Made by a program: the position numbers and the translations under genes. This document shows positions 1 through 64,000 of a stretch of 64,000 nt of DNA, in pieces. The number at the start of each line of letters is the position of its first letter. Position 1 is the first letter of the stretch. The DNA lies in contig CABYNZ010000002.1 of NCBI GenBank assembly GCA_902520485.1, positions 26,879 through 90,878 on the forward strand, written 5' to 3'. The notes under the pieces were generated by a model, which saw only the letters and a program-made list of their open reading frames with translations, was not told the origin of the DNA and ran no database searches. Origin of the DNA: an uncultured Prochlorococcus sp. (GTDB lineage: Bacteria > Cyanobacteriota > Cyanobacteriia > PCC-6307 > Cyanobiaceae).

Positions 1-275
1 TCGTCACTTCAATTCTTGATAGGTTTTTAGAGATTTACCGAGAAAATAGTAATATTGCTTTGGCAACTGTTACTTCTGCAGTCGAGCTTACTGATGAACA
101 GAAAGGTTTAATTACCAAAAAGATCATCAATATTGCTGGAACAGAAAAATTAGAACTTGTAACTAAAATCGACCCATCTCTTATTGGTGGTTTCGTTGCC
201 AGTGTAGGATCAAAAGTAATTGATGCTTCCCTTGCTTCACAAATTAGAAAACTTGGTTTATCTCTTTCCAAGTAA
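1..275 (+). CDS. atpH: ATP synthase F1 delta subunit, C-terminal part (5' end outside window)
   Basis: The frame is open from the window edge to the stop at 273-275. The last 90 or so residues match the C-terminal domain of the F1 delta subunit (OSCP family), with the typical LTDEQK and IDPSLIGG segments. This subunit links F1 to the peripheral stalk of the thylakoid ATP synthase. It is followed after 30 bp by atpA and then atpG, the usual cyanobacterial order. The gene is cut only by the window edge, so nothing indicates truncation in the genome. Confidence 0.93.
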   Translation, partial: VTSILDRFLEIYRENSNIALATVTSAVELTDEQKGLITKKIINIAGTEKLELVTKIDPSLIGGFVASVGSKVIDASLASQIRKLGLSLSK

Positions 276-293
276 CTTTTAAATCAACCTTAA

Positions 294-1823
<1,530 letters not shown>

Positions 1824-1841
1824 ATTTATTTAGGAGATACA

Positions 1842-2792
1842 ATGGCAAATCTTAAAGAGATTAGAGATCGAATCGTTTCCGTTAAAAATACAAGAAAAAT
1901 AACGGAGGCCATGAGACTTGTTGCAGCTGCAAAAGTTAGAAGAGCTCAAGATCAAGTTCTTAAGAGTAGACCTTTTGCAGATAAACTTGCACGGGTATTA
2001 GAAAATATTCAATCTAGAGTACAATTTGAGGCTGTCGACTCTCCTCTATTATCCAAGAGAGAAGTAAATAGCATCACCTTGGTTTGCATAACTGCGGATA
2101 GAGGTTTATGCGGTGGTTACAACACAAATATAATAAAAAAGGTAGAAATAAGATATGCAGAATTAGTCAAACAAGGGTATCAGCCAAATTTAATTTTGGT
2201 AGGAAAGAAAGCTATTGGATATTTTCAAAATAGAAAGGATAGATATGTAATTAAAAGTACTTTCAAAGAACTAGAACAGGTACCTACAGTCAACGACTCT
2301 GAGGGAGTTACAAATGAAATTTTAGCTGAATTTCTCTCAGAAAATTCTGATAGGGTGGAAATTATTTACACTAAATTCATCACTTTAGTTAGCTGCGCCC
2401 CTGTTGTTCAAACACTATTGCCACTTGACCCTCAAGGAATTGCTGAGGAAAATGATGAAATTTTTAGGTTGACTACAAAAAATAGTAAATTACTTGTTGA
2501 AAAATCAAATATTGAAAAAAGTGATTCAGAAAAGTTACCATCAGATATTGTTTTTGAACAAAGTCCTGATCAACTATTAGATTCTTTATTACCATTATAT
2601 TTACAGAATCAGGTACTAAGAGCTCTTCAAGAGTCGGCAGCTTCAGAACTCGCTTGCAGGATGACTGCTATGAATAATGCTAGTGATAATGCTAAAGAAC
2701 TAGCAAGTACTTTGAATCTAACCTATAACAAAGCCAGACAAGCAGCTATTACTCAAGAAATATTAGAAGTTGTAGGAGGTTCTGCAGTTTAG
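1842..2792 (+). CDS. atpG: ATP synthase F1 gamma subunit
   Basis: The 316 residues form the central rotor shaft that couples proton flow to catalysis. The N-terminal coiled-coil helix starts at MANLKEIRDRI, and the C-terminal helix ends in ITQEILEVVGG. A poorly conserved, charged insertion lies around residues 205-245. Cyanobacterial gamma subunits carry an insertion here that modulates ATP hydrolysis. I see no cysteine pair in it, so no plant-like thiol switch. A GGAG-type ribosome site precedes the ATG. Confidence 0.97.
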   Translation: MANLKEIRDRIVSVKNTRKITEAMRLVAAAKVRRAQDQVLKSRPFADKLARVLENIQSRVQFEAVDSPLLSKREVNSITLVCITADRGLCGGYNTNIIKKVEIRYAELVKQGYQPNLILVGKKAIGYFQNRKDRYVIKSTFKELEQVPTVNDSEGVTNEILAEFLSENSDRVEIIYTKFITLVSCAPVVQTLLPLDPQGIAEENDEIFRLTTKNSKLLVEKSNIEKSDSEKLPSDIVFEQSPDQLLDSLLPLYLQNQVLRALQESAASELACRMTAMNNASDNAKELASTLNLTYNKARQAAITQEILEVVGGSAV

Positions 2793-2808
2793 CAATAAGA
2801 TTTAGGAT

Positions 2809-3135
2809 ATGCCTGAATACAATATCAAAGTTCAATTTGAGCAAAAGACTTTTAGTTTTTTATGTTCTGAAGATCAAGATATTATTTCAGCGGCAAAAAT
2901 AAATGGAATAGATTTACCAAGTAGTTGTTGTTCAGGAGTTTGTACAGATTGTGCATCCATGATATTGGAAGGATCTGTAGATCAAGAAGATGCTATGGGA
3001 TTGAATGATGATTTGAGGGAAAAGGGCTTTGCACTTTTGTGTGTAGCATATCCCAAGTCAGATTTGAATATTGTGATTGGTAAAGAAGTCGAAGATGATT
3101 TATATAATGATCAATTTGGTAAATATCAAAAATGA
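2809..3135 (+). CDS. 2Fe-2S ferredoxin (plant type)
   Basis: The 108 residues carry a plant-type cluster signature C-x4-C-x2-C (SSCCSGVCTDC, near residues 39-48). The fourth ligand is the cysteine in FALLCVAYP. An extra cysteine sits next to the first ligand. It would be a soluble one-electron carrier. The gene lies 16 bp behind atpG on the same strand and overlaps the next small gene by 4 bp (ATGA), so it is probably co-transcribed with the ATP synthase genes. Its physiological partner cannot be told from sequence. Confidence 0.9.
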   Translation: MPEYNIKVQFEQKTFSFLCSEDQDIISAAKINGIDLPSSCCSGVCTDCASMILEGSVDQEDAMGLNDDLREKGFALLCVAYPKSDLNIVIGKEVEDDLYNDQFGKYQK

Positions 3136-3323
3136 AATTAATTTCAGTTGAATATTATTTAGATTGGCCAGTGTCAATAAAATTAAAAAATTTAAGGAAA
3201 TTTATCATTGCAAATTTAGAAAAAAAAGGTGATTTAATTCGATGGTCAATTGTTGATATTCAAAATTCTATTGACTCTTTTGGAACAAAAAAACTTAAAA
3301 TTAAAGCTGTCTTATCTAATTAA
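3132..3323 (+). CDS. Conserved small protein of unknown function (63 aa)
   Basis: A 63-residue basic protein with no signal peptide or membrane segment. The start overlaps the ferredoxin stop by 4 bp (ATGA), which suggests translational coupling and supports the start. I do not recognise a domain. The central stretch WPVSIKLKNLRKFI and the ending KKLKIKAVLS suggest a small alpha/beta fold. The context (behind a ferredoxin) is compatible with an accessory role, but that is a guess. Confidence 0.75.
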   Translation: MKLISVEYYLDWPVSIKLKNLRKFIIANLEKKGDLIRWSIVDIQNSIDSFGTKKLKIKAVLSN

Positions 3324-3350
3324 AAAATATAAATTGAAAAATTTTTAATA

Positions 3351-4409
3351 ATGGAAAATTCACCAACAATATTTATTGTTCCAACTGGTATTGGTTGTGA
3401 ATTAGGGGGTTTTGCTGGGGATGCACTTCCTACCGCTAAATTATTAGCATCGGCAAGTGGATGTTTAATTACTCATCCAAATGTTATGAATGGCGCTACT
3501 CTTTCTGAAAAAGATAAAAATATTTTTTATGTTGAAGGTTATAGTTTAGACCGACTTGCTAAAGGAGAAATCGCTTTAAAAAGAGTAAAGCAACAAAAAA
3601 TTGGGATAATTTTTGATTCAGCCATTGAAAAAAAAATATTAGTAAGACATTTACAAGTTGCTGATGCATGTGTTTCTACTTTAGGCATTAATGTTCATTC
3701 TTATGTGATAACACAAAAGCCATTAAACATAGTTATTGATTCTGATTCTTCAAAAATCAGTTGTGGCACAATCGAAAATCCTGACACTCTAATTGATGCT
3801 GGAAAATGTTTAATAGAAAAAGGAGTGACGGCAATAGCAATTGTGGCGAAATTTCCAGATGATTCAGATTCTTTAGAAACGAATATCTATCGAGAGGGGA
3901 ATGGGGTTGATCCTATTTCTGGAGTCGAAGCAGTTATTAGTCATTTAATAAGCAAACTTTTAAAAGTTCCCTGTGCTCACGCACCTGCTTTAAATCCAAT
4001 TGAATTGAATGAAAAATTAGACCCTCGTGCAGCTGCAGAAGAAATAGGATACACCTTTTTACCATCAGTACTGATTGGGTTAAGCAATGCACCTGACATC
4101 GTTGAATTGCCTTCTAAAAATGAATCAATCTCACTACACCCTGATCAGATTGAATCTATTGTTGTTCCAAATGGTGCACTTGGTGGAGAAGCAGTATTAG
4201 CAGGGATTGAAAAAGGTTTAAATATTATCTCTGTAAAAAATCAAAATACATTAAAAGTGACAAATGAGTTTTATGATTATCCCAATCTTTTTGAAGTGGA
4301 TAATTATTTAGAAGCTGCAGGCATAATTCTTGCTATCAAAAAAGGTATCAACCTGGATTCAGTTAAAAGACCTTTAAAAAAAATCCAACAGTGTTCTTAT
4401 AATGACTAA
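3351..4409 (+). CDS. DUF3326 family protein
   Basis: The 352-residue protein resembles the DUF3326 family of cyanobacteria and plants, which is uncharacterised. It starts with a glycine-rich segment (FIVPTGIGCELGGFAGDALPT). A conserved acidic/glycine region follows around residue 175-185, then PCAHAPALNP. No signal peptide is present. It is convergent with nadE, and the last 4 bp of the two genes overlap. The function is unknown, and I infer only that it is cytosolic. Confidence 0.85.
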   Translation: MENSPTIFIVPTGIGCELGGFAGDALPTAKLLASASGCLITHPNVMNGATLSEKDKNIFYVEGYSLDRLAKGEIALKRVKQQKIGIIFDSAIEKKILVRHLQVADACVSTLGINVHSYVITQKPLNIVIDSDSSKISCGTIENPDTLIDAGKCLIEKGVTAIAIVAKFPDDSDSLETNIYREGNGVDPISGVEAVISHLISKLLKVPCAHAPALNPIELNEKLDPRAAAEEIGYTFLPSVLIGLSNAPDIVELPSKNESISLHPDQIESIVVPNGALGGEAVLAGIEKGLNIISVKNQNTLKVTNEFYDYPNLFEVDNYLEAAGIILAIKKGINLDSVKRPLKKIQQCSYND

Positions 4410-6103
4410 TAAGATATTGCTATGGGAACTCTCCAGTCACTTCCCAATGATTGACTGCTTAGTTTTAAGATTGGAGGAGCTTGCTTTCTTTTAAATTCCG
4501 CTTTTTTTATGAGTGAGATAATTTTTAAAATTAAATCTTTTTTATAACCATCTTCTTCTAGTTGTTGTAAATCTTTTTTCTCTTCAATAATTCCTTTAAG
4601 AATATTGTCTAAAATAGAATAAGGCGGGAGAGAATCAGTATCTAATTGATCAGGACCTAATTCGGCACTTGGAGCTTTCGTACGTATATTTTCTCCAATT
4701 ATATCTACATTAGTATTTAACATATATGATTTTCTATGATTAATTGAATCTTCACTATCAAGCCAATTGCATAATTTAAAAACATTAGTTTTATATAAAT
4801 CCCCAATTACCGATAATCCTCCATTCATATCACCATAAAGTGTGCAATATCCTACAGCAAGCTCTGATTTATTTCCTGTTGAAAGTAATAAATGCTTTTC
4901 TTGATTTGCTAAAGCCATCAGAAGCGTTCCTCTGATTCTTGATTGAATATTTTGATTTGTTATTTCAGCCATCTCGAAAGATATGGTATTTATAAAAGAT
5001 TCTTCAAAAGAGCTCATCAAATTTTCAATTGGAATGCTATTGAAATTTATTTTTAATCTTCTCGCTAAATCTTTCGCATCACTCTTTGAATGAGATGAGC
5101 TCCACTTAGAAGGCATTGAGACGCAATATATATTATTACTCCCAAGAGCAGCTGTAGCAATTGCTGAAACTAGTGCTGAATCAATGCCACCACTTAGTCC
5201 AATTAAAGCTGTTTTAAAATCGCATTTTTGAGCATAATCCCTAACACCAAGGACTAATGCATCAAAAATTAATGACATCTCAGACTTTTCAATTTTATTT
5301 TTTTGAGGATTTGTTTGCTCAATATCCCAACTGGTGAGGTCTTCTGAAAAAGCTTTTAATTGTTTAATTTTAGATCCATATTTGTCAAGAATAAAACTAT
5401 TTCCATCAAAAATTAAATTATCATTTGCTCCAATCTGGTTTACATATATCAGCGGCACTCGAAGATATTTGGCAGCAAAACTGGAAACTTTGGATCTTAG
5501 CTCTAACTTTTTGAAGGTATATGGGGAGGCCGATAAGTTAATTAAGATATCAACTTTTTTTTGCTTTAAATCAAAAATAGGATTCTTTTTATGAATTCCT
5601 CTACCTTCTATATTTTTGTTGACCCATAAATCCTCACATATAGTAAAACCAAGTCGCCATGTTTTATTATTAATTACTTTTGTTAATACGGAAACTTTTT
5701 CTTCTGATCTAAAGTATCTTTTCTCATCAAATACTTCATAGGTGGGAAGAATAATTTTACGAGCAATTATTTTCCACTTACCGCTCTCAAGCAATGCAAT
5801 AGAATTATAAAGATTTGGGAAAAAAGAATCATTTATTAACTCAGCTATCCCTACTGTTATACTCAACTTTCCATATTTTTTATTAATGTCTAAGGCTAAT
5901 TGGTCAAGAATTTGATATTGATTTTTGATTAAATTTTTTTTTAAAAGTAGGTCATTTGCTGGATATCCCCATAGTGATAATTCTGGAGTAAGAACTAAAT
6001 CAGCAGAAGTTGAGCTAGCTTTAGAAGCAGTACAAAGTATTTTTTTTGCATTACCTTCTAAATCACCAACAACTGGATTAATTTGAGCAAGTAAGAACTT
6101 CAT
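4406..6103 (-). CDS. nadE: Glutamine-dependent NAD+ synthetase
   Basis: The 565 residues hold two fused domains. The N-terminal glutaminase (nitrilase family) has the triad E41, K116 and C156. The C-terminal NAD synthetase has the ATP-binding loop SGGIDS at residues 304-309. The enzyme amidates deamido-NAD with ammonia taken from glutamine, the last step of NAD synthesis. The length is typical of the two-domain form. The start lies 8 bp after the nadD stop, so both form a unit for the last two steps of the pathway. Confidence 0.96.
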   Translation of the reverse strand: MKFLLAQINPVVGDLEGNAKKILCTASKASSTSADLVLTPELSLWGYPANDLLLKKNLIKNQYQILDQLALDINKKYGKLSITVGIAELINDSFFPNLYNSIALLESGKWKIIARKIILPTYEVFDEKRYFRSEEKVSVLTKVINNKTWRLGFTICEDLWVNKNIEGRGIHKKNPIFDLKQKKVDILINLSASPYTFKKLELRSKVSSFAAKYLRVPLIYVNQIGANDNLIFDGNSFILDKYGSKIKQLKAFSEDLTSWDIEQTNPQKNKIEKSEMSLIFDALVLGVRDYAQKCDFKTALIGLSGGIDSALVSAIATAALGSNNIYCVSMPSKWSSSHSKSDAKDLARRLKINFNSIPIENLMSSFEESFINTISFEMAEITNQNIQSRIRGTLLMALANQEKHLLLSTGNKSELAVGYCTLYGDMNGGLSVIGDLYKTNVFKLCNWLDSEDSINHRKSYMLNTNVDIIGENIRTKAPSAELGPDQLDTDSLPPYSILDNILKGIIEEKKDLQQLEEDGYKKDLILKIISLIKKAEFKRKQAPPILKLSSQSLGSDWRVPIAISY

Positions 6104-6111
6104 TCGACTAA

Positions 6112-6678
6112 TTAAGTGGATTCATATAAATTATTATTTTTAACAATATCTATTAATGAAGTTGGTAAATTAGAATAATTTAAATTTGACCTGAGCTTAG
6201 AACTTGAAATGTTTGGGATTTTTATGGTTGAAATCTTAAATTTCACTTTATAAGTATCTAACATTTTAAGAGTGTTTGATTCAACAGGATATCCCTCTCT
6301 TAAAATCACTAAAAAATTAACCTCTTCAGTAATTTTATCAAAATTTTTCCAGTAGAAAATATCTTTAATCAAATCGCTACCGATAACAAAATCTAGATTA
6401 TTTAATTCATAAATTCTTTTACATTTTTTAATTGACTCTACTGCCCATTGGCTACTAACACTTTGATTAAACAAAATTTTAGGATTATCTAAATCTTCAA
6501 TAAGAGTTTTTAATAAAAGGCTACGAATTGAGATATCCTCTTTGTGATTTTTGTTAGGGTTGTTACTAACATAACCAATTGTAAAAGCATATATTTTGGA
6601 TAATTCTTCAAGTATTTTTTCATGTCCAATGGTAGGTGGATCTGCACTGGTACCAAATAATGCAATGCTTTTCCCCAT
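6112..6678 (-). CDS. nadD: Nicotinate-nucleotide adenylyltransferase
   Basis: The 188 residues show the nucleotidyltransferase signature GTSADPPTIGH (residues 9-19; the TxGH motif binds the ATP phosphates). The C-terminal SSSKLRS motif replaces the classical ISSTxIR. It joins nicotinate mononucleotide with ATP to give deamido-NAD, the substrate of the adjacent NadE. The genes are separated by only a few bases and are transcribed together. Confidence 0.93.
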   Translation of the reverse strand: MGKSIALFGTSADPPTIGHEKILEELSKIYAFTIGYVSNNPNKNHKEDISIRSLLLKTLIEDLDNPKILFNQSVSSQWAVESIKKCKRIYELNNLDFVIGSDLIKDIFYWKNFDKITEEVNFLVILREGYPVESNTLKMLDTYKVKFKISTIKIPNISSSKLRSNLNYSNLPTSLIDIVKNNNLYEST

Positions 6679-6685
6679 TTAAGTT

Positions 6686-7927
6686 TTAAGGCAGAACACT
6701 AACAAAATTATTTTTTAAATTTCTATTTGCAAAATAAATATTTATGTGATTAAAAATCTCCGGGTCATTAAAAGTCATATTTTGGATCATAACAGCGGGT
6801 TCTATTAAAGAAGCTTTGCTTCTTATAAATATTTCTTTTGCTGCTAATTTCCCAAGGATTTTTGTTGAATGTACTGCGATTGCTGCTTGAATAATTGCTA
6901 TGGGTCCATAGGGTAATAATGACAGCCCGTTAGTAAAAGGTGCTGTTAATAGAATTACTTTCTTAATAAGGTTGAAAGAGGTATTGACGCCTGCTTGAGT
7001 CACTCCCAAACATAAATTATTAATGGATATATTTTTAAATATTTTTCTTGTAGATTCACCTCTCAACTTAAAGCCGTAAATCTTGCTTAATTCACTAATC
7101 AATGCAGTATCTATTGCGAAACTACCAGCAACATCAAATAAAATAAAAGGATTAAGAGCCACTGCGGATGCCTTTATAGTTGAAAATTTTCCAATAGTTG
7201 ATTGAGCTAATTTCTGCCTTCTTTTCAATCTTTGCTCTTTTATTCGCAGAAATAATTTGTCAGCTAATTGAATAGAATTTAGTGTTAATAATAATTCACC
7301 ATATTTAGTTATTAATTTTGTTATGTAATTTTTAAGATTGTTTTCATTATTAATTATTATTGGAATATTTAAGTCTTTTGGAAGCTTAAATTTTATATTT
7401 TCAATTATTTCTTTTAATTCATTTTTATTAAATAGGTCGATTTTGTTTAGAATTATAATAATTTTTTTCCCATCTTTTATAAAAGAGCTTATTTCTCTTA
7501 ACTCATTTCTATTTAAATCTCCAGAAACTATAAACAAAATAAGGTCTGAATGATTTATAAAAGAGTAAACTTTATCTGGAAATCTAATATTGCAGAAATC
7601 AAATCCTGGAGAATCTAGCAACTCTAAACTATTGAGTGTTTGATCTTTAAGAGGCAAAGTTTCCAATTGTATTGCCTTTGTGGTCCCATTAATAATATCT
7701 GTTTTGAATACATCTTTTTTTAATAAAGAATTTAAAACAGAAGATTTACCTGCACCTGATTTACCATATGCGCCAATTCTTATTTTTTTTTCTTTGAGTC
7801 TTAAAAGTTGTTGATTAAAAGAAATTATTTCTCTATTGAGAAAACTTTTTTCATAATTGGTAAGATTAATAGTCTCCCACCATTTTTTTAAAAGTAAATA
7901 ATTTTCTTTAATTATAAATTGTTTCAT
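6686..7927 (-). CDS. GTPase with C-terminal DUF697 domain
   Basis: The 413-residue protein has an Era-like G domain: G1 GKSGAGKS at 55-62, G3 DSPG at 105-108, G4 NKID at 161-164. A hydrophobic helical DUF697 region follows. The protein probably associates with membranes. The start overlaps the stop of the upstream CBS-domain gene by 4 bp (ATGA), so translation is likely coupled. Relatives are conserved in cyanobacteria without an assigned role. Confidence 0.88.
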   Translation of the reverse strand: MKQFIIKENYLLLKKWWETINLTNYEKSFLNREIISFNQQLLRLKEKKIRIGAYGKSGAGKSSVLNSLLKKDVFKTDIINGTTKAIQLETLPLKDQTLNSLELLDSPGFDFCNIRFPDKVYSFINHSDLILFIVSGDLNRNELREISSFIKDGKKIIIILNKIDLFNKNELKEIIENIKFKLPKDLNIPIIINNENNLKNYITKLITKYGELLLTLNSIQLADKLFLRIKEQRLKRRQKLAQSTIGKFSTIKASAVALNPFILFDVAGSFAIDTALISELSKIYGFKLRGESTRKIFKNISINNLCLGVTQAGVNTSFNLIKKVILLTAPFTNGLSLLPYGPIAIIQAAIAVHSTKILGKLAAKEIFIRSKASLIEPAVMIQNMTFNDPEIFNHINIYFANRNLKNNFVSVLP

Positions 7928-8907
7928 GATTTATTTTTCGACCAACCGGCTAATACTGATAACACAGCTTCTGCACCAATAATTCCCACGAATCCCCCGA
8001 ATTCATCTACTACTACTTTCACTCCTTTATGATTCTTGTCAAATTTAGTTAATAATTGATCTGCTTTAATCATTTCGGGAATGTAGTCCACAGGTTCGCA
8101 AATGTCTGATAATAATTTTTTATTTTCCCCATTAATTAATTTTGCCAACATTTTTTCACGCTTTACTACCCCTTGAATTTTGTCAACCTTATCTCCCAAA
8201 ATAACCCACCATGGAGAGCTGTCAGACATTATAATTTTTGATATTTCATCAAGATTTGAAGACCCATGAAGACAAGGTGCCGATACCCTAGGTGTCATTA
8301 AGTCTTTAGCTTTTAAATCATTTAATTGAAAAACCTTAAATATCATTGCCGCCTCATCAGCTTCTATAAAACCTTTCTGACTTCCAATTTTTGCCATTTG
8401 TCTAATTTCTTCTTCATCAGTTGAAATTTCGTTTTCTGCTGTAATCACAGGAAATATCTGTTCAATTAATATTAAAAATGGTCTCATTAGAGTATTTAAT
8501 ATTCTCAAAATAGGAACCGACAGTAAGGCTATTTGAACAGAAAATCTTGTGCCAAGAGCTTTGGGGAGTACTTCTCCAACTAAAACAACTAGTATGTAAA
8601 AAGCTATTGAAAAAAGGGTTAAACCAAAACTGCTATTAATTACCAATGCTCCGTATACTCCTAGTATAAGACTGCCAATTATATTAAATCCGTTATTAGT
8701 AATAGTAATCACAGTGAGTGTTCGTCCAAGATGTTTTCTAAGTTTTAGAAGTTGATTCGCAGAACTTTTTGGCTTTTGTCTAGAGGCAATTTCTAAAATT
8801 CTAATTGAATTTACAGCTAAAAAAGCTGCTTCCACTCCCGAACAACATGCTGATCCAATTAAAATAATTATTATAAGTAAAATTAAAGCGTAAACACTTG
8901 GTTCCAT
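7924..8907 (-). CDS. CNNM-type membrane domain plus CBS domains (HlyC/CorC family)
   Basis: The 327 residues begin with a CNNM/DUF21 membrane domain of about four hydrophobic helices in the first 150 residues. A CBS pair follows (from DLMTPRVSAP to VVVDEFGGFVGI). Family members are linked to divalent cation (Mg2+, Co2+) transport. The usual C-terminal transporter-associated domain is missing, and the protein ends soon after the second CBS repeat. It overlaps the GTPase gene by 4 bp. The substrate is not readable from the sequence. Confidence 0.88.
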   Translation of the reverse strand: MEPSVYALILLIIIILIGSACCSGVEAAFLAVNSIRILEIASRQKPKSSANQLLKLRKHLGRTLTVITITNNGFNIIGSLILGVYGALVINSSFGLTLFSIAFYILVVLVGEVLPKALGTRFSVQIALLSVPILRILNTLMRPFLILIEQIFPVITAENEISTDEEEIRQMAKIGSQKGFIEADEAAMIFKVFQLNDLKAKDLMTPRVSAPCLHGSSNLDEISKIIMSDSSPWWVILGDKVDKIQGVVKREKMLAKLINGENKKLLSDICEPVDYIPEMIKADQLLTKFDKNHKGVKVVVDEFGGFVGIIGAEAVLSVLAGWSKNKS

Positions 8908-8981
8908 TAAAATAGTTTAGGTACTAAATCTGTTTTAATTCATTCTTCCATTTATTTTTTAAACACGCCAATACCCAATTT

Positions 8982-10307
8982 ATGTTTAAACCTGACAATA
9001 AAGTTTTTGAAGAAAGAAGAGAAATTTTCCTAAATAAATTAGGTGGAAAAGCTGCTATTATTCCGGGGGCTAATCTGGTAAAGCATCATGCTGATTGTGA
9101 ATATCCTTTTAGACAAGATAGTAATTTTTGGTATTTGACTGGTTTCGATGAGCCAGATGCAATCGCTCTTTTCTTATCACATAAGCCAAAGGGAGAAAGA
9201 TTCATTATGTTTGTAGCTCCTAAGGATGTTATTAGCGAAGTCTGGCATGGATTTAGATGGGGTCTAGAAGGAGCTGAAAAAGAGTTTAATGCAGATAAGG
9301 CTCACTCAATAAATGAATTAAAAGATTTACTCCCAGCTTACATTCATGGTTCTGATGAACTTGTGTTTTCAATTGGTAAGCATCCATCAATTGAGAAACT
9401 AGTTCTTGAGATATTTTCACAACAACTTGAAAATCGCTCAAGATTAGGGATTGGTGCAAATTCTATAAAATCTCCAGAAAACTATTTAAATGAAATGAGA
9501 TTAATTAAAAGTGAATTCGAAATTAAAAGAATGAGAGAGGCTATACAAATTTCAGCCGAAGCTCATGAACTAGTTAGAGAATCTATTTCTTCGAAGAAAA
9601 ATGAAAGACAAATTCAAGGTCTTCTAGAGGGATTTTTTTTGGAAAAAGGGGCGAGAGGACCAGCCTATAACTCTATTGTCGCTTCAGGAGATAATGCATG
9701 TATTTTGCATTACACATCAAATAACTCACCTTTGAAGAAGGGAGATTTATTATTGGTGGATGCTGGCTGCTCACTAACTGATTATTACAATGGAGACATA
9801 ACAAGAACTATTCCAATAGGTGGTAAATTTTCTAATGAGCAAAAAATTATTTATGAAATTGTGTTGAACGCGCAGAAAAATGCTATTCAAAGTGCTGTAA
9901 AGGGATCGAATTCTAGTGCTGTTCATAATGTTGCTTTAACTATTTTGATAGAAGGATTAAAAGAAATTGGGTTATTATCTGGAAGTATTGAAGAGATAAT
10001 TGAGAACCAATCTTATAAACATCTTTACATGCATAGAACTGGACATTGGCTGGGCTTAGATGTTCATGATGTTGGAGCATATAGAATGGGAGATTATGAT
10101 ATGCCATTACAAAATGGAATGATTCTTACAGTAGAACCTGGGATTTATATAAGTGATAGGATCCCAGTCCCTGAAGGACAACCTCTAATAGACGAGAAAT
10201 GGAAAGGTATAGGGATTAGAATAGAAGATGATGTTCTGGTTAAAGAGACAAACCCAGAAGTTTTGAGTATTGCAGCACTAAAAGAAATTTCTGATTTAGA
10301 ATTTTAA
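8982..10307 (+). CDS. pepP: Xaa-Pro aminopeptidase (M24B)
   Basis: The 441 residues hold an aminopeptidase-P N-terminal domain followed by the pita-bread M24 fold. The five metal ligands are all present: D260 (VDAGCS), D272 (NGDITRT), H355 (HRTGHWLG), E385 (VEPGIY) and E415 (RIEDDV). It would remove N-terminal residues preceding proline in the cytosol. It is divergent from the CNNM gene, with a 74 bp gap carrying both promoters. Confidence 0.95.
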   Translation: MFKPDNKVFEERREIFLNKLGGKAAIIPGANLVKHHADCEYPFRQDSNFWYLTGFDEPDAIALFLSHKPKGERFIMFVAPKDVISEVWHGFRWGLEGAEKEFNADKAHSINELKDLLPAYIHGSDELVFSIGKHPSIEKLVLEIFSQQLENRSRLGIGANSIKSPENYLNEMRLIKSEFEIKRMREAIQISAEAHELVRESISSKKNERQIQGLLEGFFLEKGARGPAYNSIVASGDNACILHYTSNNSPLKKGDLLLVDAGCSLTDYYNGDITRTIPIGGKFSNEQKIIYEIVLNAQKNAIQSAVKGSNSSAVHNVALTILIEGLKEIGLLSGSIEEIIENQSYKHLYMHRTGHWLGLDVHDVGAYRMGDYDMPLQNGMILTVEPGIYISDRIPVPEGQPLIDEKWKGIGIRIEDDVLVKETNPEVLSIAALKEISDLEF

Positions 10308-10361
10308 AATTTGACTTATCTAGTTAATAGATTTATTTTTTATTAAGTTTAAAGCTCAAAA

Positions 10362-10520
10362 ATGAATAAGTCTGATTCATATGATTCGAAACTATCTCAA
10401 GCAAGAGGTTTAGCTAGCCAGCTCGGCATGTTTGCAGAAGAAAATGATATCCCTAAAGATCTTTGGGATTCATTGGAAGCTACAATTTATAACTTTTATG
10501 AAGTAGCCAATGATAGATAA
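10362..10520 (+). CDS. Small conserved acidic protein (52 aa), unknown
   Basis: This short ORF has 52 residues and ends NFYEVANDR. It is acidic and helical, without membrane segment or cysteines. It fills the gap between pepP and ycf65 and reads like a real protein (good periodicity, ATG start). Internal segments such as ARGLASQLGMFAEEN suggest an amphipathic helix pair. I do not recognise a family. Confidence 0.6.
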   Translation: MNKSDSYDSKLSQARGLASQLGMFAEENDIPKDLWDSLEATIYNFYEVANDR

Positions 10521-10629
10521 AAATCTTTTGAAGAATGATTTATCATTTACTAAATCCAAGAAATTTTGAAAAAATTAATCAAAATGTGACCATAAACTGA
10601 TAAATTATTTATTAAACATAAATAAGTGA

Positions 10630-11106
10630 ATGACTTCATCAGATAAGTTAAATCAAAATTCAACAGAAAAAAACGAAAAAAACAGTGATGCCCCAAAGGC
10701 TAAAAATTCTTCTTCTAATTCAGGAATGATGGGTGCCACTGCTGTATTAGCAGCAGCCACAATTGATGAAGATGGAGTACCTACTGGTTATACTCCTAAG
10801 CCTGACGAAGGAAGGTTCATAATTAAAGTATTGTGGTTACCTGATAACGTTGCTTTAGCAGTCGATCAAATAGTAGGAGGAGGCCCAAGCCCTCTTACTG
10901 CTTATTATTTTTGGCCAAGAGATGATGCTTGGGAAAAATTAAAATGTGAACTAGAGAATAAAGTTTGGATTACAGATAACGAAAGAGTAGAAATATTGAA
11001 TAAGGCTACTGAAGTAATAAATTATTGGCAAGAAGAAGGTAAAACAAAGAAATTAGAAGAAGCCAAATTAAAGTTTCCAGAAGTAACTTTTTGCGGAACC
11101 GCTTAA
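10630..11106 (+). CDS. ycf65: Ycf65 / plastid-specific 30S ribosomal protein PSRP-3 homologue
   Basis: The 158 residues have a low-complexity N-terminus rich in S, N, K and E up to about residue 60. A core matching PSRP-3/Ycf65 follows, with the characteristic segments [31 protein letters not shown] and [11 protein letters not shown]. The protein binds the small ribosomal subunit in cyanobacteria and chloroplasts. The N-terminal extension is longer than in most plastid versions. It is convergent with atpC, with only 3 bp between the stops. Confidence 0.9.
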
Positions 11107-11109
11107 ATA

Positions 11110-11514
11110 TTAGTTCTTCGCAGCTTGAATTCGAGCCTCAGCTTTCGAAACTTCTTTTAAGGCTTTAATTTTTTCTGGATTTTTTTCATTTTCAGAAAAT
11201 TTGCTTATCGCTAATTTTGCTTCTTTAAGATCTTGTTCAGCATTTTGAACATTAATCTCAGAACCAATTTCAGCATTATTTACTAAAACTATAACTTCAT
11301 CTGATTCTATTTCAGCGAAGCCTCCCATTAGAGCTATTGATTGCCACTGAGAATTCATTCTTAGCCTTAAAACCCCAATATCTATAGCAGTTACTAAAGA
11401 GATATGTCCTGGTAGTATGCCAAGTTGACCAGTAGTACTAGGAAGGATTACTTCTTCAGCCTCTCCTTGATAAACATTTTTGTTAGGAGCTAAAACTTTT
11501 AGAGAAATTGCCAT
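11110..11514 (-). CDS. atpC: ATP synthase F1 epsilon subunit
   Basis: The 134 residues consist of an N-terminal beta-sandwich ([29 protein letters not shown]) and a C-terminal helical pair that can inhibit ATP hydrolysis. It lies 42 bp behind atpB on the minus strand, the conserved cyanobacterial atpBE arrangement away from the main atp operon. Confidence 0.95.
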
Positions 11515-11556
11515 TAATTTAAAATTATTGAAGGTGATATATTTATATTCAAATAT

Positions 11557-13235
<1,679 letters not shown>

Positions 13236-13547
13236 ATGGCAGCTGTTTCACTTACAGTCTCTACAGTAAAACCACTGGGAGATAGAATATTTATTAAAGT
13301 TTCCGCATCTGAGGAAAAAACTGCTGGGGGCATTCTTTTGCCTGATTCAGCTAAAGAAAAACCACAAGTTGGAGAAGTTGCTCAGGTTGGTCCTGGCAAA
13401 CTTAATGACGATGGTTCTCGACAAACTCCAGAAGTGAGTATTGGCGATAAAGTTTTGTACAGCAAATATGCTGGCACAGACATTAAATTGGGGGGAGATG
13501 AATATGTCTTGCTCTCAGAAAAAGATATTTTAGCTGTAGTAAGCTAA
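13236..13547 (+). CDS. groS: GroES co-chaperonin
   Basis: The 103 residues form the lid of the GroEL folding chamber. The mobile-loop segment [19 protein letters not shown] and the conserved PLGDRIFIK strand are present. It is followed after 51 bp by groEL, the standard operon. Confidence 0.97.
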
Positions 13548-13571
13548 AATATTTGTTTCAAAAATTATTAA

Positions 13572-15236
<1,665 letters not shown>

Positions 15237-15270
15237 TTAAACAATAGTTATTAAATTGAATTTGTATTAG

Positions 15271-15297
15271 GGGATCATTTTAATGATCCCTTTTTTT
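15271..15297 (+). terminator. Rho-independent terminator of groESL
   Basis: A 9 bp perfect stem (GGGATCATT / AATGATCCC) with a 2 nt loop is followed by seven T residues. It lies between groEL and the convergent secG. Confidence 0.9.
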
Positions 15298-15306
15298 ATT
15301 CAAATT

Positions 15307-15534
15307 TTATGAAATCCAACCAGCGCTGAGGATAATTGCGAGAGACAAAAATATCACTAAAAAAGTCCAAGTTATTTTGTTTAGAGAGGCTTCCGCACTA
15401 CTTGCACTATTGAACATAGAGCTTCCACTCGCAGCTATTCCGCCCATTCCATCACCTTTAGGACTATGAAGTAAAACTAAGAGAATAAGAAGAACTCCAG
15501 AAACTACCCATATCCAACTAATAATTTGAATCAT
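15307..15534 (-). CDS. secG: SecG, preprotein translocase subunit
   Basis: The 75 residues have two hydrophobic helices separated by the conserved loop LLHSPKGDGMGG. The protein assists SecYE in membrane translocation. It lies 23 bp behind gpmI on the same strand, likely co-transcribed. Confidence 0.93.
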   Translation of the reverse strand: MIQIISWIWVVSGVLLILLVLLHSPKGDGMGGIAASGSSMFNSASSAEASLNKITWTFLVIFLSLAIILSAGWIS

Positions 15535-15557
15535 TCTTTAACAGATTTTTATAAATT

Positions 15558-17180
15558 TTAAACGTGTTGAACGACTTTATTATAACCTTTTAACTCAATT
15601 TCCTGAATAAGTGATTTGCCTGTCATTTCTCTTGGTGTTGGGAGATTTAATAACTGCAATAAAGTGGGAGCAATATCTGCTAAGCCAGCATTCTCTCTTA
15701 AATTAATTTCATTACCCATATTTGGGATTTTTCTTTTCTCACCTTCAATCAAAATTAATGGAACTTTATTTATTGTATGTGCTGTCCATGGTTCTCCTTC
15801 AGGACCTTTCATTACCTCTGCATTACCGTGATCTGCTGTAATAAGAATGCTTCCACCCATTTCTCCAGTAGCATTAACTATTTGTCCTATACATTGATCT
15901 ACTTTTTCTATAGCTTTAATTGTTGCTTCCATGTTGCCTGTATGACCCACCATATCAGGGTTGGCAAAATTGATTACAACAAAAGCATAATTCCCGCTTT
16001 TAATTGCTTTAGAGCAACTAATAGTTAATTCCTCCGCCGACATTTCTGGTTCCATATCATAAGTCGCTACTCTTGGAGATGGAATCAAATGTCTATCCTC
16101 CCCAGGCAAAGGAATTTCAACTCCTCCATTGAAAAAGTATGTTACATGAGGATATTTTTCTGTTTCTGCCGTTCTGTATTGTTTAAGTCCATTTTCTGAA
16201 ACTATTTGGCCTATAAAATTATTGAGAGATTCTGGAGGAAATGCAACTTTAACGGCAAAGTTCGGATCATATTGAGTAAAAGTAACAAAATCTAGATTTG
16301 GTAAATTCTTTCTTTCAAAGTCTGAGAATTCCTTCTCTGAAAGGGATTTGACTATTTGTCTTGCTCTGTCTGGACGAAAGTTAAAGCAAATCAAACTGTC
16401 CCCATCTTTAAGATAGTTTTCAGTGATTCGTATGGGCTCTAGAAATTCATCAGTTATGTTTTTGTCATAACTTTTTTCTATGTAATCCTGAGGAGAAATA
16501 TTTATTTTTTTAATATTTGGATCAGTCAAATTAGCATATGCTTTTTCTGTCCTATCCCATAAAAGATTTCTATCCATTACCCAGTATCTTCCACATATAG
16601 AGGCTATTTCGCCTGTATTAAATTTTTTTATGCATGACTCTATTTGATTTATATATTTAGAGGCACTTTTTGCGGGAGTATCTCTTCCATCAGTAATGAT
16701 ATGAATTGCAACTTTTTTGATGCCATTATCAGATGCCCATTTTATTAAACCTAATAAATGATCAATATGACTATGTACTCCTCCGTCAGAACATAATCCT
16801 GTGATATGCAAAGTAGAGTCATTTTTCTTTAATGAATTAGCCATCTCTTTTAACTCATTAACCAAGCCTAATTGATTATTTTTTACAATATTTGAAATTC
16901 TTACAAGTTCTTGTTGTATTATTCTTCCGGATCCAATGGTAAGGTGCCCTACCTCTGAATTACCCATTTGACCATCGGGGAGGCCTACATCAGATCCACT
17001 AGCGCTTATTAGAGTGTGGGGATAAGCATGCCATAATGAATCCATTATTGGTGTACTAGCACTCTTTATAGCATTATCTGATGGATCTTTTCGGTATCCC
17101 CATCCATCCAGTATTGCAAGTACTACAGGGCTCTGAGGAACACTTAATCTTTTTATATTTTTGCTGCTAATCTTTGACAT
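15558..17180 (-). CDS. gpmI: 2,3-bisphosphoglycerate-independent phosphoglycerate mutase
   Basis: The 540 residues belong to the alkaline phosphatase superfamily. D25 (ILDGWGYR) and the nucleophile S75 (MGNSEVGH) are present, as are the later metal-site motifs TADHGNAE and HTINKVPL. It interconverts 3- and 2-phosphoglycerate using Mn2+. The length is normal. The gap to pyrR is divergent. Confidence 0.97.
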
Positions 17181-17317
17181 ATTTAGATCAAATTCATTTT
17201 TAACTGATCCACCCTTAAATCTAGCTTTAAACCCTACTGTTTAACAATCTATATTTAATATAGTTAGCTTTTGCTAATTTATGAAAATATTGAACGATTT
17301 TAATTAACGATTAAATT

Positions 17318-17854
17318 ATGTCCAATAAAACAAACAGGACAGTAATACTTACTGAAGATGAGCTTAGAAAAACTATCTCACGTTTAACTTCAGAAATTAT
17401 TGAAAAAGTAAAAAAACTGGACAATCTCCTTTTGGTTGGTATTCCTACAAGAGGGATTGATCTGACAAAAGTTCTGGAAAAAGAATTATTCTGTAAGACG
17501 GGTTTAAAAATAAGAAAAGGAACAATTGACCCAACTTTTTATAGAGATGATCAAAATAGAGTTGGAACTCGCCTAATAAAAGCAACTGATATTCCAACTC
17601 CCATTGAGAAAAAAGAAATTCTTTTGATAGATGATGTAATTTACACAGGTAGAACAATTAGAGCTGCGATGGATGCCTTGTATTCATGGGGTAGGCCTCA
17701 AAGAGTGATGTTGTTAGTAATGATAGATAGAGGTCATAGAGAATTGCCTATTCAACCTGACTTTTGTGGTAAAAAAGTTCCAACTAGCAAAAGTGAAAGT
17801 ATTAGTTTACGACTAAATAGTGTTGATAATGAAGAAGGAGTTTTTCTTGATTAG
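17318..17854 (+). CDS. pyrR: PyrR bifunctional regulator / uracil phosphoribosyltransferase
   Basis: The 178 residues have the PRPP-binding motif ILLIDDVIYTGRT at 101-113 and the GIPTRG flexible-loop segment at 41-46. In Gram-positive bacteria PyrR attenuates the pyr operon by binding RNA. In cyanobacteria the regulatory role is uncertain, so only the transferase role is inferred with confidence. It converges on the Hsp70-like gene with 7 bp between stops. Confidence 0.93.
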   Translation: MSNKTNRTVILTEDELRKTISRLTSEIIEKVKKLDNLLLVGIPTRGIDLTKVLEKELFCKTGLKIRKGTIDPTFYRDDQNRVGTRLIKATDIPTPIEKKEILLIDDVIYTGRTIRAAMDALYSWGRPQRVMLLVMIDRGHRELPIQPDFCGKKVPTSKSESISLRLNSVDNEEGVFLD

Positions 17855-17861
17855 CTTTCTT

Positions 17862-19430
17862 TCAGAAGATATTTCCTAAATTATGTTCTCCTAGAAATTC
17901 GTCTTTAATATCAAAACATTTAACTAATAAATCTGCTTCTTTAGTAATTTTGAAGAAAAGTTTTAAGTTGTCTTCTCCAATATTAGATTTATTTTCTAGT
18001 TCGATTTTGAGTGGCTTTTTATCCCATTTTTTAACTTCTTCTTCACTTTGAATCTCGGATAATTTTGGTAATCCATTTTCAAAAATCACATCATATTTCA
18101 TATCTTTTCTTGTTTCTCCAATAATTATTTCAAATATTTTCTGATTATTTTTACTTGCTTGAAGAATGAGTTTAAATGGGTTTTCAGTTGGCCATGTTTG
18201 ACCTTTGCAAAAAATAGGATGCCAAAAGTGTTTTTGTTCCCTTTTGTTAAATAATCTTATAGATATTCCTTTGTTTAATATGTCTTTAATTTTTACCCCA
18301 GGGGTCATTGCTAAAGCTCCCAAAGCTATTGATTCAATAGGAGGTGGAGACTTTATTTGAATTTTTGAAATTTTTTTTGTTATCCATTCTTTAATTAATG
18401 GTATTTGAGTTCCTCCACCAACCAAAACAATTGCATTTAAGTCATCAACTGTGCAAAATTTGCCTCTTGCCTGATTTAATAAATCTTTGAGTAAAGAATT
18501 AAGGTGATTTAGAAGATTATTTTCAATGAGTATTTTCTCAAATATTTCTTTACTTAGGTAAAATTCACTTTCTTGATTTTGTTCAGAAAATAATTTTATT
18601 GGATATTTATTTTCATATTTGATTACAGATGTGCTGAGTTTACATTTTATTTCTTCTGCCTTTAAAAGATTAGTAACATTATTATTACCTGGAATAAAAT
18701 AATCAACTATCCATTGATCAATATCTTTCCCACCAATTTTTGAGCCTGTTTTTCCAATTATTTCAGCACACCTTATTTTTTGTTTTGAAATTGAGCTTAC
18801 ATCATTACCTTTAAATTTTAATAGTTCAGCTATTGGACCAGATTTTCCTTCTCCTCCCTCTATTTTGACTATATTCATATCGACTGTACTTCCTCCAATA
18901 TCTAATGTCATAATTTTTGAGCCAAATGGTACATTTATTCCTAAACTTGCCGCAGTAGGCTCATCAACAAGGGCTATTTCATCTACAGATATTTCCTCGC
19001 AAAGGTTAACTAACCATTCTCTGTATCCCTTATATGTATCTATTGGAGCAGTTAAAACAAGTCTTTTGATCTCATACTTGTGCGGAATGTTTGCCCACAA
19101 AATTTGAAAAAATTTTTCGCCACATTCATTAGGGTTTAAGATATATTTTTGGTTAATTTTTTCAATAGAATTTCCGATTAATCTTTTAAAGTTCGAGTGA
19201 AAAAATAAATCAGAATTTGAGTTATCCCTCATCTCTAGAGCACCAATACCAATTTTTGTAATCTTTGAAGGTTCCTCAAACCAAACTGCTGTAGGAATAA
19301 CTCCTGGAGACGATGTAATATTCGGTATTTCAACTAAAACAGAATTTATATCTTTTTGATCTTGAAAAGCAACAACAGTATTAGTGTTTCCTAAATCGAT
19401 AGCAAGTGTTCCAGATAAGCTTTCTTCCAT
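17862..19430 (-). CDS. Hsp70/DnaK-like protein, divergent and short
   Basis: The 522 residues hold an Hsp70-type ATPase domain: phosphate-1 loop LAIDLGNTNTVVAF near residue 9, the VDEPTAASLG connect motif and the phosphate-2 motif TLDIGGSTVDM, and a VGGGTQIPLI adenosine motif. Only about 130 residues follow the ATPase domain, and they lack the helical lid of canonical DnaK. I infer a DnaK-related protein, not the main DnaK. Substrate and partners are unknown. Confidence 0.85.
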   Translation of the reverse strand: MEESLSGTLAIDLGNTNTVVAFQDQKDINSVLVEIPNITSSPGVIPTAVWFEEPSKITKIGIGALEMRDNSNSDLFFHSNFKRLIGNSIEKINQKYILNPNECGEKFFQILWANIPHKYEIKRLVLTAPIDTYKGYREWLVNLCEEISVDEIALVDEPTAASLGINVPFGSKIMTLDIGGSTVDMNIVKIEGGEGKSGPIAELLKFKGNDVSSISKQKIRCAEIIGKTGSKIGGKDIDQWIVDYFIPGNNNVTNLLKAEEIKCKLSTSVIKYENKYPIKLFSEQNQESEFYLSKEIFEKILIENNLLNHLNSLLKDLLNQARGKFCTVDDLNAIVLVGGGTQIPLIKEWITKKISKIQIKSPPPIESIALGALAMTPGVKIKDILNKGISIRLFNKREQKHFWHPIFCKGQTWPTENPFKLILQASKNNQKIFEIIIGETRKDMKYDVIFENGLPKLSEIQSEEEVKKWDKKPLKIELENKSNIGEDNLKLFFKITKEADLLVKCFDIKDEFLGEHNLGNIF

Positions 19431-19528
19431 ATGAAATTATTTAAATCAATTAAGTTCTTTTTGTAATTTATGTTTTGAAATGGTCGAATAAATTGTAAAA
19501 TACATTTTATAGTAAGAAATCTTTTTTA

Positions 19529-19765
19529 ATGAACATATCTAACAATGCAGGAATTGATTCTAATGAGCTTGCAAAGAGAGGTGAGAGCTTGATAAGAAAA
19601 TCAACTAATAGATATTTAACTACAGTGAAAATTGCTTTCAGAGCTAAACAAAGACGTTTTGATGATTTTGATGGCTTATTGGAAGAATCAACTATTAAAC
19701 CCGTTCAAAGGTCAATTATTGAACTAAGTGATGAGCAAGATCAACCAGATTTACTACCAGGCTAA
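19529..19765 (+). CDS. rpoZ: RNA polymerase omega subunit
   Basis: The 78 residues match cyanobacterial RpoZ. The [19 protein letters not shown] helix corresponds to the conserved segment that clamps the beta' subunit, and the acidic tail is typical. The gap to the DUF1818 gene is 2 bp, suggesting one transcript. Confidence 0.85.
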
Positions 19766-19767
19766 TT

Positions 19768-20139
19768 TTGGTAAAACACCAAAAAAGATGGAGATTACTT
19801 AAAGATTTAAAAAAAGGCAAATTTTGCTTTTTGATTGGTGTAGACAATTGGTCAATCGAGTTACAAAAAAGTGAATTCAATTCTCTGTACCTTTTACTCT
19901 TAAGAATTAATGAACAACTATTAGTTATCAAAGATGAACTAATGGATGAAGAATCTATTAGTTTAGAATTAGAACAATTACCTTGGTATATTTACTTAGA
20001 AGGGGAAAAAAATGAATGGAGCTTAAGGTTTGTTTTTGAAAGTCAAGATCAAACTAGATCCTTCGAAATGTATTGGCCGATACCAATAGCACAAAATTTA
20101 TTTTATGAAATAAAAAAAATGTGGGAATCAATGGATTAG
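19768..20139 (+). CDS. DUF1818 family protein
   Basis: The 123 residues match the cyanobacterial DUF1818 family, with conserved pieces ELEQLPWYIYLEGE and EMYWPIP. There is no membrane segment. It starts with TTG 2 bp after the rpoZ stop. No in-frame ATG exists near the conserved N-terminus, so the TTG start is the best choice. The function is unknown. Confidence 0.82.
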   Translation: MVKHQKRWRLLKDLKKGKFCFLIGVDNWSIELQKSEFNSLYLLLLRINEQLLVIKDELMDEESISLELEQLPWYIYLEGEKNEWSLRFVFESQDQTRSFEMYWPIPIAQNLFYEIKKMWESMD

Positions 20140-20154
20140 AAGATAAATAAAATT

Positions 20155-20176
20155 GGAAATTTTAGAAAAAATTTCC
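20155..20176. terminator. Stem-loop behind DUF1818
   Basis: GGAAATTTT and AAAATTTCC form a 9 bp perfect stem with a 4 nt loop, 16 bp after the DUF1818 stop. The run that follows is not T-rich on the plus strand, so termination here would be weak. Confidence 0.4.
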
Positions 20177-20191
20177 CCTTCCCAAAAAAAA

Positions 20192-20255
20192 TTTTTCACA
20201 GCTTTTCCACAGTATTTTTTTAAAAAATATCTGATGATCTAAACCATGTGGAAAA
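20192..20255. promoter_or_regulatory. Cluster of three DnaA-box-like sequences
   Basis: TTTTTCACA at 20192-20200, TTTTCCACA at 20203-20211 and the reverse complement TGTGGAAAA at 20247-20255 all fit the DnaA consensus TTWTNCACA, and two fit the strict form. They lie in an AT-rich 313 bp gap between DUF1818 and DUF2811. This could be a DnaA regulatory or titration site. The replication origin is normally expected next to dnaN, which is not in the window. Confidence 0.45.
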
Positions 20256-20452
20256 CTTCTGATTTTATATAAATCTTTATATTTAAGTAAGATTTAAATT
20301 TACAAAATTGATTTCCATGACTCCCCTATTTATTACTGAATTCTCATTATTCTATAACCTGAGACTGTCTCTTAATAATGCTTGTTGACGATTCAGTAAT
20401 TTTGGAGAAAACTACATCTTGTAGATTTAAATTCAAATAAAGTTTTTCCAAT

Positions 20453-20704
20453 ATGCAAGAGTTAAATTACGACAAAAATCCAAAAGTTTCAAATCATAAA
20501 GATGAAGTTATAAGTTTCAAATGTGAACTTCAAGAAAATCTTCAAAAAGCTATGAAAGAATTCGTTGAGGATCATCCTAACTGGGATCAATACAGAATAC
20601 TACAAGCGGCCATAGCAGGATTTTTGATGCAAAAAGGATTTCAAAATAGGGATTTAACGAGGCTTTATATTGGCAATATGTTTTCAATGAATTTTAAGGA
20701 TTAA
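20453..20704 (+). CDS. DUF2811 family protein
   Basis: The 83 residues match the small cyanobacterial DUF2811 family (helical; conserved FVEDHPNWDQYRILQAAI and GFLMQKGF). There is no membrane segment. It converges on the EVE gene with 7 bp between stops. DnaA-box-like sites lie 200 bp upstream. The function is unknown. Confidence 0.83.
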   Translation: MQELNYDKNPKVSNHKDEVISFKCELQENLQKAMKEFVEDHPNWDQYRILQAAIAGFLMQKGFQNRDLTRLYIGNMFSMNFKD

Positions 20705-20711
20705 AAATTTT

Positions 20712-21206
20712 TTATATTTTTTCTAGTAGTATTTTTGCAATATCATTTCTGACAGGTAATATAGATAACCTATTTCCTTTTTTTACGACTAATAACTCAT
20801 TCTCATTAAATAAAATCTTTAATTCAGGTAAACTTAAAATCTTATCTGATTTAAATTTATATTCTACTTTTACACAATCCCACCTAGGATTATCAGGTTT
20901 CGATTTTGGATCAAAATATTTTGAATCTTGATCAAATTGAGTAGGATCAACAATATTTAGATCTATTACCTCCATAAGTCCAACAATACCTGGGGGCTTA
21001 CAATTCGAATGATAGAAAAAAATTTTATCTCCTTTATTCATTTTTCTCATAAAATTTCGAGCCTGATAATTTCTTATTCCATCCCATAAAGTTACACCGT
21101 CATTTTTTAAAGTATCTATGCTATATGCATCAGGCTCACTTTTCATTAGCCAGTAATTAGGTTCAGTCATATCAATAAGTCTTGGGAAATAGGGGTTGCT
21201 AGTCAT
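20712..21206 (-). CDS. EVE-domain protein (modified-base/RNA-binding fold)
   Basis: The 164 residues are an almost complete EVE (PUA-like) domain: NYWLMKSEPDAYSIDTL, TLWDGIRNYQARNFMR, KGDKIFFYHSN. Family members bind modified nucleic-acid bases. The start is ambiguous. The first 12 residues (from ATGACTAGC) lie on a repeat motif found five more times upstream, and the conserved region begins only at MTEPNYW, so translation may start at about 21170. Confidence 0.85.
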   Translation of the reverse strand: MTSNPYFPRLIDMTEPNYWLMKSEPDAYSIDTLKNDGVTLWDGIRNYQARNFMRKMNKGDKIFFYHSNCKPPGIVGLMEVIDLNIVDPTQFDQDSKYFDPKSKPDNPRWDCVKVEYKFKSDKILSLPELKILFNENELLVVKKGNRLSILPVRNDIAKILLEKI

Positions 21207-21458
21207 TTGCTAGTCACTATGACACTTCGTTAGTTGTCCTATGACTAGCTGAATAGATATCTTTTATAAGAATATCGCATGATTTTAATAAGAAACAGAT
21301 CGCTAGACACTCAAAAATAAAATTTTAAACAGACCCGTTGAACCCTGATAGATGTATTAAATTTTCAAGGATAAAAAGGGTTCATCTTGATACATTTCAA
21401 GTCAAAATGACTAGCAAAATTGTAAAAAGTGACTAGCAAGAAATACTGAAGCTAGTCA
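21198..21458. repeat. Six copies of the 8-mer TGACTAGC (both orientations)
   Basis: GCTAGTCA at 21198-21205 and 21209-21216, TGACTAGC at 21242-21249, 21408-21415 and 21430-21437, and GCTAGTCA at 21451-21458. This stretch of about 300 bp between the EVE gene and the small Cys-rich gene holds no other coding sequence that I can see. Confidence 0.75.
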
Positions 21459-21511
21459 TATCGATAGTTAGAGCTTCAAGTGCATACTTCTATAAAGAGT
21501 ATTCAGCTATT

Positions 21512-21778
21512 TTAAGCCGCTTCTGGAGTAAATATTCTGCTGTTCTCTCTCCAATATCTACATCCCTTAATTAGATGATCGCCTTGAGGGATAAGCTTTT
21601 GATGAAAGGGACAAGTAAGGATGGTGACACAAGAACTTGTCGTGCTGTACCTGAAGTGATTGCAAGTAATACATATCTTCCGTCGTTTTCTTACTAATAT
21701 TTCGTCCTCTAGATAACCCCATTCCTGCCAGTCCTCCATAGTAATATAGTACAAGTGTACTAATATTAATAGCATCAA
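21512..21778 (-). CDS. Small Cys-rich protein, copy 1 of a duplicated pair
   Basis: Up to 88 residues; the shared part with copy 2 probably begins at MEDWQEWGYLEDE (75 residues). Six residues look metal-binding: C-x2-C-x-H, then C, then TCPFH and KGC (ICITCNHFRYS, SSCVTILTCPFHQ, HLIKGCRYW), suggesting a zinc-binding mini-protein. Copy 2 is at 23766-24020. 122 bp (21591-21712) are identical between the copies. The function is not known to me. Confidence 0.75.
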   Translation of the reverse strand: MMLLILVHLYYITMEDWQEWGYLEDEILVRKRRKICITCNHFRYSTTSSCVTILTCPFHQKLIPQGDHLIKGCRYWRENSRIFTPEAA

Positions 21779-21965
21779 AATTAGCTATTGGTCAACAATT
21801 AGTTCTGGAGGGGGCTATGGGGGGATAAGTCCTTATTCGAAGGTATATTTCATTGCCTCAGACATTTTTGTCATTTTTTATAGATTCGAACATTGTATTA
21901 ATATTCATTGCTTTTATTGAAGAAAAAATATTATTAAATTAATATTTTAAAAATATATCAAGAAT

Positions 21966-23327
21966 TTGAATATTTCTAAGCAAAACATAATAATCCTAAG
22001 TTTTTTATTGCTTGGTTTTAATCAAATTTTTGCGGATAAATCTTATTCAGTAGAAATTAATTGTGAGTCGCCTGTTTGGAAGAAAAATGATAGATGTAAA
22101 GGTGAAAATTTATATAAAAGATTAGAGAAAATAGATGAAGAAACTGGTTTAAAAGTTGTAGAAATCGAAAAGGATATTGATTGGAAAAAGAAAAACACTA
22201 AAATACCTTTCTCAAGAATTGTTAAAAGGGTTTCAAAACTCGATGGCAGTTATGAATTAGCAGTTTTTGACAGAGATAAAAAATCAGACTTTAGCACAGG
22301 TTTTACTGAGTCATATGTAACTAAATGGACTGGATCATATTTAAAGGGGGTGTATATGAGTTCAGGTGGATGCGGTTTCTGGACTTGTACTTATACCGCT
22401 CAGGCTTTTTATGATTTCCCCAATAATATAGAAATTTATATAAATGAGAGAAAGTTTAATCTGTTTGGTAATAGTGGACAATTTTCTTTACCACAGTCTT
22501 TCATTAATACTTTAAAAAAAGGGGACGAGAGCACAAAAATAAACCTTAAGGTTAAAAGTAGTGTGGGTAATAAGACTATTCCAATAGGGGAAAAAACGGT
22601 TGCCTCTTTAATAGATTTCTACAGTAAAAGTATTAAAAACTGGAACTTGCCTAAAGTTGCAATACTTCCTCAAAAAGTTTCTAAAACGAAACTTGATACT
22701 GAAGAAATTGCAACATTGACATTACCATCAGTCGTTAAATTAAAAAATGCAAATGGTAGTGGAAGTGGATTTTTTATTAATAAGGAAGGCTTGATTTTAA
22801 CTAATAGACACGTAGTTGTTGGCGGTGATAAAACATTTCAGATTATTTCTAATGATGGGATGAAAGTAGAAGGAGAAGTGGTTTATGTTGATAGGAATTT
22901 AGATTTTGCCTTAGTTCAATCTAAAAATTCAGATAAGGTTAAACCTCTGCCAATGTGTTATCTAAAATATCCAAATCCTGGTCAAAACGTTGTGGCTCTA
23001 GGTTCCCCTTTAGGCTTGGCTGGTACTGTAACAAGAGGAATAGTAAGTGCAATTAGATATCCAACTGGAGAAGTTCTTGGAGATTTCGCACCAAATTATG
23101 TAACTTTAATTCAAACAGATGCTTCAATTAGCCCTGGAAATAGTGGAGGACCTTTAGTTAATAATAAGGGAGAAGTTATTGGAATTAATACTTTCAATGT
23201 ACCTGGAGGAGGATCTGCTCAAAACCTTAACTTCGCTATTTCTATAGTTGATATTTTAAATGAATTAAATATTCAGAAACCTTATGCTCAGCAAAAATTA
23301 AATATTTGTGGAAATTTACCTAATTAG
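21966..23327 (+). CDS. Secreted trypsin-like serine protease (HtrA-like, no PDZ)
   Basis: The 453 residues start with a signal peptide (residues 1-23, cut after IFADK or nearby). A Cys-containing N-terminal module of about 210 residues follows (CGFWTCTYTAQAFYDFP), then a DegP-type protease domain with H282 (TNRHVV), D313 (NLDFALV) and S393 (GNSGGPLV). No PDZ domain follows, and the protein ends 60 residues after the nucleophile. It is probably periplasmic. It starts with TTG. It is flanked by the two copies of the small Cys-rich gene. Confidence 0.88.
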   Translation: MNISKQNIIILSFLLLGFNQIFADKSYSVEINCESPVWKKNDRCKGENLYKRLEKIDEETGLKVVEIEKDIDWKKKNTKIPFSRIVKRVSKLDGSYELAVFDRDKKSDFSTGFTESYVTKWTGSYLKGVYMSSGGCGFWTCTYTAQAFYDFPNNIEIYINERKFNLFGNSGQFSLPQSFINTLKKGDESTKINLKVKSSVGNKTIPIGEKTVASLIDFYSKSIKNWNLPKVAILPQKVSKTKLDTEEIATLTLPSVVKLKNANGSGSGFFINKEGLILTNRHVVVGGDKTFQIISNDGMKVEGEVVYVDRNLDFALVQSKNSDKVKPLPMCYLKYPNPGQNVVALGSPLGLAGTVTRGIVSAIRYPTGEVLGDFAPNYVTLIQTDASISPGNSGGPLVNNKGEVIGINTFNVPGGGSAQNLNFAISIVDILNELNIQKPYAQQKLNICGNLPN

Positions 23328-23342
23328 AATTTAGGTAATTTT
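23316..23342 (+). terminator. Terminator overlapping the protease stop codon
   Basis: TTACCTAA and TTAGGTAA form an 8 bp perfect stem with a 7 nt loop, followed by TTTT. The stem contains the last codons of the protease gene. Confidence 0.6.
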
Positions 23343-23440
23343 CCAAATACATACTTTTTTGATGAGTGTGGGTTGAAGTTTTTCTTTGGGGTTTGTTTTG
23401 AGTGTTATTTGTACCTCCAAGGTTAAAAAGCTTATTGGTA

Positions 23441-23504
23441 CCTTACCAGTACACCAGCTGTAACAATACTAATAGCAATTATTTGCAGCTAAAGTTTGGT
23501 AAGG
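23441..23504. other. Long stem-loop between protease and small genes
   Basis: CCTTACCA (23441-23448) and TGGTAAGG (23497-23504) are perfect inverse repeats. Inside lies a second pair, AGCTG (23456-23460) and CAGCT (23486-23490), at matching spacing. It could be a structured RNA or a DNA-level cruciform. No T-run follows on either side. Confidence 0.4.
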
Positions 23505-23528
23505 CATACATATTTAACTTTTCAGTTT

Positions 23529-23711
23529 TCAGCTTATCCAGGGCTTATTGAGAATGGATTTATTCAAATTAAAGGTCATTTCTTGAGCTCCTTTCATACA
23601 TCCTCCTGATGGGTAGCTGATAACTTTTTTTGATATCGCACCAATAGCAATAGCTAAAATTCCAATACCTAATATAGCTTTTGATCTATTACTTGCAAGA
23701 AGAGATTTCAT
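23529..23711 (-). CDS. Small membrane protein (60 aa), hypothetical
   Basis: The 60 residues have one hydrophobic helix (KAILGIGILAIAIGAISKKV) near the N-terminus and a short polar tail with a single Cys. There is no recognisable family. It lies between the protease gene and the second copy of the duplicated gene, on the same strand as the latter. The ATG start is plausible. Moderate confidence only. Confidence 0.4.
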   Translation of the reverse strand: MKSLLASNRSKAILGIGILAIAIGAISKKVISYPSGGCMKGAQEMTFNLNKSILNKPWIS

Positions 23712-23765
23712 TAGAAGTTTGTAAGTGCCTTTATGATAGAAGCGATTAATTTTGTTCTGTGGATT

Positions 23766-24020
23766 TCAAGCGGCTTCTGGGGCAAAGATCCTACTGTTCT
23801 CTCTCCAGTATCTACATCCCTTAATGAGATGATCACCTTGAGGAATAAGCTTTTGATGAAAGGGACAAGTAAGGATGGTGACACAAGAACTTGTCGTGCT
23901 GTACCTGAAGTGATTGCAAGTAATACATATCTTCCGTCGTTTTCTTACTAATATTTCGTCCTCTAGGTAATCCCATTCCTGCCAGCCCTCCATAGCTATA
24001 TGGTACAAGTGTACTAACAT
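23766..24020 (-). CDS. Small Cys-rich protein, copy 2 of a duplicated pair
   Basis: 84 residues, nearly identical to the 21512-21778 product. All cysteines and histidines of ICITCNHF, TCPFHQ and KGCRYW are kept. The upstream region is also related (GTCAACAA near 21793 and 24045). Differences are concentrated in the two ends, while 23845-23966 is identical to copy 1. This suggests gene conversion or a recent duplication with strong constraint. Confidence 0.75.
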   Translation of the reverse strand: MLVHLYHIAMEGWQEWDYLEDEILVRKRRKICITCNHFRYSTTSSCVTILTCPFHQKLIPQGDHLIKGCRYWRENSRIFAPEAA

Positions 24021-24175
24021 TTATAGCAACTGAAAAGGGTATGAGTCAACAAGTTTTTTATTAGAAAGCAACTAAACTCTTATGCTCTTTTCGAGCTGAT
24101 TTTAAACTTTAGAAACTCCTTAAATTAAATTTAACTTTAGAGATAGATTTTTAAATTAGTTATCACTTTTATGTT

Positions 24176-25981
24176 GTGTCTGATTTTAACGAAGTTGTTT
24201 CAAGAAGAAAATTTCTTCAGGGTTCATTTGCTATAGGAATAGGTGCTTTTGCTGCTGCCACTATTCCAAGCAAAGCAATTGGATTTGGTTCAGACTTTAA
24301 TGGCATTAGTTTTACACCTTTAGCAGCCAATAGTAAAGATACAATTACTGTCCCAAAAGGTTTTAGTTGGCATACGGTTGCAGCTTGGGGTGATCCATTA
24401 TGGAGCGGAGCCCCTGAATTTGATCAGCAAACAAGAGGAACTGGGGAGTCGCAAGAACTATCATTTGGAGATAACAATGATGGAATGAGTCTTTTTGAGG
24501 TTAATGGCAAGTCAGTACTTGCAGTCAATAATGAATACTGTAATAGAAAAATAATTTATGGTAACCGTGCTAGTGGGCTTCCTGAAACACCTGATGATGT
24601 TAGAAAAGGCATGGCTGCACATGGAGTATCGATTTTTGAAGTTGCACAAAAAGGTAGGAAGTGGGAAATAGTTAAAGATTCTCTTTATAACAGAAAAATT
24701 ACTGCAGATACGAAAGTGGCTATAGACGGACCGGCTGCAGGCCATCCATTACTTAAAACAGATGAGGATCAAACAGGCAAATTAGCAAGAGGTACATTTA
24801 ATAATTGTGGTAATGGCAGAACTCCCTGGGGAACTTATTTAGCTTGTGAAGAGAATTTTCACGGTTATTTCTCATCTCCATCAGACCCTAATGCAAATCT
24901 GTCAGCAGATTTGAAAAGATATGGGGTTAAAACAAAAGATTGGGGTTACAACTGGGTTATGAATCAGGATAGATTTGATGTTGTAAAAAATCCGAATGAA
25001 ATTAATAGGCATGGTTATATTACTGAAATTGATCCCTCTAAGCCACAATCAATGCCAAGGAAACAGACGGCAATGGGTAGATTTAAACATGAAAACTGTG
25101 AAGTTGTTGTCTCCAAGAATGGTCAAGTTGTTGCCTATATGGGAGATGATGAAAGAGGAGAGCATCTATACAAATTCGTTTCAAAAGGAAAGTACATAAA
25201 AGGAGCTGCATCAAATTATGATCTATTAACGGAAGGTGATTTATTTGTGGCGATTTTTAATGAGAATGGAACCGGGAGATGGGTTAATTTAAAAGAATCG
25301 GGAATGAGCGATTCAGATATTAGTATTTTCACAAGGATGGCGGCAACCCAAGTTGGTGCAACAACTATGGATCGACCTGAATGGGTGGCTGCAAATCCTA
25401 ATAAAGTGGAGGCGTATTGTGCCTTAACTAATAATAAAAATAGAGGTGTTAAACCTAATCAACCTGTTAATGCAGTTAACCCAAGAGTCGAAAATCCATA
25501 TGGTCAAATAGTTCGATGGACTCCTGACAATAATGAACATGCCGCTGACGGGTTTAAATGGGATTTATTTGCAATGGCTGGTAATCCTGTTGTTGGAGAA
25601 GGTTTAATGAAGGGCTCTGAAAATATTACGAAGGATAATATGTTTAATTCACCTGATGGAATCGCATTTGATTCAAAAGGTAACTTATGGATACAAACTG
25701 ATGGTAAATATACTAATCAAGGAGCCTTTGAAGGAATGGGTAATAACCAAATGTTATGCGCAAATCCTAGGACAGGTAAAATTGACAGATTTTTAGTAGG
25801 TCCTAAAGAGTGTGAAATCACTGGTATCACATGGAGTAGTGATAAAAAGACTATGTTTGTAGGAGTCCAGCATCCAGGTGAAAATAATCCTGACAAATGT
25901 CACTTTCCTGATGGTGGGAGCTCAGTACCCAGATCGGCTATTGTTGCAATCAGCAGAAATGATGGCAAAACAATTGGCTGA
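24176..25981 (+). CDS. PhoX-type phosphatase (DUF839), Tat-exported
   Basis: The 601 residues begin with a twin-arginine signal (SRRKFLQG at residues 9-16, then a hydrophobic stretch up to IPSKA). The DUF839 domain follows, related to the calcium-dependent alkaline phosphatase PhoX, with GRTPWGTYLACEEN and GRFKHENCEVVV. It would release phosphate from organic esters in the periplasm. It starts with GTG; the ATG five bases upstream is out of frame. I see no obvious Pho box. The family assignment is firm, phosphatase activity is inferred. Confidence 0.85.
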   Translation: MSDFNEVVSRRKFLQGSFAIGIGAFAAATIPSKAIGFGSDFNGISFTPLAANSKDTITVPKGFSWHTVAAWGDPLWSGAPEFDQQTRGTGESQELSFGDNNDGMSLFEVNGKSVLAVNNEYCNRKIIYGNRASGLPETPDDVRKGMAAHGVSIFEVAQKGRKWEIVKDSLYNRKITADTKVAIDGPAAGHPLLKTDEDQTGKLARGTFNNCGNGRTPWGTYLACEENFHGYFSSPSDPNANLSADLKRYGVKTKDWGYNWVMNQDRFDVVKNPNEINRHGYITEIDPSKPQSMPRKQTAMGRFKHENCEVVVSKNGQVVAYMGDDERGEHLYKFVSKGKYIKGAASNYDLLTEGDLFVAIFNENGTGRWVNLKESGMSDSDISIFTRMAATQVGATTMDRPEWVAANPNKVEAYCALTNNKNRGVKPNQPVNAVNPRVENPYGQIVRWTPDNNEHAADGFKWDLFAMAGNPVVGEGLMKGSENITKDNMFNSPDGIAFDSKGNLWIQTDGKYTNQGAFEGMGNNQMLCANPRTGKIDRFLVGPKECEITGITWSSDKKTMFVGVQHPGENNPDKCHFPDGGSSVPRSAIVAISRNDGKTIG

Positions 25982-26031
25982 GGATAGGTACTTTACCTGA
26001 AATTTGACTTTAGCAATAGAAAACGACAAGT

Positions 26032-26352
26032 TTATTTGCTCTTCAAAAGGATAGCTCTTGCTTTATTCCATCTATACTCAAAAGACTCTTCTCTACTTGA
26101 TTCTTCTATCTGATTTCCATACTCATCTACACCGTTGTAGTACACGTCTAGAACGTACTCTACAAAGGGTTCAAGGGCTTTCCTTCTCTTTGATATAACA
26201 AGCTTGCTGAAGTCATCTATAGACTGCTGTAGCTTGTCTCTTTGTAGGTTATGGATCCATGAGGAACCTTGGTGATGGTAGATAAGAACCTTTACTAAAT
26301 CTTCATAGTCAAGCCAAGGGTGTGCTTCTTTTATTTGTTGTATTCTGTCCAT
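26032..26352 (-). CDS. Hypothetical protein (106 aa)
   Basis: The 106 residues are helical, rich in charged residues and W/Y (HPWLDYEDLVKVLIYHH; EYVLDVYYNGVDEYGN). I recognise no family. Base composition looks more GC-rich than neighbouring genes, with many TAC and CTC codons, so it may be acquired. It converges with the PhoX gene, 50 bp between stops. Its 5' region contains a GC-rich hairpin (26400-26428). Confidence 0.6.
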   Translation of the reverse strand: MDRIQQIKEAHPWLDYEDLVKVLIYHHQGSSWIHNLQRDKLQQSIDDFSKLVISKRRKALEPFVEYVLDVYYNGVDEYGNQIEESSREESFEYRWNKARAILLKSK

Positions 26353-26399
26353 TTGTTTTAAGTTTTAACTGTTAGTTATCTATGTGTGGTTTTCGTGGG

Positions 26400-26428
26400 G
26401 TGGTACGGGGGCAATGTGACCGTGCTAC
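26400..26428. other. GC-rich hairpin upstream of the 106 aa gene
   Basis: GTGGTACGG (26400-26408) pairs with CCGTGCTAC (26420-26428) over 9 bp with two G-U pairs, loop of 11 nt. It would be part of the 5' leader of the minus-strand gene ending its start at 26352. The GC content stands out in a 30 percent GC region. Confidence 0.4.
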
Positions 26429-26464
26429 TTCCTATATATGTCCAAAGAAATTTCCTTTAAAAAT

Positions 26465-26614
26465 TTACGGATACAACCTTTCTATCGCTTCTTTCTGTTC
26501 TTTCTTTTTTATCTCTTCAGCATCTAATACAGGGCAGGTATTTTGATTCAGAGATAAGAGGAAAGTGCTTTTTTTGAATAGTTTGAAAAGTGGTGGGAGG
26601 AGTTGGAGTTTCAA
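26465..26614 (-). CDS. Possible small protein (49 aa), coupled to the upstream membrane gene
   Basis: TTG start overlaps the TGA stop of the 26611-27006 gene (TTGA). The 49 residues begin MKLQLLPPLFKLF and end in a charged helix (DAEEIKKKEQKEAIERLYP). The coupling and the helical tail support it. The rare start and short length weaken it. Confidence 0.4.
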   Translation of the reverse strand: MKLQLLPPLFKLFKKSTFLLSLNQNTCPVLDAEEIKKKEQKEAIERLYP

Positions 26615-27006
26615 TTTTTATTGTTAACTAATCCATAAATACATAAAAGAGGATTCACTATTAAAACAATCCAAAAAGGCGGAGGAGGTCCTCCATCAAC
26701 AATTGTCCCAGCGTTAAAAGTATTGAATAGAGCTACTGCTAAAAAACAAAACATCAAAGCTAATTCACCTGATAAAACTTTTCTTAAAGAGGCTTTATCT
26801 TTTATAGAACTGCAAATAATCAATAAGAAACCAATTCCCAAATTACTAGCTGCTACAACATCTGCAGTACCCCTAACAAGAAGCAATGTTTCACTTGAAG
26901 CGTCGCCTGCTATAGTTTCCACTGAAAAAATAAGTAGAAAAATAATTAAAAATCCCAACAGGAAATGAAGGGCTCCGGTAGTTTTTAAAATATTTTTTAA
27001 CTTCAT
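26611..27006 (-). CDS. Small membrane protein with four hydrophobic segments (131 aa)
   Basis: Hydrophobic helices lie at about residues 11-33, 48-67, 80-97 and 108-126 (ALHFLLGFLIIFLLIF; LGIGFLLIICSSI; ALMFCFLAVALF; FWIVLIVNPLLC). There is no recognised family. The ATG is placed directly after a run of seven T on the coding strand, with no ribosome site, in copy A of a repeated upstream element (27007-27050). Confidence 0.65.
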   Translation of the reverse strand: MKLKNILKTTGALHFLLGFLIIFLLIFSVETIAGDASSETLLLVRGTADVVAASNLGIGFLLIICSSIKDKASLRKVLSGELALMFCFLAVALFNTFNAGTIVDGGPPPPFWIVLIVNPLLCIYGLVNNKN

Positions 27007-27050
27007 AAAAAAAGGAGTTATTTGCCCCTTATTTTAGATCAACTGTCAAT
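27007..27050 (-). promoter_or_regulatory. Repeated upstream element, copy A
   Basis: Read on the minus strand: core ATTGACAGTTGATCTAA, about 21 bp with a small GGGG/CTCC hairpin, seven T, then ATG of the 131 aa membrane gene. Related copies lie at 27547, 32697 and 35753. Confidence 0.6.
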
Positions 27051-27116
27051 CAATTAAATTATCCCATGGCTGAGATTTCTTCAGCAAGTTGTTTATTTCT
27101 TAGAATTACTTCTTCA

Positions 27117-27518
27117 TCATTTTAACAAAGAAGCTATAACTGCTGCATGCCCCCCAAAACAAAATCCAACAATTGAGATTTTCTTTTTTGGATATTTTTC
27201 TTTAACCCAATTTAGTGCTGCAGAAATATCTTTAATAATATTTTTTGAAGTGGTTAAATTTTTATGATGTCTGCTTAATTTCAAGTCTTCTTCGCTGTAT
27301 GCTAAATCTAATTTTGGAGCTGTTCTTCCGTAAAGGGGTAAGGCTAATACAGGTACATTTTGTTTGGCTAATTTTTCAGAAAAACTCCTTATCCAGTGAT
27401 TTATCCCAAACACCTCGGGTAAAACTATAGATATATATTCACACTCATCACCTGAATCTACCCACCAAGATCTAAGAGGTAAATCACCACTATAAATGTT
27501 TGTCCATTGACCTTTCAT
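27117..27518 (-). pseudogene. Dienelactone hydrolase family protein, truncated after the nucleophile elbow
   Basis: The 133 residues match the first half of dienelactone hydrolases (usually 230-250 residues), ending soon after the nucleophile motif GFCFGG (Cys nucleophile) with AAVIASLLK and a stop. The catalytic Asp and His lie in the missing half, so it cannot be a normal hydrolase. Directly behind it, in another frame, is a 19-codon open tail (27059-27118) ending EEISAMG, perhaps a deletion scar. It carries copy B of the repeated element upstream. Confidence 0.6.
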
Positions 27519-27830
27519 TTGAAATTACATAAAAAGTTTGTTTCAGAAAAAAGAGGCTTATTTATTCTTATAGGTTAGATCGATTGTCAATGTAATTTTC
27601 CTTATTCAATTTTATAAATTAAATCTTAAATTATATAGAGAAACTTATATTGAACTCATTTTTATATAAGTTATATAAATCAAATTAAGTAGTCTTTTTT
27701 ACCAATTGAATATACCTGTTGTTAAATAAATATATTTGTCCTTGAAAAGCTCCTAAAAAATACTTTTTCTTGAAATAAAGATTGACAAGACATTCATAAA
27801 AAAAACTTTTATAAAACATTAACTTCTTTT
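27519..27830. other. Gene-free stretch with element copy B
   Basis: 312 bp, very AT-rich. It holds copy B of the repeated element (motif 27575-27591, T-run 27547-27552) and otherwise no ORF or stem-loop that I can support. A TTGACA at 27782-27787 may serve the next plus-strand gene. Confidence 0.5.
27547..27591 (-). promoter_or_regulatory. Repeated upstream element, copy B
   Basis: Minus-strand reading: ATTGACAATCGATCTAA, 22 bp, then six T. The DLH fragment starts about 29 bp further on, so this copy does not abut an ATG. Confidence 0.55.
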
Positions 27831-28145
27831 ATGAATATGTTTCTAACCAACAAGACTCGTTTAAAAATTAAGAATATTGTAAAGAGGATTTCATTAGATG
27901 AACCTGTCGCATTAGAAGAAAGAATTTTTGTAGAAAAGTTTGCAAAACATAATTCAACTATATGGACATGGCTTAAGAAAGCTAATAGCTTGAGAAGATA
28001 TGGCAAGCAAAAATCAGATGGAATAAATGGACTCATACAGAATCTTGGCCTTGATGGTTTAGAAACTGAAAATCATTTTGATCCCAAAAATGATGATCTT
28101 GCTGACTGGTTCAGTGGATCTCCTGACTGGGTGAGAAGGAGCTAA
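27831..28145 (+). CDS. Hypothetical protein (104 aa)
   Basis: The 104 residues have a basic helical N-terminal half (TRLKIKNIVKRISLDE) and an acidic C-terminus (DDLADWFSGSPDWVRRS). No membrane segment and no recognised family. The tail pattern WFSGSPDWVRRS looks conserved-type rather than random. Confidence 0.6.
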   Translation: MNMFLTNKTRLKIKNIVKRISLDEPVALEERIFVEKFAKHNSTIWTWLKKANSLRRYGKQKSDGINGLIQNLGLDGLETENHFDPKNDDLADWFSGSPDWVRRS

Positions 28146-28171
28146 TTACCCTTAGTTTAAAATCAATTAAA

Positions 28172-28342
28172 TTAATAATGAAAAAAGGGAACTTCCTCAA
28201 TTTGTCTTGGAGCATAATCACAAATTCCGAATTGCATACATTCCACTTGAGCATCAGTTAGTTTTCTCTCAATTGAAAACGAATCTAACAAAACACCAAA
28301 TACATGTTGAATTTTATTTTTAATTAGATTTCCGTAAGTCAT
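28172..28342 (-). CDS. Small protein (56 aa), unknown
   Basis: This short gene has a good ribosome site (GAGG, 7 bp before ATG) and 56 residues with two cysteines (QVECMQFGICDYAPR). No membrane segment. I do not know the family. Confidence 0.6.
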   Translation of the reverse strand: MTYGNLIKNKIQHVFGVLLDSFSIERKLTDAQVECMQFGICDYAPRQIEEVPFFHY

Positions 28343-28532
28343 AATTAACCTCTTTTTTTTAGAAGTTATTTAGTATGAGTTATATTCAAGAATCAAGAAT
28401 TTTAATACCTAAAATACAAACTATAAATTAATCTTTTTTAAAATATTTCACTAAATTAATAATCAGTATTTTTGCTCTAGGAAATTTTAATTAAAAACTC
28501 TAAGTTAGACCCACTGATTGAGGTTTAACTTC

Positions 28533-28646
28533 ATGAGTACTTACAAAACGAAATACTTTAAAAACACAAAAAAGATCAATAACACTCTTTGGTTGGATAA
28601 ATTAATTAATCAACTTGAAAAAAAATCAAAGGGAGTTTGTTCATGA
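28533..28646 (+). CDS. Micro-protein (37 aa), paralogue of 29443-29559
   Basis: The 37 residues share MST, NNTLWLDKLINQLE with the later micro-protein (NNTEWLDELINKIE). The stop overlaps the next start by 4 bp (ATGA). No membrane segment; an amphipathic helix is likely. Confidence 0.55.
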   Translation: MSTYKTKYFKNTKKINNTLWLDKLINQLEKKSKGVCS

Positions 28647-28807
28647 ATACATTTAGAAATAAACAATTCAAAAATGAATTAGATCCCAAGTATGCCTTCT
28701 ATGGTTGTCTTCGTAGTTGCGAAATTAAGAGTAATACTGAAAAGTCTCTTGAAGAATGCGTCGAAAATTGTGAACCTAGATTATTACCAGAGAATCTTGA
28801 TAGCTAA
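28643..28807 (+). CDS. Small protein with twin CX3C motif (54 aa)
   Basis: The 54 residues have GCLRSCEI and EECVENCEP, two CX3C pairs 16 residues apart, a pattern that favours an antiparallel helical hairpin held by two disulfides. A GGGAG ribosome site lies upstream. Similar to the product of 44650-44808. Confidence 0.65.
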   Translation: MNTFRNKQFKNELDPKYAFYGCLRSCEIKSNTEKSLEECVENCEPRLLPENLDS

Positions 28808-28884
28808 AAATAGGAATTTAAACTCTATTCAATAACTATTTTGACCTTATAGAGTTTTTATATAGATTTAAGGAGGGTAATCTT

Positions 28885-29043
28885 ATGACCAACCTCGCAA
28901 TTGCGCTACTTCTTCTAATTATAATTTTAGTTAATTTTGGAGCGATCCTTACCGCTAAAATTTATTCACAATCACTAAAAGAAATTCAACGTAAGAGAAT
29001 ATTTTGTAGAGAATCTATAAGTAACCCATATTGTGTTTTTTGA
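28885..29043 (+). CDS. Single-pass small membrane protein (52 aa)
   Basis: Very strong ribosome site (AAGGAGG, 9 bp before the ATG). Residues 4-27 form one hydrophobic helix (LAIALLLLIIILVNFGAIL). A basic tail with two cysteines follows. No known family. Confidence 0.6.
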   Translation: MTNLAIALLLLIIILVNFGAILTAKIYSQSLKEIQRKRIFCRESISNPYCVF

Positions 29044-29062
29044 TAAATTAATTCCAAACTAA

Positions 29063-29084
29063 TAGATCTCAAACTAGAGATCTA
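29063..29084. terminator. Stem-loop after the small membrane gene
   Basis: TAGATCTC and GAGATCTA form an 8 bp perfect stem with a 6 nt loop, 20 bp after the stop. There is no T-run, so termination is uncertain. Confidence 0.35.
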
Positions 29085-29110
29085 ATATTAAAAGTTAAAG
29101 TCCGCCAAAA

Positions 29111-29218
29111 CTAAAAATAAGGTGTATATGGTACTTCTGTTTTTAATGAATCTCCGTAGTAACTTTCAGCTGACTTTACCAAGATCCAATAAATGAAATT
29201 TAGAAATGATTTTTCCAT
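29111..29218 (-). CDS. Micro-protein (35 aa) of the YW-SAES-YG family, copy 1
   Basis: 35 residues: MEKSFLNFIYWILVKSAESY followed by YGDS and a short tail. It shares with the 33889-34005 product the pattern NFxYWxLxxSAESxYGxS, with most differences at synonymous or conservative sites. That pattern of substitutions indicates a selected protein rather than noise. Confidence 0.65.
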   Translation of the reverse strand: MEKSFLNFIYWILVKSAESYYGDSLKTEVPYTPYF

Positions 29219-29442
29219 AGGAATATCTATACCCTTTTCTTATTCAAATCAGAATTTAAAATAAAAACATCGTAGAAAATACTTAACTGAAGAGATTTAG
29301 ATTTTCTTAGTTAATTTGTGTTGGTTAGGTTTGTATGAAATGCTACTAAAGCTTGTCTTATCAACCAATTTGGTAATATTGCTTATTGATTCCTGTAATT
29401 TCAAAAGATATATTAAATGGATAATCTAAATATAAGAAATTT

Positions 29443-29559
29443 ATGAGTACTCAAAAAAGTCAAAGCCATAAAAGACAAGAGCAAAATAATACAGAATGGT
29501 TAGATGAATTAATCAATAAAATTGAAAATATGAAAAATAAAATATCTAATACTTTTTAA
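29443..29559 (+). CDS. Micro-protein (38 aa), paralogue of 28533-28646
   Basis: 38 residues, polar: MSTQKSQSHKRQEQ followed by NNTEWLDELINKIENMKNK. The matching core (NNTxWLDxLINxxE) in the 28533 product shows a small family. No membrane segment. Confidence 0.55.
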   Translation: MSTQKSQSHKRQEQNNTEWLDELINKIENMKNKISNTF

Positions 29560-29622
29560 CTAATTATTTCTTCTATCATTTATTCCGTATTGATAATGTA
29601 GTTAAGTACAAAAAAGTTGATT

Positions 29623-29940
29623 ATGAAAAATTTTATACTAATAATAGTCTCTTTATCTTTCTTATCTTCTTGCAGTAATGACAAAGATTTTTTTCTCACT
29701 AAGGGGAACGCTTTGTTAAGTTGCGGAGGTAAATCTCGTATTATCGAAAATGATAAAGAAGAGATAATTAATACTGAAGTTAAGGATTTAAGAGATGGAA
29801 TTGGTAAATACGTTGAATTTACAGTTGTTGAGACTGATAAAAAAGGAGGCAAATATAGGATTATTAATTGTTTCCCAAGTGAAGAACCACAAGATTCAAT
29901 AATAAAAACTGTTAAAACAAATTATAAATTAAGTAATTAA
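29623..29940 (+). CDS. Putative lipoprotein (105 aa)
   Basis: Signal peptide of the lipoprotein type with lipobox LSSC near residue 15-18 (FILIIVSLSFLSSC). The mature part is charged with one Cys (LLSCGG). I prefer the internal ATG at 29623 over the TTG at 29617. Likely anchored in the membrane; function unknown. Confidence 0.65.
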   Translation: MKNFILIIVSLSFLSSCSNDKDFFLTKGNALLSCGGKSRIIENDKEEIINTEVKDLRDGIGKYVEFTVVETDKKGGKYRIINCFPSEEPQDSIIKTVKTNYKLSN

Positions 29941-29968
29941 AAGTTATTTAAAAATAATTAGCTTACCT

Positions 29969-30832
29969 TTAAGATGCGATTTTTGATGATTTGATAATTT
30001 CCCATGCTTCTGATGCGGTATCTGCATATTGGAAAAGATTTAAGTTTTCATCTGAAATTAATCCAAGATCAGCTAGATATTCGAAGTTAATTATCTTATT
30101 CCAATAATCTCTACCAAAAAGTATGATCGGGATTTTAGTTTTCATTCCTGTTTGACAAAGTGTCAATAGTTCAAATAATTCATCTAGTGTTCCAAAACCT
30201 CCAGGAAAAAATACAGCAGCTACTGATCGCATGACAAAATGGATCTTTCTTAATGCAAAATAATTAAACTTAAAGCAAAGACCGGGAGTTATAAAAGCAT
30301 TTGGGATTTGTTCATTAGGCAGACTGATATTTAACCCTATAGATTTACAATTTGCTTCAAATGCACCTCTATTAGCAGCTTCCATAATTCCTGGCCCCCC
30401 ACCTGTCACAATCACATGAGAATTACAGTTTTTATTTTGATTACTAATTGAAGCAAGTTTAGAAAACTCCCTTGCGGATTGATAGTAATGACTCATAAGA
30501 AGCAAATTTTCTAATCTATTTAAATTACGTTTTAAAAGTATCGATTTAGGATTTTTTTTAAGCAACTCTTCTATATTTTTAAGTCTCTTTTTTATATTTG
30601 CTTCTTCTGTAATGCTTGCGCCTCCAAAAATAATTATTGTTGAAAGAATTTTATTTTCTTCAAGGATTAAATCTGGTTTAGTAATTTCAAGAAGCATTCT
30701 GACTCCACGCATTTCATTTCGGCTAAGTAAACCAATATCTTCGTGAGCCAATTTATAAGTATCAGAATTAATAATTAAATTCAGGTTTTTTAAATTATTA
30801 ATAGGGTATATATGTTTTTTCATTTCAAACAA
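29969..30832 (-). CDS. LOG-family protein (TIGR00730, Rossmann-like)
   Basis: The 287 residues carry the signatures GGGPGIMEAANRGAFEA and PGGFGTLDELFELLT of the LOG family, formerly called lysine decarboxylases. Characterised members are nucleotide 5'-monophosphate phosphoribohydrolases. Overlaps the upstream cupin-like gene by 8 bp. No signal peptide. Confidence 0.87.
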   Translation of the reverse strand: MFEMKKHIYPINNLKNLNLIINSDTYKLAHEDIGLLSRNEMRGVRMLLEITKPDLILEENKILSTIIIFGGASITEEANIKKRLKNIEELLKKNPKSILLKRNLNRLENLLLMSHYYQSAREFSKLASISNQNKNCNSHVIVTGGGPGIMEAANRGAFEANCKSIGLNISLPNEQIPNAFITPGLCFKFNYFALRKIHFVMRSVAAVFFPGGFGTLDELFELLTLCQTGMKTKIPIILFGRDYWNKIINFEYLADLGLISDENLNLFQYADTASEAWEIIKSSKIAS

Positions 30833-31343
30833 GAGTTTTAACTTTTCTTTCTAGAGGATTAAAATAGACTCTTTTGATTTTGTTATTTTCGTAAATCCAA
30901 TAAACAGGCGGACTTTTTCTTGCCTTAATTAAATTAATTTTGTCTAACTTTTGAGGGGTAAATTCTTTAGAAGGATCAAAAAATTTATCTCTCTTGGGTT
31001 GGTTTAAAACAATACTACCTTCTTTCCCTGAGATAGATCTGTGATAAGTTCCTACAGGAATTTCTAATGCTCCCATAGATCTATTTAAATAAATCACATG
31101 ATGAGGTTCATCCCAGGAAGGATTTATTAAAACAAATGTCCTTTCTCCAGTGATAACTAAATTGTGGTCAATTTGATGATTGTGAACGTAATATTGCTCA
31201 TCTTTTAAATCATCTGGAGGAGATATAGCTTCTCCAGAATGGATCACAACATCAGAACCATTAGAACTATCTATGCCTGCATCGAAGAATGTGACTTTTG
31301 GAGTCTCTCTAAAAATATTTATTGGGAAGAATCTTAATTCCAT
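30825..31343 (-). CDS. Cupin-like conserved protein (172 aa)
   Basis: The 172 residues include a His-rich strand pattern (YYVHNHQIDHNLVITGERTF; HHVIYLNRSMGALEIPVGTYH) typical of a cupin barrel, related to the DTDP-sugar epimerase superfamily in appearance. A ribosome site (GGGAG) precedes the ATG. The substrate is unknown. It is coupled with the LOG gene by an 8 bp overlap. Confidence 0.7.
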   Translation of the reverse strand: MELRFFPINIFRETPKVTFFDAGIDSSNGSDVVIHSGEAISPPDDLKDEQYYVHNHQIDHNLVITGERTFVLINPSWDEPHHVIYLNRSMGALEIPVGTYHRSISGKEGSIVLNQPKRDKFFDPSKEFTPQKLDKINLIKARKSPPVYWIYENNKIKRVYFNPLERKVKTLV

Positions 31344-31422
31344 AGTGCTAACTCCCTTTTAGAAAATTTATAAATACTAATAAAAATTTATTTACTTTTA
31401 AAAAACAGCTATTTAATTTTTT

Positions 31423-31569
31423 TTAATTGCAACAAACCAGGCAATCTTCTTGATTTGGATAATCTATACATTCTTTATTTAAAATTTCTTCTAAAAAATC
31501 TACTTTTTTAACATAATCAAGATCTTTTAATTTTTTGTTTGGAACCGTGAACTGAGTTTGTAGTTTCAT
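31423..31569 (-). CDS. Small Cys-rich protein (48 aa), paralogue of 31773-31925
   Basis: 48 residues ending KECIDYPNQEDCLVCCN. It shares the tail pattern EC-x6-10-C-x2-C with the neighbouring 31773 product. A GGAG ribosome site precedes the ATG. No membrane segment. Confidence 0.6.
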   Translation of the reverse strand: MKLQTQFTVPNKKLKDLDYVKKVDFLEEILNKECIDYPNQEDCLVCCN

Positions 31570-31584
31570 TTTCTATTCTCCTAA

Positions 31585-31686
31585 TTAATACTGTTTTTTG
31601 AATCCATTCCAAGTTTGAGAAAACCTTAATCCCAGATAAGAAATTAAAATTGTCCAAAATAAAATTTCTATACCTAAATTAGTCAT
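31585..31686 (-). CDS. Membrane micro-protein (33 aa)
   Basis: 33 residues with one hydrophobic helix (IEILFWTILISYLGLRF). It has the strongest ribosome site of the region (AAAGGAGG). Such micro-proteins often join photosynthetic membrane complexes, but I recognise none. Confidence 0.55.
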   Translation of the reverse strand: MTNLGIEILFWTILISYLGLRFSQTWNGFKKQY

Positions 31687-31772
31687 TTGCTTGGCCTCCT
31701 TTCTTTCTGATTATTCTTTAGTACGGGTATTATGTAAAAATCAAGCGTAAGAATACCTAAAAGTTAAAGTTT

Positions 31773-31925
31773 TTAATCACAAAAAATCTTGCAATGATTG
31801 TTACTCGGATGTTCTGTACATTCATTATTCCAATAAGCTTCAATTTTTTTGAGCTTATTATCAAATGAAAGGTCTTTTTTATCCAAATTAATTTCTTGGA
31901 TAGTAAATGTGTCATTTAGTGCCAT
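31773..31925 (-). CDS. Small Cys-rich protein (50 aa), paralogue of 31423-31569
   Basis: A longer frame exists (to 32030), but the ribosome site GGGGTAAG before the ATG at 31925 decides for a 50-residue product. The tail NNECTEHPSNNHCKIFCD aligns with the 31423 product. Two polar helices, no membrane segment. Confidence 0.6.
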   Translation of the reverse strand: MALNDTFTIQEINLDKKDLSFDNKLKKIEAYWNNECTEHPSNNHCKIFCD

Positions 31926-32291
31926 AAGACTTACCCCTTTACTACAACTATGTTCTAATTCATTTGAATAGTAAATTTCAAGTTTTATGTGTGCGGTAAG
32001 AGGAACAAAATTGTACGGATTAAGGATCAAAAAAAAATCTCAAATTATAAATAATTGCAAGGAAAATATCTTCAAAAAATTTATTCCAACTTTATAAAAA
32101 TTTGTATAAATTTTGCTAGAAATTTTATTCTTTTAATACCTTCTTATGTCTGCTAGTATCTATCATTCATCTAATCTATCTGCATATTCTCTTAAAATCT
32201 CAACCATCTTTTGATGTGGAATTTTTTGTCGATATTCTCTAAAAAATCAAAAAATTTATCTAATTAATCTTTATTGGAAAAGATATAAAAA
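31926..32291. other. Stretch without an intact gene
   Basis: 366 bp. It contains only a gene fragment: on the minus strand at 32163-32240, a frame reading REYRQKIPHQKMVEI and ending ADRLDE, cut by a TGA upstream and without a start. I read this as a decayed remnant. Nothing else is visible. Confidence 0.5.
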
Positions 32292-32387
32292 TTAGCGTCT
32301 CATTTTAAAAGTAAAGTATGCAAACCCACCAAGCAATAAAAGACTTACAACCCCATAAGAAATCGCTATGCCGTAGATGTAAGTCAT
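32292..32387 (-). CDS. Membrane micro-protein (31 aa), last of an overlapping chain
   Basis: 31 residues, almost fully hydrophobic (IAISYGVVSLLLLGGFAYF) with a short basic end. Its ATG overlaps the stop of the 46 aa gene (ATGA). Probably translationally coupled. Confidence 0.55.
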   Translation of the reverse strand: MTYIYGIAISYGVVSLLLLGGFAYFTFKMRR

Positions 32388-32524
32388 TTATTTATAAAGA
32401 CATAAGCAGAATATAAATAAACTAAAAAAACTCCAATAGCTATGGAACTTCCATAAATAAGAAAGTTCCAGAATCTATATAATTTAGGTTTTTTAAATTC
32501 TTTTTCTTCTTCTTTAGTAATCAT
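32384..32524 (-). CDS. Small membrane protein (46 aa), third of the chain
   Basis: 46 residues: a charged start (MITKEEEKEFKKPKLYRFW) and one hydrophobic helix (NFLIYGSSIAIGVFLVYLY). Overlaps both neighbours by 4 bp. Confidence 0.55.
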   Translation of the reverse strand: MITKEEEKEFKKPKLYRFWNFLIYGSSIAIGVFLVYLYSAYVFINK

Positions 32525-32637
32525 TTATTTTCTTTTTCTTTTCTGGCAGCATTACCTTTTGCTCTTAATACCAAAGTGATCGTAAGGGCAGTGCTTAATA
32601 TCACAGTATCAATTAATAGGTGCGGGGAAATATTCAT
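32521..32637 (-). CDS. Small membrane protein (38 aa), second of the chain
   Basis: 38 residues with one helix (LIDTVILSTALTITLVL) and a basic tail. Start overlaps the stop of the leader ORF by one base (TGATG), and its own stop overlaps the next start (ATGA). Confidence 0.55.
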   Translation of the reverse strand: MNISPHLLIDTVILSTALTITLVLRAKGNAARKEKENK

Positions 32638-32696
32638 CAGCTGCAAAGAGAAATAAGAAGAGTCATTATCTTTTCAGCAATAAATCTATTAAACAT
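32637..32696 (-). CDS. Leader micro-ORF (19 aa)
   Basis: 19 codons (MFNRFIAEKIMTLLISLCS). The ATG follows the T-tract of element copy C after one base, the same geometry as copies A and D. The stop overlaps the start of the next gene. It may be a regulatory leader peptide. Confidence 0.45.
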   Translation of the reverse strand: MFNRFIAEKIMTLLISLCS

Positions 32697-32741
32697 TAAA
32701 AAAGAGGGATTTATCCCTCTAAGTTTAGATCGACTGTCAAT
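32697..32741 (-). promoter_or_regulatory. Repeated upstream element, copy C, with hairpin
   Basis: Minus strand: ATTGACAGTCGATCTAA, 21 bp containing a perfect 8 bp hairpin (AGAGGGAT / ATCCCTCT, 32703-32720), six T, one A, ATG. By itself the hairpin and T-run look like an intrinsic terminator, suggesting attenuation. Confidence 0.6.
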
Positions 32742-32789
32742 CATAGTCTACTTAACCTTTTTAGCTTCTCTAAAAAAACAGTATTTTAT

Positions 32790-32945
32790 TTAGCCAGAGC
32801 AAGAGAAGGCACCTGCAAGAATATTTTTAAAAATTGGTGCTTGACCCAAGGCATACAAAAAGAAAGTTGATGATGCGAGAGTAATAGCTATTTTAGAAGC
32901 CCTGTTAACTTTCAATTTTGAGACTTTTGCAAATGCAGAGTCCAT
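32790..32945 (-). CDS. Small protein (51 aa) with one hydrophobic segment
   Basis: 51 residues: basic amphipathic start (KVSKLKVNRASK), hydrophobic segment (IAITLASSTFFLYALG), ending GAFSCSG. ATG start with no clear ribosome site. No known family. Confidence 0.55.
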   Translation of the reverse strand: MDSAFAKVSKLKVNRASKIAITLASSTFFLYALGQAPIFKNILAGAFSCSG

Positions 32946-33021
32946 TTGTTCTTTAATTTATTGATCTTATAATAGCTGCAAAAATTAAATATTCAGCATC
33001 AATATTTACCAAAGAATAATT

Positions 33022-33225
33022 TTATTGCTCCTTTTTCTTAGCTTGTATTTTTACTAGCTCAAATTCTTTTTTAGAAACTATTCTGATTTTGTATGCTGGA
33101 TATCTTGTTTTCCACCATTTATTGATCGAAATAGCTACTCCTTCTAAATTTTGGGTACAAATATTGACCCATAGAGTTTTAGTTTCAATTTCTTTGTAGA
33201 ATTCCCAACTTGTAGGTGAAGCCAT
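33022..33225 (-). CDS. Hypothetical protein (67 aa)
   Basis: I choose the ATG at 33225 (MASPTSWEFYKEIETKT) over the TTG four codons upstream. Basic protein with a compact pattern (TQNLEGVAISINKWWKTRYPAYKIRIVSKKEFELV). No membrane segment; family unknown. Confidence 0.6.
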   Translation of the reverse strand: MASPTSWEFYKEIETKTLWVNICTQNLEGVAISINKWWKTRYPAYKIRIVSKKEFELVKIQAKKKEQ

Positions 33226-33237
33226 TAAAAAACGCAA

Positions 33238-33550
33238 ATGAAAAAATTCAATAAATTATGGGAAATGGTCCATAAGCTAAAACTTTTGTTTTTTAATGAA
33301 AGGATTTAGTTGAAGATATAGAGTTTTCATTAAGTGGTAATAAAAAACTTTAAACAAAAAATTTACATCACTTTCACCTTCTAGGAAAGTATTACTTTAA
33401 TTTTATAACTAGTTTAAATTAAAAAATATCTCCGCAAAGAAGGGGCCAAAAATTGACCCCTCTTGGTGAAACTCTTCCAAACAAACACCATTAAAATCTT
33501 ACTCTGAAAGTTGCAAAGTTAAACAAATTAACAAAATCAAGATTAACAAT
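33238..33550. other. Gene-poor stretch
   Basis: 313 bp. A hairpin (AGGGGCCAA / TTGACCCCT with one mismatch, about 33441-33465) lies behind the next minus-strand gene and may end it. A 23-codon frame (33239-33310, plus) is too short to support. Confidence 0.4.
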
Positions 33551-33760
33551 TTATGCGGCCTTTTTAAAAGGGTTCATATTCCTTAAAAAGTTATTACTTT
33601 TGCGGGTACTCATTTTTCTATATCTTTGATTTATATCCAGGATATACTTTCTAGCTTTCTTATCACTTTCAATTTTCTTTTTTCGAAGACGTAAAGCCCT
33701 TAAATCTTCTATGGACATGAGGCCATCATCTTCATTGAAATTTAAATGATCAAATTGCAT
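33551..33760 (-). CDS. Hypothetical basic protein (69 aa)
   Basis: 69 residues, strongly basic from residue 20 on (LRALRLRKKKIESDKKARKY; MSTRKSNNFLRN), acidic at the N-terminus. It may bind nucleic acid. No recognised family. Confidence 0.55.
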   Translation of the reverse strand: MQFDHLNFNEDDGLMSIEDLRALRLRKKKIESDKKARKYILDINQRYRKMSTRKSNNFLRNMNPFKKAA

Positions 33761-33888
33761 CAGCTTAAGAAATTAAGTTTCTTCTTTAAGTGCAAGATTA
33801 ACAACCTTATCTTTATTTGCAATAGAGATAATTAACCAACTTAACTCAAATTAGTTATTCAATTTTCAGAAACCTATGAATTTAAGTA

Positions 33889-34005
33889 TTAAAAACTTTT
33901 GATTGAATTAGATGGAACCTTTACAGATACAAATGATTCTCCATAATGAGATTCGGCTGATCTTATCAGTAACCAGTAAAAGAAATTTACTAAAGCTTTC
34001 TCCAC
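33889..34005 (-). CDS. Micro-protein (38 aa) of the YW-SAES-YG family, copy 2
   Basis: 38 residues starting with GTG: MEKALVNFFYWLLIRSAES, then HYGESF and a polar tail. Clearly homologous to the 29111-29218 product. Its start codon region (34000-34016) is repeated in inverse orientation at 34155-34171. Confidence 0.6.
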   Translation of the reverse strand: MEKALVNFFYWLLIRSAESHYGESFVSVKVPSNSIKSF

Positions 34006-34144
34006 GAGGATTTAGTAACTAATTTAAATAAACTCATCATTTTTGTAATAGCAATATACAAAATAAATTTATTACGCAATCAAGATATTTACCTCATAAA
34101 GCATACTTGCATATTATCTAAGAAAAATTTGCACTCTCAGGCTT

Positions 34145-34197
34145 TAGGCAGCGGACTAAATCCTCGTGGAGTATTGGACTTTAGCCCGCTCTATTTT
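34145..34197 (+). ncRNA. Candidate small RNA 3' end / terminator hairpin
   Basis: AGCGG-A-CTAAA-TCC pairs with GGA-C-TTTAG-C-CCGCT, about 13 pairs with two interruptions, followed by CTATTTTTTT. It is a good intrinsic terminator on the plus strand with no gene directly upstream, so a small RNA is possible. Its loop side carries the 17-mer ACTAAATCCTCGTGGAG shared with the 33889-34005 gene. Confidence 0.4.
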
Positions 34198-34365
34198 TTT
34201 AGCAAAAGAAAAATAGCACTGCAAGGTAACTAGATCTCCAATTTTTATATTTGGCTCTGAATAAGCTAATTGAGCAAGAGCATCTGAGCATATGTTGGTG
34301 TTTTTTATTGTATAAATTTGCTAAAAAACTTTTGTTATAACAATGGCTTCAGTATTTTTGCTCAT
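34156..34365 (-). pseudogene. Small gene interrupted by an amber codon
   Basis: 70 codons in one frame: MSKNTEAIVITKVF, TAG at 34321-34323, then 54 more codons (including ALAQLAYSEPNIKIGDLVTL) to the TAG at 34156. No start codon exists early in the second part. The second part reads as a real protein sequence, so I call a recent nonsense mutation. The 3' end overlaps the candidate small RNA. Confidence 0.5.
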
Positions 34366-34398
34366 TGATATATTCATTCTTAAATAATATTATTATTG

Positions 34399-34515
34399 AT
34401 GCTTAAAGAAGGTTTAATTTTGAAAAAAATAATTAAATTTTATAAAATGCTCAAGAAAAGAATCTATATTCTTAATGCAGAGACTGAATTGAAATTTATA
34501 TTGGAAAATAAGTAA
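34399..34515 (+). CDS. Micro-protein (38 aa), basic
   Basis: 38 residues, lysine-rich helix (LILKKIIKFYKMLKKRIYIL). Its TAA overlaps the next ATG by one base (TAATG), which supports translation of both. Confidence 0.45.
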   Translation: MLKEGLILKKIIKFYKMLKKRIYILNAETELKFILENK

Positions 34516-34661
34516 TGGGATTCCCACATTGCCCTATTTGTGTAGTTCTAGCATTTGTTTCAGTTTTTATGGGAGTTACTCGTAGTTATATGTTTTATAT
34601 TCTTGTTCGGGAGTTTATGAGAGCCGAATCTACTTTTAAATTGAAGTTTAGTTCCTATTAA
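34515..34661 (+). CDS. Small membrane protein (48 aa)
   Basis: 48 residues with an HCPIC motif at the N-terminus followed by a hydrophobic helix (VVLAFVSVFMGV) and a basic tail. Coupled with the preceding micro-gene by TAATG. Unknown. Confidence 0.5.
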   Translation: MGFPHCPICVVLAFVSVFMGVTRSYMFYILVREFMRAESTFKLKFSSY

Positions 34662-34664
34662 TTG

Positions 34665-34693
34665 TTGACATCTAAGTATAAATACTTTATAAA
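34665..34693 (+). promoter_or_regulatory. Promoter of the small LTYRG gene
   Basis: TTGACA (34665-34670), exactly 17 bp, TATAAA (34688-34693). This is a close match to the vegetative consensus. Transcription should start near 34700, giving a leader of about 98 nt. Confidence 0.6.
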
Positions 34694-34697
34694 TAGA

Positions 34698-34797
34698 TTG
34701 TAGTGAATACTACAAAATCGTCCGATCTACCATCTGATAGACCGCAGTACGACTCAAGCCATAGGACGGGGACTTGAGCAAGTTCAGGAGCTGCATC
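34698..34797 (+). promoter_or_regulatory. Structured 5' leader, possible cis-regulatory RNA
   Basis: Three features: a hairpin TTGTAGT-GAAT-ACTACAA at 34698-34715; a stem CTCAAG / CTTGAG around 34752-34778; and an overlapping alternative CTTGAGCAAG. The two stems cannot form together. Followed by GGAG and the ATG of the LTYRG micro-gene. GC is higher than the surroundings. Confidence 0.45.
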
Positions 34798-34899
34798 ATG
34801 GTAAACATGTATTTCAATGGAAAGTCATTCGTATATTGTAGAAAACAAGAAGAAAAGATTATAAAGCTTACTTATAGGGGATCTATTTACTTAAGATAA
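34798..34899 (+). CDS. Micro-protein (33 aa) with DUF4278-like LTYRG motif
   Basis: 33 residues ending KLTYRGSIYLR, like the core of cyanobacterial DUF4278 proteins (LTYRGxxY). Good GGAG ribosome site. Very short for the family. It follows a promoter and structured leader. Confidence 0.55.
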   Translation: MVNMYFNGKSFVYCRKQEEKIIKLTYRGSIYLR

Positions 34900-35285
34900 G
34901 ATTTTTAATTTCTTTTTTAAAAAGTTTGCAGATTTATTGAAGTTTTTGGATTAAGTATTTATAAATACTTTATAAGAAGAACTTATAATCAATATATTTT
35001 TTGCCTATTTAAAAATTTATATATTCGTATATTTAGTAACTAGAAATTAATCTTAAAAAAATTAATTTGTAATTAGATTTTTAGAAGGTTATGCAACCTA
35101 TTTCTGAGGAACTTTACAAAAAAATAGTTGAGAGTTCTAAAAAATGAGTAAATTACTAATTGCTTTATTGGCTTTAGATATAGGAGTTAGTCTGTCTAAA
35201 GTTTTTATTTTTACCTGAAAATTAAATCACTTAGCATAAAAGAAGCAATTGTTTTCTAAAATAAGAAATAGTTACTGGGTATTAT
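34900..35285. other. Region with only marginal micro-ORFs
   Basis: Two overlapping frames on the plus strand, 35091-35147 (18 aa, with AGAAGG before the ATG) and 35144-35218 (24 aa, hydrophobic), linked by ATGA. They could be a coupled pair or a remnant. The rest is AT-rich and holds nothing that I can support. Confidence 0.35.
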
Positions 35286-35375
35286 TTATTTTATAAAATA
35301 CAAAATTAAACCAACAAAAGAACTTCCTACAAGTAGTAGCACCATAAAAAGTGCTATTAACTTTGCTAATCCCAT
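35286..35375 (-). CDS. Membrane micro-protein (29 aa)
   Basis: 29 residues, one hydrophobic helix (LIALFMVLLLVGSSFVGLIL). Its ATG lies inside the 3' end of the SnoaL-like gene (10 bp overlap), consistent with coupling. Unknown. Confidence 0.45.
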   Translation of the reverse strand: MGLAKLIALFMVLLLVGSSFVGLILYFIK

Positions 35376-35752
35376 AAAGATAAATCCGAATTTCCTGTAG
35401 ATCTTTGCATCCAGTGAATTTTCCAAATATTATTTAATTTTTTAAAAATTGACGTAACTGTTGGTAAGTCATCATTAGGCGTCCCTTTATAAGAAAATTT
35501 TGAACCTAGTGTAAAAATGCACATTACTATATTTTCGCTTAAAAATTCGAATCGGTGAATTTTAGTTATTTCTGCCTTTTCTTGAACAATTTCATCAGTA
35601 ATCATTTGTTCGAAACCTTTTGCATCTATAGGATTACCACTCGGCCTTATGAATAAAAAATCTTGAGTCGCATTATTAACAAAAAATGAGGCCATTTTTT
35701 TTGGATTAGCAAAATCATTTAATAATGAAATTATTGTTTCTTTATCATTCAT
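35366..35752 (-). CDS. SnoaL/NTF2-like protein (128 aa)
   Basis: 128 residues with the cone-shaped NTF2/SnoaL pattern: helical start, FVNNATQDFLFIRPSG, then strands ending IWKIHWMQRST. Such proteins are enzymes or ligand binders; the substrate is not evident. The ATG follows directly on seven T in element copy D, without a ribosome site. Confidence 0.7.
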   Translation of the reverse strand: MNDKETIISLLNDFANPKKMASFFVNNATQDFLFIRPSGNPIDAKGFEQMITDEIVQEKAEITKIHRFEFLSENIVMCIFTLGSKFSYKGTPNDDLPTVTSIFKKLNNIWKIHWMQRSTGNSDLSLWD

Positions 35753-35795
35753 AAAAAAAGGGACGTAACTCTTCTAGTTTAGATTGACTGTCTAA
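35753..35795 (-). promoter_or_regulatory. Repeated upstream element, copy D
   Basis: Minus strand: TTAGACAGTCAATCTAA (a 5+5 inverted repeat in this copy), 19 bp ending CCC, seven T, ATG of the SnoaL-like gene. Spacing agrees with copies A to C within 3 bp. Confidence 0.6.
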
Positions 35796-35872
35796 AATGT
35801 ACAAATCGAAATGTAATGATTCTAAAAAAAATTCGTTAAGATGTTTGAAATAATTAGATTTTAATGTAAATC

Positions 35873-35995
35873 ATGATCAATTCATTAAACAAATTATTGC
35901 CAGTTGGCAAAAAGGTCAAAAAATATTTACCTTTCTTTATTGGATTTAAATTACTTACATTTACGGGTTTTCTTACTTATATAATGAATCGATAA
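35873..35995 (+). CDS. Small basic membrane protein (40 aa)
   Basis: 40 residues with a basic segment (PVGKKVKKYLP) and a hydrophobic stretch (FFIGFKLLTFTGFLTYI). ATG start. Unknown family. Confidence 0.5.
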   Translation: MINSLNKLLPVGKKVKKYLPFFIGFKLLTFTGFLTYIMNR

Positions 35996-36036
35996 ATGAT
36001 ATTTCCTTCATAAAAAACTAATTAATTTAATTTGTA

Positions 36037-36231
36037 GTGAATAAAAAAGAACGAATCAAAAGGATCAAATCTATGTCTAGTAGTGAAAGACAAGAATTGA
36101 TCATAAAGAAGATGAAAGCAAAAGGTATAGAGGTAGGTAGTGGAGTCCCTGATAAAAAATATAATAGTCAAGAAGTTTTTGAATTAATCCAAATTGCAAA
36201 TTGCTTCCCAGAATTGAGAGATAAAAAATAA
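36037..36231 (+). CDS. Hypothetical protein (64 aa)
   Basis: 64 residues starting with GTG; basic helical N-terminus (KKERIKRIKSMSSSERQE) and a polar tail (EVFELIQIANCFPEL). It converges with the DoxX-like gene. No recognised family. Confidence 0.55.
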   Translation: MNKKERIKRIKSMSSSERQELIIKKMKAKGIEVGSGVPDKKYNSQEVFELIQIANCFPELRDKK

Positions 36232-36239
36232 AAAAATAT

Positions 36240-36270
36240 ATGGATTCACTTGATTAATCCATTTATTTTG
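36240..36270. terminator. Stem-loop between convergent genes
   Basis: ATGGATT and AATCCAT form a 7 bp stem, followed by TTATTTT on the plus strand. Weak. Confidence 0.35.
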
Positions 36271-36643
36271 GCTCCCTTAACGCAGAAATAATTATTCCAC
36301 CTATCAATCCAAGGTTCATTAGCACTGCTCTTTGATGGAAAGGGAATACATGAAATATTAAAGTTGTCGGGATAAGAAAAAGTAATAAAAAAACCGAACC
36401 AATTTTTTGATTTACTCCAAATATAAAAAATCCAGAACCTAATATAAGACATATAATCGCCCCTACTAGAAGAATAGATGAAATTGGTTCAGGAATACCT
36501 TTTGAAGAAATATATTCAACTGTTTTTTCAAAACCAAATATTTTTCTTGGTATGGCTGTAATAAATATTGTGGAAATTAATACTCTTGAAAAAAAATCGA
36601 AAAAGGATTGGACACTTCTATTTTTTAAAAAAGAATTCTTCAT
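36263..36643 (-). CDS. DoxX-family membrane protein (126 aa)
   Basis: 126 residues with four hydrophobic helices (RVLISTIFITAIPRKI; ISSILLVGAIICLILG; IGSVFLLLFLIPTTLIF; LMNLGLIGGIIIS), as in DoxX. Family members are poorly understood membrane proteins. A second DoxX gene is at 61485. Confidence 0.8.
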   Translation of the reverse strand: MKNSFLKNRSVQSFFDFFSRVLISTIFITAIPRKIFGFEKTVEYISSKGIPEPISSILLVGAIICLILGSGFFIFGVNQKIGSVFLLLFLIPTTLIFHVFPFHQRAVLMNLGLIGGIIISALREPK

Positions 36644-36838
36644 AATTTAATTATAAGAAAAAATTTTTATTTTTTTAAAAATAATTAATTTGACTTAAAT
36701 ACTTTTAAGTTTTTCAAAGTTAAGAAATTTTTTATTTGATAGTGAGACTATTTTCTGAATTATTTTCAAAATAATAATTATTAAATATTTCTTTCCTATT
36801 TAAATTAATGCCTATTTGCAAGTTAGTTCTAATGAAAT

Positions 36839-36994
36839 TTATTTTGACTTTCTTGTGCCACCGTAAGAATAATTTTTGTGTTTAGAAATTATATTCCAAC
36901 ATTCTTTGCAACAAAAAATCCAGTCTTCATGAATTATGGATTTAACTCTATAATGGATTTTATCTGGTTTTTGACATAGATCACACTTTTTCAT
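36839..36994 (-). CDS. Small zinc-ribbon-like protein (51 aa)
   Basis: 51 residues with CDLC at positions 4-7 and FCCKEC further on, a probable four-cysteine zinc site, and a basic tail (YGGTRKSK). The spacing resembles small cytosolic zinc ribbons. Function unknown. Confidence 0.6.
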   Translation of the reverse strand: MKKCDLCQKPDKIHYRVKSIIHEDWIFCCKECWNIISKHKNYSYGGTRKSK

Positions 36995-37337
36995 TAATCT
37001 TTAAATTTGTCAAATAAATTTTAGATAAGAAAAAGTATGATTTAAAACATTCACGAAAAGGTTTTTATCGTGTCATTATGAATTAGCACTCCGCACATCC
37101 TGAAGCAAAGCAGTGGTATTGTTGAGTGCGATTATTTTTGATTGCAAGATAAAAATTTTCTAATTTTTATTAAATATTTTTAAAGTATGTTTATTATTTC
37201 ATTAAATTATTTGAGCTATTTTTTTTGATTTAATTTTAAAGAAATTTTTGGATTATACAACCAAATTAGAACTTTAAAAAGAAACTCACGAATCTCTTTT
37301 AAATGATTTTAATATAATTTTATTAGGGTTTTAAATT
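36995..37337. other. Stretch with a hairpin and a start-less Cys-rich frame
   Basis: 343 bp. GCACTC (37086-37091) and GAGTGC (37124-37129) form a 6 bp stem followed by ATTATTTTTG, perhaps a small RNA terminator. On the minus strand 37083-37162 is an open frame ending HCFASGCAEC, without any ATG, GTG or TTG. Confidence 0.4.
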
Positions 37338-37481
37338 ATGAACATTTATTTATTTTGGATATTATTTTTAGCACTATGGGCAATAGTTCCCTTAATGATC
37401 ATTAAAGGTAGAGTAGACGAAGTGCCTAAGATTCAGACTTCACCGAAAGTTAAAGAAAAGAAAAAAGGTTGGTTTAATTAA
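37338..37481 (+). CDS. Small single-pass membrane protein (47 aa)
   Basis: 47 residues: hydrophobic helix (LFWILFLALWAIVPLMII) then a basic tail (VKEKKKGWFN). ATG start. No known family. Confidence 0.55.
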   Translation: MNIYLFWILFLALWAIVPLMIIKGRVDEVPKIQTSPKVKEKKKGWFN

Positions 37482-37742
37482 GGGTATATCTAATTAAGGG
37501 GTATCTAATTTAGTAAATCTAATCCGAAAAATAATTCTTGAAAATCAAATTAAAGTTTAATTTATCTTTATTTATTAAAAATAAAAAATGATAAATTAAC
37601 TTTTTTATTTTTTTTCTTATAGATAGAACAAAAAATCATGGAGCTACATTATTTACATGTGTTGTTAGATATAAAAAAGATCTGAGAATTTTTTTTGCGA
37701 AAAAATTTTGTTGAAAAATTTTATTATTTATTTTTTAAAATA

Positions 37743-38948
37743 TTAAAAGGAACTTGATTTTCTTAGTAAATAAATTCCACCTCCCAGAGAAATTAAGACA
37801 GGTAACCATGCAGCAATAATTGGTGATAAAATACCTTTTACCCCGAAAGAACTAAATATAAATGACATTACATAATAAATTAATATAAGAATTACGCTCA
37901 ATCCAAATCCCTGACTTTTTGAAGATCTTAAATTAGATTTAGATCCTAGACTGCTTCCTATTAAACCAAAGACTAAGCACGCAAAAGGTAGGGTGAATTT
38001 TTCTTGAATGCGGACTTTAATTCTTCTAATCTCCTTTAAGTTTCCTGTTTTTTTATAAATCTTTTCTGCTTGTATAGCCTGCTTTAAAGTCATTTCAGTT
38101 GCATCCTTGGGCACTTTTGCTAGCTCCATAGGCCCTTCAACAAATGGATATATATATTCTTTAAATTGAATATTTGTTGTTTGTCCACTTGGATCAATTG
38201 AAACAATACTGCCATCAAAAAATATCCAAGAAGAACTTTTTTTGTCAAATCTTCCAGTCTTTGCCTTTAAGATTTGTTGAACATCTTCTCTGGAAAAATC
38301 TAAAACTGTAACTCCCTCCATAATGTTGTTTTCATACCATGAAGCGTAAAATATATGAGTAAGATAAGTATTTATTTTTGTTGGTTTTTTATTTGATGCA
38401 TGTATCCTAGATCCATATCTTGAAAACATAATATTATCTTTTCCTTGTTCGCCGCTAAAAGAACTTCCTATTCCTGCTCTTAGTGTCGTTTCAGCTAATT
38501 TGTTGCTCGTAGGAACTAAATTATCATTAAAGTAAAAAGTTAGTCCTGTCATAAATATTGAGAGAGCAATAGCTGGAGAAATAATTCTTGAAGTTTTTAT
38601 CCCCAATGATTTCAATGCCAACAATTCAGAGTTGCTTGATAATTTTCCATAGGCTAATAATGTTGAAAGTAAAACTGCCATTGGGAATGATAAGACTAAA
38701 AAACTGGGTAAACTAAAAAAAAGAACTTTTAAAGCTAAAAATAAAGGTAAACCAAATTCAACTATTTTCCTTATAAGATCAAACATTACCCCAACAGATA
38801 ATGAAATAACAGTAAAAGCAGAAATTGCAAATATCATGGGGGGTATTATTTGCCCTAATAACCATCTATCTATTAAAGGCAGTAAATACCAAGGAGAAAT
38901 AATTTTATTTATAGTATTTTTAATTAGTGATTGATTTGAAAGTTTCAA
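37743..38948 (-). CDS. LptF/LptG family permease
   Basis: 401 residues with three hydrophobic helices near the N-terminus and three near the C-terminus around a soluble beta domain, the LptF/LptG (YjgP/YjgQ) layout. With LptB it would move lipopolysaccharide from the inner to the outer membrane. Conserved stretch SNSELLALKSLGI after the second helix. A single fused-type permease is usual in cyanobacteria, so I do not choose between lptF and lptG. Confidence 0.85.
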   Translation of the reverse strand: MKLSNQSLIKNTINKIISPWYLLPLIDRWLLGQIIPPMIFAISAFTVISLSVGVMFDLIRKIVEFGLPLFLALKVLFFSLPSFLVLSFPMAVLLSTLLAYGKLSSNSELLALKSLGIKTSRIISPAIALSIFMTGLTFYFNDNLVPTSNKLAETTLRAGIGSSFSGEQGKDNIMFSRYGSRIHASNKKPTKINTYLTHIFYASWYENNIMEGVTVLDFSREDVQQILKAKTGRFDKKSSSWIFFDGSIVSIDPSGQTTNIQFKEYIYPFVEGPMELAKVPKDATEMTLKQAIQAEKIYKKTGNLKEIRRIKVRIQEKFTLPFACLVFGLIGSSLGSKSNLRSSKSQGFGLSVILILIYYVMSFIFSSFGVKGILSPIIAAWLPVLISLGGGIYLLRKSSSF

Positions 38949-39131
38949 AAGAAATTTATTTGATTTTTACTTTTTTTTTCATTATAAAATATCAATGATT
39001 TAGAAACCAATAAAAGTTGATAGTTAAAAAATAATTTTATTCTCTAAATTTCAATAATAAATGGTAAAACTAATTTATTAACACTTGCAATAAAACAAGA
39101 AATTTGGTTTCTTTAAAAAAAGAGTTAAAAG

Positions 39132-39251
39132 ATGAAAAATAAAACTTTAATAAACGAATGCTGTTGCTTACATTGCCAACAAAAATTCAATCAAATTAGT
39201 AATTCAAGAATGTATTGGGACAAATTAATTTTAAGAAAAAAGCTGGTATAG
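39132..39251 (+). CDS. Small Cys-rich protein (39 aa), possibly frameshifted into the next frame
   Basis: 39 residues with CCCLHC near the N-terminus. The frame ends in a run of six A; one extra A would fuse it to the overlapping frame 39215-39433, giving a protein of about 100 residues. Either two genes or a frameshift. Confidence 0.4.
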   Translation: MKNKTLINECCCLHCQQKFNQISNSRMYWDKLILRKKLV

Positions 39252-39433
39252 TTTCTCTACTAAATACTCTAAAATTTAAGACTTTCTCTAAACTAGTTAA
39301 TTTAAAATCTATTATTTTTAGAAAAAAAGATAAATTTGTCCGACCTTTAAGACCTTTAGTATTAAGTATTTTTAGATTAATGATATTACTTAACCTTCTG
39401 ATTTTTTTTGTAGATCATATTTTCTCTATTTAA
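39215..39433 (+). CDS. Basic protein with C-terminal hydrophobic helix (up to 72 aa)
   Basis: Starts with TTG inside the previous frame. Basic (KSIIFRKKDKFVRPLRPLV) with a hydrophobic end (LMILLNLLIFFVDHIF). The lack of a good start supports the frameshift idea. Confidence 0.4.
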   Translation: MGQINFKKKAGIVSLLNTLKFKTFSKLVNLKSIIFRKKDKFVRPLRPLVLSIFRLMILLNLLIFFVDHIFSI

Positions 39434-39946
39434 AAGAAAAAGGATAATCAAAATACAAGATGGAATGAGAATAAAATCTAAGGACATACATTTTTTTAGT
39501 ATATTTTCTATTTAGCAAATAAAAAAATCTTTGGCATTAGTTTCTTTTCTTTAAAATTTTATTAAATATGTCAAAAATTATTTAAATACTTATTTGTTTG
39601 CTTGCTTTTAAAATTGAAAGAGCTTGCAAGTATCCCACCGGCAAGCTCATGACGACCTAGTTAATTCATTTTTTTTGATTTAACCAGCTAAGCACTTCCT
39701 AAATGCTTCTTCTATCTTACTAAGTAAAATTACTCACTGTGAGTATAAATGCTCATTTCCAGTGATTTATCTGCAAATTTGATAATAAAAGGTGATTTAA
39801 TCAAAAATTATGACCTGTTAATTGTTTTTAAGCAGATATGTCACATACTGACCCGTAAAGTAAATACTAAGAGGAAAATTATTAGAAATTTTGGTTTACA
39901 TAAGTTAATACATGTGTTACATTAGTTAACAATTATTATCTTTTTA
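39434..39946. other. Control region upstream of the hli gene
   Basis: 513 bp without a supported gene. GAGCTTGC (39620-39627) and GCAAGCTC (39641-39648) form a perfect 8 bp stem, not followed by T. The hli promoter lies at the right end (39895-39932). Confidence 0.5.
39895..39932 (+). promoter_or_regulatory. hli promoter, plus-strand copy
   Basis: TTTACA (39895-39900), 17 bp, TACATT (39918-39923), one base, GTTAACAA (39925-39932). The same layout occurs at the minus-strand hli locus (40873-40910). Confidence 0.6.
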
Positions 39947-40153
39947 ATGACAAAATCAGGAGTTACAACTGAATCAGGTGGAAGACAGAATATGTTCCCA
40001 TCAGAAACTAGGCCTTATATTGATGAAACTGTGTCTTACGATGGATACCCTCAAAATGCAGAAAAAGTAAATGGTAGATGGGCTATGGTTGGATTCGTTG
40101 CACTATTAGGTGCCTATGTAACAACAGGGCAGATCATACCAGGAATTTTTTAA
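39947..40153 (+). CDS. hli: High-light-inducible protein (HLIP)
   Basis: 68 residues. The C-terminal half is the chlorophyll-binding HLIP helix AEKVNGRWAMVGFVALLGA and ends YVTTGQIIPGIF, typical of Prochlorococcus. HLIPs protect photosystems and bind pigment under light stress. The N-terminal 37 residues are polar. Confidence 0.93.
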   Translation: MTKSGVTTESGGRQNMFPSETRPYIDETVSYDGYPQNAEKVNGRWAMVGFVALLGAYVTTGQIIPGIF

Positions 40154-40223
40154 TTACTAAATAACTGTTTTATAAACTTTTTTAAACGATATTATTTAAT
40201 TCTTTTATAAGAGATTTCAAAAT

Positions 40224-40385
40224 TTATTTTAAATTTGAAAATAAGAAAAACCAGATAAACGTTATGGCATTTAGGCTAAATATTACCCCAAGAAATATAT
40301 AAGCGAACTTTTTACCTATGAATGCTGTCTCCGGTTCAAGCTTTACTCTCATTAAATCGTCTAAATATCTCGATAAAGATAGCAT
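40224..40385 (-). CDS. Small membrane protein (53 aa)
   Basis: 53 residues: polar N-terminal half (SRYLDDLMRVKLEPETAF) and one hydrophobic helix (FAYIFLGVIFSLNAITFIW). It lies between two hli loci. Not a HLIP, since the ExxNGR motif is absent. Confidence 0.55.
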   Translation of the reverse strand: MLSLSRYLDDLMRVKLEPETAFIGKKFAYIFLGVIFSLNAITFIWFFLFSNLK

Positions 40386-40557
40386 TAATTAATAAGTAAT
40401 TTTCTATTTTTAAGAAGAATAATATTCAAATTAATATTTTTCTAAAGTATAAATTAAGATCAAAAATTTTTTTATGCTTTTCAGCATACTTTCTTGTTGA
40501 TATAGAATTATTAAATCTCAATTATTAAAGAGTATTTATTATCAATAAAATTTATAC

Positions 40558-40590
40558 AAAAAAAAGCCTAATTTAATTTTAAATTAGACT
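40558..40590 (-). terminator. Terminator of the minus-strand hli pair
   Basis: On the minus strand CTAATTTAA / TTAAATTAG form a 9 bp perfect stem (40568-40587) followed by GC and eight T. Strong. Confidence 0.85.
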
Positions 40591-40611
40591 TTTTAAAATA
40601 GATAATTTTTG

Positions 40612-40752
40612 CTAGATAAAACCAGGAATAATTTGACCCGTAGTTAAATAGGCTCCAACAAGAGCAATAAAACCTAACATTGCAAATCTACCATTAAGCT
40701 TTTCAGCAATGATTTTTTCTTTTTCGACTATTTTTGGTTCGTTATTTTTCAT
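40612..40752 (-). CDS. hli: High-light-inducible protein (HLIP), second of a coupled pair
   Basis: 46 residues: MKNNEPKIVEKEKIIAEKL, then NGRFAMLGFIALVGAYLT and TGQIIPGFI. A longer frame (to 40830) only reflects the overlapping gene; the ATG at 40752 overlaps the stop of the first hli gene (TAATG). Confidence 0.92.
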   Translation of the reverse strand: MKNNEPKIVEKEKIIAEKLNGRFAMLGFIALVGAYLTTGQIIPGFI

Positions 40753-40859
40753 TAGAACCAGCCTGGAATTATCTGGCCTGTAGTTACGTATGCACCAACT
40801 GCTGCAACGAAACCTAACATAGCCGCCCAACCGTTAAAACGTTCTGCTTCTGGAGTCAT
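40752..40859 (-). CDS. hli: High-light-inducible protein (HLIP), first of a coupled pair
   Basis: Only 35 residues, almost nothing but the HLIP helix (AERFNGWAAMLGFVAAVGAY then VTTGQIIPGWF). The conserved NGR is NGW here. It is coupled to the next hli gene by TAATG. The ATG follows a run of A without ribosome site. Confidence 0.88.
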   Translation of the reverse strand: MTPEAERFNGWAAMLGFVAAVGAYVTTGQIIPGWF

Positions 40860-40872
40860 TTTTTTGTGTAAT

Positions 40873-40910
40873 TTGTTAACAATTATAACATATTTATTTA
40901 ATAATGTAAA
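40873..40910 (-). promoter_or_regulatory. hli promoter, minus-strand copy
   Basis: On the minus strand: TTTACA (40910-40905), 17 bp, TATAAT (40887-40882), one base, GTTAACAA (40880-40873), inside the palindrome TTGTTAACAA. Matches the plus-strand copy position by position. Confidence 0.65.
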
Positions 40911-41093
40911 GAAAACTAGAAAAATATCCTTTTTTATCGGGAAATTTTAAAAAATGCTACATATCTGTGTCAAAATATACTTTATAAGTTTTTTATTTTT
41001 GTTCTGATTTTTTTAAATTTAAAAAAAATAAGCTTTTCACCTTTTTTGGGAACTATATCCTCATTTAGAGGTGATTTAAATTAATATATTTTT

Positions 41094-41132
41094 AGAGTCA
41101 GCTAGTAGGGATACAGGCTGACTCTTTTCTTT
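41094..41132 (+). terminator. Stem-loop with T-rich tail, possible small RNA end
   Basis: AGAGTCAGC (41094-41102) and GCTGACTCT (41117-41125) form a perfect 9 bp stem, then TTTCTTT. There is no plus-strand gene upstream for 940 bp, so it may end a small RNA. Confidence 0.45.
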
Positions 41133-41208
41133 AAAATTTTATTTTTGAATAATACTAGTTTTTAGAATTCAAATAATTGCTATTAATAAATTAGATATAT
41201 ATGAAACT

Positions 41209-41373
41209 ATGTCATTAGCAACTTACTACATGCATTTAATTTTTGGAATGGTTCCGTCTCTAATTAGATATGATTTAATACTCTATATTTTGCCTGCTCT
41301 TACAATTTCAATATTATTCTTTAGCCTTAAAATAATTTTTTTCAAGACTCCTAAATTGAGAAAGGTTAAATAA
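41209..41373 (+). CDS. Small membrane protein (54 aa)
   Basis: 54 residues with two hydrophobic stretches (ATYYMHLIFGMVPSLI and LILYILPALTISILFF) and a basic tail. ATG start. Unknown. Confidence 0.5.
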   Translation: MSLATYYMHLIFGMVPSLIRYDLILYILPALTISILFFSLKIIFFKTPKLRKVK

Positions 41374-41424
41374 TCAAATATTTTAAAATTATTCTTTTTA
41401 CTGAAGCGCCCAATTTTTTTAATT

Positions 41425-42042
41425 TTGGATAATAGACTTTTTTTTTCGGCAACTCAAAGAAATAGAGACTGCATTGGTGATGTACTATCCAGAATTATAA
41501 AAAAAGGTTCAATATTGGAAATCGGTAGTGGCAGCGGTGAACATGGAGTGGTTTTTCAAAAACGCTTTCCTGGAATAGTTTGGCAAACAAGTGACCCAGA
41601 ATTAGCGCATAGAAAAAGTATAAGTTCTTGGATTGAGTATGAAGACCTAACTAAGATAATGCCCCAGCCTCTTGAGATTGATGTAGAAAAAATTCCTTGG
41701 AAAATTCCATTGAGAATAGCTAATTCTTTGCAAGGAATAGTCTCTATAAATATGATTCATGTAGCAAAGTGGTCTTGTACTGTAGCACTCTTTAGAGAGT
41801 CAGGAAAATTACTCAATAAGGGGCAATTTTTAATTTTGTATGGGCCATTTAAAATTTTTAATAAGCATACAAGTGAAAGTAATTATTTTTTCGAAAATTC
41901 ATTAAAAATGCAAAATGATCTTTGGGGTATTAAAAATCTTAAGGAAGTTTGTGATGAGAGTAAGAAAAATGGTTTTTCTAAAGAGGATATTATTAGGATG
42001 CCTGCAAATAATTTTTCAATAATTTACAGAAAAGTTTCTTGA
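41425..42042 (+). CDS. DUF938 methyltransferase-like protein
   Basis: 205 residues matching DUF938, a class I SAM-dependent methyltransferase family: ATQRNRDCIGDVL, motif I ILEIGSGSGEHGVVF, and later FLILYGPFK. Start is TTG. The substrate is unknown. Confidence 0.85.
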   Translation: MDNRLFFSATQRNRDCIGDVLSRIIKKGSILEIGSGSGEHGVVFQKRFPGIVWQTSDPELAHRKSISSWIEYEDLTKIMPQPLEIDVEKIPWKIPLRIANSLQGIVSINMIHVAKWSCTVALFRESGKLLNKGQFLILYGPFKIFNKHTSESNYFFENSLKMQNDLWGIKNLKEVCDESKKNGFSKEDIIRMPANNFSIIYRKVS

Positions 42043-42096
42043 TAAGGAAAATAGAAAGAATATCGATAAGTTTTTAAAATTAATTATATTTTATGA

Positions 42097-42258
42097 TCAA
42101 CCTGATAGTTTTTTGCTCCATTCTTTATGCTTTTGATCTAAATCTGAAATTTTTTCGCCTAAACTCAACTGTTTTTCTAATAATTCAACTTTTGTAAGTG
42201 TTATTATTTCCGAATAAAATTTAATAGGCTGCTTACCATGCAAATTGTCGCCACTCAT
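42097..42258 (-). CDS. Small helical protein (53 aa)
   Basis: 53 residues, coiled-coil-like (TLTKVELLEKQLSLGEKI). No membrane segment. ATG start. Unknown family. Confidence 0.5.
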   Translation of the reverse strand: MSGDNLHGKQPIKFYSEIITLTKVELLEKQLSLGEKISDLDQKHKEWSKKLSG

Positions 42259-42375
42259 AAAATTACTAGATTGTGCATACTTTATAAGATGAAAAAATTT
42301 TTATTGCTAATTCTTTTATATTCTTTTCACATTTGCGCAAATTAATGTGATAAAAAATTGATAATTATTTTGTTT

Positions 42376-43542
42376 TTAATCAACCATTTTGTATGAAGAT
42401 TGCCATATATATCTTCCTCTCTTGATGTCTGACTTAACAGCAACGCAATTGCAAGCAATATTCCATAGAGCTTTGGGTATTGGATCAGGATTAAAAAGAT
42501 ATGCTTTTTTAAAGGCTTTTTTAATTAAGAAAGTTGCCTTTTTTGCATGATAATGAGGGATCGTTGGACATACATGATGAACGACATGGCTAGAACCTAT
42601 ATTATGGTGAAGAAAATTAAGGACTCTACCGTAAGGCCTATCAATAGATAAAAATGCGCCTCTCATAAAGGAAAATTCCGTATTTGAAAGATGAGGTACA
42701 TCCGAATCTGTATGATGAAGCCATGTATAAACTACTAGCCAACAATTAACCACTAATAAAGGGCCAAAATATAGAGCAATTACTGGAAATAATCCATACT
42801 TTAAAACTAAATAAATAATCCCCACTAATGTCAAACCTACCCCAATATCTGATATCCAAACTTTCTTGGCCCATATTGATGGCCATAATGCCTTAGAAAA
42901 TGGTTTAATTGGCCAAAAATGATTTGAAGTGCCATATTTAACACCCCCTGTACTTCCGGAAAGTAAATAAGCAGGCCAGCCAAATATTAGATGTAAAAAA
43001 AGTTGAAGAATTCCATAATTTTTCATACCTAAGGAATTAGCAAACTGTAATTCTTTTTCTCCTCCAACTTTTTCTGTAACTCCATTCCCTTTAATGACCA
43101 AAGGGACGTGAGTTTCTCCATTGGTTATGTTATTTGTGAATCGATGATGAACAGCATGAGAACGCTGCCAAGAAAAGAAGGGAACTAGAAGTAATGAATG
43201 AAGTAAATAACCAGTTAAGGATTCCAAAGTCTTGTTTTTAGAGAATGCTCTATGTCCACATTCATGGGCAATTACCCAGAATCCCATTGCAGTGGTACCT
43301 GATACTAATGAGTAAATAATCCAAATTGGGATCATTTTTGGGGTAAATGGAATAGTTACCCCTATCGCAACTACTAATGATTGAATTAAAGCTGATTGTA
43401 AAAGATACCTCAAGGAAGTTTTGGTATTGCACTTAAAGTAGTGATCTGGGATAACATCCTGAAATTCTTTTATGCTTGGAATATCTTTATCCTCTATTGC
43501 AAGCGCTTGGCCTTTAAGACCTGAAAATTTTATATTTCTCAA
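42376..43542 (-). CDS. desA: Membrane fatty-acid desaturase (delta-12 / DesA-like)
   Basis: 388 residues with the three histidine boxes: HECGH (93-97), HAVHH (129-133) and HVVHH near residue 317, plus four hydrophobic helices. It introduces a double bond in membrane lipid acyl chains. The HECGH and HVVHH forms fit the acyl-lipid omega-6 (DesA) type, though the exact regiospecificity cannot be proven here. Cold and light adaptation are plausible. Confidence 0.88.
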   Translation of the reverse strand: MRNIKFSGLKGQALAIEDKDIPSIKEFQDVIPDHYFKCNTKTSLRYLLQSALIQSLVVAIGVTIPFTPKMIPIWIIYSLVSGTTAMGFWVIAHECGHRAFSKNKTLESLTGYLLHSLLLVPFFSWQRSHAVHHRFTNNITNGETHVPLVIKGNGVTEKVGGEKELQFANSLGMKNYGILQLFLHLIFGWPAYLLSGSTGGVKYGTSNHFWPIKPFSKALWPSIWAKKVWISDIGVGLTLVGIIYLVLKYGLFPVIALYFGPLLVVNCWLVVYTWLHHTDSDVPHLSNTEFSFMRGAFLSIDRPYGRVLNFLHHNIGSSHVVHHVCPTIPHYHAKKATFLIKKAFKKAYLFNPDPIPKALWNIACNCVAVKSDIKRGRYIWQSSYKMVD

Positions 43543-43787
43543 ATTTTTTTGATTAATAATTTTGTTAAATAAAAGTGAATTTATATATACTATTATCCAT
43601 CACAGGATCACATAATCAAAAGAATTTATAGTTTTTTTTCGATAAATTTTGCGATTTTTATTTCATCTTCAAATAAAATTTTTTTTGCAAAACATTTTTA
43701 TTTTATTTTTTTATCACAATCTTTTTATTAATCTATTGAATTCTTTTTATGATGATTGTCTTTGCTATTCTTTAAGATTTAATAAAT

Positions 43788-43919
43788 TTAAAGACCGCGA
43801 ATATACCTCTTAGGTAAACCAGATTGTTTACGCGGCTTTACTAGAATAGGTAAAACAATAACTCCTACAGTAAAAAGACATATTGGAGCAACTACCATCA
43901 ATATAGATTCTAGAGACAT
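43788..43919 (-). CDS. Small membrane protein (43 aa)
   Basis: 43 residues: hydrophobic helix (ESILMVVAPICLFTVGVIVL) then a basic tail (VKPRKQSGLPKRYIRGL). The layout resembles small photosystem-associated peptides, but I recognise none. Confidence 0.55.
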   Translation of the reverse strand: MSLESILMVVAPICLFTVGVIVLPILVKPRKQSGLPKRYIRGL

Positions 43920-44102
43920 GAATTATTTTATGTTTATCAATAAATAGCAGGATTTTTATTTAAAGTCATGCGTATTTATATCTATTTTGTGAGAATAGAT
44001 GCAAAATTTTTATGAATTATTAAGTAAAAAAGAAAAAAAGATTAAAAAATTTCATTTTTTTCATAATTGATCCTATTTACTTAATAGTTTTAAAGTTTAG
44101 TT

Positions 44103-44243
44103 ATGGATGAAGAAAAAAAGTGGATGCTTATGACTTATTATTGTCCAACTCATGGTGATTCAGGTTTAGTAAAACCGATTCAACTATCAAAAAAAGAAAT
44201 TAGTAAAACATTCTTAAAAAAAGGTAGGAGTTCTAAAAATTAA
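44103..44243 (+). CDS. Small polar protein (46 aa)
   Basis: 46 residues with YYCPTHGDSG, which could be half of a metal site, and a basic tail. ATG start. Unknown. Confidence 0.5.
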   Translation: MDEEKKWMLMTYYCPTHGDSGLVKPIQLSKKEISKTFLKKGRSSKN

Positions 44244-44504
44244 TTTTTTAAAATAAAATCTAAGAAATTGTGAAAATGTTCTTAATTTTAATAGAAATTT
44301 TGTTAAATAAAATTGCTACCTTACAAAAAATCCCTAAGCTGATTTTTTATCATCAGCATAAATAAAAAGATTGAAAAAGAAATTTTAAAATCTAGTCTGA
44401 CTTCAGATCTTTTAACTTGCAGAGTAATATAAAGTTTTTTTGGGATGATAGTATTAAATTATTTGTGTAATTAATAATTTAAAAATATCTAGAAATAATT
44501 AATT

Positions 44505-44657
44505 TTAAAATTGATCAGAATCGCATGTTAATTCACATTGATTAAGATTATGAGATGATAACTTTTCTAAAATTCTTAACATATCAATTTCCGAAAGCTC
44601 TCCATTAGAGTTCCATTTTAAAGTTGTTTTCCTTTGAGGTGAATTTTTTTTATTCAT
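44505..44657 (-). CDS. Small protein with CX3C end (50 aa)
   Basis: 50 residues ending NQCELTCDSDQF; basic N-terminus. Its ATG overlaps the end of the twin-CX3C gene by 8 bp, suggesting coupling of the two Cys-containing proteins. Confidence 0.5.
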   Translation of the reverse strand: MNKKNSPQRKTTLKWNSNGELSEIDMLRILEKLSSHNLNQCELTCDSDQF

Positions 44658-44808
44658 TTTGATCGCCCCCCTTTAAATGAACTTCTAAACAACGAGTAAT
44701 ACATTCTTGATGACCATCCACAATACTGCATTCAGTAATACACTCAAAATATGAATTAATAGAATCTATTTCTGTATTCTGGCTTGAAGAAACAAATGAA
44801 TCATTCAT
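44650..44808 (-). CDS. Small protein with twin CX3C motif (52 aa)
   Basis: I prefer the start at 44808 (MNDSFVSSSQNTE) to the longer frame. FECITECSI and QECITRCLE give two CX3C pairs, as in the 28643 product. Overlaps the next gene by 8 bp. Confidence 0.6.
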   Translation of the reverse strand: MNDSFVSSSQNTEIDSINSYFECITECSIVDGHQECITRCLEVHLKGGDQNE

Positions 44809-45097
44809 AATATTATTAGATTTATTTGGAATAGAGATATAGCACGAAATTATGTTCAATAATTTAATTTATTAAGTTAATTAGAAAAAATAAGTATTAT
44901 TAACTAAATTAATTTTGCACTTGGTTTACCTTTCAAAAGGAAGTAATAATTTTCTTTTAGAACAGAAAAGAAAACAATAACTTTATTTTTTAATATTTAT
45001 TTCATAAGTTAATCTTCCAAAAAAAATCAGCATAAAGACTGATTTACTTTTCAGTGATTTAGTTAGATGATAAAAAAGTACACTTTTAGATTTTCAA

Positions 45098-45250
45098 ATG
45101 AAATCAGTAATTAATTGGCTTTCGAAAATGTTAGAGAGTATGGCAAATGCTTTTATGCATCCTTTAAAGAATGACTTGCCTCCATCTATTGGTACTCATG
45201 CATATAGCAATATTCCTCTAAAAAGAAAATTGAGAAGAAGGTTGAATTAG
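45098..45250 (+). CDS. Small basic protein (50 aa)
   Basis: 50 residues: amphipathic start (SVINWLSKMLESMANAFMH), then PLKNDLPPSIGTHAY and a basic end (LKRKLRRRLN). ATG start. It converges with the second desaturase. Confidence 0.6.
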   Translation: MKSVINWLSKMLESMANAFMHPLKNDLPPSIGTHAYSNIPLKRKLRRRLN

Positions 45251-45253
45251 GTA

Positions 45254-46360
45254 TTAACTTATTGAAATTAATTTTTCATTTTGATTATCCCAAATAATAT
45301 ATTTGAAGCAGTTTGAAAAATCGCTTAATTTTAAGAACTTTGATTGTTTAAGCAAATGAATATTTGCTTTATGACAAGCTCTTAAGTTGTAGTTCGGGAT
45401 TCTTTCAGAGAGATGATGTATGCTATGGAATGATATGTCTGCTAAAAACCAATTTAGCCAATTCGGGAGATCTAGATTGCTACTACCTAAAATCGCTCCA
45501 TCGATCAGATCCCAATTTTTTGTATTTTTAGCATAAGCATTCGCATAGTTATGTTGCACAAAAAAAACACATATTAAAATTGCTGCTGATAAGGTTAATA
45601 CAATGGAATAAAATGATAAGAAAAAAACTACCCCCAACCATTTACACATAAAAATCCACCCTATTATTACTACTATGTTGTTAATTATTAATTCAAATAG
45701 TTCACTGAAATTATCTCCATAATCAGAATAAGGTGGTTTGACTCTTGAATTAATAGCTAAAAGTTGAGAAATTTCTCTTTTTTTTATTTTTATAAAAGTT
45801 TCTTCCAATATATCTTTAGTAAAATTAAAAATAATAATAATAAGTCCAAATCTAGGTTTTAAAACTAAGTAAAAAAAACCGCCAGGGAAAAGCATCATCC
45901 AGTTTCGACTTACTTTATAAAATATTTGCTCCCTTTTTGTAAGGGAATTATAGTCTTCAAGACTTAAAACATCTATCGGCCCTTTGTAAATTTCCCAATT
46001 TCCATTGTTTCTATGATGAAATGCATGATCTATTGACCATGACTTCTGGGGAATACCATTAACCAAGCCAAGCAAAAATCCAAAAAAGCGATTTAATTTT
46101 CGTTTTGTAAAAAGAGAATTATGACCGCAATCATGCATTAATGAGAATGTTCGAGAAGATAAGAGAGTTAGAAGAACTATAAAAGGTATCAATAGAAATC
46201 CTTTAATCAATGATGAAAAAGGTTGATTTATTATGTTGTAAATGATCAGCCAAATAAAGATTATTGGGAAGATGGTAGAAATAATTTGATAGGAAGCTCT
46301 TATATTATTTCTTTTAAGAAATGGCTTTATTAAAAAATCACCTCTATTTACTTTAAGCAT
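45254..46360 (-). CDS. Membrane fatty-acid desaturase, second copy type
   Basis: 368 residues with histidine boxes HDCGH (76-80), HAFHH (112-116) and HSIHH near the C-terminus, four or more hydrophobic helices. Only distantly related to the desaturase at 42376. I do not assign a regiospecificity. Confidence 0.82.
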   Translation of the reverse strand: MLKVNRGDFLIKPFLKRNNIRASYQIISTIFPIIFIWLIIYNIINQPFSSLIKGFLLIPFIVLLTLLSSRTFSLMHDCGHNSLFTKRKLNRFFGFLLGLVNGIPQKSWSIDHAFHHRNNGNWEIYKGPIDVLSLEDYNSLTKREQIFYKVSRNWMMLFPGGFFYLVLKPRFGLIIIIFNFTKDILEETFIKIKKREISQLLAINSRVKPPYSDYGDNFSELFELIINNIVVIIGWIFMCKWLGVVFFLSFYSIVLTLSAAILICVFFVQHNYANAYAKNTKNWDLIDGAILGSSNLDLPNWLNWFLADISFHSIHHLSERIPNYNLRACHKANIHLLKQSKFLKLSDFSNCFKYIIWDNQNEKLISIS

Positions 46361-46441
46361 ATTTATCTTATTTTTTTGATAGTAACAATTTTTAAAAAGT
46401 ATTGATTATTTTATAGACAATAAAATATTTTAAAAATCATA

Positions 46442-46597
46442 CTAAAGAATAAATTCTTTAGACATAGTTCTCAATTGATCTAAATTTAATCTTTCTAAGT
46501 AATTTTTGAAGTCACTAAGATTTTTAGTAGAGTCAGAATTTTTACTCTCGTAAAGAAGGCTATTAGAAATTAACTCAATAAGATGATCTTTATCCAT
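46442..46597 (-). CDS. Small protein (51 aa), unknown
   Basis: 51 residues, acidic/helical (LIELISNSLLYESK; DFKNYLERLNLDQLRTMSKE). No membrane segment. ATG start. Confidence 0.5.
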   Translation of the reverse strand: MDKDHLIELISNSLLYESKNSDSTKNLSDFKNYLERLNLDQLRTMSKEFIL

Positions 46598-46682
46598 AAC
46601 TTCTTATAGACCAAAATTCCTGTTTAAAAAATTAAGGTCTTGAATCCGAGATCATTAACTCATCTTTATTATGAATAATTCT

Positions 46683-46901
46683 TTATAAATTTTTTAAATC
46701 TTGTTCTATTTTTTCTAATCTTTCATTTAATATTTTTTGTTCCTTAATTAAGGCTTTTTTCTTTTCTGCAAGCTCTTTGTTCAAAGGAGAATTGAAATAT
46801 TTTTGGTAAGATACAAAAAAAACTGCTATTGCTACTGCAATGCCAAGAGCACCAATTATTAAAATTGGAGATGAAGGGAAATCGTAAAATGGAATTGACA
46901 A
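46683..46901 (-). CDS. Membrane protein with coiled coil (72 aa)
   Basis: 72 residues: one hydrophobic helix (ILIIGALGIAVAIAVFFV) then a coiled coil (ELAEKKKALIKEQKILNERL). It starts with TTG. Could anchor a partner to the membrane. Unknown family. Confidence 0.6.
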   Translation of the reverse strand: MSIPFYDFPSSPILIIGALGIAVAIAVFFVSYQKYFNSPLNKELAEKKKALIKEQKILNERLEKIEQDLKNL

Positions 46902-47108
46902 TTTACTTTACTAAAAACAAATTCTAGCCATTTCATAAACAAAAAAATGAGTAATAAATACTTATTCTTTACGAAGTTTTATGGCTAATTATGCTAGTTT
47001 TTTTGTAAAAAAATAAGGTTTATCTTTAATTTAATTTTAAAAATAAGTAATTTTACAGCTGTCAAAGAATGAATAACTAATAATGATTAAACTAGTAAAA
47101 AATTTTTT

Positions 47109-47426
47109 ATGAAGAAAATCATAAATAAAAAACAAAATAAAAATGAACCATGGTTTAAATGGTTAACGAGAGAACTTAATTCTTATGAAGCTTTTCAAGA
47201 TTTCATATCAGGAAAGAATCCACTAGATGTTGCAGAGGATTTTATTTCTAGAAATAGTATTGCTATTTCAGAAGTTTTCGAAGATTTTGATGAAGAAGAT
47301 AAAGATACACTCGATCAGTTTCTTAAATTAACCGAATGCGAGATGCATGTGTTTAGAATTCTTGAAAAACAAATAGAGTTAAGAAAAAAGGTAAGATTTG
47401 TAGATTTTAAAAAAAGAAAAAATTGA
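47109..47426 (+). CDS. Helical protein (105 aa), paralogue of 57870-58136
   Basis: 105 residues. It shares with the 57870 product WFxW, a GxxPxxxAExFIxxN block and DxLxxFxKLxExExHxxRxL. Acidic middle, basic ends. No known domain; a conserved picocyanobacterial family seems likely. Confidence 0.65.
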   Translation: MKKIINKKQNKNEPWFKWLTRELNSYEAFQDFISGKNPLDVAEDFISRNSIAISEVFEDFDEEDKDTLDQFLKLTECEMHVFRILEKQIELRKKVRFVDFKKRKN

Positions 47427-47437
47427 GGAGTTAATTT

Positions 47438-47773
47438 CTATATAAGTTTATTTTTCCCATTACCAGTCTTACCAAAGCCTAGCCAGATGAACCACAAGAT
47501 CCATCCTAAGATAGGTATTAAATTAATAAAGATCCATTTCCAATCTTTTCCAAAATCTTTGATTCTTCTTACATCGATAGCTATTTGAGGAATGATACAA
47601 ACTATGCCATAAACATTGAAACCAAACGTTTTTAAAAATATTGGGATAGTTAGGAAAGAAATTATAAGATTCGCTAGTTGAACCAACCACCAGTCCGATC
47701 GAGATGTGAATCCTTTGAAGTCTGTAGCTTTAATCCAAAACTCTTTATATGCGTTTAAAAAGTCATTAAACAT
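47438..47773 (-). CDS. DUF805 family membrane protein (111 aa)
   Basis: 111 residues with FWIKATDFKGFTSRSDWW at the N-terminus, the DUF805 start, and three hydrophobic segments; it ends in ILGWILWFIWLGFG. A small inner-membrane protein of unknown role. Converges with the 105 aa gene. Confidence 0.82.
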   Translation of the reverse strand: MFNDFLNAYKEFWIKATDFKGFTSRSDWWLVQLANLIISFLTIPIFLKTFGFNVYGIVCIIPQIAIDVRRIKDFGKDWKWIFINLIPILGWILWFIWLGFGKTGNGKNKLI

Positions 47774-47841
47774 AAATTAAAAATTCAAAGAATCAAACAT
47801 TATCAATTTAATCTTTAATTTATCAAAATATTATTTATTTA

Positions 47842-48006
47842 CTAAATAGGATCAAATAAATTCATATCATTTGAATCTTGTTTTGAAATCTCATCTTGAT
47901 TTGGTAATGAACAGAATCCGTCTTTGCAAATCATCTTTTCTTTTGCAATAGTTGAAGTTTCTGAGAATATATTTTTGCTATCTTTACCTGAAGATTCTTT
48001 TAGCAT
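47842..48006 (-). CDS. Small protein (54 aa), unknown
   Basis: 54 residues, polar, with MICKDGFCSLP (CX4C). ATG start. No membrane segment. Confidence 0.5.
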   Translation of the reverse strand: MLKESSGKDSKNIFSETSTIAKEKMICKDGFCSLPNQDEISKQDSNDMNLFDPI

Positions 48007-48087
48007 TTATATAAAAAATTAAATCCAATATTAAATTAATAACTCAATTTATTTTTATAAGCAACAAAATTAATATTAATTATTTAT

Positions 48088-48183
48088 TTACTTTTTTTGA
48101 TTTGGCAAGTCTCTCCAAAACAGCGCCATTATATAAATGAATAAAGATATGGAACAAATATAAAGTAAAGAATTTAGATGCAT
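48088..48183 (-). CDS. Membrane micro-protein (31 aa)
   Basis: 31 residues, one hydrophobic helix (LLYICSISLFIYIMALFW) and a polar end. ATG start. Unknown. Confidence 0.45.
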   Translation of the reverse strand: MHLNSLLYICSISLFIYIMALFWRDLPNQKK

Positions 48184-48429
48184 TTTTATTTATTAAAGTA
48201 ATAACAAAGAAGTCCTTTTATAAAAGTGGGATTTCAACAGATTGATAATTTTTTGACTTAGCAATCAAACAAATTCTAGTATTTATTTAAGTTTTTTATG
48301 CTTTTCCCAAACTTTGAGAAGGAAAAGTTTTTAAATTTTTGGAATATATCTTTTTAGTAATTAAAACTTATAAATCTAAGAGTTTTATAAATATAATCAA
48401 ATTCAACATTTTTGAATGTTTATTGTATT

Positions 48430-48570
48430 TCAGGAGCTATCCTTATTTATTTCTGTTAAAGCTCTTCTACCTTCCTTAAGGGTTCTTAAGACGAGCCAGG
48501 TTAGAGAAGAAATCATAAGGATGGTAAGTGTAATTAGAGAAATATGGGTTGTATCAATATTGTTCTCCAA
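48430..48570 (-). CDS. Small membrane protein (46 aa)
   Basis: 46 residues starting with TTG, with AAGGA 11 bp upstream. Helix LITLTILMISSLTWLVL followed by a basic/polar tail (RTLKEGRRALTEINKD). I prefer this over the longer opposite-strand frame (48416-48598), which has no ribosome site and no protein-like tail. Confidence 0.5.
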   Translation of the reverse strand: MENNIDTTHISLITLTILMISSLTWLVLRTLKEGRRALTEINKDSS

Positions 48571-48608
48571 TTTTTTTAAATTCCTTATGAGTCTTTAATT
48601 CAAAAAAT

Positions 48609-48791
48609 TCAAACGTCTGATCTAGAGTAAGCAGGTATTAGCATTCCACCATCTTGATCGTCATTATTGTCATCATCAAACCCACCCCCCAGAAGTAATT
48701 CAATAATAACAAGTACAGCTACTGGATAAATGCACCATAATATCGCTGTAAAAGGGCTTACTGAGGAAGAAGCTGAGTAAAATTCTGTCAT
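48609..48791 (-). CDS. Small membrane protein with acidic tail (60 aa)
   Basis: 60 residues: hydrophobic helix (AILWCIYPVAVLVIIELLL), then GGGFDDDNNDDQDGGMLIPAY. The tail motif DDQDGG recurs in the 49928 product. The acidic loop could bind Ca2+. No known family. Confidence 0.6.
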   Translation of the reverse strand: MTEFYSASSSVSPFTAILWCIYPVAVLVIIELLLGGGFDDDNNDDQDGGMLIPAYSRSDV

Positions 48792-49074
48792 AAATTGATA
48801 CTAATCTAAAGAAACAACAATTGTGGATACTCTAGGTAGTAATTTATTCAATATTTCTAAAAATATTTTTTAAAAACTTTTCTCTTTAGCACGAATAGAT
48901 CTTTGGTATGTATTGATATTTTTATTCTTAAAATCAATTTGAATAATAATTTTTTGAACCTACTGAGCAACTAATAATGACATAATGAATCTCGCGATTG
49001 TTATTTTTTATACTTAACCATAATTGTACAATTTTGATTCAAAAACTATTATTTATCTTGATTTTATAAATTCT

Positions 49075-49206
49075 ATGTTTTCTTTCACTTTTGATCCTTT
49101 GGCTGCGATATTTGGTATATCAGGAATTGTAGGCTTCTTTTTCTTCGTTTCTGCTGCTAGGGGAACTTCCAGTATCAATACAAAACCAAAAAAGGAATTA
49201 GATTAG
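49075..49206 (+). CDS. Small membrane protein (43 aa)
   Basis: 43 residues from the ATG at 49075 (MFSFTFDPLAAIFGISG). Hydrophobic helix IFGISGIVGFFFFVSA, basic tail. A longer frame to 49024 exists, but its start has no ribosome site. Confidence 0.5.
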   Translation: MFSFTFDPLAAIFGISGIVGFFFFVSAARGTSSINTKPKKELD

Positions 49207-49270
49207 AACTTATTGTCTCAGAAAACTAAATTGAAATTTTAAATTTAGTTTTTAAAAGGCCTTTTAATTA

Positions 49271-49441
49271 TTACTTATTCCATTGTTTAGAAATAAATTC
49301 AAGAAAATCTTTTAGATCCTCTTCAGGACAATTTGTTTGTTTTTGTAAATCGATGCAAATTTGCTTAATATTTTCAAAGGCCTTTTTTACTATTTCGTTT
49401 TTTTTAATAACCTCAAAATATTCTTGATCAGTAAAAGGCAT
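49271..49441 (-). CDS. Small helical protein (56 aa)
   Basis: 56 residues, mixed charge (FTDQEYFEVIKKNEIVKK; EEDLKDFLEFISKQWNK), two Cys. ATG start. No known family. Confidence 0.5.
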   Translation of the reverse strand: MPFTDQEYFEVIKKNEIVKKAFENIKQICIDLQKQTNCPEEDLKDFLEFISKQWNK

Positions 49442-49532
49442 AATATTAGTTCCCTTCTTGAAAATTATTTATTAACCATATTTTATCTACATTGACTTAA
49501 CAGTAAAGAAGAAAAAATCTTTTTTCTTGAAT

Positions 49533-49808
49533 TTAGCTACCCAATCGATAATGTTTTTTAATACTTTTGGTTACTTCCCATTCGCAGTTAAGTCCAGCAG
49601 GAAACTCAACTAGATCTCCAGCTTTAATCACGTAAATGTCACCGTTTTGGGTACTTATTTTCGCTTGACCTTCAATAATTAAGCAAATTTCCTTATCATC
49701 GTAATTCCATTTAAATTTGCTTGGATCACATTCCCAAATAGGCCAACTTTTTATTCCATACTGAATTATTACGCTTGCACTACAGGGGGAAGTTATAAGA
49801 ACTTTCAC
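49533..49808 (-). CDS. Cupin (DUF861-like, 91 aa)
   Basis: 91 residues with WPIWECDPSKFKWNY, then EICLIIEGQAKI and GDLVEFPAGLNCEWEV, the pattern of DUF861/cupin-3 proteins related to ureidoglycolate enzymes. Starts with GTG. Role unknown. Confidence 0.78.
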   Translation of the reverse strand: MKVLITSPCSASVIIQYGIKSWPIWECDPSKFKWNYDDKEICLIIEGQAKISTQNGDIYVIKAGDLVEFPAGLNCEWEVTKSIKKHYRLGS

Positions 49809-49927
49809 GAAATAGTTCGGATGAGTTTTTTCATTTTACAAATAAAAGAAATATTTATTTTCGAGAATGTGTATTTCTTTACTGTCTTTTATTTTTTTTC
49901 GTTTATCATAAAAAAAATTTCTGATCG

Positions 49928-50062
49928 ATGGACGAGCTTTCTGTATTGTCAATTTCGCTATCTATAGCTTCTTTAGGAATATTTTTTTTATTTTTCGCTT
50001 CAAATGATGATGATGACCAAGATGGAGGTAAGTTGATTAAATCATTAGAAAGAATTAATTAA
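49928..50062 (+). CDS. Small membrane protein with acidic tail (44 aa)
   Basis: 44 residues: hydrophobic helix (SVLSISLSIASLGIFFLFF), then DDDDQDGGKLIKSL. The tail motif matches the 48609 product. It converges with the next gene by 4 bp. Confidence 0.55.
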   Translation: MDELSVLSISLSIASLGIFFLFFASNDDDDQDGGKLIKSLERIN

Positions 50063-50181
50063 TTCCAAGTAAATAAAACATTTAATAGAGATTTATAACC
50101 TATAAAGCCTGCATAAATGCAGCTAAAAAAAATAACATAAACTTCCAATGTTCCTAGTCTTTTTTTCTTTAATGTTTTCAT
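50059..50181 (-). CDS. Small membrane protein (40 aa)
   Basis: 40 residues with a basic start (MKTLKKKRLGT) and a hydrophobic helix (YVIFFSCIYAGFIGY). ATG start. Confidence 0.5.
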   Translation of the reverse strand: MKTLKKKRLGTLEVYVIFFSCIYAGFIGYKSLLNVLFTWN

Positions 50182-50258
50182 TGCTTTGAGTGTTTATAGG
50201 ATAATTTTATTTAATTTGATTTTTATTAACATGAGTATTTTTTACATTAACTCAGATA

Positions 50259-51131
50259 TTAAAGAATTATTAATGTCAAGCCAAAAAATAAAAAACAAGT
50301 AAAAAATATTATTTTTTTGGTAACTTCTTTTTCCTCAGTATTGGCAAAAAATAAGGAAATTACTGGAGATATGCTTAATAGAGCCCATCCTACTCCTATG
50401 GGAAGGGTTTTAAACACAACTTGTTGTAGAAATATTCCTACATTTGTTCCAAGAAGTATTGAAATAAAAAAACTTTTTTGTTGTTTTTTGTCTATGTTTT
50501 TTAAGAAAAAATTAATCTTAAATCCTTTTAGACTAATTAAAAAAATTATTGCACCTAATAATCTTATTTCAGTTGTAAGGAAAGGAGATAAATTGCTTTG
50601 AAGGAAAACCATCCTTGATAAAAGACCTCCAAGAACAGCACATAAAACTGATAAAAACGGAAAAGCAAAAATCTTAAAGTTATTTTTTTCTGAGAAAGAG
50701 GAGTTCTCCTCTTTAAAATCGTTACCTTTTCTGAGAATTATGAATAGCGAAATCGTTACTATAAGTATTCCAACCCATGATTTAGTTGTTAAATTTTCAT
50801 TAATAAAAAATTCCCCTGATAAAGCTGCCATTAACGGAGAAAGAGTCTCTATAGATAAAGTTTTTCTTGTGCCAATTGTTTGTAGTGACTTTAAATAGAA
50901 AGTATCACCTAAACCAATACCTATTATTCCACTAATTAGTAGGATAAATATGTTTTTCAATTCAGTTGTAGAACTTAGATTGATAAAAGCAGGTATAAAA
51001 ATTAAAAAAGCTATTATATTTTTTATTAAATTAATATCTGTTGATTTATATTTTTGAGTTTGCGAGCGCCAAATAAAGCACGCATATGTCCAAGATGTAG
51101 CAGCTCCAAAAGCAGAAAGGATTCCAATCAA
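50259..51131 (-). CDS. EamA/DMT-family transporter
   Basis: 290 residues with ten hydrophobic helices in two EamA repeats of five, the layout of drug/metabolite exporters. The substrate cannot be told. Located in the cytoplasmic membrane. It follows a small gene on the same strand. Confidence 0.85.
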   Translation of the reverse strand: MIGILSAFGAATSWTYACFIWRSQTQKYKSTDINLIKNIIAFLIFIPAFINLSSTTELKNIFILLISGIIGIGLGDTFYLKSLQTIGTRKTLSIETLSPLMAALSGEFFINENLTTKSWVGILIVTISLFIILRKGNDFKEENSSFSEKNNFKIFAFPFLSVLCAVLGGLLSRMVFLQSNLSPFLTTEIRLLGAIIFLISLKGFKINFFLKNIDKKQQKSFFISILLGTNVGIFLQQVVFKTLPIGVGWALLSISPVISLFFANTEEKEVTKKIIFFTCFLFFGLTLIIL

Positions 51132-51151
51132 AACGAATAATTTTTAAAATT

Positions 51152-51250
51152 TTATTTTATAAATTGAGTAAATGCTAAAAAGAATACATAAATAAGAATC
51201 AAAATCCCTGGTAAGTACTGAATTAGTGATTTGAAATTATTTTTTTTCAT
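51152..51250 (-). CDS. Membrane micro-protein (32 aa)
   Basis: 32 residues: MKKNNFKSLIQYLPGIL, then a hydrophobic helix. ATG start; no clear ribosome site. Similar in type to the neighbouring micro-genes. Confidence 0.45.
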   Translation of the reverse strand: MKKNNFKSLIQYLPGILILIYVFFLAFTQFIK

Positions 51251-51268
51251 ATTTTTCCAAAAATTATT

Positions 51269-51505
51269 TTAAACAGTTTTTTTATTTGTAGGGTACAAAC
51301 TCTCTAACTTCTTTCTTCTTTGAACTTTCGCATTAATTCTTTCTTCTTTTTCTTTTTTCTTGATCTCATCATTTATCTTATTTTGTCTATATCCAAACCA
51401 AAGTAGAACCCAAATAACAGAAGTTATTAAAAGAAGAGCAGTATATTGACCAGTCATAGGAAAACTGGCCTCAGAATATTTAACGTAAGAAAAAATTAGA
51501 CTCAT
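51269..51505 (-). CDS. Small membrane protein with coiled-coil tail (78 aa)
   Basis: 78 residues: hydrophobic helix (YTALLLITSVIWVLLWFG) then a basic/acidic coiled coil (NDEIKKKEKEERINAKVQRR). Unknown family. Confidence 0.62.
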   Translation of the reverse strand: MSLIFSYVKYSEASFPMTGQYTALLLITSVIWVLLWFGYRQNKINDEIKKKEKEERINAKVQRRKKLESLYPTNKKTV

Positions 51506-51691
51506 TTTATTAAGTTAAAGCATAAAAATAACGACTGTGTTTATTTTTTTAGAAATTTAAAAATTAGTAAATTGCAAATATTAATTATGTAGTTTTAAAT
51601 TCTTTTATTAATTTTTTTTATTGTTTTTGGACTAATTTTTCATTATAACTACTTGCTATTATCAGATTGAAGCATATTAAATAATAAGTTT

Positions 51692-52924
51692 TTGGAACCT
51701 TTTGATTTAGCTGTTGTAGGAGGTGGTGCAGCCGGTTTTATGACAGCAATAACTGCTGCTGAAAATGGAGTAAAAAGAATAATAATTCTTGAAGGCACTT
51801 CAAAACTTATGGAGAAAGTAAGGATTAGTGGAGGGGGAAGATGTAACATCACTAATGCGACATGGATACCGAATGAACTAATTGAGAATTACCCTAGAGG
51901 TGGAATTCAGCTCTTGGAATCATTTAATCGTTTTGCGGCTGGAGATGTATACGATTGGTTTGAGAAAAAAGGTTTAAAATTAAAAATTGAGGAAGATCTA
52001 AGAGTTTTCCCAGTGTCTAATTCTTCTTCAGATGTTATTGATTGTTTGAGAAAAAGTGCTTTATCAAAAAACGTGGATATATTAACAAAATTTTTTGTAA
52101 AAGAAATTGCAAAAACTCCAGATAATATATTCAATATTTTTAGTCTTAAAAAAGCAAAAGTAACTGCAAAAAATATTATTCTTTCAACTGGAGGTAATCC
52201 AAGCGGATATAAATTAGCTCAAAATCTTGGACACACCATTGTTAAACCTGTACCATCGCTTTTTACTTTTTCCACAAAAGAACCAAATTTGGATGAATGT
52301 AGTGGGGTATCGATAAGGGGCATAGATATAGAAATTAATTTAAACAATAAGAATTTTCAAAATAGAGGCGATTTACTAATAACGCATTGGGGGTTTAGTG
52401 GGCCAGCAGTATTAAAACTTTCATCAATTGCAGCAAGGGAACTTTATAGCCAAAAATATAAATTTAATTTAATCATTAAATGGTCTTCTTTAAGTTATGA
52501 GGATTTAAAAGAAAAAATTAATTATTTAAGATTAAATAAAGGCAAGGTGAATCTTATTAATAGTAGACCTGTTCCACTATTAACAAAAAGATTATGGATT
52601 TTTTTATTAAATAAAATAGGTATTGATAAAGAGAAAAAGTGGGCTGATTTACTAGCGGATGAAAGAGAGAAAATGATAAATATTCTAATGAAGGACAAAT
52701 ATATAATTTCGGGCAAAGGTCCATTTGGAGAGGAATTTGTTACTTCTGGAGGCGTAAAAATTAATGAAGTCAATTTTAAAAGTATGGAGAGCTTAATTTG
52801 TCCAGGATTATTTTTTTCTGGAGAAGTTTTAGATGTTGATGGGATCACAGGTGGATTTAATTTTCAACATTGTTGGACAAGTGGATGGATCGCTGGGATG
52901 GCAGTCTCAAAGTTAAAACATTAA
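51692..52924 (+). CDS. HI0933-type FAD-dependent oxidoreductase
   Basis: 410 residues: N-terminal FAD dinucleotide motif DLAVVGGGAAGFMTAI, then the GGGRCNITNA signature of the HI0933/BaiN family, and the C-terminal GITGGFNFQHCWTSGW. Members include BaiN-like reductases. Starts with TTG. The substrate is unknown. Confidence 0.85.
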   Translation: MEPFDLAVVGGGAAGFMTAITAAENGVKRIIILEGTSKLMEKVRISGGGRCNITNATWIPNELIENYPRGGIQLLESFNRFAAGDVYDWFEKKGLKLKIEEDLRVFPVSNSSSDVIDCLRKSALSKNVDILTKFFVKEIAKTPDNIFNIFSLKKAKVTAKNIILSTGGNPSGYKLAQNLGHTIVKPVPSLFTFSTKEPNLDECSGVSIRGIDIEINLNNKNFQNRGDLLITHWGFSGPAVLKLSSIAARELYSQKYKFNLIIKWSSLSYEDLKEKINYLRLNKGKVNLINSRPVPLLTKRLWIFLLNKIGIDKEKKWADLLADEREKMINILMKDKYIISGKGPFGEEFVTSGGVKINEVNFKSMESLICPGLFFSGEVLDVDGITGGFNFQHCWTSGWIAGMAVSKLKH

Positions 52925-52952
52925 GTAACAAATCAATAAGTAACAAATCAAT
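52923..52952. repeat. Tandem 15 bp duplication
   Basis: AAGTAACAAATCAAT occurs twice in a row (52923-52937, 52938-52952), beginning at the stop of the flavoprotein gene. Confidence 0.85.
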
Positions 52953-53040
52953 AAGTTTATCTTTTTTTTATTAAGTATTAGGAGGAAAAAGTTTTTTGAA
53001 GAAACTTTAATTTTAAAGTTTTAATTATTGGTGAAGATTA

Positions 53041-53790
53041 ATGCAGAATCTTGTATCAAAAAAAGAAGAAGAGGAAAGAAGATTAAAAGCTTTAGCAGAA
53101 TATAGGATTTTGGGAACTAAGCCAGAATCATGTTATGACGATATTACAAAAATTGCTGCTACAACCTGTAATGTGCCTATTTCTTTAATGACTTTGGTAG
53201 ACAAAGATAAACAATGGTTTAAATCCAAAATAGGGTTTCAAATATCAGAAACTAGAAGAGATTGGTCTTTTTGTACACATGCAATAAAAGAAAATAGTCC
53301 ATTAATTATTCATGATGCTTTCCAAGATGAAAGATTTATAAATAATCCATTGGTAACTGGAGACCCCAAGATTCGTTTTTATGCAGGTTTTCCCCTTAGA
53401 AATAGTGATGGTAATAAGCTTGGAACTCTTTGTGTAATAGATAGAAAGCCAGGAAATCTAACTACACAACAATTTAATATTATGGAATTATTATCCAAGC
53501 AAATAGTTTCATTTTTAGAGCTAAGAAAAAAGTCATTAAATTTGCTAGATGCATTGTCTAATTTGCATAAACAGGAAGGGATTCTATCTGTATGTTCATA
53601 TTGCAGAGAAGTGAAAAATAATGAGGGAGATTGGATGCATTTAGAAAAATATCTTTCGAAAATTAGTGACATTAGATTCAGTCATGGGGTTTGTGATAGT
53701 TGTATGGAAAAACACTTCCCAGATGTAATCGAAGTATGGAATAAAAAGGATTTTTTTGAAGATGGCCAGAAAAGGTATTTAGAGTCTTAG
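53041..53790 (+). CDS. GAF-domain protein with C-terminal CxxC pairs
   Basis: 249 residues: GAF domain (about residues 20-170; PISLMTLVDKDKQWFKSKIG, FCTHAI, RFYAGFPLRNSDG), then a C-terminal module with CSYC and CDSC that often follows sensor domains (NEGDWMHLEKYLSK; FSHGVCDSC). Likely a ligand- or light-responsive regulator. No output kinase is fused. Confidence 0.85.
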   Translation: MQNLVSKKEEEERRLKALAEYRILGTKPESCYDDITKIAATTCNVPISLMTLVDKDKQWFKSKIGFQISETRRDWSFCTHAIKENSPLIIHDAFQDERFINNPLVTGDPKIRFYAGFPLRNSDGNKLGTLCVIDRKPGNLTTQQFNIMELLSKQIVSFLELRKKSLNLLDALSNLHKQEGILSVCSYCREVKNNEGDWMHLEKYLSKISDIRFSHGVCDSCMEKHFPDVIEVWNKKDFFEDGQKRYLES

Positions 53791-53871
53791 ATTTAATATC
53801 TTGCTTTTAAGTTATTAATTTATTTCTAAACAAATTCTTCATTTGGTGGTTAGGATTGTATAAATTTTGAC

Positions 53872-54363
53872 TTGAACATGTTATTAGGAACTTTATTAAC
53901 AGGTGAAATTGCTAAAAGTGCATTAGTAGCATATGTTCATTATTTAGGAATTATTTTGTGTTTCGGTTCTCTTTTGTTTGAAAGATTGACTCTCAAAGTA
54001 GGTCTTAATAGAAATGAGACGATCTCAATGATAATTGCAGATGTAGTTTATGGTTTGGCAGGAGTTGCAATATTAGTCACTGGGATTTTGCGTGTAAAGT
54101 ATTTTGGTCAAGGAGGTGATTTCTATACAGGTAATCCTGTTTTTTGGATAAAGGTTTCTCTTTATATTATTGTGGGATTACTTTCTTTATACCCAACGAC
54201 AACATATATCCTGTGGGCAATTCCACTAAGTAAGAATAAACTACCTGAAATTTCAGAAAACCTAGTGAAGAGGTTTAGACTAATCATTACCACCGAATTA
54301 GTGGGCTTTGCAACAATACCTTTGTTTGCCACTCTCATGGCTAGAGGTGTAGGTTTAGGTTGA
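53872..54363 (+). CDS. DUF2214 family membrane protein
   Basis: 163 residues, four hydrophobic helices with conserved AYVHYLGIILCFGSLLFERL and ILRVKYFGQGGDFYTGNPVFW. Start is TTG at 53872, or the ATG two codons later. It overlaps the next gene by 4 bp. The role is unknown. Confidence 0.82.
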   Translation: MNMLLGTLLTGEIAKSALVAYVHYLGIILCFGSLLFERLTLKVGLNRNETISMIIADVVYGLAGVAILVTGILRVKYFGQGGDFYTGNPVFWIKVSLYIIVGLLSLYPTTTYILWAIPLSKNKLPEISENLVKRFRLIITTELVGFATIPLFATLMARGVGLG

Positions 54364-54902
54364 AAAATTTATTTTTAGAAAGAAATTGTTTAATAAGTGC
54401 TAACAAAATTTATAGATGGAGTTTAAGTTATAAGATTTCTAAATCTAAAAAAGAGATTATTTTTATTGGTCTAAATCCTTCATTATCAGATGCAGTTTTC
54501 TTGGATAATACAACAAAAAAGATAATTAAAATCTCGAAAAATAATAATTATGGCAAAGTTAAATTAATCAATTTATTTGCTCTTATTTCCAGTAAACCAG
54601 GAAGACTCTTTAATCACAAAAACCCTGTTGGGTATTTAAACAATAATCATATTTATAAAAACTTAAAACACTGGTCTGAAAATAAAAATTGTGATTTATG
54701 GTTAGGTTGGGGTAACAAAGGGAAATTTCTAAATAGAAATAAAAGAATATTAAAAAAAATAATGCAATATAACTCAATCAGAAAAAATAATTTTGATAAT
54801 CCTCTTGGACCGCTTTTAATTAAGAAAACAATCAAAGATAATCCAATACATCCTCTATACTGTTCTGATAATTCCATTCTGAAAGCTTTAAAAACGATTT
54901 AA
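54360..54902 (+). CDS. DUF1643 family protein
   Basis: 180 residues with IFIGLNPSLSDAVFLDNT and VKLINLFALISSKPG, the DUF1643 signature. Very basic. It starts with TTG inside the stop of the DUF2214 gene (TTGA). The function is unknown. Confidence 0.8.
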   Translation: MKNLFLERNCLISANKIYRWSLSYKISKSKKEIIFIGLNPSLSDAVFLDNTTKKIIKISKNNNYGKVKLINLFALISSKPGRLFNHKNPVGYLNNNHIYKNLKHWSENKNCDLWLGWGNKGKFLNRNKRILKKIMQYNSIRKNNFDNPLGPLLIKKTIKDNPIHPLYCSDNSILKALKTI

Positions 54903-54967
54903 TGCAAAGGTTTAAGAGGCAATTAATTTAAACTTATGTTAAAATTACTTTAAGATCCGGTTAAATT

Positions 54968-55096
54968 ATGAGTAACACAAAGCAACTTCAAAAACTTAAA
55001 AACTTAAATGTAAAAGCAGAAAAATGCCTTACAAGAGATGAAGCACAAAAAATATTGACAAAGGCTAATAAGGCTCAGAGTAAAATAAATTTTTAA
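54968..55096 (+). CDS. Small basic helical protein (42 aa)
   Basis: 42 residues (MSNTKQLQKLKNLNVKAEKC, then TRDEAQKILTKANKAQ). ATG start. It resembles a small structural protein. Unknown. Confidence 0.5.
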   Translation: MSNTKQLQKLKNLNVKAEKCLTRDEAQKILTKANKAQSKINF

Positions 55097-55192
55097 ATTT
55101 GATATTTGCTTTTTTTTTAGGAATAATTTATCAAAAAAATTTTACAAATATTTTTCTAATTATTTAGAATTTTTTTATTCTATTTAATTTTG

Positions 55193-55924
55193 ATGGTTTT
55201 TAATATTATTAAAATAAGAAAATCCGATGATAGATTTTTATCAAGAAGAGATTGGCTGCATTCAATGCATTCATTTTCTTTCGCAGAGCATAGAGATCCA
55301 AAATGGGATAATTTTGGAAAAATTAGAGTTATAAACGAAGATATTATTTCTCCTAATGCAGGATTTAACACACATTCTCATGCAAATATGGAAATAATTA
55401 CTGTCGTAACAAAAGGAGTGATAACTCATAGAGACTCTTTAAACAATCTTGGAAAAATTCACAAAGATGAAGTACAAGTTATGTCTGCAGGTACAGGAAT
55501 CTCTCATAGCGAGAAGAATGAAGAAAATGAGAACTGTAAGTTGTTCCAGATTTGGATATACCCTCAAAAAGAAAATATCAAACCTCGATATGATCAAATA
55601 TCATTAAATGAAAAGTTGTGGGACAATCTTATTTTTAATTACAAAGACGGCAAAAATAATAAGCTTTTTCTAAATCAAAGTATCTCTTTATGGCGTTGTA
55701 AATATAAGCCAATTAAAGAAAAAAAATTGCCATTAAAAATCGATAAATATAATTGGATACAAATAATAGAAGGTAATCTTTTATTAAAAAGTAAAGACTC
55801 TAATTCAAATATATTTCTCGAATCTGGAGATGGCTTGGGTTTTGAAGTTAATTATTATGATGATGTTTCTATAGATACGGAAAAAAATTTAGATTTTCTC
55901 TTATTTTCGATGCCTTCCTTATAA
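55193..55924 (+). CDS. Pirin-family protein
   Basis: 244 residues from the upstream TTG or 243 from the ATG. The bicupin metal ligands H62, H64, H106 and E108 (numbering from the TTG) are all present, with FNTHSHANMEIITVV and GTGISHSE. Some pirins are quercetinases; the substrate here is unknown. Confidence 0.88.
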   Translation: MVFNIIKIRKSDDRFLSRRDWLHSMHSFSFAEHRDPKWDNFGKIRVINEDIISPNAGFNTHSHANMEIITVVTKGVITHRDSLNNLGKIHKDEVQVMSAGTGISHSEKNEENENCKLFQIWIYPQKENIKPRYDQISLNEKLWDNLIFNYKDGKNNKLFLNQSISLWRCKYKPIKEKKLPLKIDKYNWIQIIEGNLLLKSKDSNSNIFLESGDGLGFEVNYYDDVSIDTEKNLDFLLFSMPSL

Positions 55925-55937
55925 TTTATCAGTTATT

Positions 55938-56252
55938 TTACCCATCAACTCCTTTATTAAATGCATTTAAGGCTTGCAAAGCCATATTAAGGTGAACTTC
56001 CATAGCACCGAGTGCAATTAAAGAATTTGGTGATTTATCTTTTAGTAAATTTTCTTTTCTTTTTGATAAGTCATTAACTAACTTCTTAGTTGAAACTTCC
56101 CAATTGTTGATTAATTCTTCAAATTCTCTTTTTTCAGGGCTTTCTATTTCTGCTAATTCATCAGAAAAATGAGAATCCTTTTGTGCCTTAAGCATCAAGT
56201 AACTTAATTTTTTATGACTTATTGCTTGAGGTAAATTGTTAGATTCACTCAT
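55938..56252 (-). CDS. Hypothetical helical protein (104 aa)
   Basis: 104 residues, all-helical with charged segments (EIESPEKREFEELINNW; LKDKSPNSLIALGAMEVHLNM). No membrane segment. It looks conserved but I recognise no family. Confidence 0.65.
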   Translation of the reverse strand: MSESNNLPQAISHKKLSYLMLKAQKDSHFSDELAEIESPEKREFEELINNWEVSTKKLVNDLSKRKENLLKDKSPNSLIALGAMEVHLNMALQALNAFNKGVDG

Positions 56253-56368
56253 TGCTAGTGATTAATTTATAGTCAAAATCTAACTAATTAAGTGAATATT
56301 TGCTAGAGGGTAAACGGTTGTGATGACCGACCTGAAAATTACGAAATGATACTTGAACAAAAAATGGA

Positions 56369-57769
56369 TTAATTAACCTTTAATTTTTCACTTATTAGTT
56401 TCTTGAAATAATCTCCACGCTCTTCATAATTTTTAAATTGATCAAAACTAGAGCATGAAGGTGAGAATAATAATGTTCCGGCCTTATTATTTTGTAAATA
56501 ATGAAAAACAAAATTTAAAAGCTCTTTTAGTTCTGAAAATTCAAAAATATTTTTTTTAAATCCTTCATTAATAAGCGCCATTTTTAGGACTTTTGAGCTT
56601 TCTCCAAAAAGGAAAACACATTTAACTTTTTTCTTTAAAACTTTTATCCACTCACTATATTCATTACCTTTTAATCTACCCCCAGCAATGATTATTATTT
56701 GACCTTCAATTGAACTTATTCCCGCAATAGATGAGTCAAAATTTGTAGCTTTACTATCATTAATGATTTCCAGATTATTATTTTTATAAATTGTTTCCAT
56801 CCTATGGGGTAATTGTTTGTACTTAGATAAAGAATCTTTAATCTTCTTGCCAGATAATCCAACTTTTCTTGCTGCTGCAATTACTAATAAAAGATTTTGA
56901 AGATTATGCATTCCTTTTAAAGAAAAATGTTCAAGTTTGAATAATTTCTTCCCTCTCTCAACAATGTACGCTTTTTCATCTATCCAATAATCGCAATGAA
57001 TAAAATTTGATTTATCGAAACTAGTTGTTATCCAAACCCCTCTTGATAGCGAACTGTAGTGATTTCTTAGGTTTTTATCGTCATAATTATAAATTCTAAA
57101 ATCAGATTTTTCTAACAAGCTTTTTTTTATGTTGAAATAGTTTTCAAGTGTTTTATGTCTTTCAAGATGATCTTCTGTGAAGGTTGTCCATATTCCAATA
57201 TTAGGTTTTACTTCTGGAGATATTTCTATTTGATAACTGCTTAATTCAGCTACAACCCAATCAATTTTTTCATGTTTTTTGGAGTGAGCATACTTACATA
57301 AAGGTGTACCAATATTGCCAGCAAAAGGAGCATATAATCCAGTATCACAGAGTATATGGCTTAGTAGATGAGTAACAGTAGTCTTGCCATTAGTGCCAGT
57401 AATACCTATCCAATTTGTGTCTTTTAAAATTTCCCATGCAACATTAATTTCTCCAATTACTTTAATTCCTTTTTTTTTTAATTCAATAATAGTTATATGG
57501 TCATAAGGTATTGATGGACTTACAACAACAGATTCGATTTCTTTCAAAAAAGGTTGAATTTCTTCAAATACAAATTCTTTATTTAGAGAAACTATGATAT
57601 TAAGCTCTTCTAATGATGTTTTTCTTTCTAAGAATTCTATCCCATCTTTACTTTCCCAAACAATTACTCTCTTATTGATGCTTCGCAAATACTTGGCAGC
57701 CCAAAATCCAGATTTACCTAATCCAATTACAAGATTAATATTTCTTTTACTTGAATGATTATCTATCAT
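56369..57769 (-). CDS. murD: UDP-N-acetylmuramoylalanine--D-glutamate ligase
   Basis: 466 residues from the ATG at 57769 (a frame extends to 57817). Rossmann-like N-terminus ([16 protein letters not shown]), P-loop GTNGKTT, and the C-terminal Mur ligase domain (GIKVIGEI and YNYDDKN are between). It adds D-glutamate to UDP-MurNAc-L-Ala in peptidoglycan synthesis. Length is normal. Confidence 0.93.
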
Positions 57770-57869
57770 TAAATTTATAATTGCATTTATATTAATTGTG
57801 TTTAAAGGGTAATTCAATCATGAGATTTTTCTTCAGTATTTATAGTATTCACCCAAGAAAAGTTAATTA

Positions 57870-58136
57870 ATGGAAGATAATACTGCAAAATATTGGTTCT
57901 CTTGGTTTTATGAAAAGTGGGAGAAAAATGCGCCAGGTGAATTAATTGAACAGGGCTTAACTCCGTCTCAGATTGCTGAGCGATTTGTTAACGAAAACCA
58001 TGATAGTTTTATTCAATTGTCAAAAAAAATTGATGAAAAAAATTATGATGCCTTAACAGAATTTATGAAACTCTCAGAGAGTGAATTACATATCTTGAAG
58101 TATTTTCTAAAGTTAGTAAAAATGAAAAATTTATAA
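57870..58136 (+). CDS. Helical protein (88 aa), paralogue of 47109-47426
   Basis: 88 residues: WFSWFYEKWEKNAPGEL, LTPSQIAERFVNENHDSF, FMKLSESELHILKYF. The same blocks occur in the 47109 product with the same spacing. Divergent from murD. Its stop overlaps the SDR gene by 6 bp (convergent). Confidence 0.65.
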   Translation: MEDNTAKYWFSWFYEKWEKNAPGELIEQGLTPSQIAERFVNENHDSFIQLSKKIDEKNYDALTEFMKLSESELHILKYFLKLVKMKNL

Positions 58137-59060
58137 GAAGTTATTAAGTATTTCGAGGCTTTTTTTCCATAAATTTTTTCTTTCTTTTTTATTCATGGCG
58201 AAAGGAGAAGTAGGGGATAGTTTTGGATGACCTCTGAAATTAAATCTAGGACCATAATGATCACCGCCTCTCGCGTCTGGTGAAGTAGCTGCAAAAAGCT
58301 GAGGTAAAGCACCCATTTCAGCAGTTTGAAAAATAGGACTAAATAATTCCAATGAGAATGTTTCTAATGGACCAGGGTTAGGTTTTTGAGCAGTAAAGAG
58401 ATTTGTTTTTGCAATTCCTGGGTGAGCAGCTAAAGAAAGTATATTTTTGTGCTTTAAGTTCTCATTTAGTTCCAAAGCAAACATTACATTTGCCAATTTG
58501 CTATTGGAGTAAGATTCCCATTTGTTGTAATATTTCTCGGCTTTCAGATTTTTCCAACCGACTTTGCCAAAAAATTGTGCTCCGGAAGTCACCGTCACTA
58601 TTCTAGATTCTTCTTTTTTTTCAATAATTGGAAGTAGCTTTAGAGTCAAAAGCATATGAGCTAGATGATTAACTGCAAATTGTATTTCATATCCTTGGGC
58701 ACTAAGAGTTTTAGGCGGATGCATAATGCCTGCATTATTGATTAGTAAATCTAAATTTTCAAAATTATCAAAAATTTTGGACTGAACTTCAAAAATATTT
58801 TTTAAATCTGACAAATCTAATTCTAAAGGTGTAAATAATCCTTCAGGATTAAGACCTTTAAGTTTTTTGATAGTTTGATTAGCTTTTTCAAGTGATCTAC
58901 AAGCTATAACAACATGAGCATTTTTTTCTGCTAAGGCCTTTGCAGTGTAGTATCCAAGACCACTATTCGCACCGGTAATTAGCGCTGTTTTGCCTATAAG
59001 GTTTGGAATATTAGATGTTTCCCAGTTAGAGATTTTAGGTCTTGAAATAGTGGCAGTCAT
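58131..59060 (-). CDS. Short-chain dehydrogenase/reductase
   Basis: 309 residues: NAD(P) motif TGANSGLG (29-36), NNAGIMHPP, and catalytic YSNSK. It resembles retinol-dehydrogenase-like SDRs that include the light-dependent protochlorophyllide oxidoreductase relatives, but POR hallmark residues are not certain here. The substrate is unknown. Confidence 0.85.
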   Translation of the reverse strand: MTATISRPKISNWETSNIPNLIGKTALITGANSGLGYYTAKALAEKNAHVVIACRSLEKANQTIKKLKGLNPEGLFTPLELDLSDLKNIFEVQSKIFDNFENLDLLINNAGIMHPPKTLSAQGYEIQFAVNHLAHMLLTLKLLPIIEKKEESRIVTVTSGAQFFGKVGWKNLKAEKYYNKWESYSNSKLANVMFALELNENLKHKNILSLAAHPGIAKTNLFTAQKPNPGPLETFSLELFSPIFQTAEMGALPQLFAATSPDARGGDHYGPRFNFRGHPKLSPTSPFAMNKKERKNLWKKSLEILNNFL

Positions 59061-59168
59061 TTAGTGATCCTGCAAATTGCTATGGAATTTAACCAAAATT
59101 TAATTACCTTTCCACTGTAAATACTGGAAGTAAGTATCGTGAGCTCTTATTGAAGGTACTATTTAATA

Positions 59169-59918
59169 TTATTTTTCAATTGCATACTGCCATTCGTTAT
59201 TTTGAGATAAACTTTTCTCTCTAAGTAACTGTAATTTCCTACTATTTATTTTTACAACTATCCCATTAGTTGGATATTTCGCAAATATTTTTTTCTCTAA
59301 CCAATTTTTTTTATATATTTGGATTTCGCTTGTATGATTTGTGAAGTAACTGTCAGGGGTGCTAAAGCCACATTTTTTAAGATAGTTAAGGGTTTCGTAT
59401 TGATTAAGTCTTCCATTAAGTATTTGGAAACAGCAAAAGCGGAGACTTTCTCCAATCCCTTTCTTATAATTGAGGTATTTTCTTGTAATTCTTTGGGAAA
59501 TGCCTGCAACTTGGTTTGTAGCGTATAGTTCACCTCTAATTTGAAAATCTCGTTTGATAGGAATACAATCGGGGACATTTTTAATTTGTTTAATTTTGCT
59601 TGAGACATCAAATCCTTTTTTTGTAATAGCTTTATTAAACTTGCCATCAAGATATCTAATTGCAATAGCACAGCCATCAATTTTTGGTTGAATGCTTAAT
59701 CTTGTTTTTGTTAATAAACTTTCCAAAAATTCTTTATAGTTTTCTTTGGCTAATTTTGGCAAAAGTTTATTATTTTTTTGATTAAAGTAGTCAGACTCTC
59801 GATCAACAGGAATAAAGAGCTTTTCAAGTTGCTTAAATGCATTATCCGAAATTATGCCTTCACCTATTCTGTATTGTTCATCAAGATACTTAACATCTCT
59901 CACTAATGAATTATTCAT
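59169..59918 (-). CDS. Stand-alone NAD+-ligase adenylation domain
   Basis: 249 residues matching only the adenylation part of NAD-dependent DNA ligase (LigA): a vestigial Ia segment (EQYRIGEGIISDNAFKQL, residues 15-32), motif I K79-I-D-G82, motif III RGELY (128-132), motif IV GIVVKIN (219-225) and motif V WQYAIEK (243-249) at the very end. No OB-fold, zinc finger, HhH or BRCT follows. It might form an enzyme-AMP intermediate, with the acceptor unknown. Confidence 0.8.
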   Translation of the reverse strand: MNNSLVRDVKYLDEQYRIGEGIISDNAFKQLEKLFIPVDRESDYFNQKNNKLLPKLAKENYKEFLESLLTKTRLSIQPKIDGCAIAIRYLDGKFNKAITKKGFDVSSKIKQIKNVPDCIPIKRDFQIRGELYATNQVAGISQRITRKYLNYKKGIGESLRFCCFQILNGRLNQYETLNYLKKCGFSTPDSYFTNHTSEIQIYKKNWLEKKIFAKYPTNGIVVKINSRKLQLLREKSLSQNNEWQYAIEK

Positions 59919-60194
59919 AATAATTTTGATAAATATTTAAAAACCTTTTAGAAAAAATCATTTAAATAAACATTTGAAAATAAAAATTAGATTTAAAAGT
60001 TATTGACCACTAAATATCCTCCTACGCAGAGAGCGATTTAAGAGTATAAAATGTAAAGCTTTGGAGTTTAAATTAAATACTTCAATCAAACATATTTACT
60101 TACAAGTGAAATAGAAAATTTTAAGGATTAATTTGCAGGCAAATTTTTGAAATTTCTATCAATACAAAAAAAAATTTTTTAAAGTTATCAGAAA

Positions 60195-61349
60195 ATGTCA
60201 ATTTTATCAAAAGCTCAAAATACCTGGGAAAATTTTGCGAAATACAAAATTAATGATTATGCAAAATTAAGAAATTTTGATTTTGGGCCAAATAACGAAA
60301 GTTCAGTTTCAAAATTATCGCCTTTCATTACTCATAGAATTTTATCGGAATATGATCTGATTCATGAGATTAAAAGTAAGTACAAAATCAAAAATTCAAC
60401 TAAATTTGTTGAAGAAATATTTTGGAGAGTTTACTGGAGAGGGTGGATGGAAAATAGACCTAAAGTTTGGCGAAATTTTATTTTAGAAAACAATCTCGAT
60501 TTTGATTATGAGCTATATGAAAGTGCAATTAATGGCAATACAGAAATAGATTTTTTTAATTCTTGGGTCCATGAATTAAAGCAGTACAAATATTTGCATA
60601 ACCATACAAGAATGTGGTTTGCGAGTACTTGGATATTTAATCTAGGCCTCCCATGGCAATTGGGAGCAAAGTTTTTCTTTAAATATCTTTTTGATGGTGA
60701 TGCTGCATCTAATCTCCTTAGTTGGAGATGGGTCGGAGGATTGCAAACGAAGGGAAAGCAATATCTTTTTTCATCATCAAACCTCAGAAAATTTTCAAAT
60801 AATAGATTTAATTCAGAAAAAATAAGTAATCAACAAATTTTTCTTGAAGAACCTAATCAAATACCATTAGAACTTGGGATCTATAAAAATGATATGGATC
60901 CTAAATCAGATTATCTGATTATGTTTGAAAATGATCTGCACCTTGCAACCCTTAAAAATTTACTTCCAAGCTATAAAAAAGTATTTATTATCCTTCTAAA
61001 GAATGAACAAAGACAAATTAAATTGTCTGAATCTGTTTTGAAATTTAAACAAGATTTGGTCTCCGAATTTGTAGAGCAATTTGATAATGTTGAACAGATT
61101 GCTCCAAATTCACTGGAAATTACTTTTAAAAATACTAACGAAATAGACATTATTTATCCTGGAGTGGGAGAAAACTATGATTTCATAACTGAGTTTAAAA
61201 ATATACACAATAAAAAAATTTTTAATCTTGTAAGGGATGAAGATTTATTTGCTTGGAAATTTGCTAAAAAAGGGTTTTTCAAATTTAAAGAAAACATTCC
61301 TAGAATTAATCAGAGAATATTTGAAAATTATTCAAAAAATAATTTTTAA
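60195..61349 (+). CDS. Photolyase/cryptochrome FAD-binding-domain protein
   Basis: 384 residues starting directly with the FAD-binding domain of photolyases: KLSPFITHRILSEY, EEIFWRVYWRGWMENRP, HNHTRMWFAS (H135-S144), FDGDAASNLLSWRWVGG (from D167). The usual N-terminal alpha/beta (antenna) domain is absent. About 160 residues with alternating strand/helix character follow instead (SDYLIMFENDLHLATLK; NLVRDEDLFAWKFAKKG). Confidence 0.8.
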   Translation: MSILSKAQNTWENFAKYKINDYAKLRNFDFGPNNESSVSKLSPFITHRILSEYDLIHEIKSKYKIKNSTKFVEEIFWRVYWRGWMENRPKVWRNFILENNLDFDYELYESAINGNTEIDFFNSWVHELKQYKYLHNHTRMWFASTWIFNLGLPWQLGAKFFFKYLFDGDAASNLLSWRWVGGLQTKGKQYLFSSSNLRKFSNNRFNSEKISNQQIFLEEPNQIPLELGIYKNDMDPKSDYLIMFENDLHLATLKNLLPSYKKVFIILLKNEQRQIKLSESVLKFKQDLVSEFVEQFDNVEQIAPNSLEITFKNTNEIDIIYPGVGENYDFITEFKNIHNKKIFNLVRDEDLFAWKFAKKGFFKFKENIPRINQRIFENYSKNNF

Positions 61350-61484
61350 ATTAGTTGAATTTCTAATCAGAAAGGAATTCATTAGACTACTAAGTATAAA
61401 TACTTAATTAGGGGCGACTTTTGCTGTTTAATCCACGATGGATACTGTGACTAGTTATTTTTACTTAAGGATAATTTTTTTATA

Positions 61485-62036
61485 GTGCTTTCAACAATTC
61501 TTACCAAGTCGTTTAGCAAAGATACTGCTTTATTAATTCTTAGAGTTATAACTGGAACTGTTCTTATTCATCATGGTTATGAGAAATTAGCGAATATAGA
61601 AAATTTCGCTGATGCTTTTGTCAGACCTTTACATCTCCCATTCCCTATATTTTTATCATACATAGCGGCGTTTTCAGAAATTGGTGGTAGTTGGTTACTA
61701 ATTATCGGCTTAGCTACAAGATTCGGAGCTATGGCAATCGTTGGAACAATTTCTGTTGCTATATATCATGCACTTGTTACTTCAGGTTTTAATATTTTCT
61801 TGCTAGAGCTATTACTTTTATATTTCGCTTCTGCAACTTCAATTGCTTTAACAGGTCCCGGTAATTTCTCCTTAGATGAAGTCATTATCAGGATCTTGAA
61901 ATCAGAAGATGAAGATGAAATTATACCTTCAACAAAATCAAAATCTTCTAAGGAAGTTGAAGTCAAAGAAGAAACAAGTAAAGGTGGTTTATTTCAATTT
62001 CTTCAAGCGAACATACTATCAGATACATCAAGCTAA
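61485..62036 (+). CDS. DoxX-family membrane protein with acidic tail (183 aa)
   Basis: 183 residues: four hydrophobic helices (ALLILRVITGTVLIHHGYEK; FLSYIAAFSEIGGSW; GAMAIVGTISVAIYHAL; FLLELLLLYFASATSIAL), then an acidic tail of about 50 residues (SEDEDEIIPSTKSKSSKE). DoxX family. Starts with GTG. Related to the shorter 36263 protein. Confidence 0.82.
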   Translation: MLSTILTKSFSKDTALLILRVITGTVLIHHGYEKLANIENFADAFVRPLHLPFPIFLSYIAAFSEIGGSWLLIIGLATRFGAMAIVGTISVAIYHALVTSGFNIFLLELLLLYFASATSIALTGPGNFSLDEVIIRILKSEDEDEIIPSTKSKSSKEVEVKEETSKGGLFQFLQANILSDTSS

Positions 62037-62201
62037 CTTTTTAGGATAAAGACTATTTATCAGTTCTAATCGTTTACGATAACTGTTTCTCTTCTCGAGT
62101 TTTATCTTAATTGTTGCTTCAGTAAGACTTATAAACAGTCCCATAGCAGTCACCCAAGATAAAAAAATAAAGGGGTTCTCTGGAATTTCTGAGAAATTCA
62201 T
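62028..62201 (-). CDS. Small membrane protein (57 aa)
   Basis: 57 residues: hydrophobic helix (PFIFLSWVTAMGLFISL) then a basic tail (KLEKRNSYRKRLEL). Convergent, overlapping the DoxX gene by 9 bp. ATG start. Confidence 0.55.
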   Translation of the reverse strand: MNFSEIPENPFIFLSWVTAMGLFISLTEATIKIKLEKRNSYRKRLELINSLYPKKLA

Positions 62202-62275
62202 ATCAATATTACTTCTTTTTTAAAGCTGACTGATCACTATATGTTTTTCAACCTAAATATACAATTTAGAAATAT

Positions 62276-62827
62276 TTAAGGATTAATTTCAACTTTTGCC
62301 CATTTCTTAATCTTTTCCCAAAGATATCTTTTATGAACAGGATGTTCTAATTTAAGAAGATCTACTGAATCGATTTCAAAATTTAAAACTACAAAGTTTT
62401 CTGACTTGGGTAGATTGGACAATACTTCATGAGCAGATTGCACTTTTGAGGTTATTTTCTCTCCAGGAGATCCCCAAAACCAAGAAGATTTTGATTTGTC
62501 TGATAATAATTCCCAATAATTTTTGTTATCACTTAATTCACGTATTTTTCCTTTGAATCTATATTGTGATTTGGTTTTCAAAAAGAGCCATAATATTTCT
62601 GCATTAGGGTTAGATTTTAAATGCCCAATTTTTTCACTTCTTCTATCTGTAAAAATAATCATTGAATTATCTTTATGCCATCCTCTGAAAACAACTGTTC
62701 TTAATCTTGGCTCGTTTTCTTTGTTAACTGTTGCAAGCTGTATCCATCTATTAGAGGGTGATTTGCCCTCTTTTTTTCTAGCGGATTTTAAATCTTGTCT
62801 CCAACTTGGTAAGTTGTTATCAGGCAT
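62276..62827 (-). CDS. Pyridoxamine-5'-phosphate oxidase-like flavoprotein
   Basis: 183 residues: split-barrel fold with RWIQLATVNKENEPRLRTVVF, MIIFTDRRSEKIGHL and NPNAEILWLF, as in the Npun_F5749-type FMN-binding PNPOx relatives. It ends with HPVHKRYLW. The substrate is unknown. Overlaps the upstream gene by 8 bp. Confidence 0.85.
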   Translation of the reverse strand: MPDNNLPSWRQDLKSARKKEGKSPSNRWIQLATVNKENEPRLRTVVFRGWHKDNSMIIFTDRRSEKIGHLKSNPNAEILWLFLKTKSQYRFKGKIRELSDNKNYWELLSDKSKSSWFWGSPGEKITSKVQSAHEVLSNLPKSENFVVLNFEIDSVDLLKLEHPVHKRYLWEKIKKWAKVEINP

Positions 62828-63437
62828 TTAATTTAGGCAATATGAGACCACTTTTCTTTTTGTATTCTTCGAATGAAGCATATTTTGCTAGTGATTTATC
62901 TTTTTTTATCATTCTTGGTAGAAAAACAATAGAGAAAAATATTGCAAGAATTACTAATGGAATGAAGCTCATTGAAAGTATGGCGAATGATAGATAAATT
63001 AGTATTTCTCCTAGATAATTTGTATTCCTTATATTTTTGAAAAATCCTTCTTTAATTAGATCTTTTTTTAATTTAAGAGAAAAATATTTTTGGGCATCAC
63101 TAGCAAAGTGTAAAAACACACCAATTATATTTATAGATACAGATGCAGCTATTACGATGTTTGGGACAGATTTCTGAGATGAGATAAGAATATATGGAGC
63201 TACCCAGTAACTTCCAAGGAAAATAAACCCAGTAACTGAAGTTAAAAAATTGATTTTTTCTTTAAAATAAGGATCTGGGAATATCTTTTCTTTTAGAAGC
63301 CATAGTAATCCATAAGTACCATGCAGAGCTAAATAAACGAAGGGAGCTATCGTAAAATTATCAAAAAAAATCATAAGACCTATCACTACAAATGCGGTGA
63401 GCCCCTTATGTAGATTAATTATTTGATTAAGTTTCAT
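62820..63437 (-). CDS. ICMT/DUF1295-like membrane protein
   Basis: 205 residues with about five hydrophobic helices and the C-terminal RNTNYLGEILIYLSF segment seen in isoprenylcysteine methyltransferase and DUF1295 proteins. Membrane-bound methyltransferase or reductase; not resolved. Coupled to the PNPOx-like gene by an 8 bp overlap. Confidence 0.75.
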   Translation of the reverse strand: MKLNQIINLHKGLTAFVVIGLMIFFDNFTIAPFVYLALHGTYGLLWLLKEKIFPDPYFKEKINFLTSVTGFIFLGSYWVAPYILISSQKSVPNIVIAASVSINIIGVFLHFASDAQKYFSLKLKKDLIKEGFFKNIRNTNYLGEILIYLSFAILSMSFIPLVILAIFFSIVFLPRMIKKDKSLAKYASFEEYKKKSGLILPKLNA

Positions 63438-63504
63438 TTTTTTTAATAATCTAAAAAATGAAATTATTTTCTGTGGATATAACCTAGGTCGTCAAAAGTT
63501 TTAA

Positions 63505-63576
63505 TGGGCGATACTGGATTCGAACCAGTGGCCACTACCGTGTCGAGGTAGTGCTCTACCACTGAGCTAATCGCCC
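63505..63576 (-). tRNA. tRNA-Val, anticodon GAC
   Basis: 72 nt cloverleaf on the minus strand: acceptor GGGCGAT / ATCGCCC + A, D arm GCTC / GAGC, anticodon stem CTACC / GGTAG, T arm ACTGG / CCAGT with TTCGAAT loop. The anticodon loop is TCGACAC, giving GAC at 34-36 (Val). Position 33 is C, where nearly all tRNAs have U. CCA is not encoded. Confidence 0.85.
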
Positions 63577-63625
63577 AAATTGAAGGTTTTTTATTCCCCC
63601 TTATAAGAAAATAGCAGGTTGTGTT

Positions 63626-64000
63626 TCATTTTCTAAGTAATTTAACTTTCCATCGTTCTCTTTTAGTTATTTCTAAATTTAGAATTTCGATGAATCCTTT
63701 ATTTTCAAGTTCTAGTTTGTCGCCAATTTTTAGATTAATAGTTGGCTTATTAACTTTGCTTCCATTTAATCTGAGCATTCCATTTTCTATCCTTTCAATG
63801 ATTTTGGTTCGTGATACCCTAAAGCCAGCTGATGCTATAGCATCTAATCTTGTTGAAGCTTCTACTGTATTGACAAGTTTTTTTGATCTTCCAGAAGGTA
63901 TTTGTAAATCATCTATATTTACTACATTAACTTTTACTTTTACGTCTCTCAAATAAAAAATCTTTTCATCCAGATGATTAATATCTGAATTATCAATTAT
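63626..64000 (-). CDS. Photosystem II S4-domain protein, C-terminal part
   Basis: The frame stays open to the right window edge, so the gene continues. The last 125 residues include an S4 RNA-binding domain (TRLDAIASAGFRVSRTKIIE, NGMLRLNG, KIGDKLELENKG) and match the cyanobacterial PSII S4-domain protein (TIGR03069). It probably binds RNA; a link to photosystem II is known only from conservation. Confidence 0.82.
   Translation of the reverse strand: MIDNSDINHLDEKIFYLRDVKVKVNVVNIDDLQIPSGRSKKLVNTVEASTRLDAIASAGFRVSRTKIIERIENGMLRLNGSKVNKPTINLKIGDKLELENKGFIEILNLEITKRERWKVKLLRK

Follow-up and report, generated by a model that had tools for sequence, protein, structure and literature searches.

Four small overlapping ORFs were found on the minus strand of the window, by which the whole analysed stretch of 64,000 nt (G000:C2) from a Prochlorococcus genome of 1.26 Mb (81% complete) is meant. 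A leader of 19 codons is followed by ORFs of 38, 46 and 31 codons, here called B, C and D, and the junctions leader–B, B–C and C–D read TGATG, ATGA and ATGA, respectively. These codon counts and links agree exactly with the initial annotation of this DNA, according to which the chain would be invisible to normal gene callers. The latter holds for the leader (60 nt), but B, C and D (117, 141 and 96 nt, respectively) are longer than the minimum gene length of 90 nt that is commonly used by Prodigal. No Shine-Dalgarno-like motif precedes any of the four starts at this locus, and the leader ATG has none of the sequences GGAG, GAGG, AGGA and AAGG within 16 nt.

Table 1. Features of the repeated element and of the ORF chain behind it (positions are those of the window).
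Feature	Position	Strand	Remarks
Conserved upstream block TTGACAGTCGATC, 13 nt, adjoining the upstream end of the -10-like hexamer	32728..32740	-	Near-invariant in 60 copies
-10-like hexamer TAAACT (TAnnnT), predicted promoter core	32722..32727	-	60-copy alignment
Terminator-like hairpin AGAGGGA-TAAA-TCCCTCT with a T-run behind it	32698..32720	-	Arms covary across copies
Leader ORF, 19 codons, MFNRFIAEKIMTLLISLCS	32637..32696	-	Stop TGA overlaps the ATG of B (TGATG)
ORF B, 38 aa, one hydrophobic segment and a basic tail	32521..32637	-	pN/pS 0.13
ORF C, 46 aa, charged N-terminus and one hydrophobic segment	32384..32524	-	ATGA overlap with B; pN/pS 0.27
ORF D, 31 aa, one hydrophobic segment	32292..32387	-	ATGA overlap with C; pN/pS 0.40

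Each of the B, C and D products has a single hydrophobic stretch (17-residue Kyte-Doolittle means, 2.05–2.22), which bears out their earlier description as single-pass membrane peptides. Comparison with Pfam, NCBIfam, PHROGs and the PDB sequences returned nothing above the curated cut-offs or at E ≤ 0.001 for any of the three, and a sub-threshold match of C to NDUF_B12 (E-value, 0.019) was treated as chance. The D product may resemble CcmD-like peptides. B, C and D probably act together in one membrane assembly, which is the likeliest guess in view of how closely the three are linked and of the topology they have in common.

The 450-nt stretch recurs practically complete, at 86–100% identity, in 33 of 61 genomes of the genus. 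Genome contigs yielded 154 relatives of B, and the named ones are from single-cell genomes of Prochlorococcus and from isolates, among them MIT 9107, 9201 and 9302. A recognisable leader is present at 66 of the 78 named loci with B and absent at 12, and its stop touches the ATG of B, which is partly so by construction, since the scan sought stops near the start of B. The leader–B junction is of the TGATG/TAATG type in 59 of these 66 cases and, after loss of the first stop, ATGA in 7, and the 4-nt ATGA overlap is kept at 58 of the 61 B–C and 42 of the 44 C–D junctions found. Overlaps of 1 or 4 nt between a stop and the next start are, in other words, kept between strains. The pN/pS values of B, C and D (Table 1), compared with medians of 0.63–0.81 in column-shuffled alignments, reveal purifying selection, while that of the leader within the chain (0.67) is no different from shuffles; as the sequences compared are related and not independent, such shuffle tests overstate the significance somewhat. 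Selection and conservation rule out chance ORFs: the chain is not a product of chance, and it recurs across the Prochlorococcus genus. The earlier view of the chain as a compact, translation-linked micro-operon is supported.

Individual members of the chain may be broken or missing. The start of D is lost at locus L034, C is truncated at L037, and some strains have no C or D in the chain. The leader is not strictly required, because at L041 (genome G024) B, C and D are intact behind a broken leader, and at L045 and L046 B–C is preceded by another gene and by no element or leader.

The chain is preceded by a repeated element of about 46 nt (32740–32694, minus strand; model match, E-value 2e-14), the last part of which is the ATG of the leader, in line with the initial annotation. 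Three other copies are present in the window (27005–27049, 27547–27590 and 35751–35792, all on the minus strand), two of which supply the ATG of a longer ORF. An alignment of 60 copies showed, in this order, a conserved block, the -10-like TAnnnT hexamer, a hairpin, a T-run and the fixed ATG. The block TTGACAGTCGAT is invariant or near-invariant in these copies, as are (invariant or >90%) the element positions T14, A15 and T19, and the upstream block TTGACAGTCGATC is possibly a recognition site. The C before TAnnnT recalls the extended -10 of stress-type sigma factors. TTGACA was considered as a -35 and rejected, as the sequence 16–18 nt further on (GGGATA and alike) is not -10-like in either hairpin type. 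The hairpin has a stem of 7 bp, and in none of 1000 re-dealings of the 3' arms among the copies was the observed stem score reached. As the hexamer ends 1–3 nt upstream of the stem in the 60-copy alignment, a start site 6–8 nt downstream of it would be expected within the hairpin. The cassette's own transcript would then lack the 5' arm, and the hairpin would act on incoming transcripts. An ORF of 51 codons (MDSAFAKVSKLKVNRASKIAITLASSTFF..., 32790–32945, minus strand), which runs in the direction of the element, ends about 50 nt before it, and the hairpin could serve as the terminator of this ORF.

Each of five closed genomes contains 10–19 copies of the element (E ≤ 0.01), the strong ones grouped in a few clusters, as expected of genomic islands. 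Counts from the large DNA scans, in which genomes were sampled and 5–10 candidates were scored per genome, are lower bounds.

The initial annotation missed that element and leader form a genus-wide cassette that heads many other genes. Many unrelated genes are preceded by the element followed by MDKRFIAEKIMTLIISLIG or variants of this leader. Among 29 distinct contexts there are 15 in which an ORF with 25 or more codons starts between -4 and +3 nt from the leader stop, compared with 0.8 expected by chance and a maximum of four in 300 shuffles. About 14 of the 29 contexts have no good downstream ORF, and some are decayed. The genes behind the leader, as classified by reading their sequences, encode signal-peptide proteins, lipoprotein-like, GATase-like and membrane proteins, hydrophobic peptides of 29–31 residues, and D alone. 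At most loci, ORF D comes directly after C, the leader or a different small ORF, as a rule in contact or overlap with the stop of that ORF, and a few copies of D have no clear partner.

Paralogous leaders have a pN/pS of 0.24 with a pS of 0.40, and none of 300 shuffles gave a value as low; since their synonymous sites vary freely, the constraint is on coding and not on the nucleotides, which indicates that the leader is translated. Frame breaks lacking a bias to synonymous sites, named earlier as the pattern that would speak against the chain, were not what was found for B, C and D, whereas the leader is mixed in this respect, being strongly constrained among paralogs and only weakly so within the chain. 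The leader peptide also has a hydrophobic segment (Kyte-Doolittle, 1.6–1.8).

Two variations were observed behind the element. At L045 and L046 another small ORF, MATNEELEKRIEILEKEVQHLKAILQYQMRSKKK, takes the place of the leader and overlaps D by GTGA (L045:1093–1330, L046, L166). At L067, L118, L119, L121, L123 and L133, near-identical signal peptides (MRKLLIPLLAAFALPTAVNA) follow the element and the mature proteins differ, which may reflect an exchange of N-termini along with the element.

It is likely that element and leader constitute a natural, mobile 'bicistronic' expression cassette, free of Shine-Dalgarno motifs, which delivers ribosomes to the next gene by termination-reinitiation. 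According to this model, the TTGACAGTCGATC block and TAnnnT would act as a promoter inside the element, and transcription would begin within the 5' arm of the hairpin or where this arm ends. Hairpin and T-run would form only in transcripts that enter from upstream, stopping them and insulating the cassette. Without the aid of a Shine-Dalgarno motif, ribosomes would start on the ATG that the element supplies, translate the 19 codons of the leader, terminate at its stop, which adjoins or overlaps the following start, and begin anew at that start, in the manner of engineered bicistronic designs. Overlaps of -4 and -1 are arrangements linked to coupling (PMC12548453). In the copy described here, the ribosomes handed over would make B, C and D in linked amounts.

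Other explanations of the same arrangement were weighed. The leader could be an independently acting peptide of 19 residues, either membrane-active or regulatory, its nearness to the next start reflecting compactness only. The hydrophobic segment and the amino-acid-level constraint among paralogs would suit such a role, but leader stops touch or overlap the starts of unrelated genes far above chance, and the leader residues are loosely constrained within the chain; this explanation appears unlikely. Even less credit is given to a selfish repeat, in which element and leader would spread as a unit and tolerate their neighbours, the overlap limiting the harm of insertion and the benefit to the host being nil. 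The many clustered copies per genome, several of them decayed or without a downstream ORF, fit this picture. Purifying selection on the paralogous leaders does not, nor does the start codon, which is held about 41–46 nt from the 5' end of the element in most copies with an ORF, and no mobility gene was noticed beside the element, albeit without a systematic search.

The least probable of the alternatives is the attenuator that the initial annotation had considered possible for the hairpin and T-run, which would conditionally stop transcription started upstream, so that read-through turns the micro-operon on. A terminator-like hairpin with a T-run and covarying arms, located just before a leader, does recall such a device. 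However, the hairpin proper (32720–32703) comes before the leader ORF, and not downstream of or overlapping it as in a leader-peptide attenuator, so that translating the leader cannot control it. The TAnnnT hexamer, moreover, places the expected start site inside the hairpin; the attenuator was rejected on the positions of the two. In addition, the hairpin is weak or absent in about a third of the element copies, and no alternative antiterminator pairing was noticed, though none was systematically searched for.

The proposed bicistronic cassette has counterparts among known systems. In class 1 integrons, ORF-11 of attI1 (and ORF-17/18) is a short leader ORF that couples to genes lacking their own initiation signal (PMC8876359). 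As with ORF-11, the leader is short, lies in a fixed upstream element, and has its stop near or overlapping the start of whatever gene comes next. Unlike the cassette, ORF-11 has a Shine-Dalgarno motif, is part of a recombination site accompanied by an integrase, and depends little on its residues, whereas the cassette has no such motif, occurs in many dispersed copies, and carries a leader whose residues are under selection among paralogs. The feature tested, the missing Shine-Dalgarno motif before the leader, places it outside the integron system, and no attI/attC or integrase was noticed among the ORFs read. MIRUs (mycobacterial interspersed repetitive units) are short repeats, scattered in the genome, with a small ORF that is coupled to the following gene through a -4 overlap (PMC12548453). 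The element shares with them the dispersed repeat and the small ORF overlapping the next start; MIRUs insert at the start codons of existing genes, whereas the element also has a putative promoter and a terminator-like hairpin. Bicistronic designs (BCD), including the leaderless BCD of Corynebacterium, use a short fore-cistron with an overlapping stop and start (PMC10367133). In both BCD and the cassette, this overlap would make expression depend less on the gene that follows, but BCD is engineered and depends on a Shine-Dalgarno motif in the fore-cistron, while the cassette is natural and has none. The best-supported reading is a natural bicistronic cassette that would work like ORF-11 or MIRUs, with a promoter and an insulator-like hairpin in addition.

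More tentatively, Prochlorococcus could use the element as a portable expression socket that is insulated and needs no Shine-Dalgarno motif. Its stress-type promoter, together with a hairpin ending incoming transcripts only and a conserved 19-residue leader that delivers ribosomes, would allow new island genes to be expressed at once, and B–C–D would be a three-part membrane complex of fixed ratio; this wider proposal is possible but doubtful. The hydrophobic nascent chain of the leader would perhaps also bring the mRNA to the membrane. Genomic islands are the sites of gene gain and loss in Prochlorococcus, and a cassette supplying both promoter and ribosome entry would, if true, be a direct answer to how incoming genes that have neither are expressed in a reduced genome. 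The proteins of the leader and the micro-operon are also of a small size that is often overlooked in standard annotation.

The element may be akin to 'PRE1' of MED4, a repeat of similar length (~48 nt) in the islands of high-light strains. Papers by Voigt (2014) and Lindell (2007) are said to describe a ~48-nt MED4 repeat. To our knowledge, a leader peptide and coupling are no part of the description of PRE1, and a limited literature search found no published description of the element. The element itself may thus already have a name, while the leader and the coupling are, as far as we know, new.

Among the sampled genomes of the family, neither B nor the element turned up outside this Prochlorococcus genus, apart from one marginal match to B in another genus. 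The window also contains Yfr20 (39621–39708), which represents the sole non-coding RNA in genomic island 5 of MED4 (PMC2518516). A phage origin of the chain was rejected, as viral contigs gave no confirmed relative for B, D or the leader, and phage records no match to the chain.

The element itself was observed in two cyanophage-like viral contigs. In L262 (1037–1080) it lies just upstream of a UvsX-like gene, with its ATG in another frame, and the ORFs of this contig resemble, by reading, UvsX, a replicative helicase and MazG. In L263 (400–562, minus strand) the element is followed by MSSSMKDFLDKFFDLCREYQEEIPPQKMAEILRDYADRLDG, directly after a PhoH-like gene, and the MSSSMKDFLDKFFDLCREYQEEIPPQKMAEILRDYADRLDG family also follows this element in islands of the host (L042, L050, L054, L232). 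Because one of the two contigs carries the element ahead of a host-island gene family, these observations suggest exchange with phages. Synechococcus phages gave weak blastn matches to the element, which may be terminator hairpins.

Elsewhere in the window, two direct repeats of 290 nt (21509–21798 and 23763–24052; 90% identical) hold near-identical minus-strand ORFs of 84–88 residues, and a glutamine-II riboswitch aptamer that scores above the Rfam gathering score is found at 34716–34778 on the plus strand.
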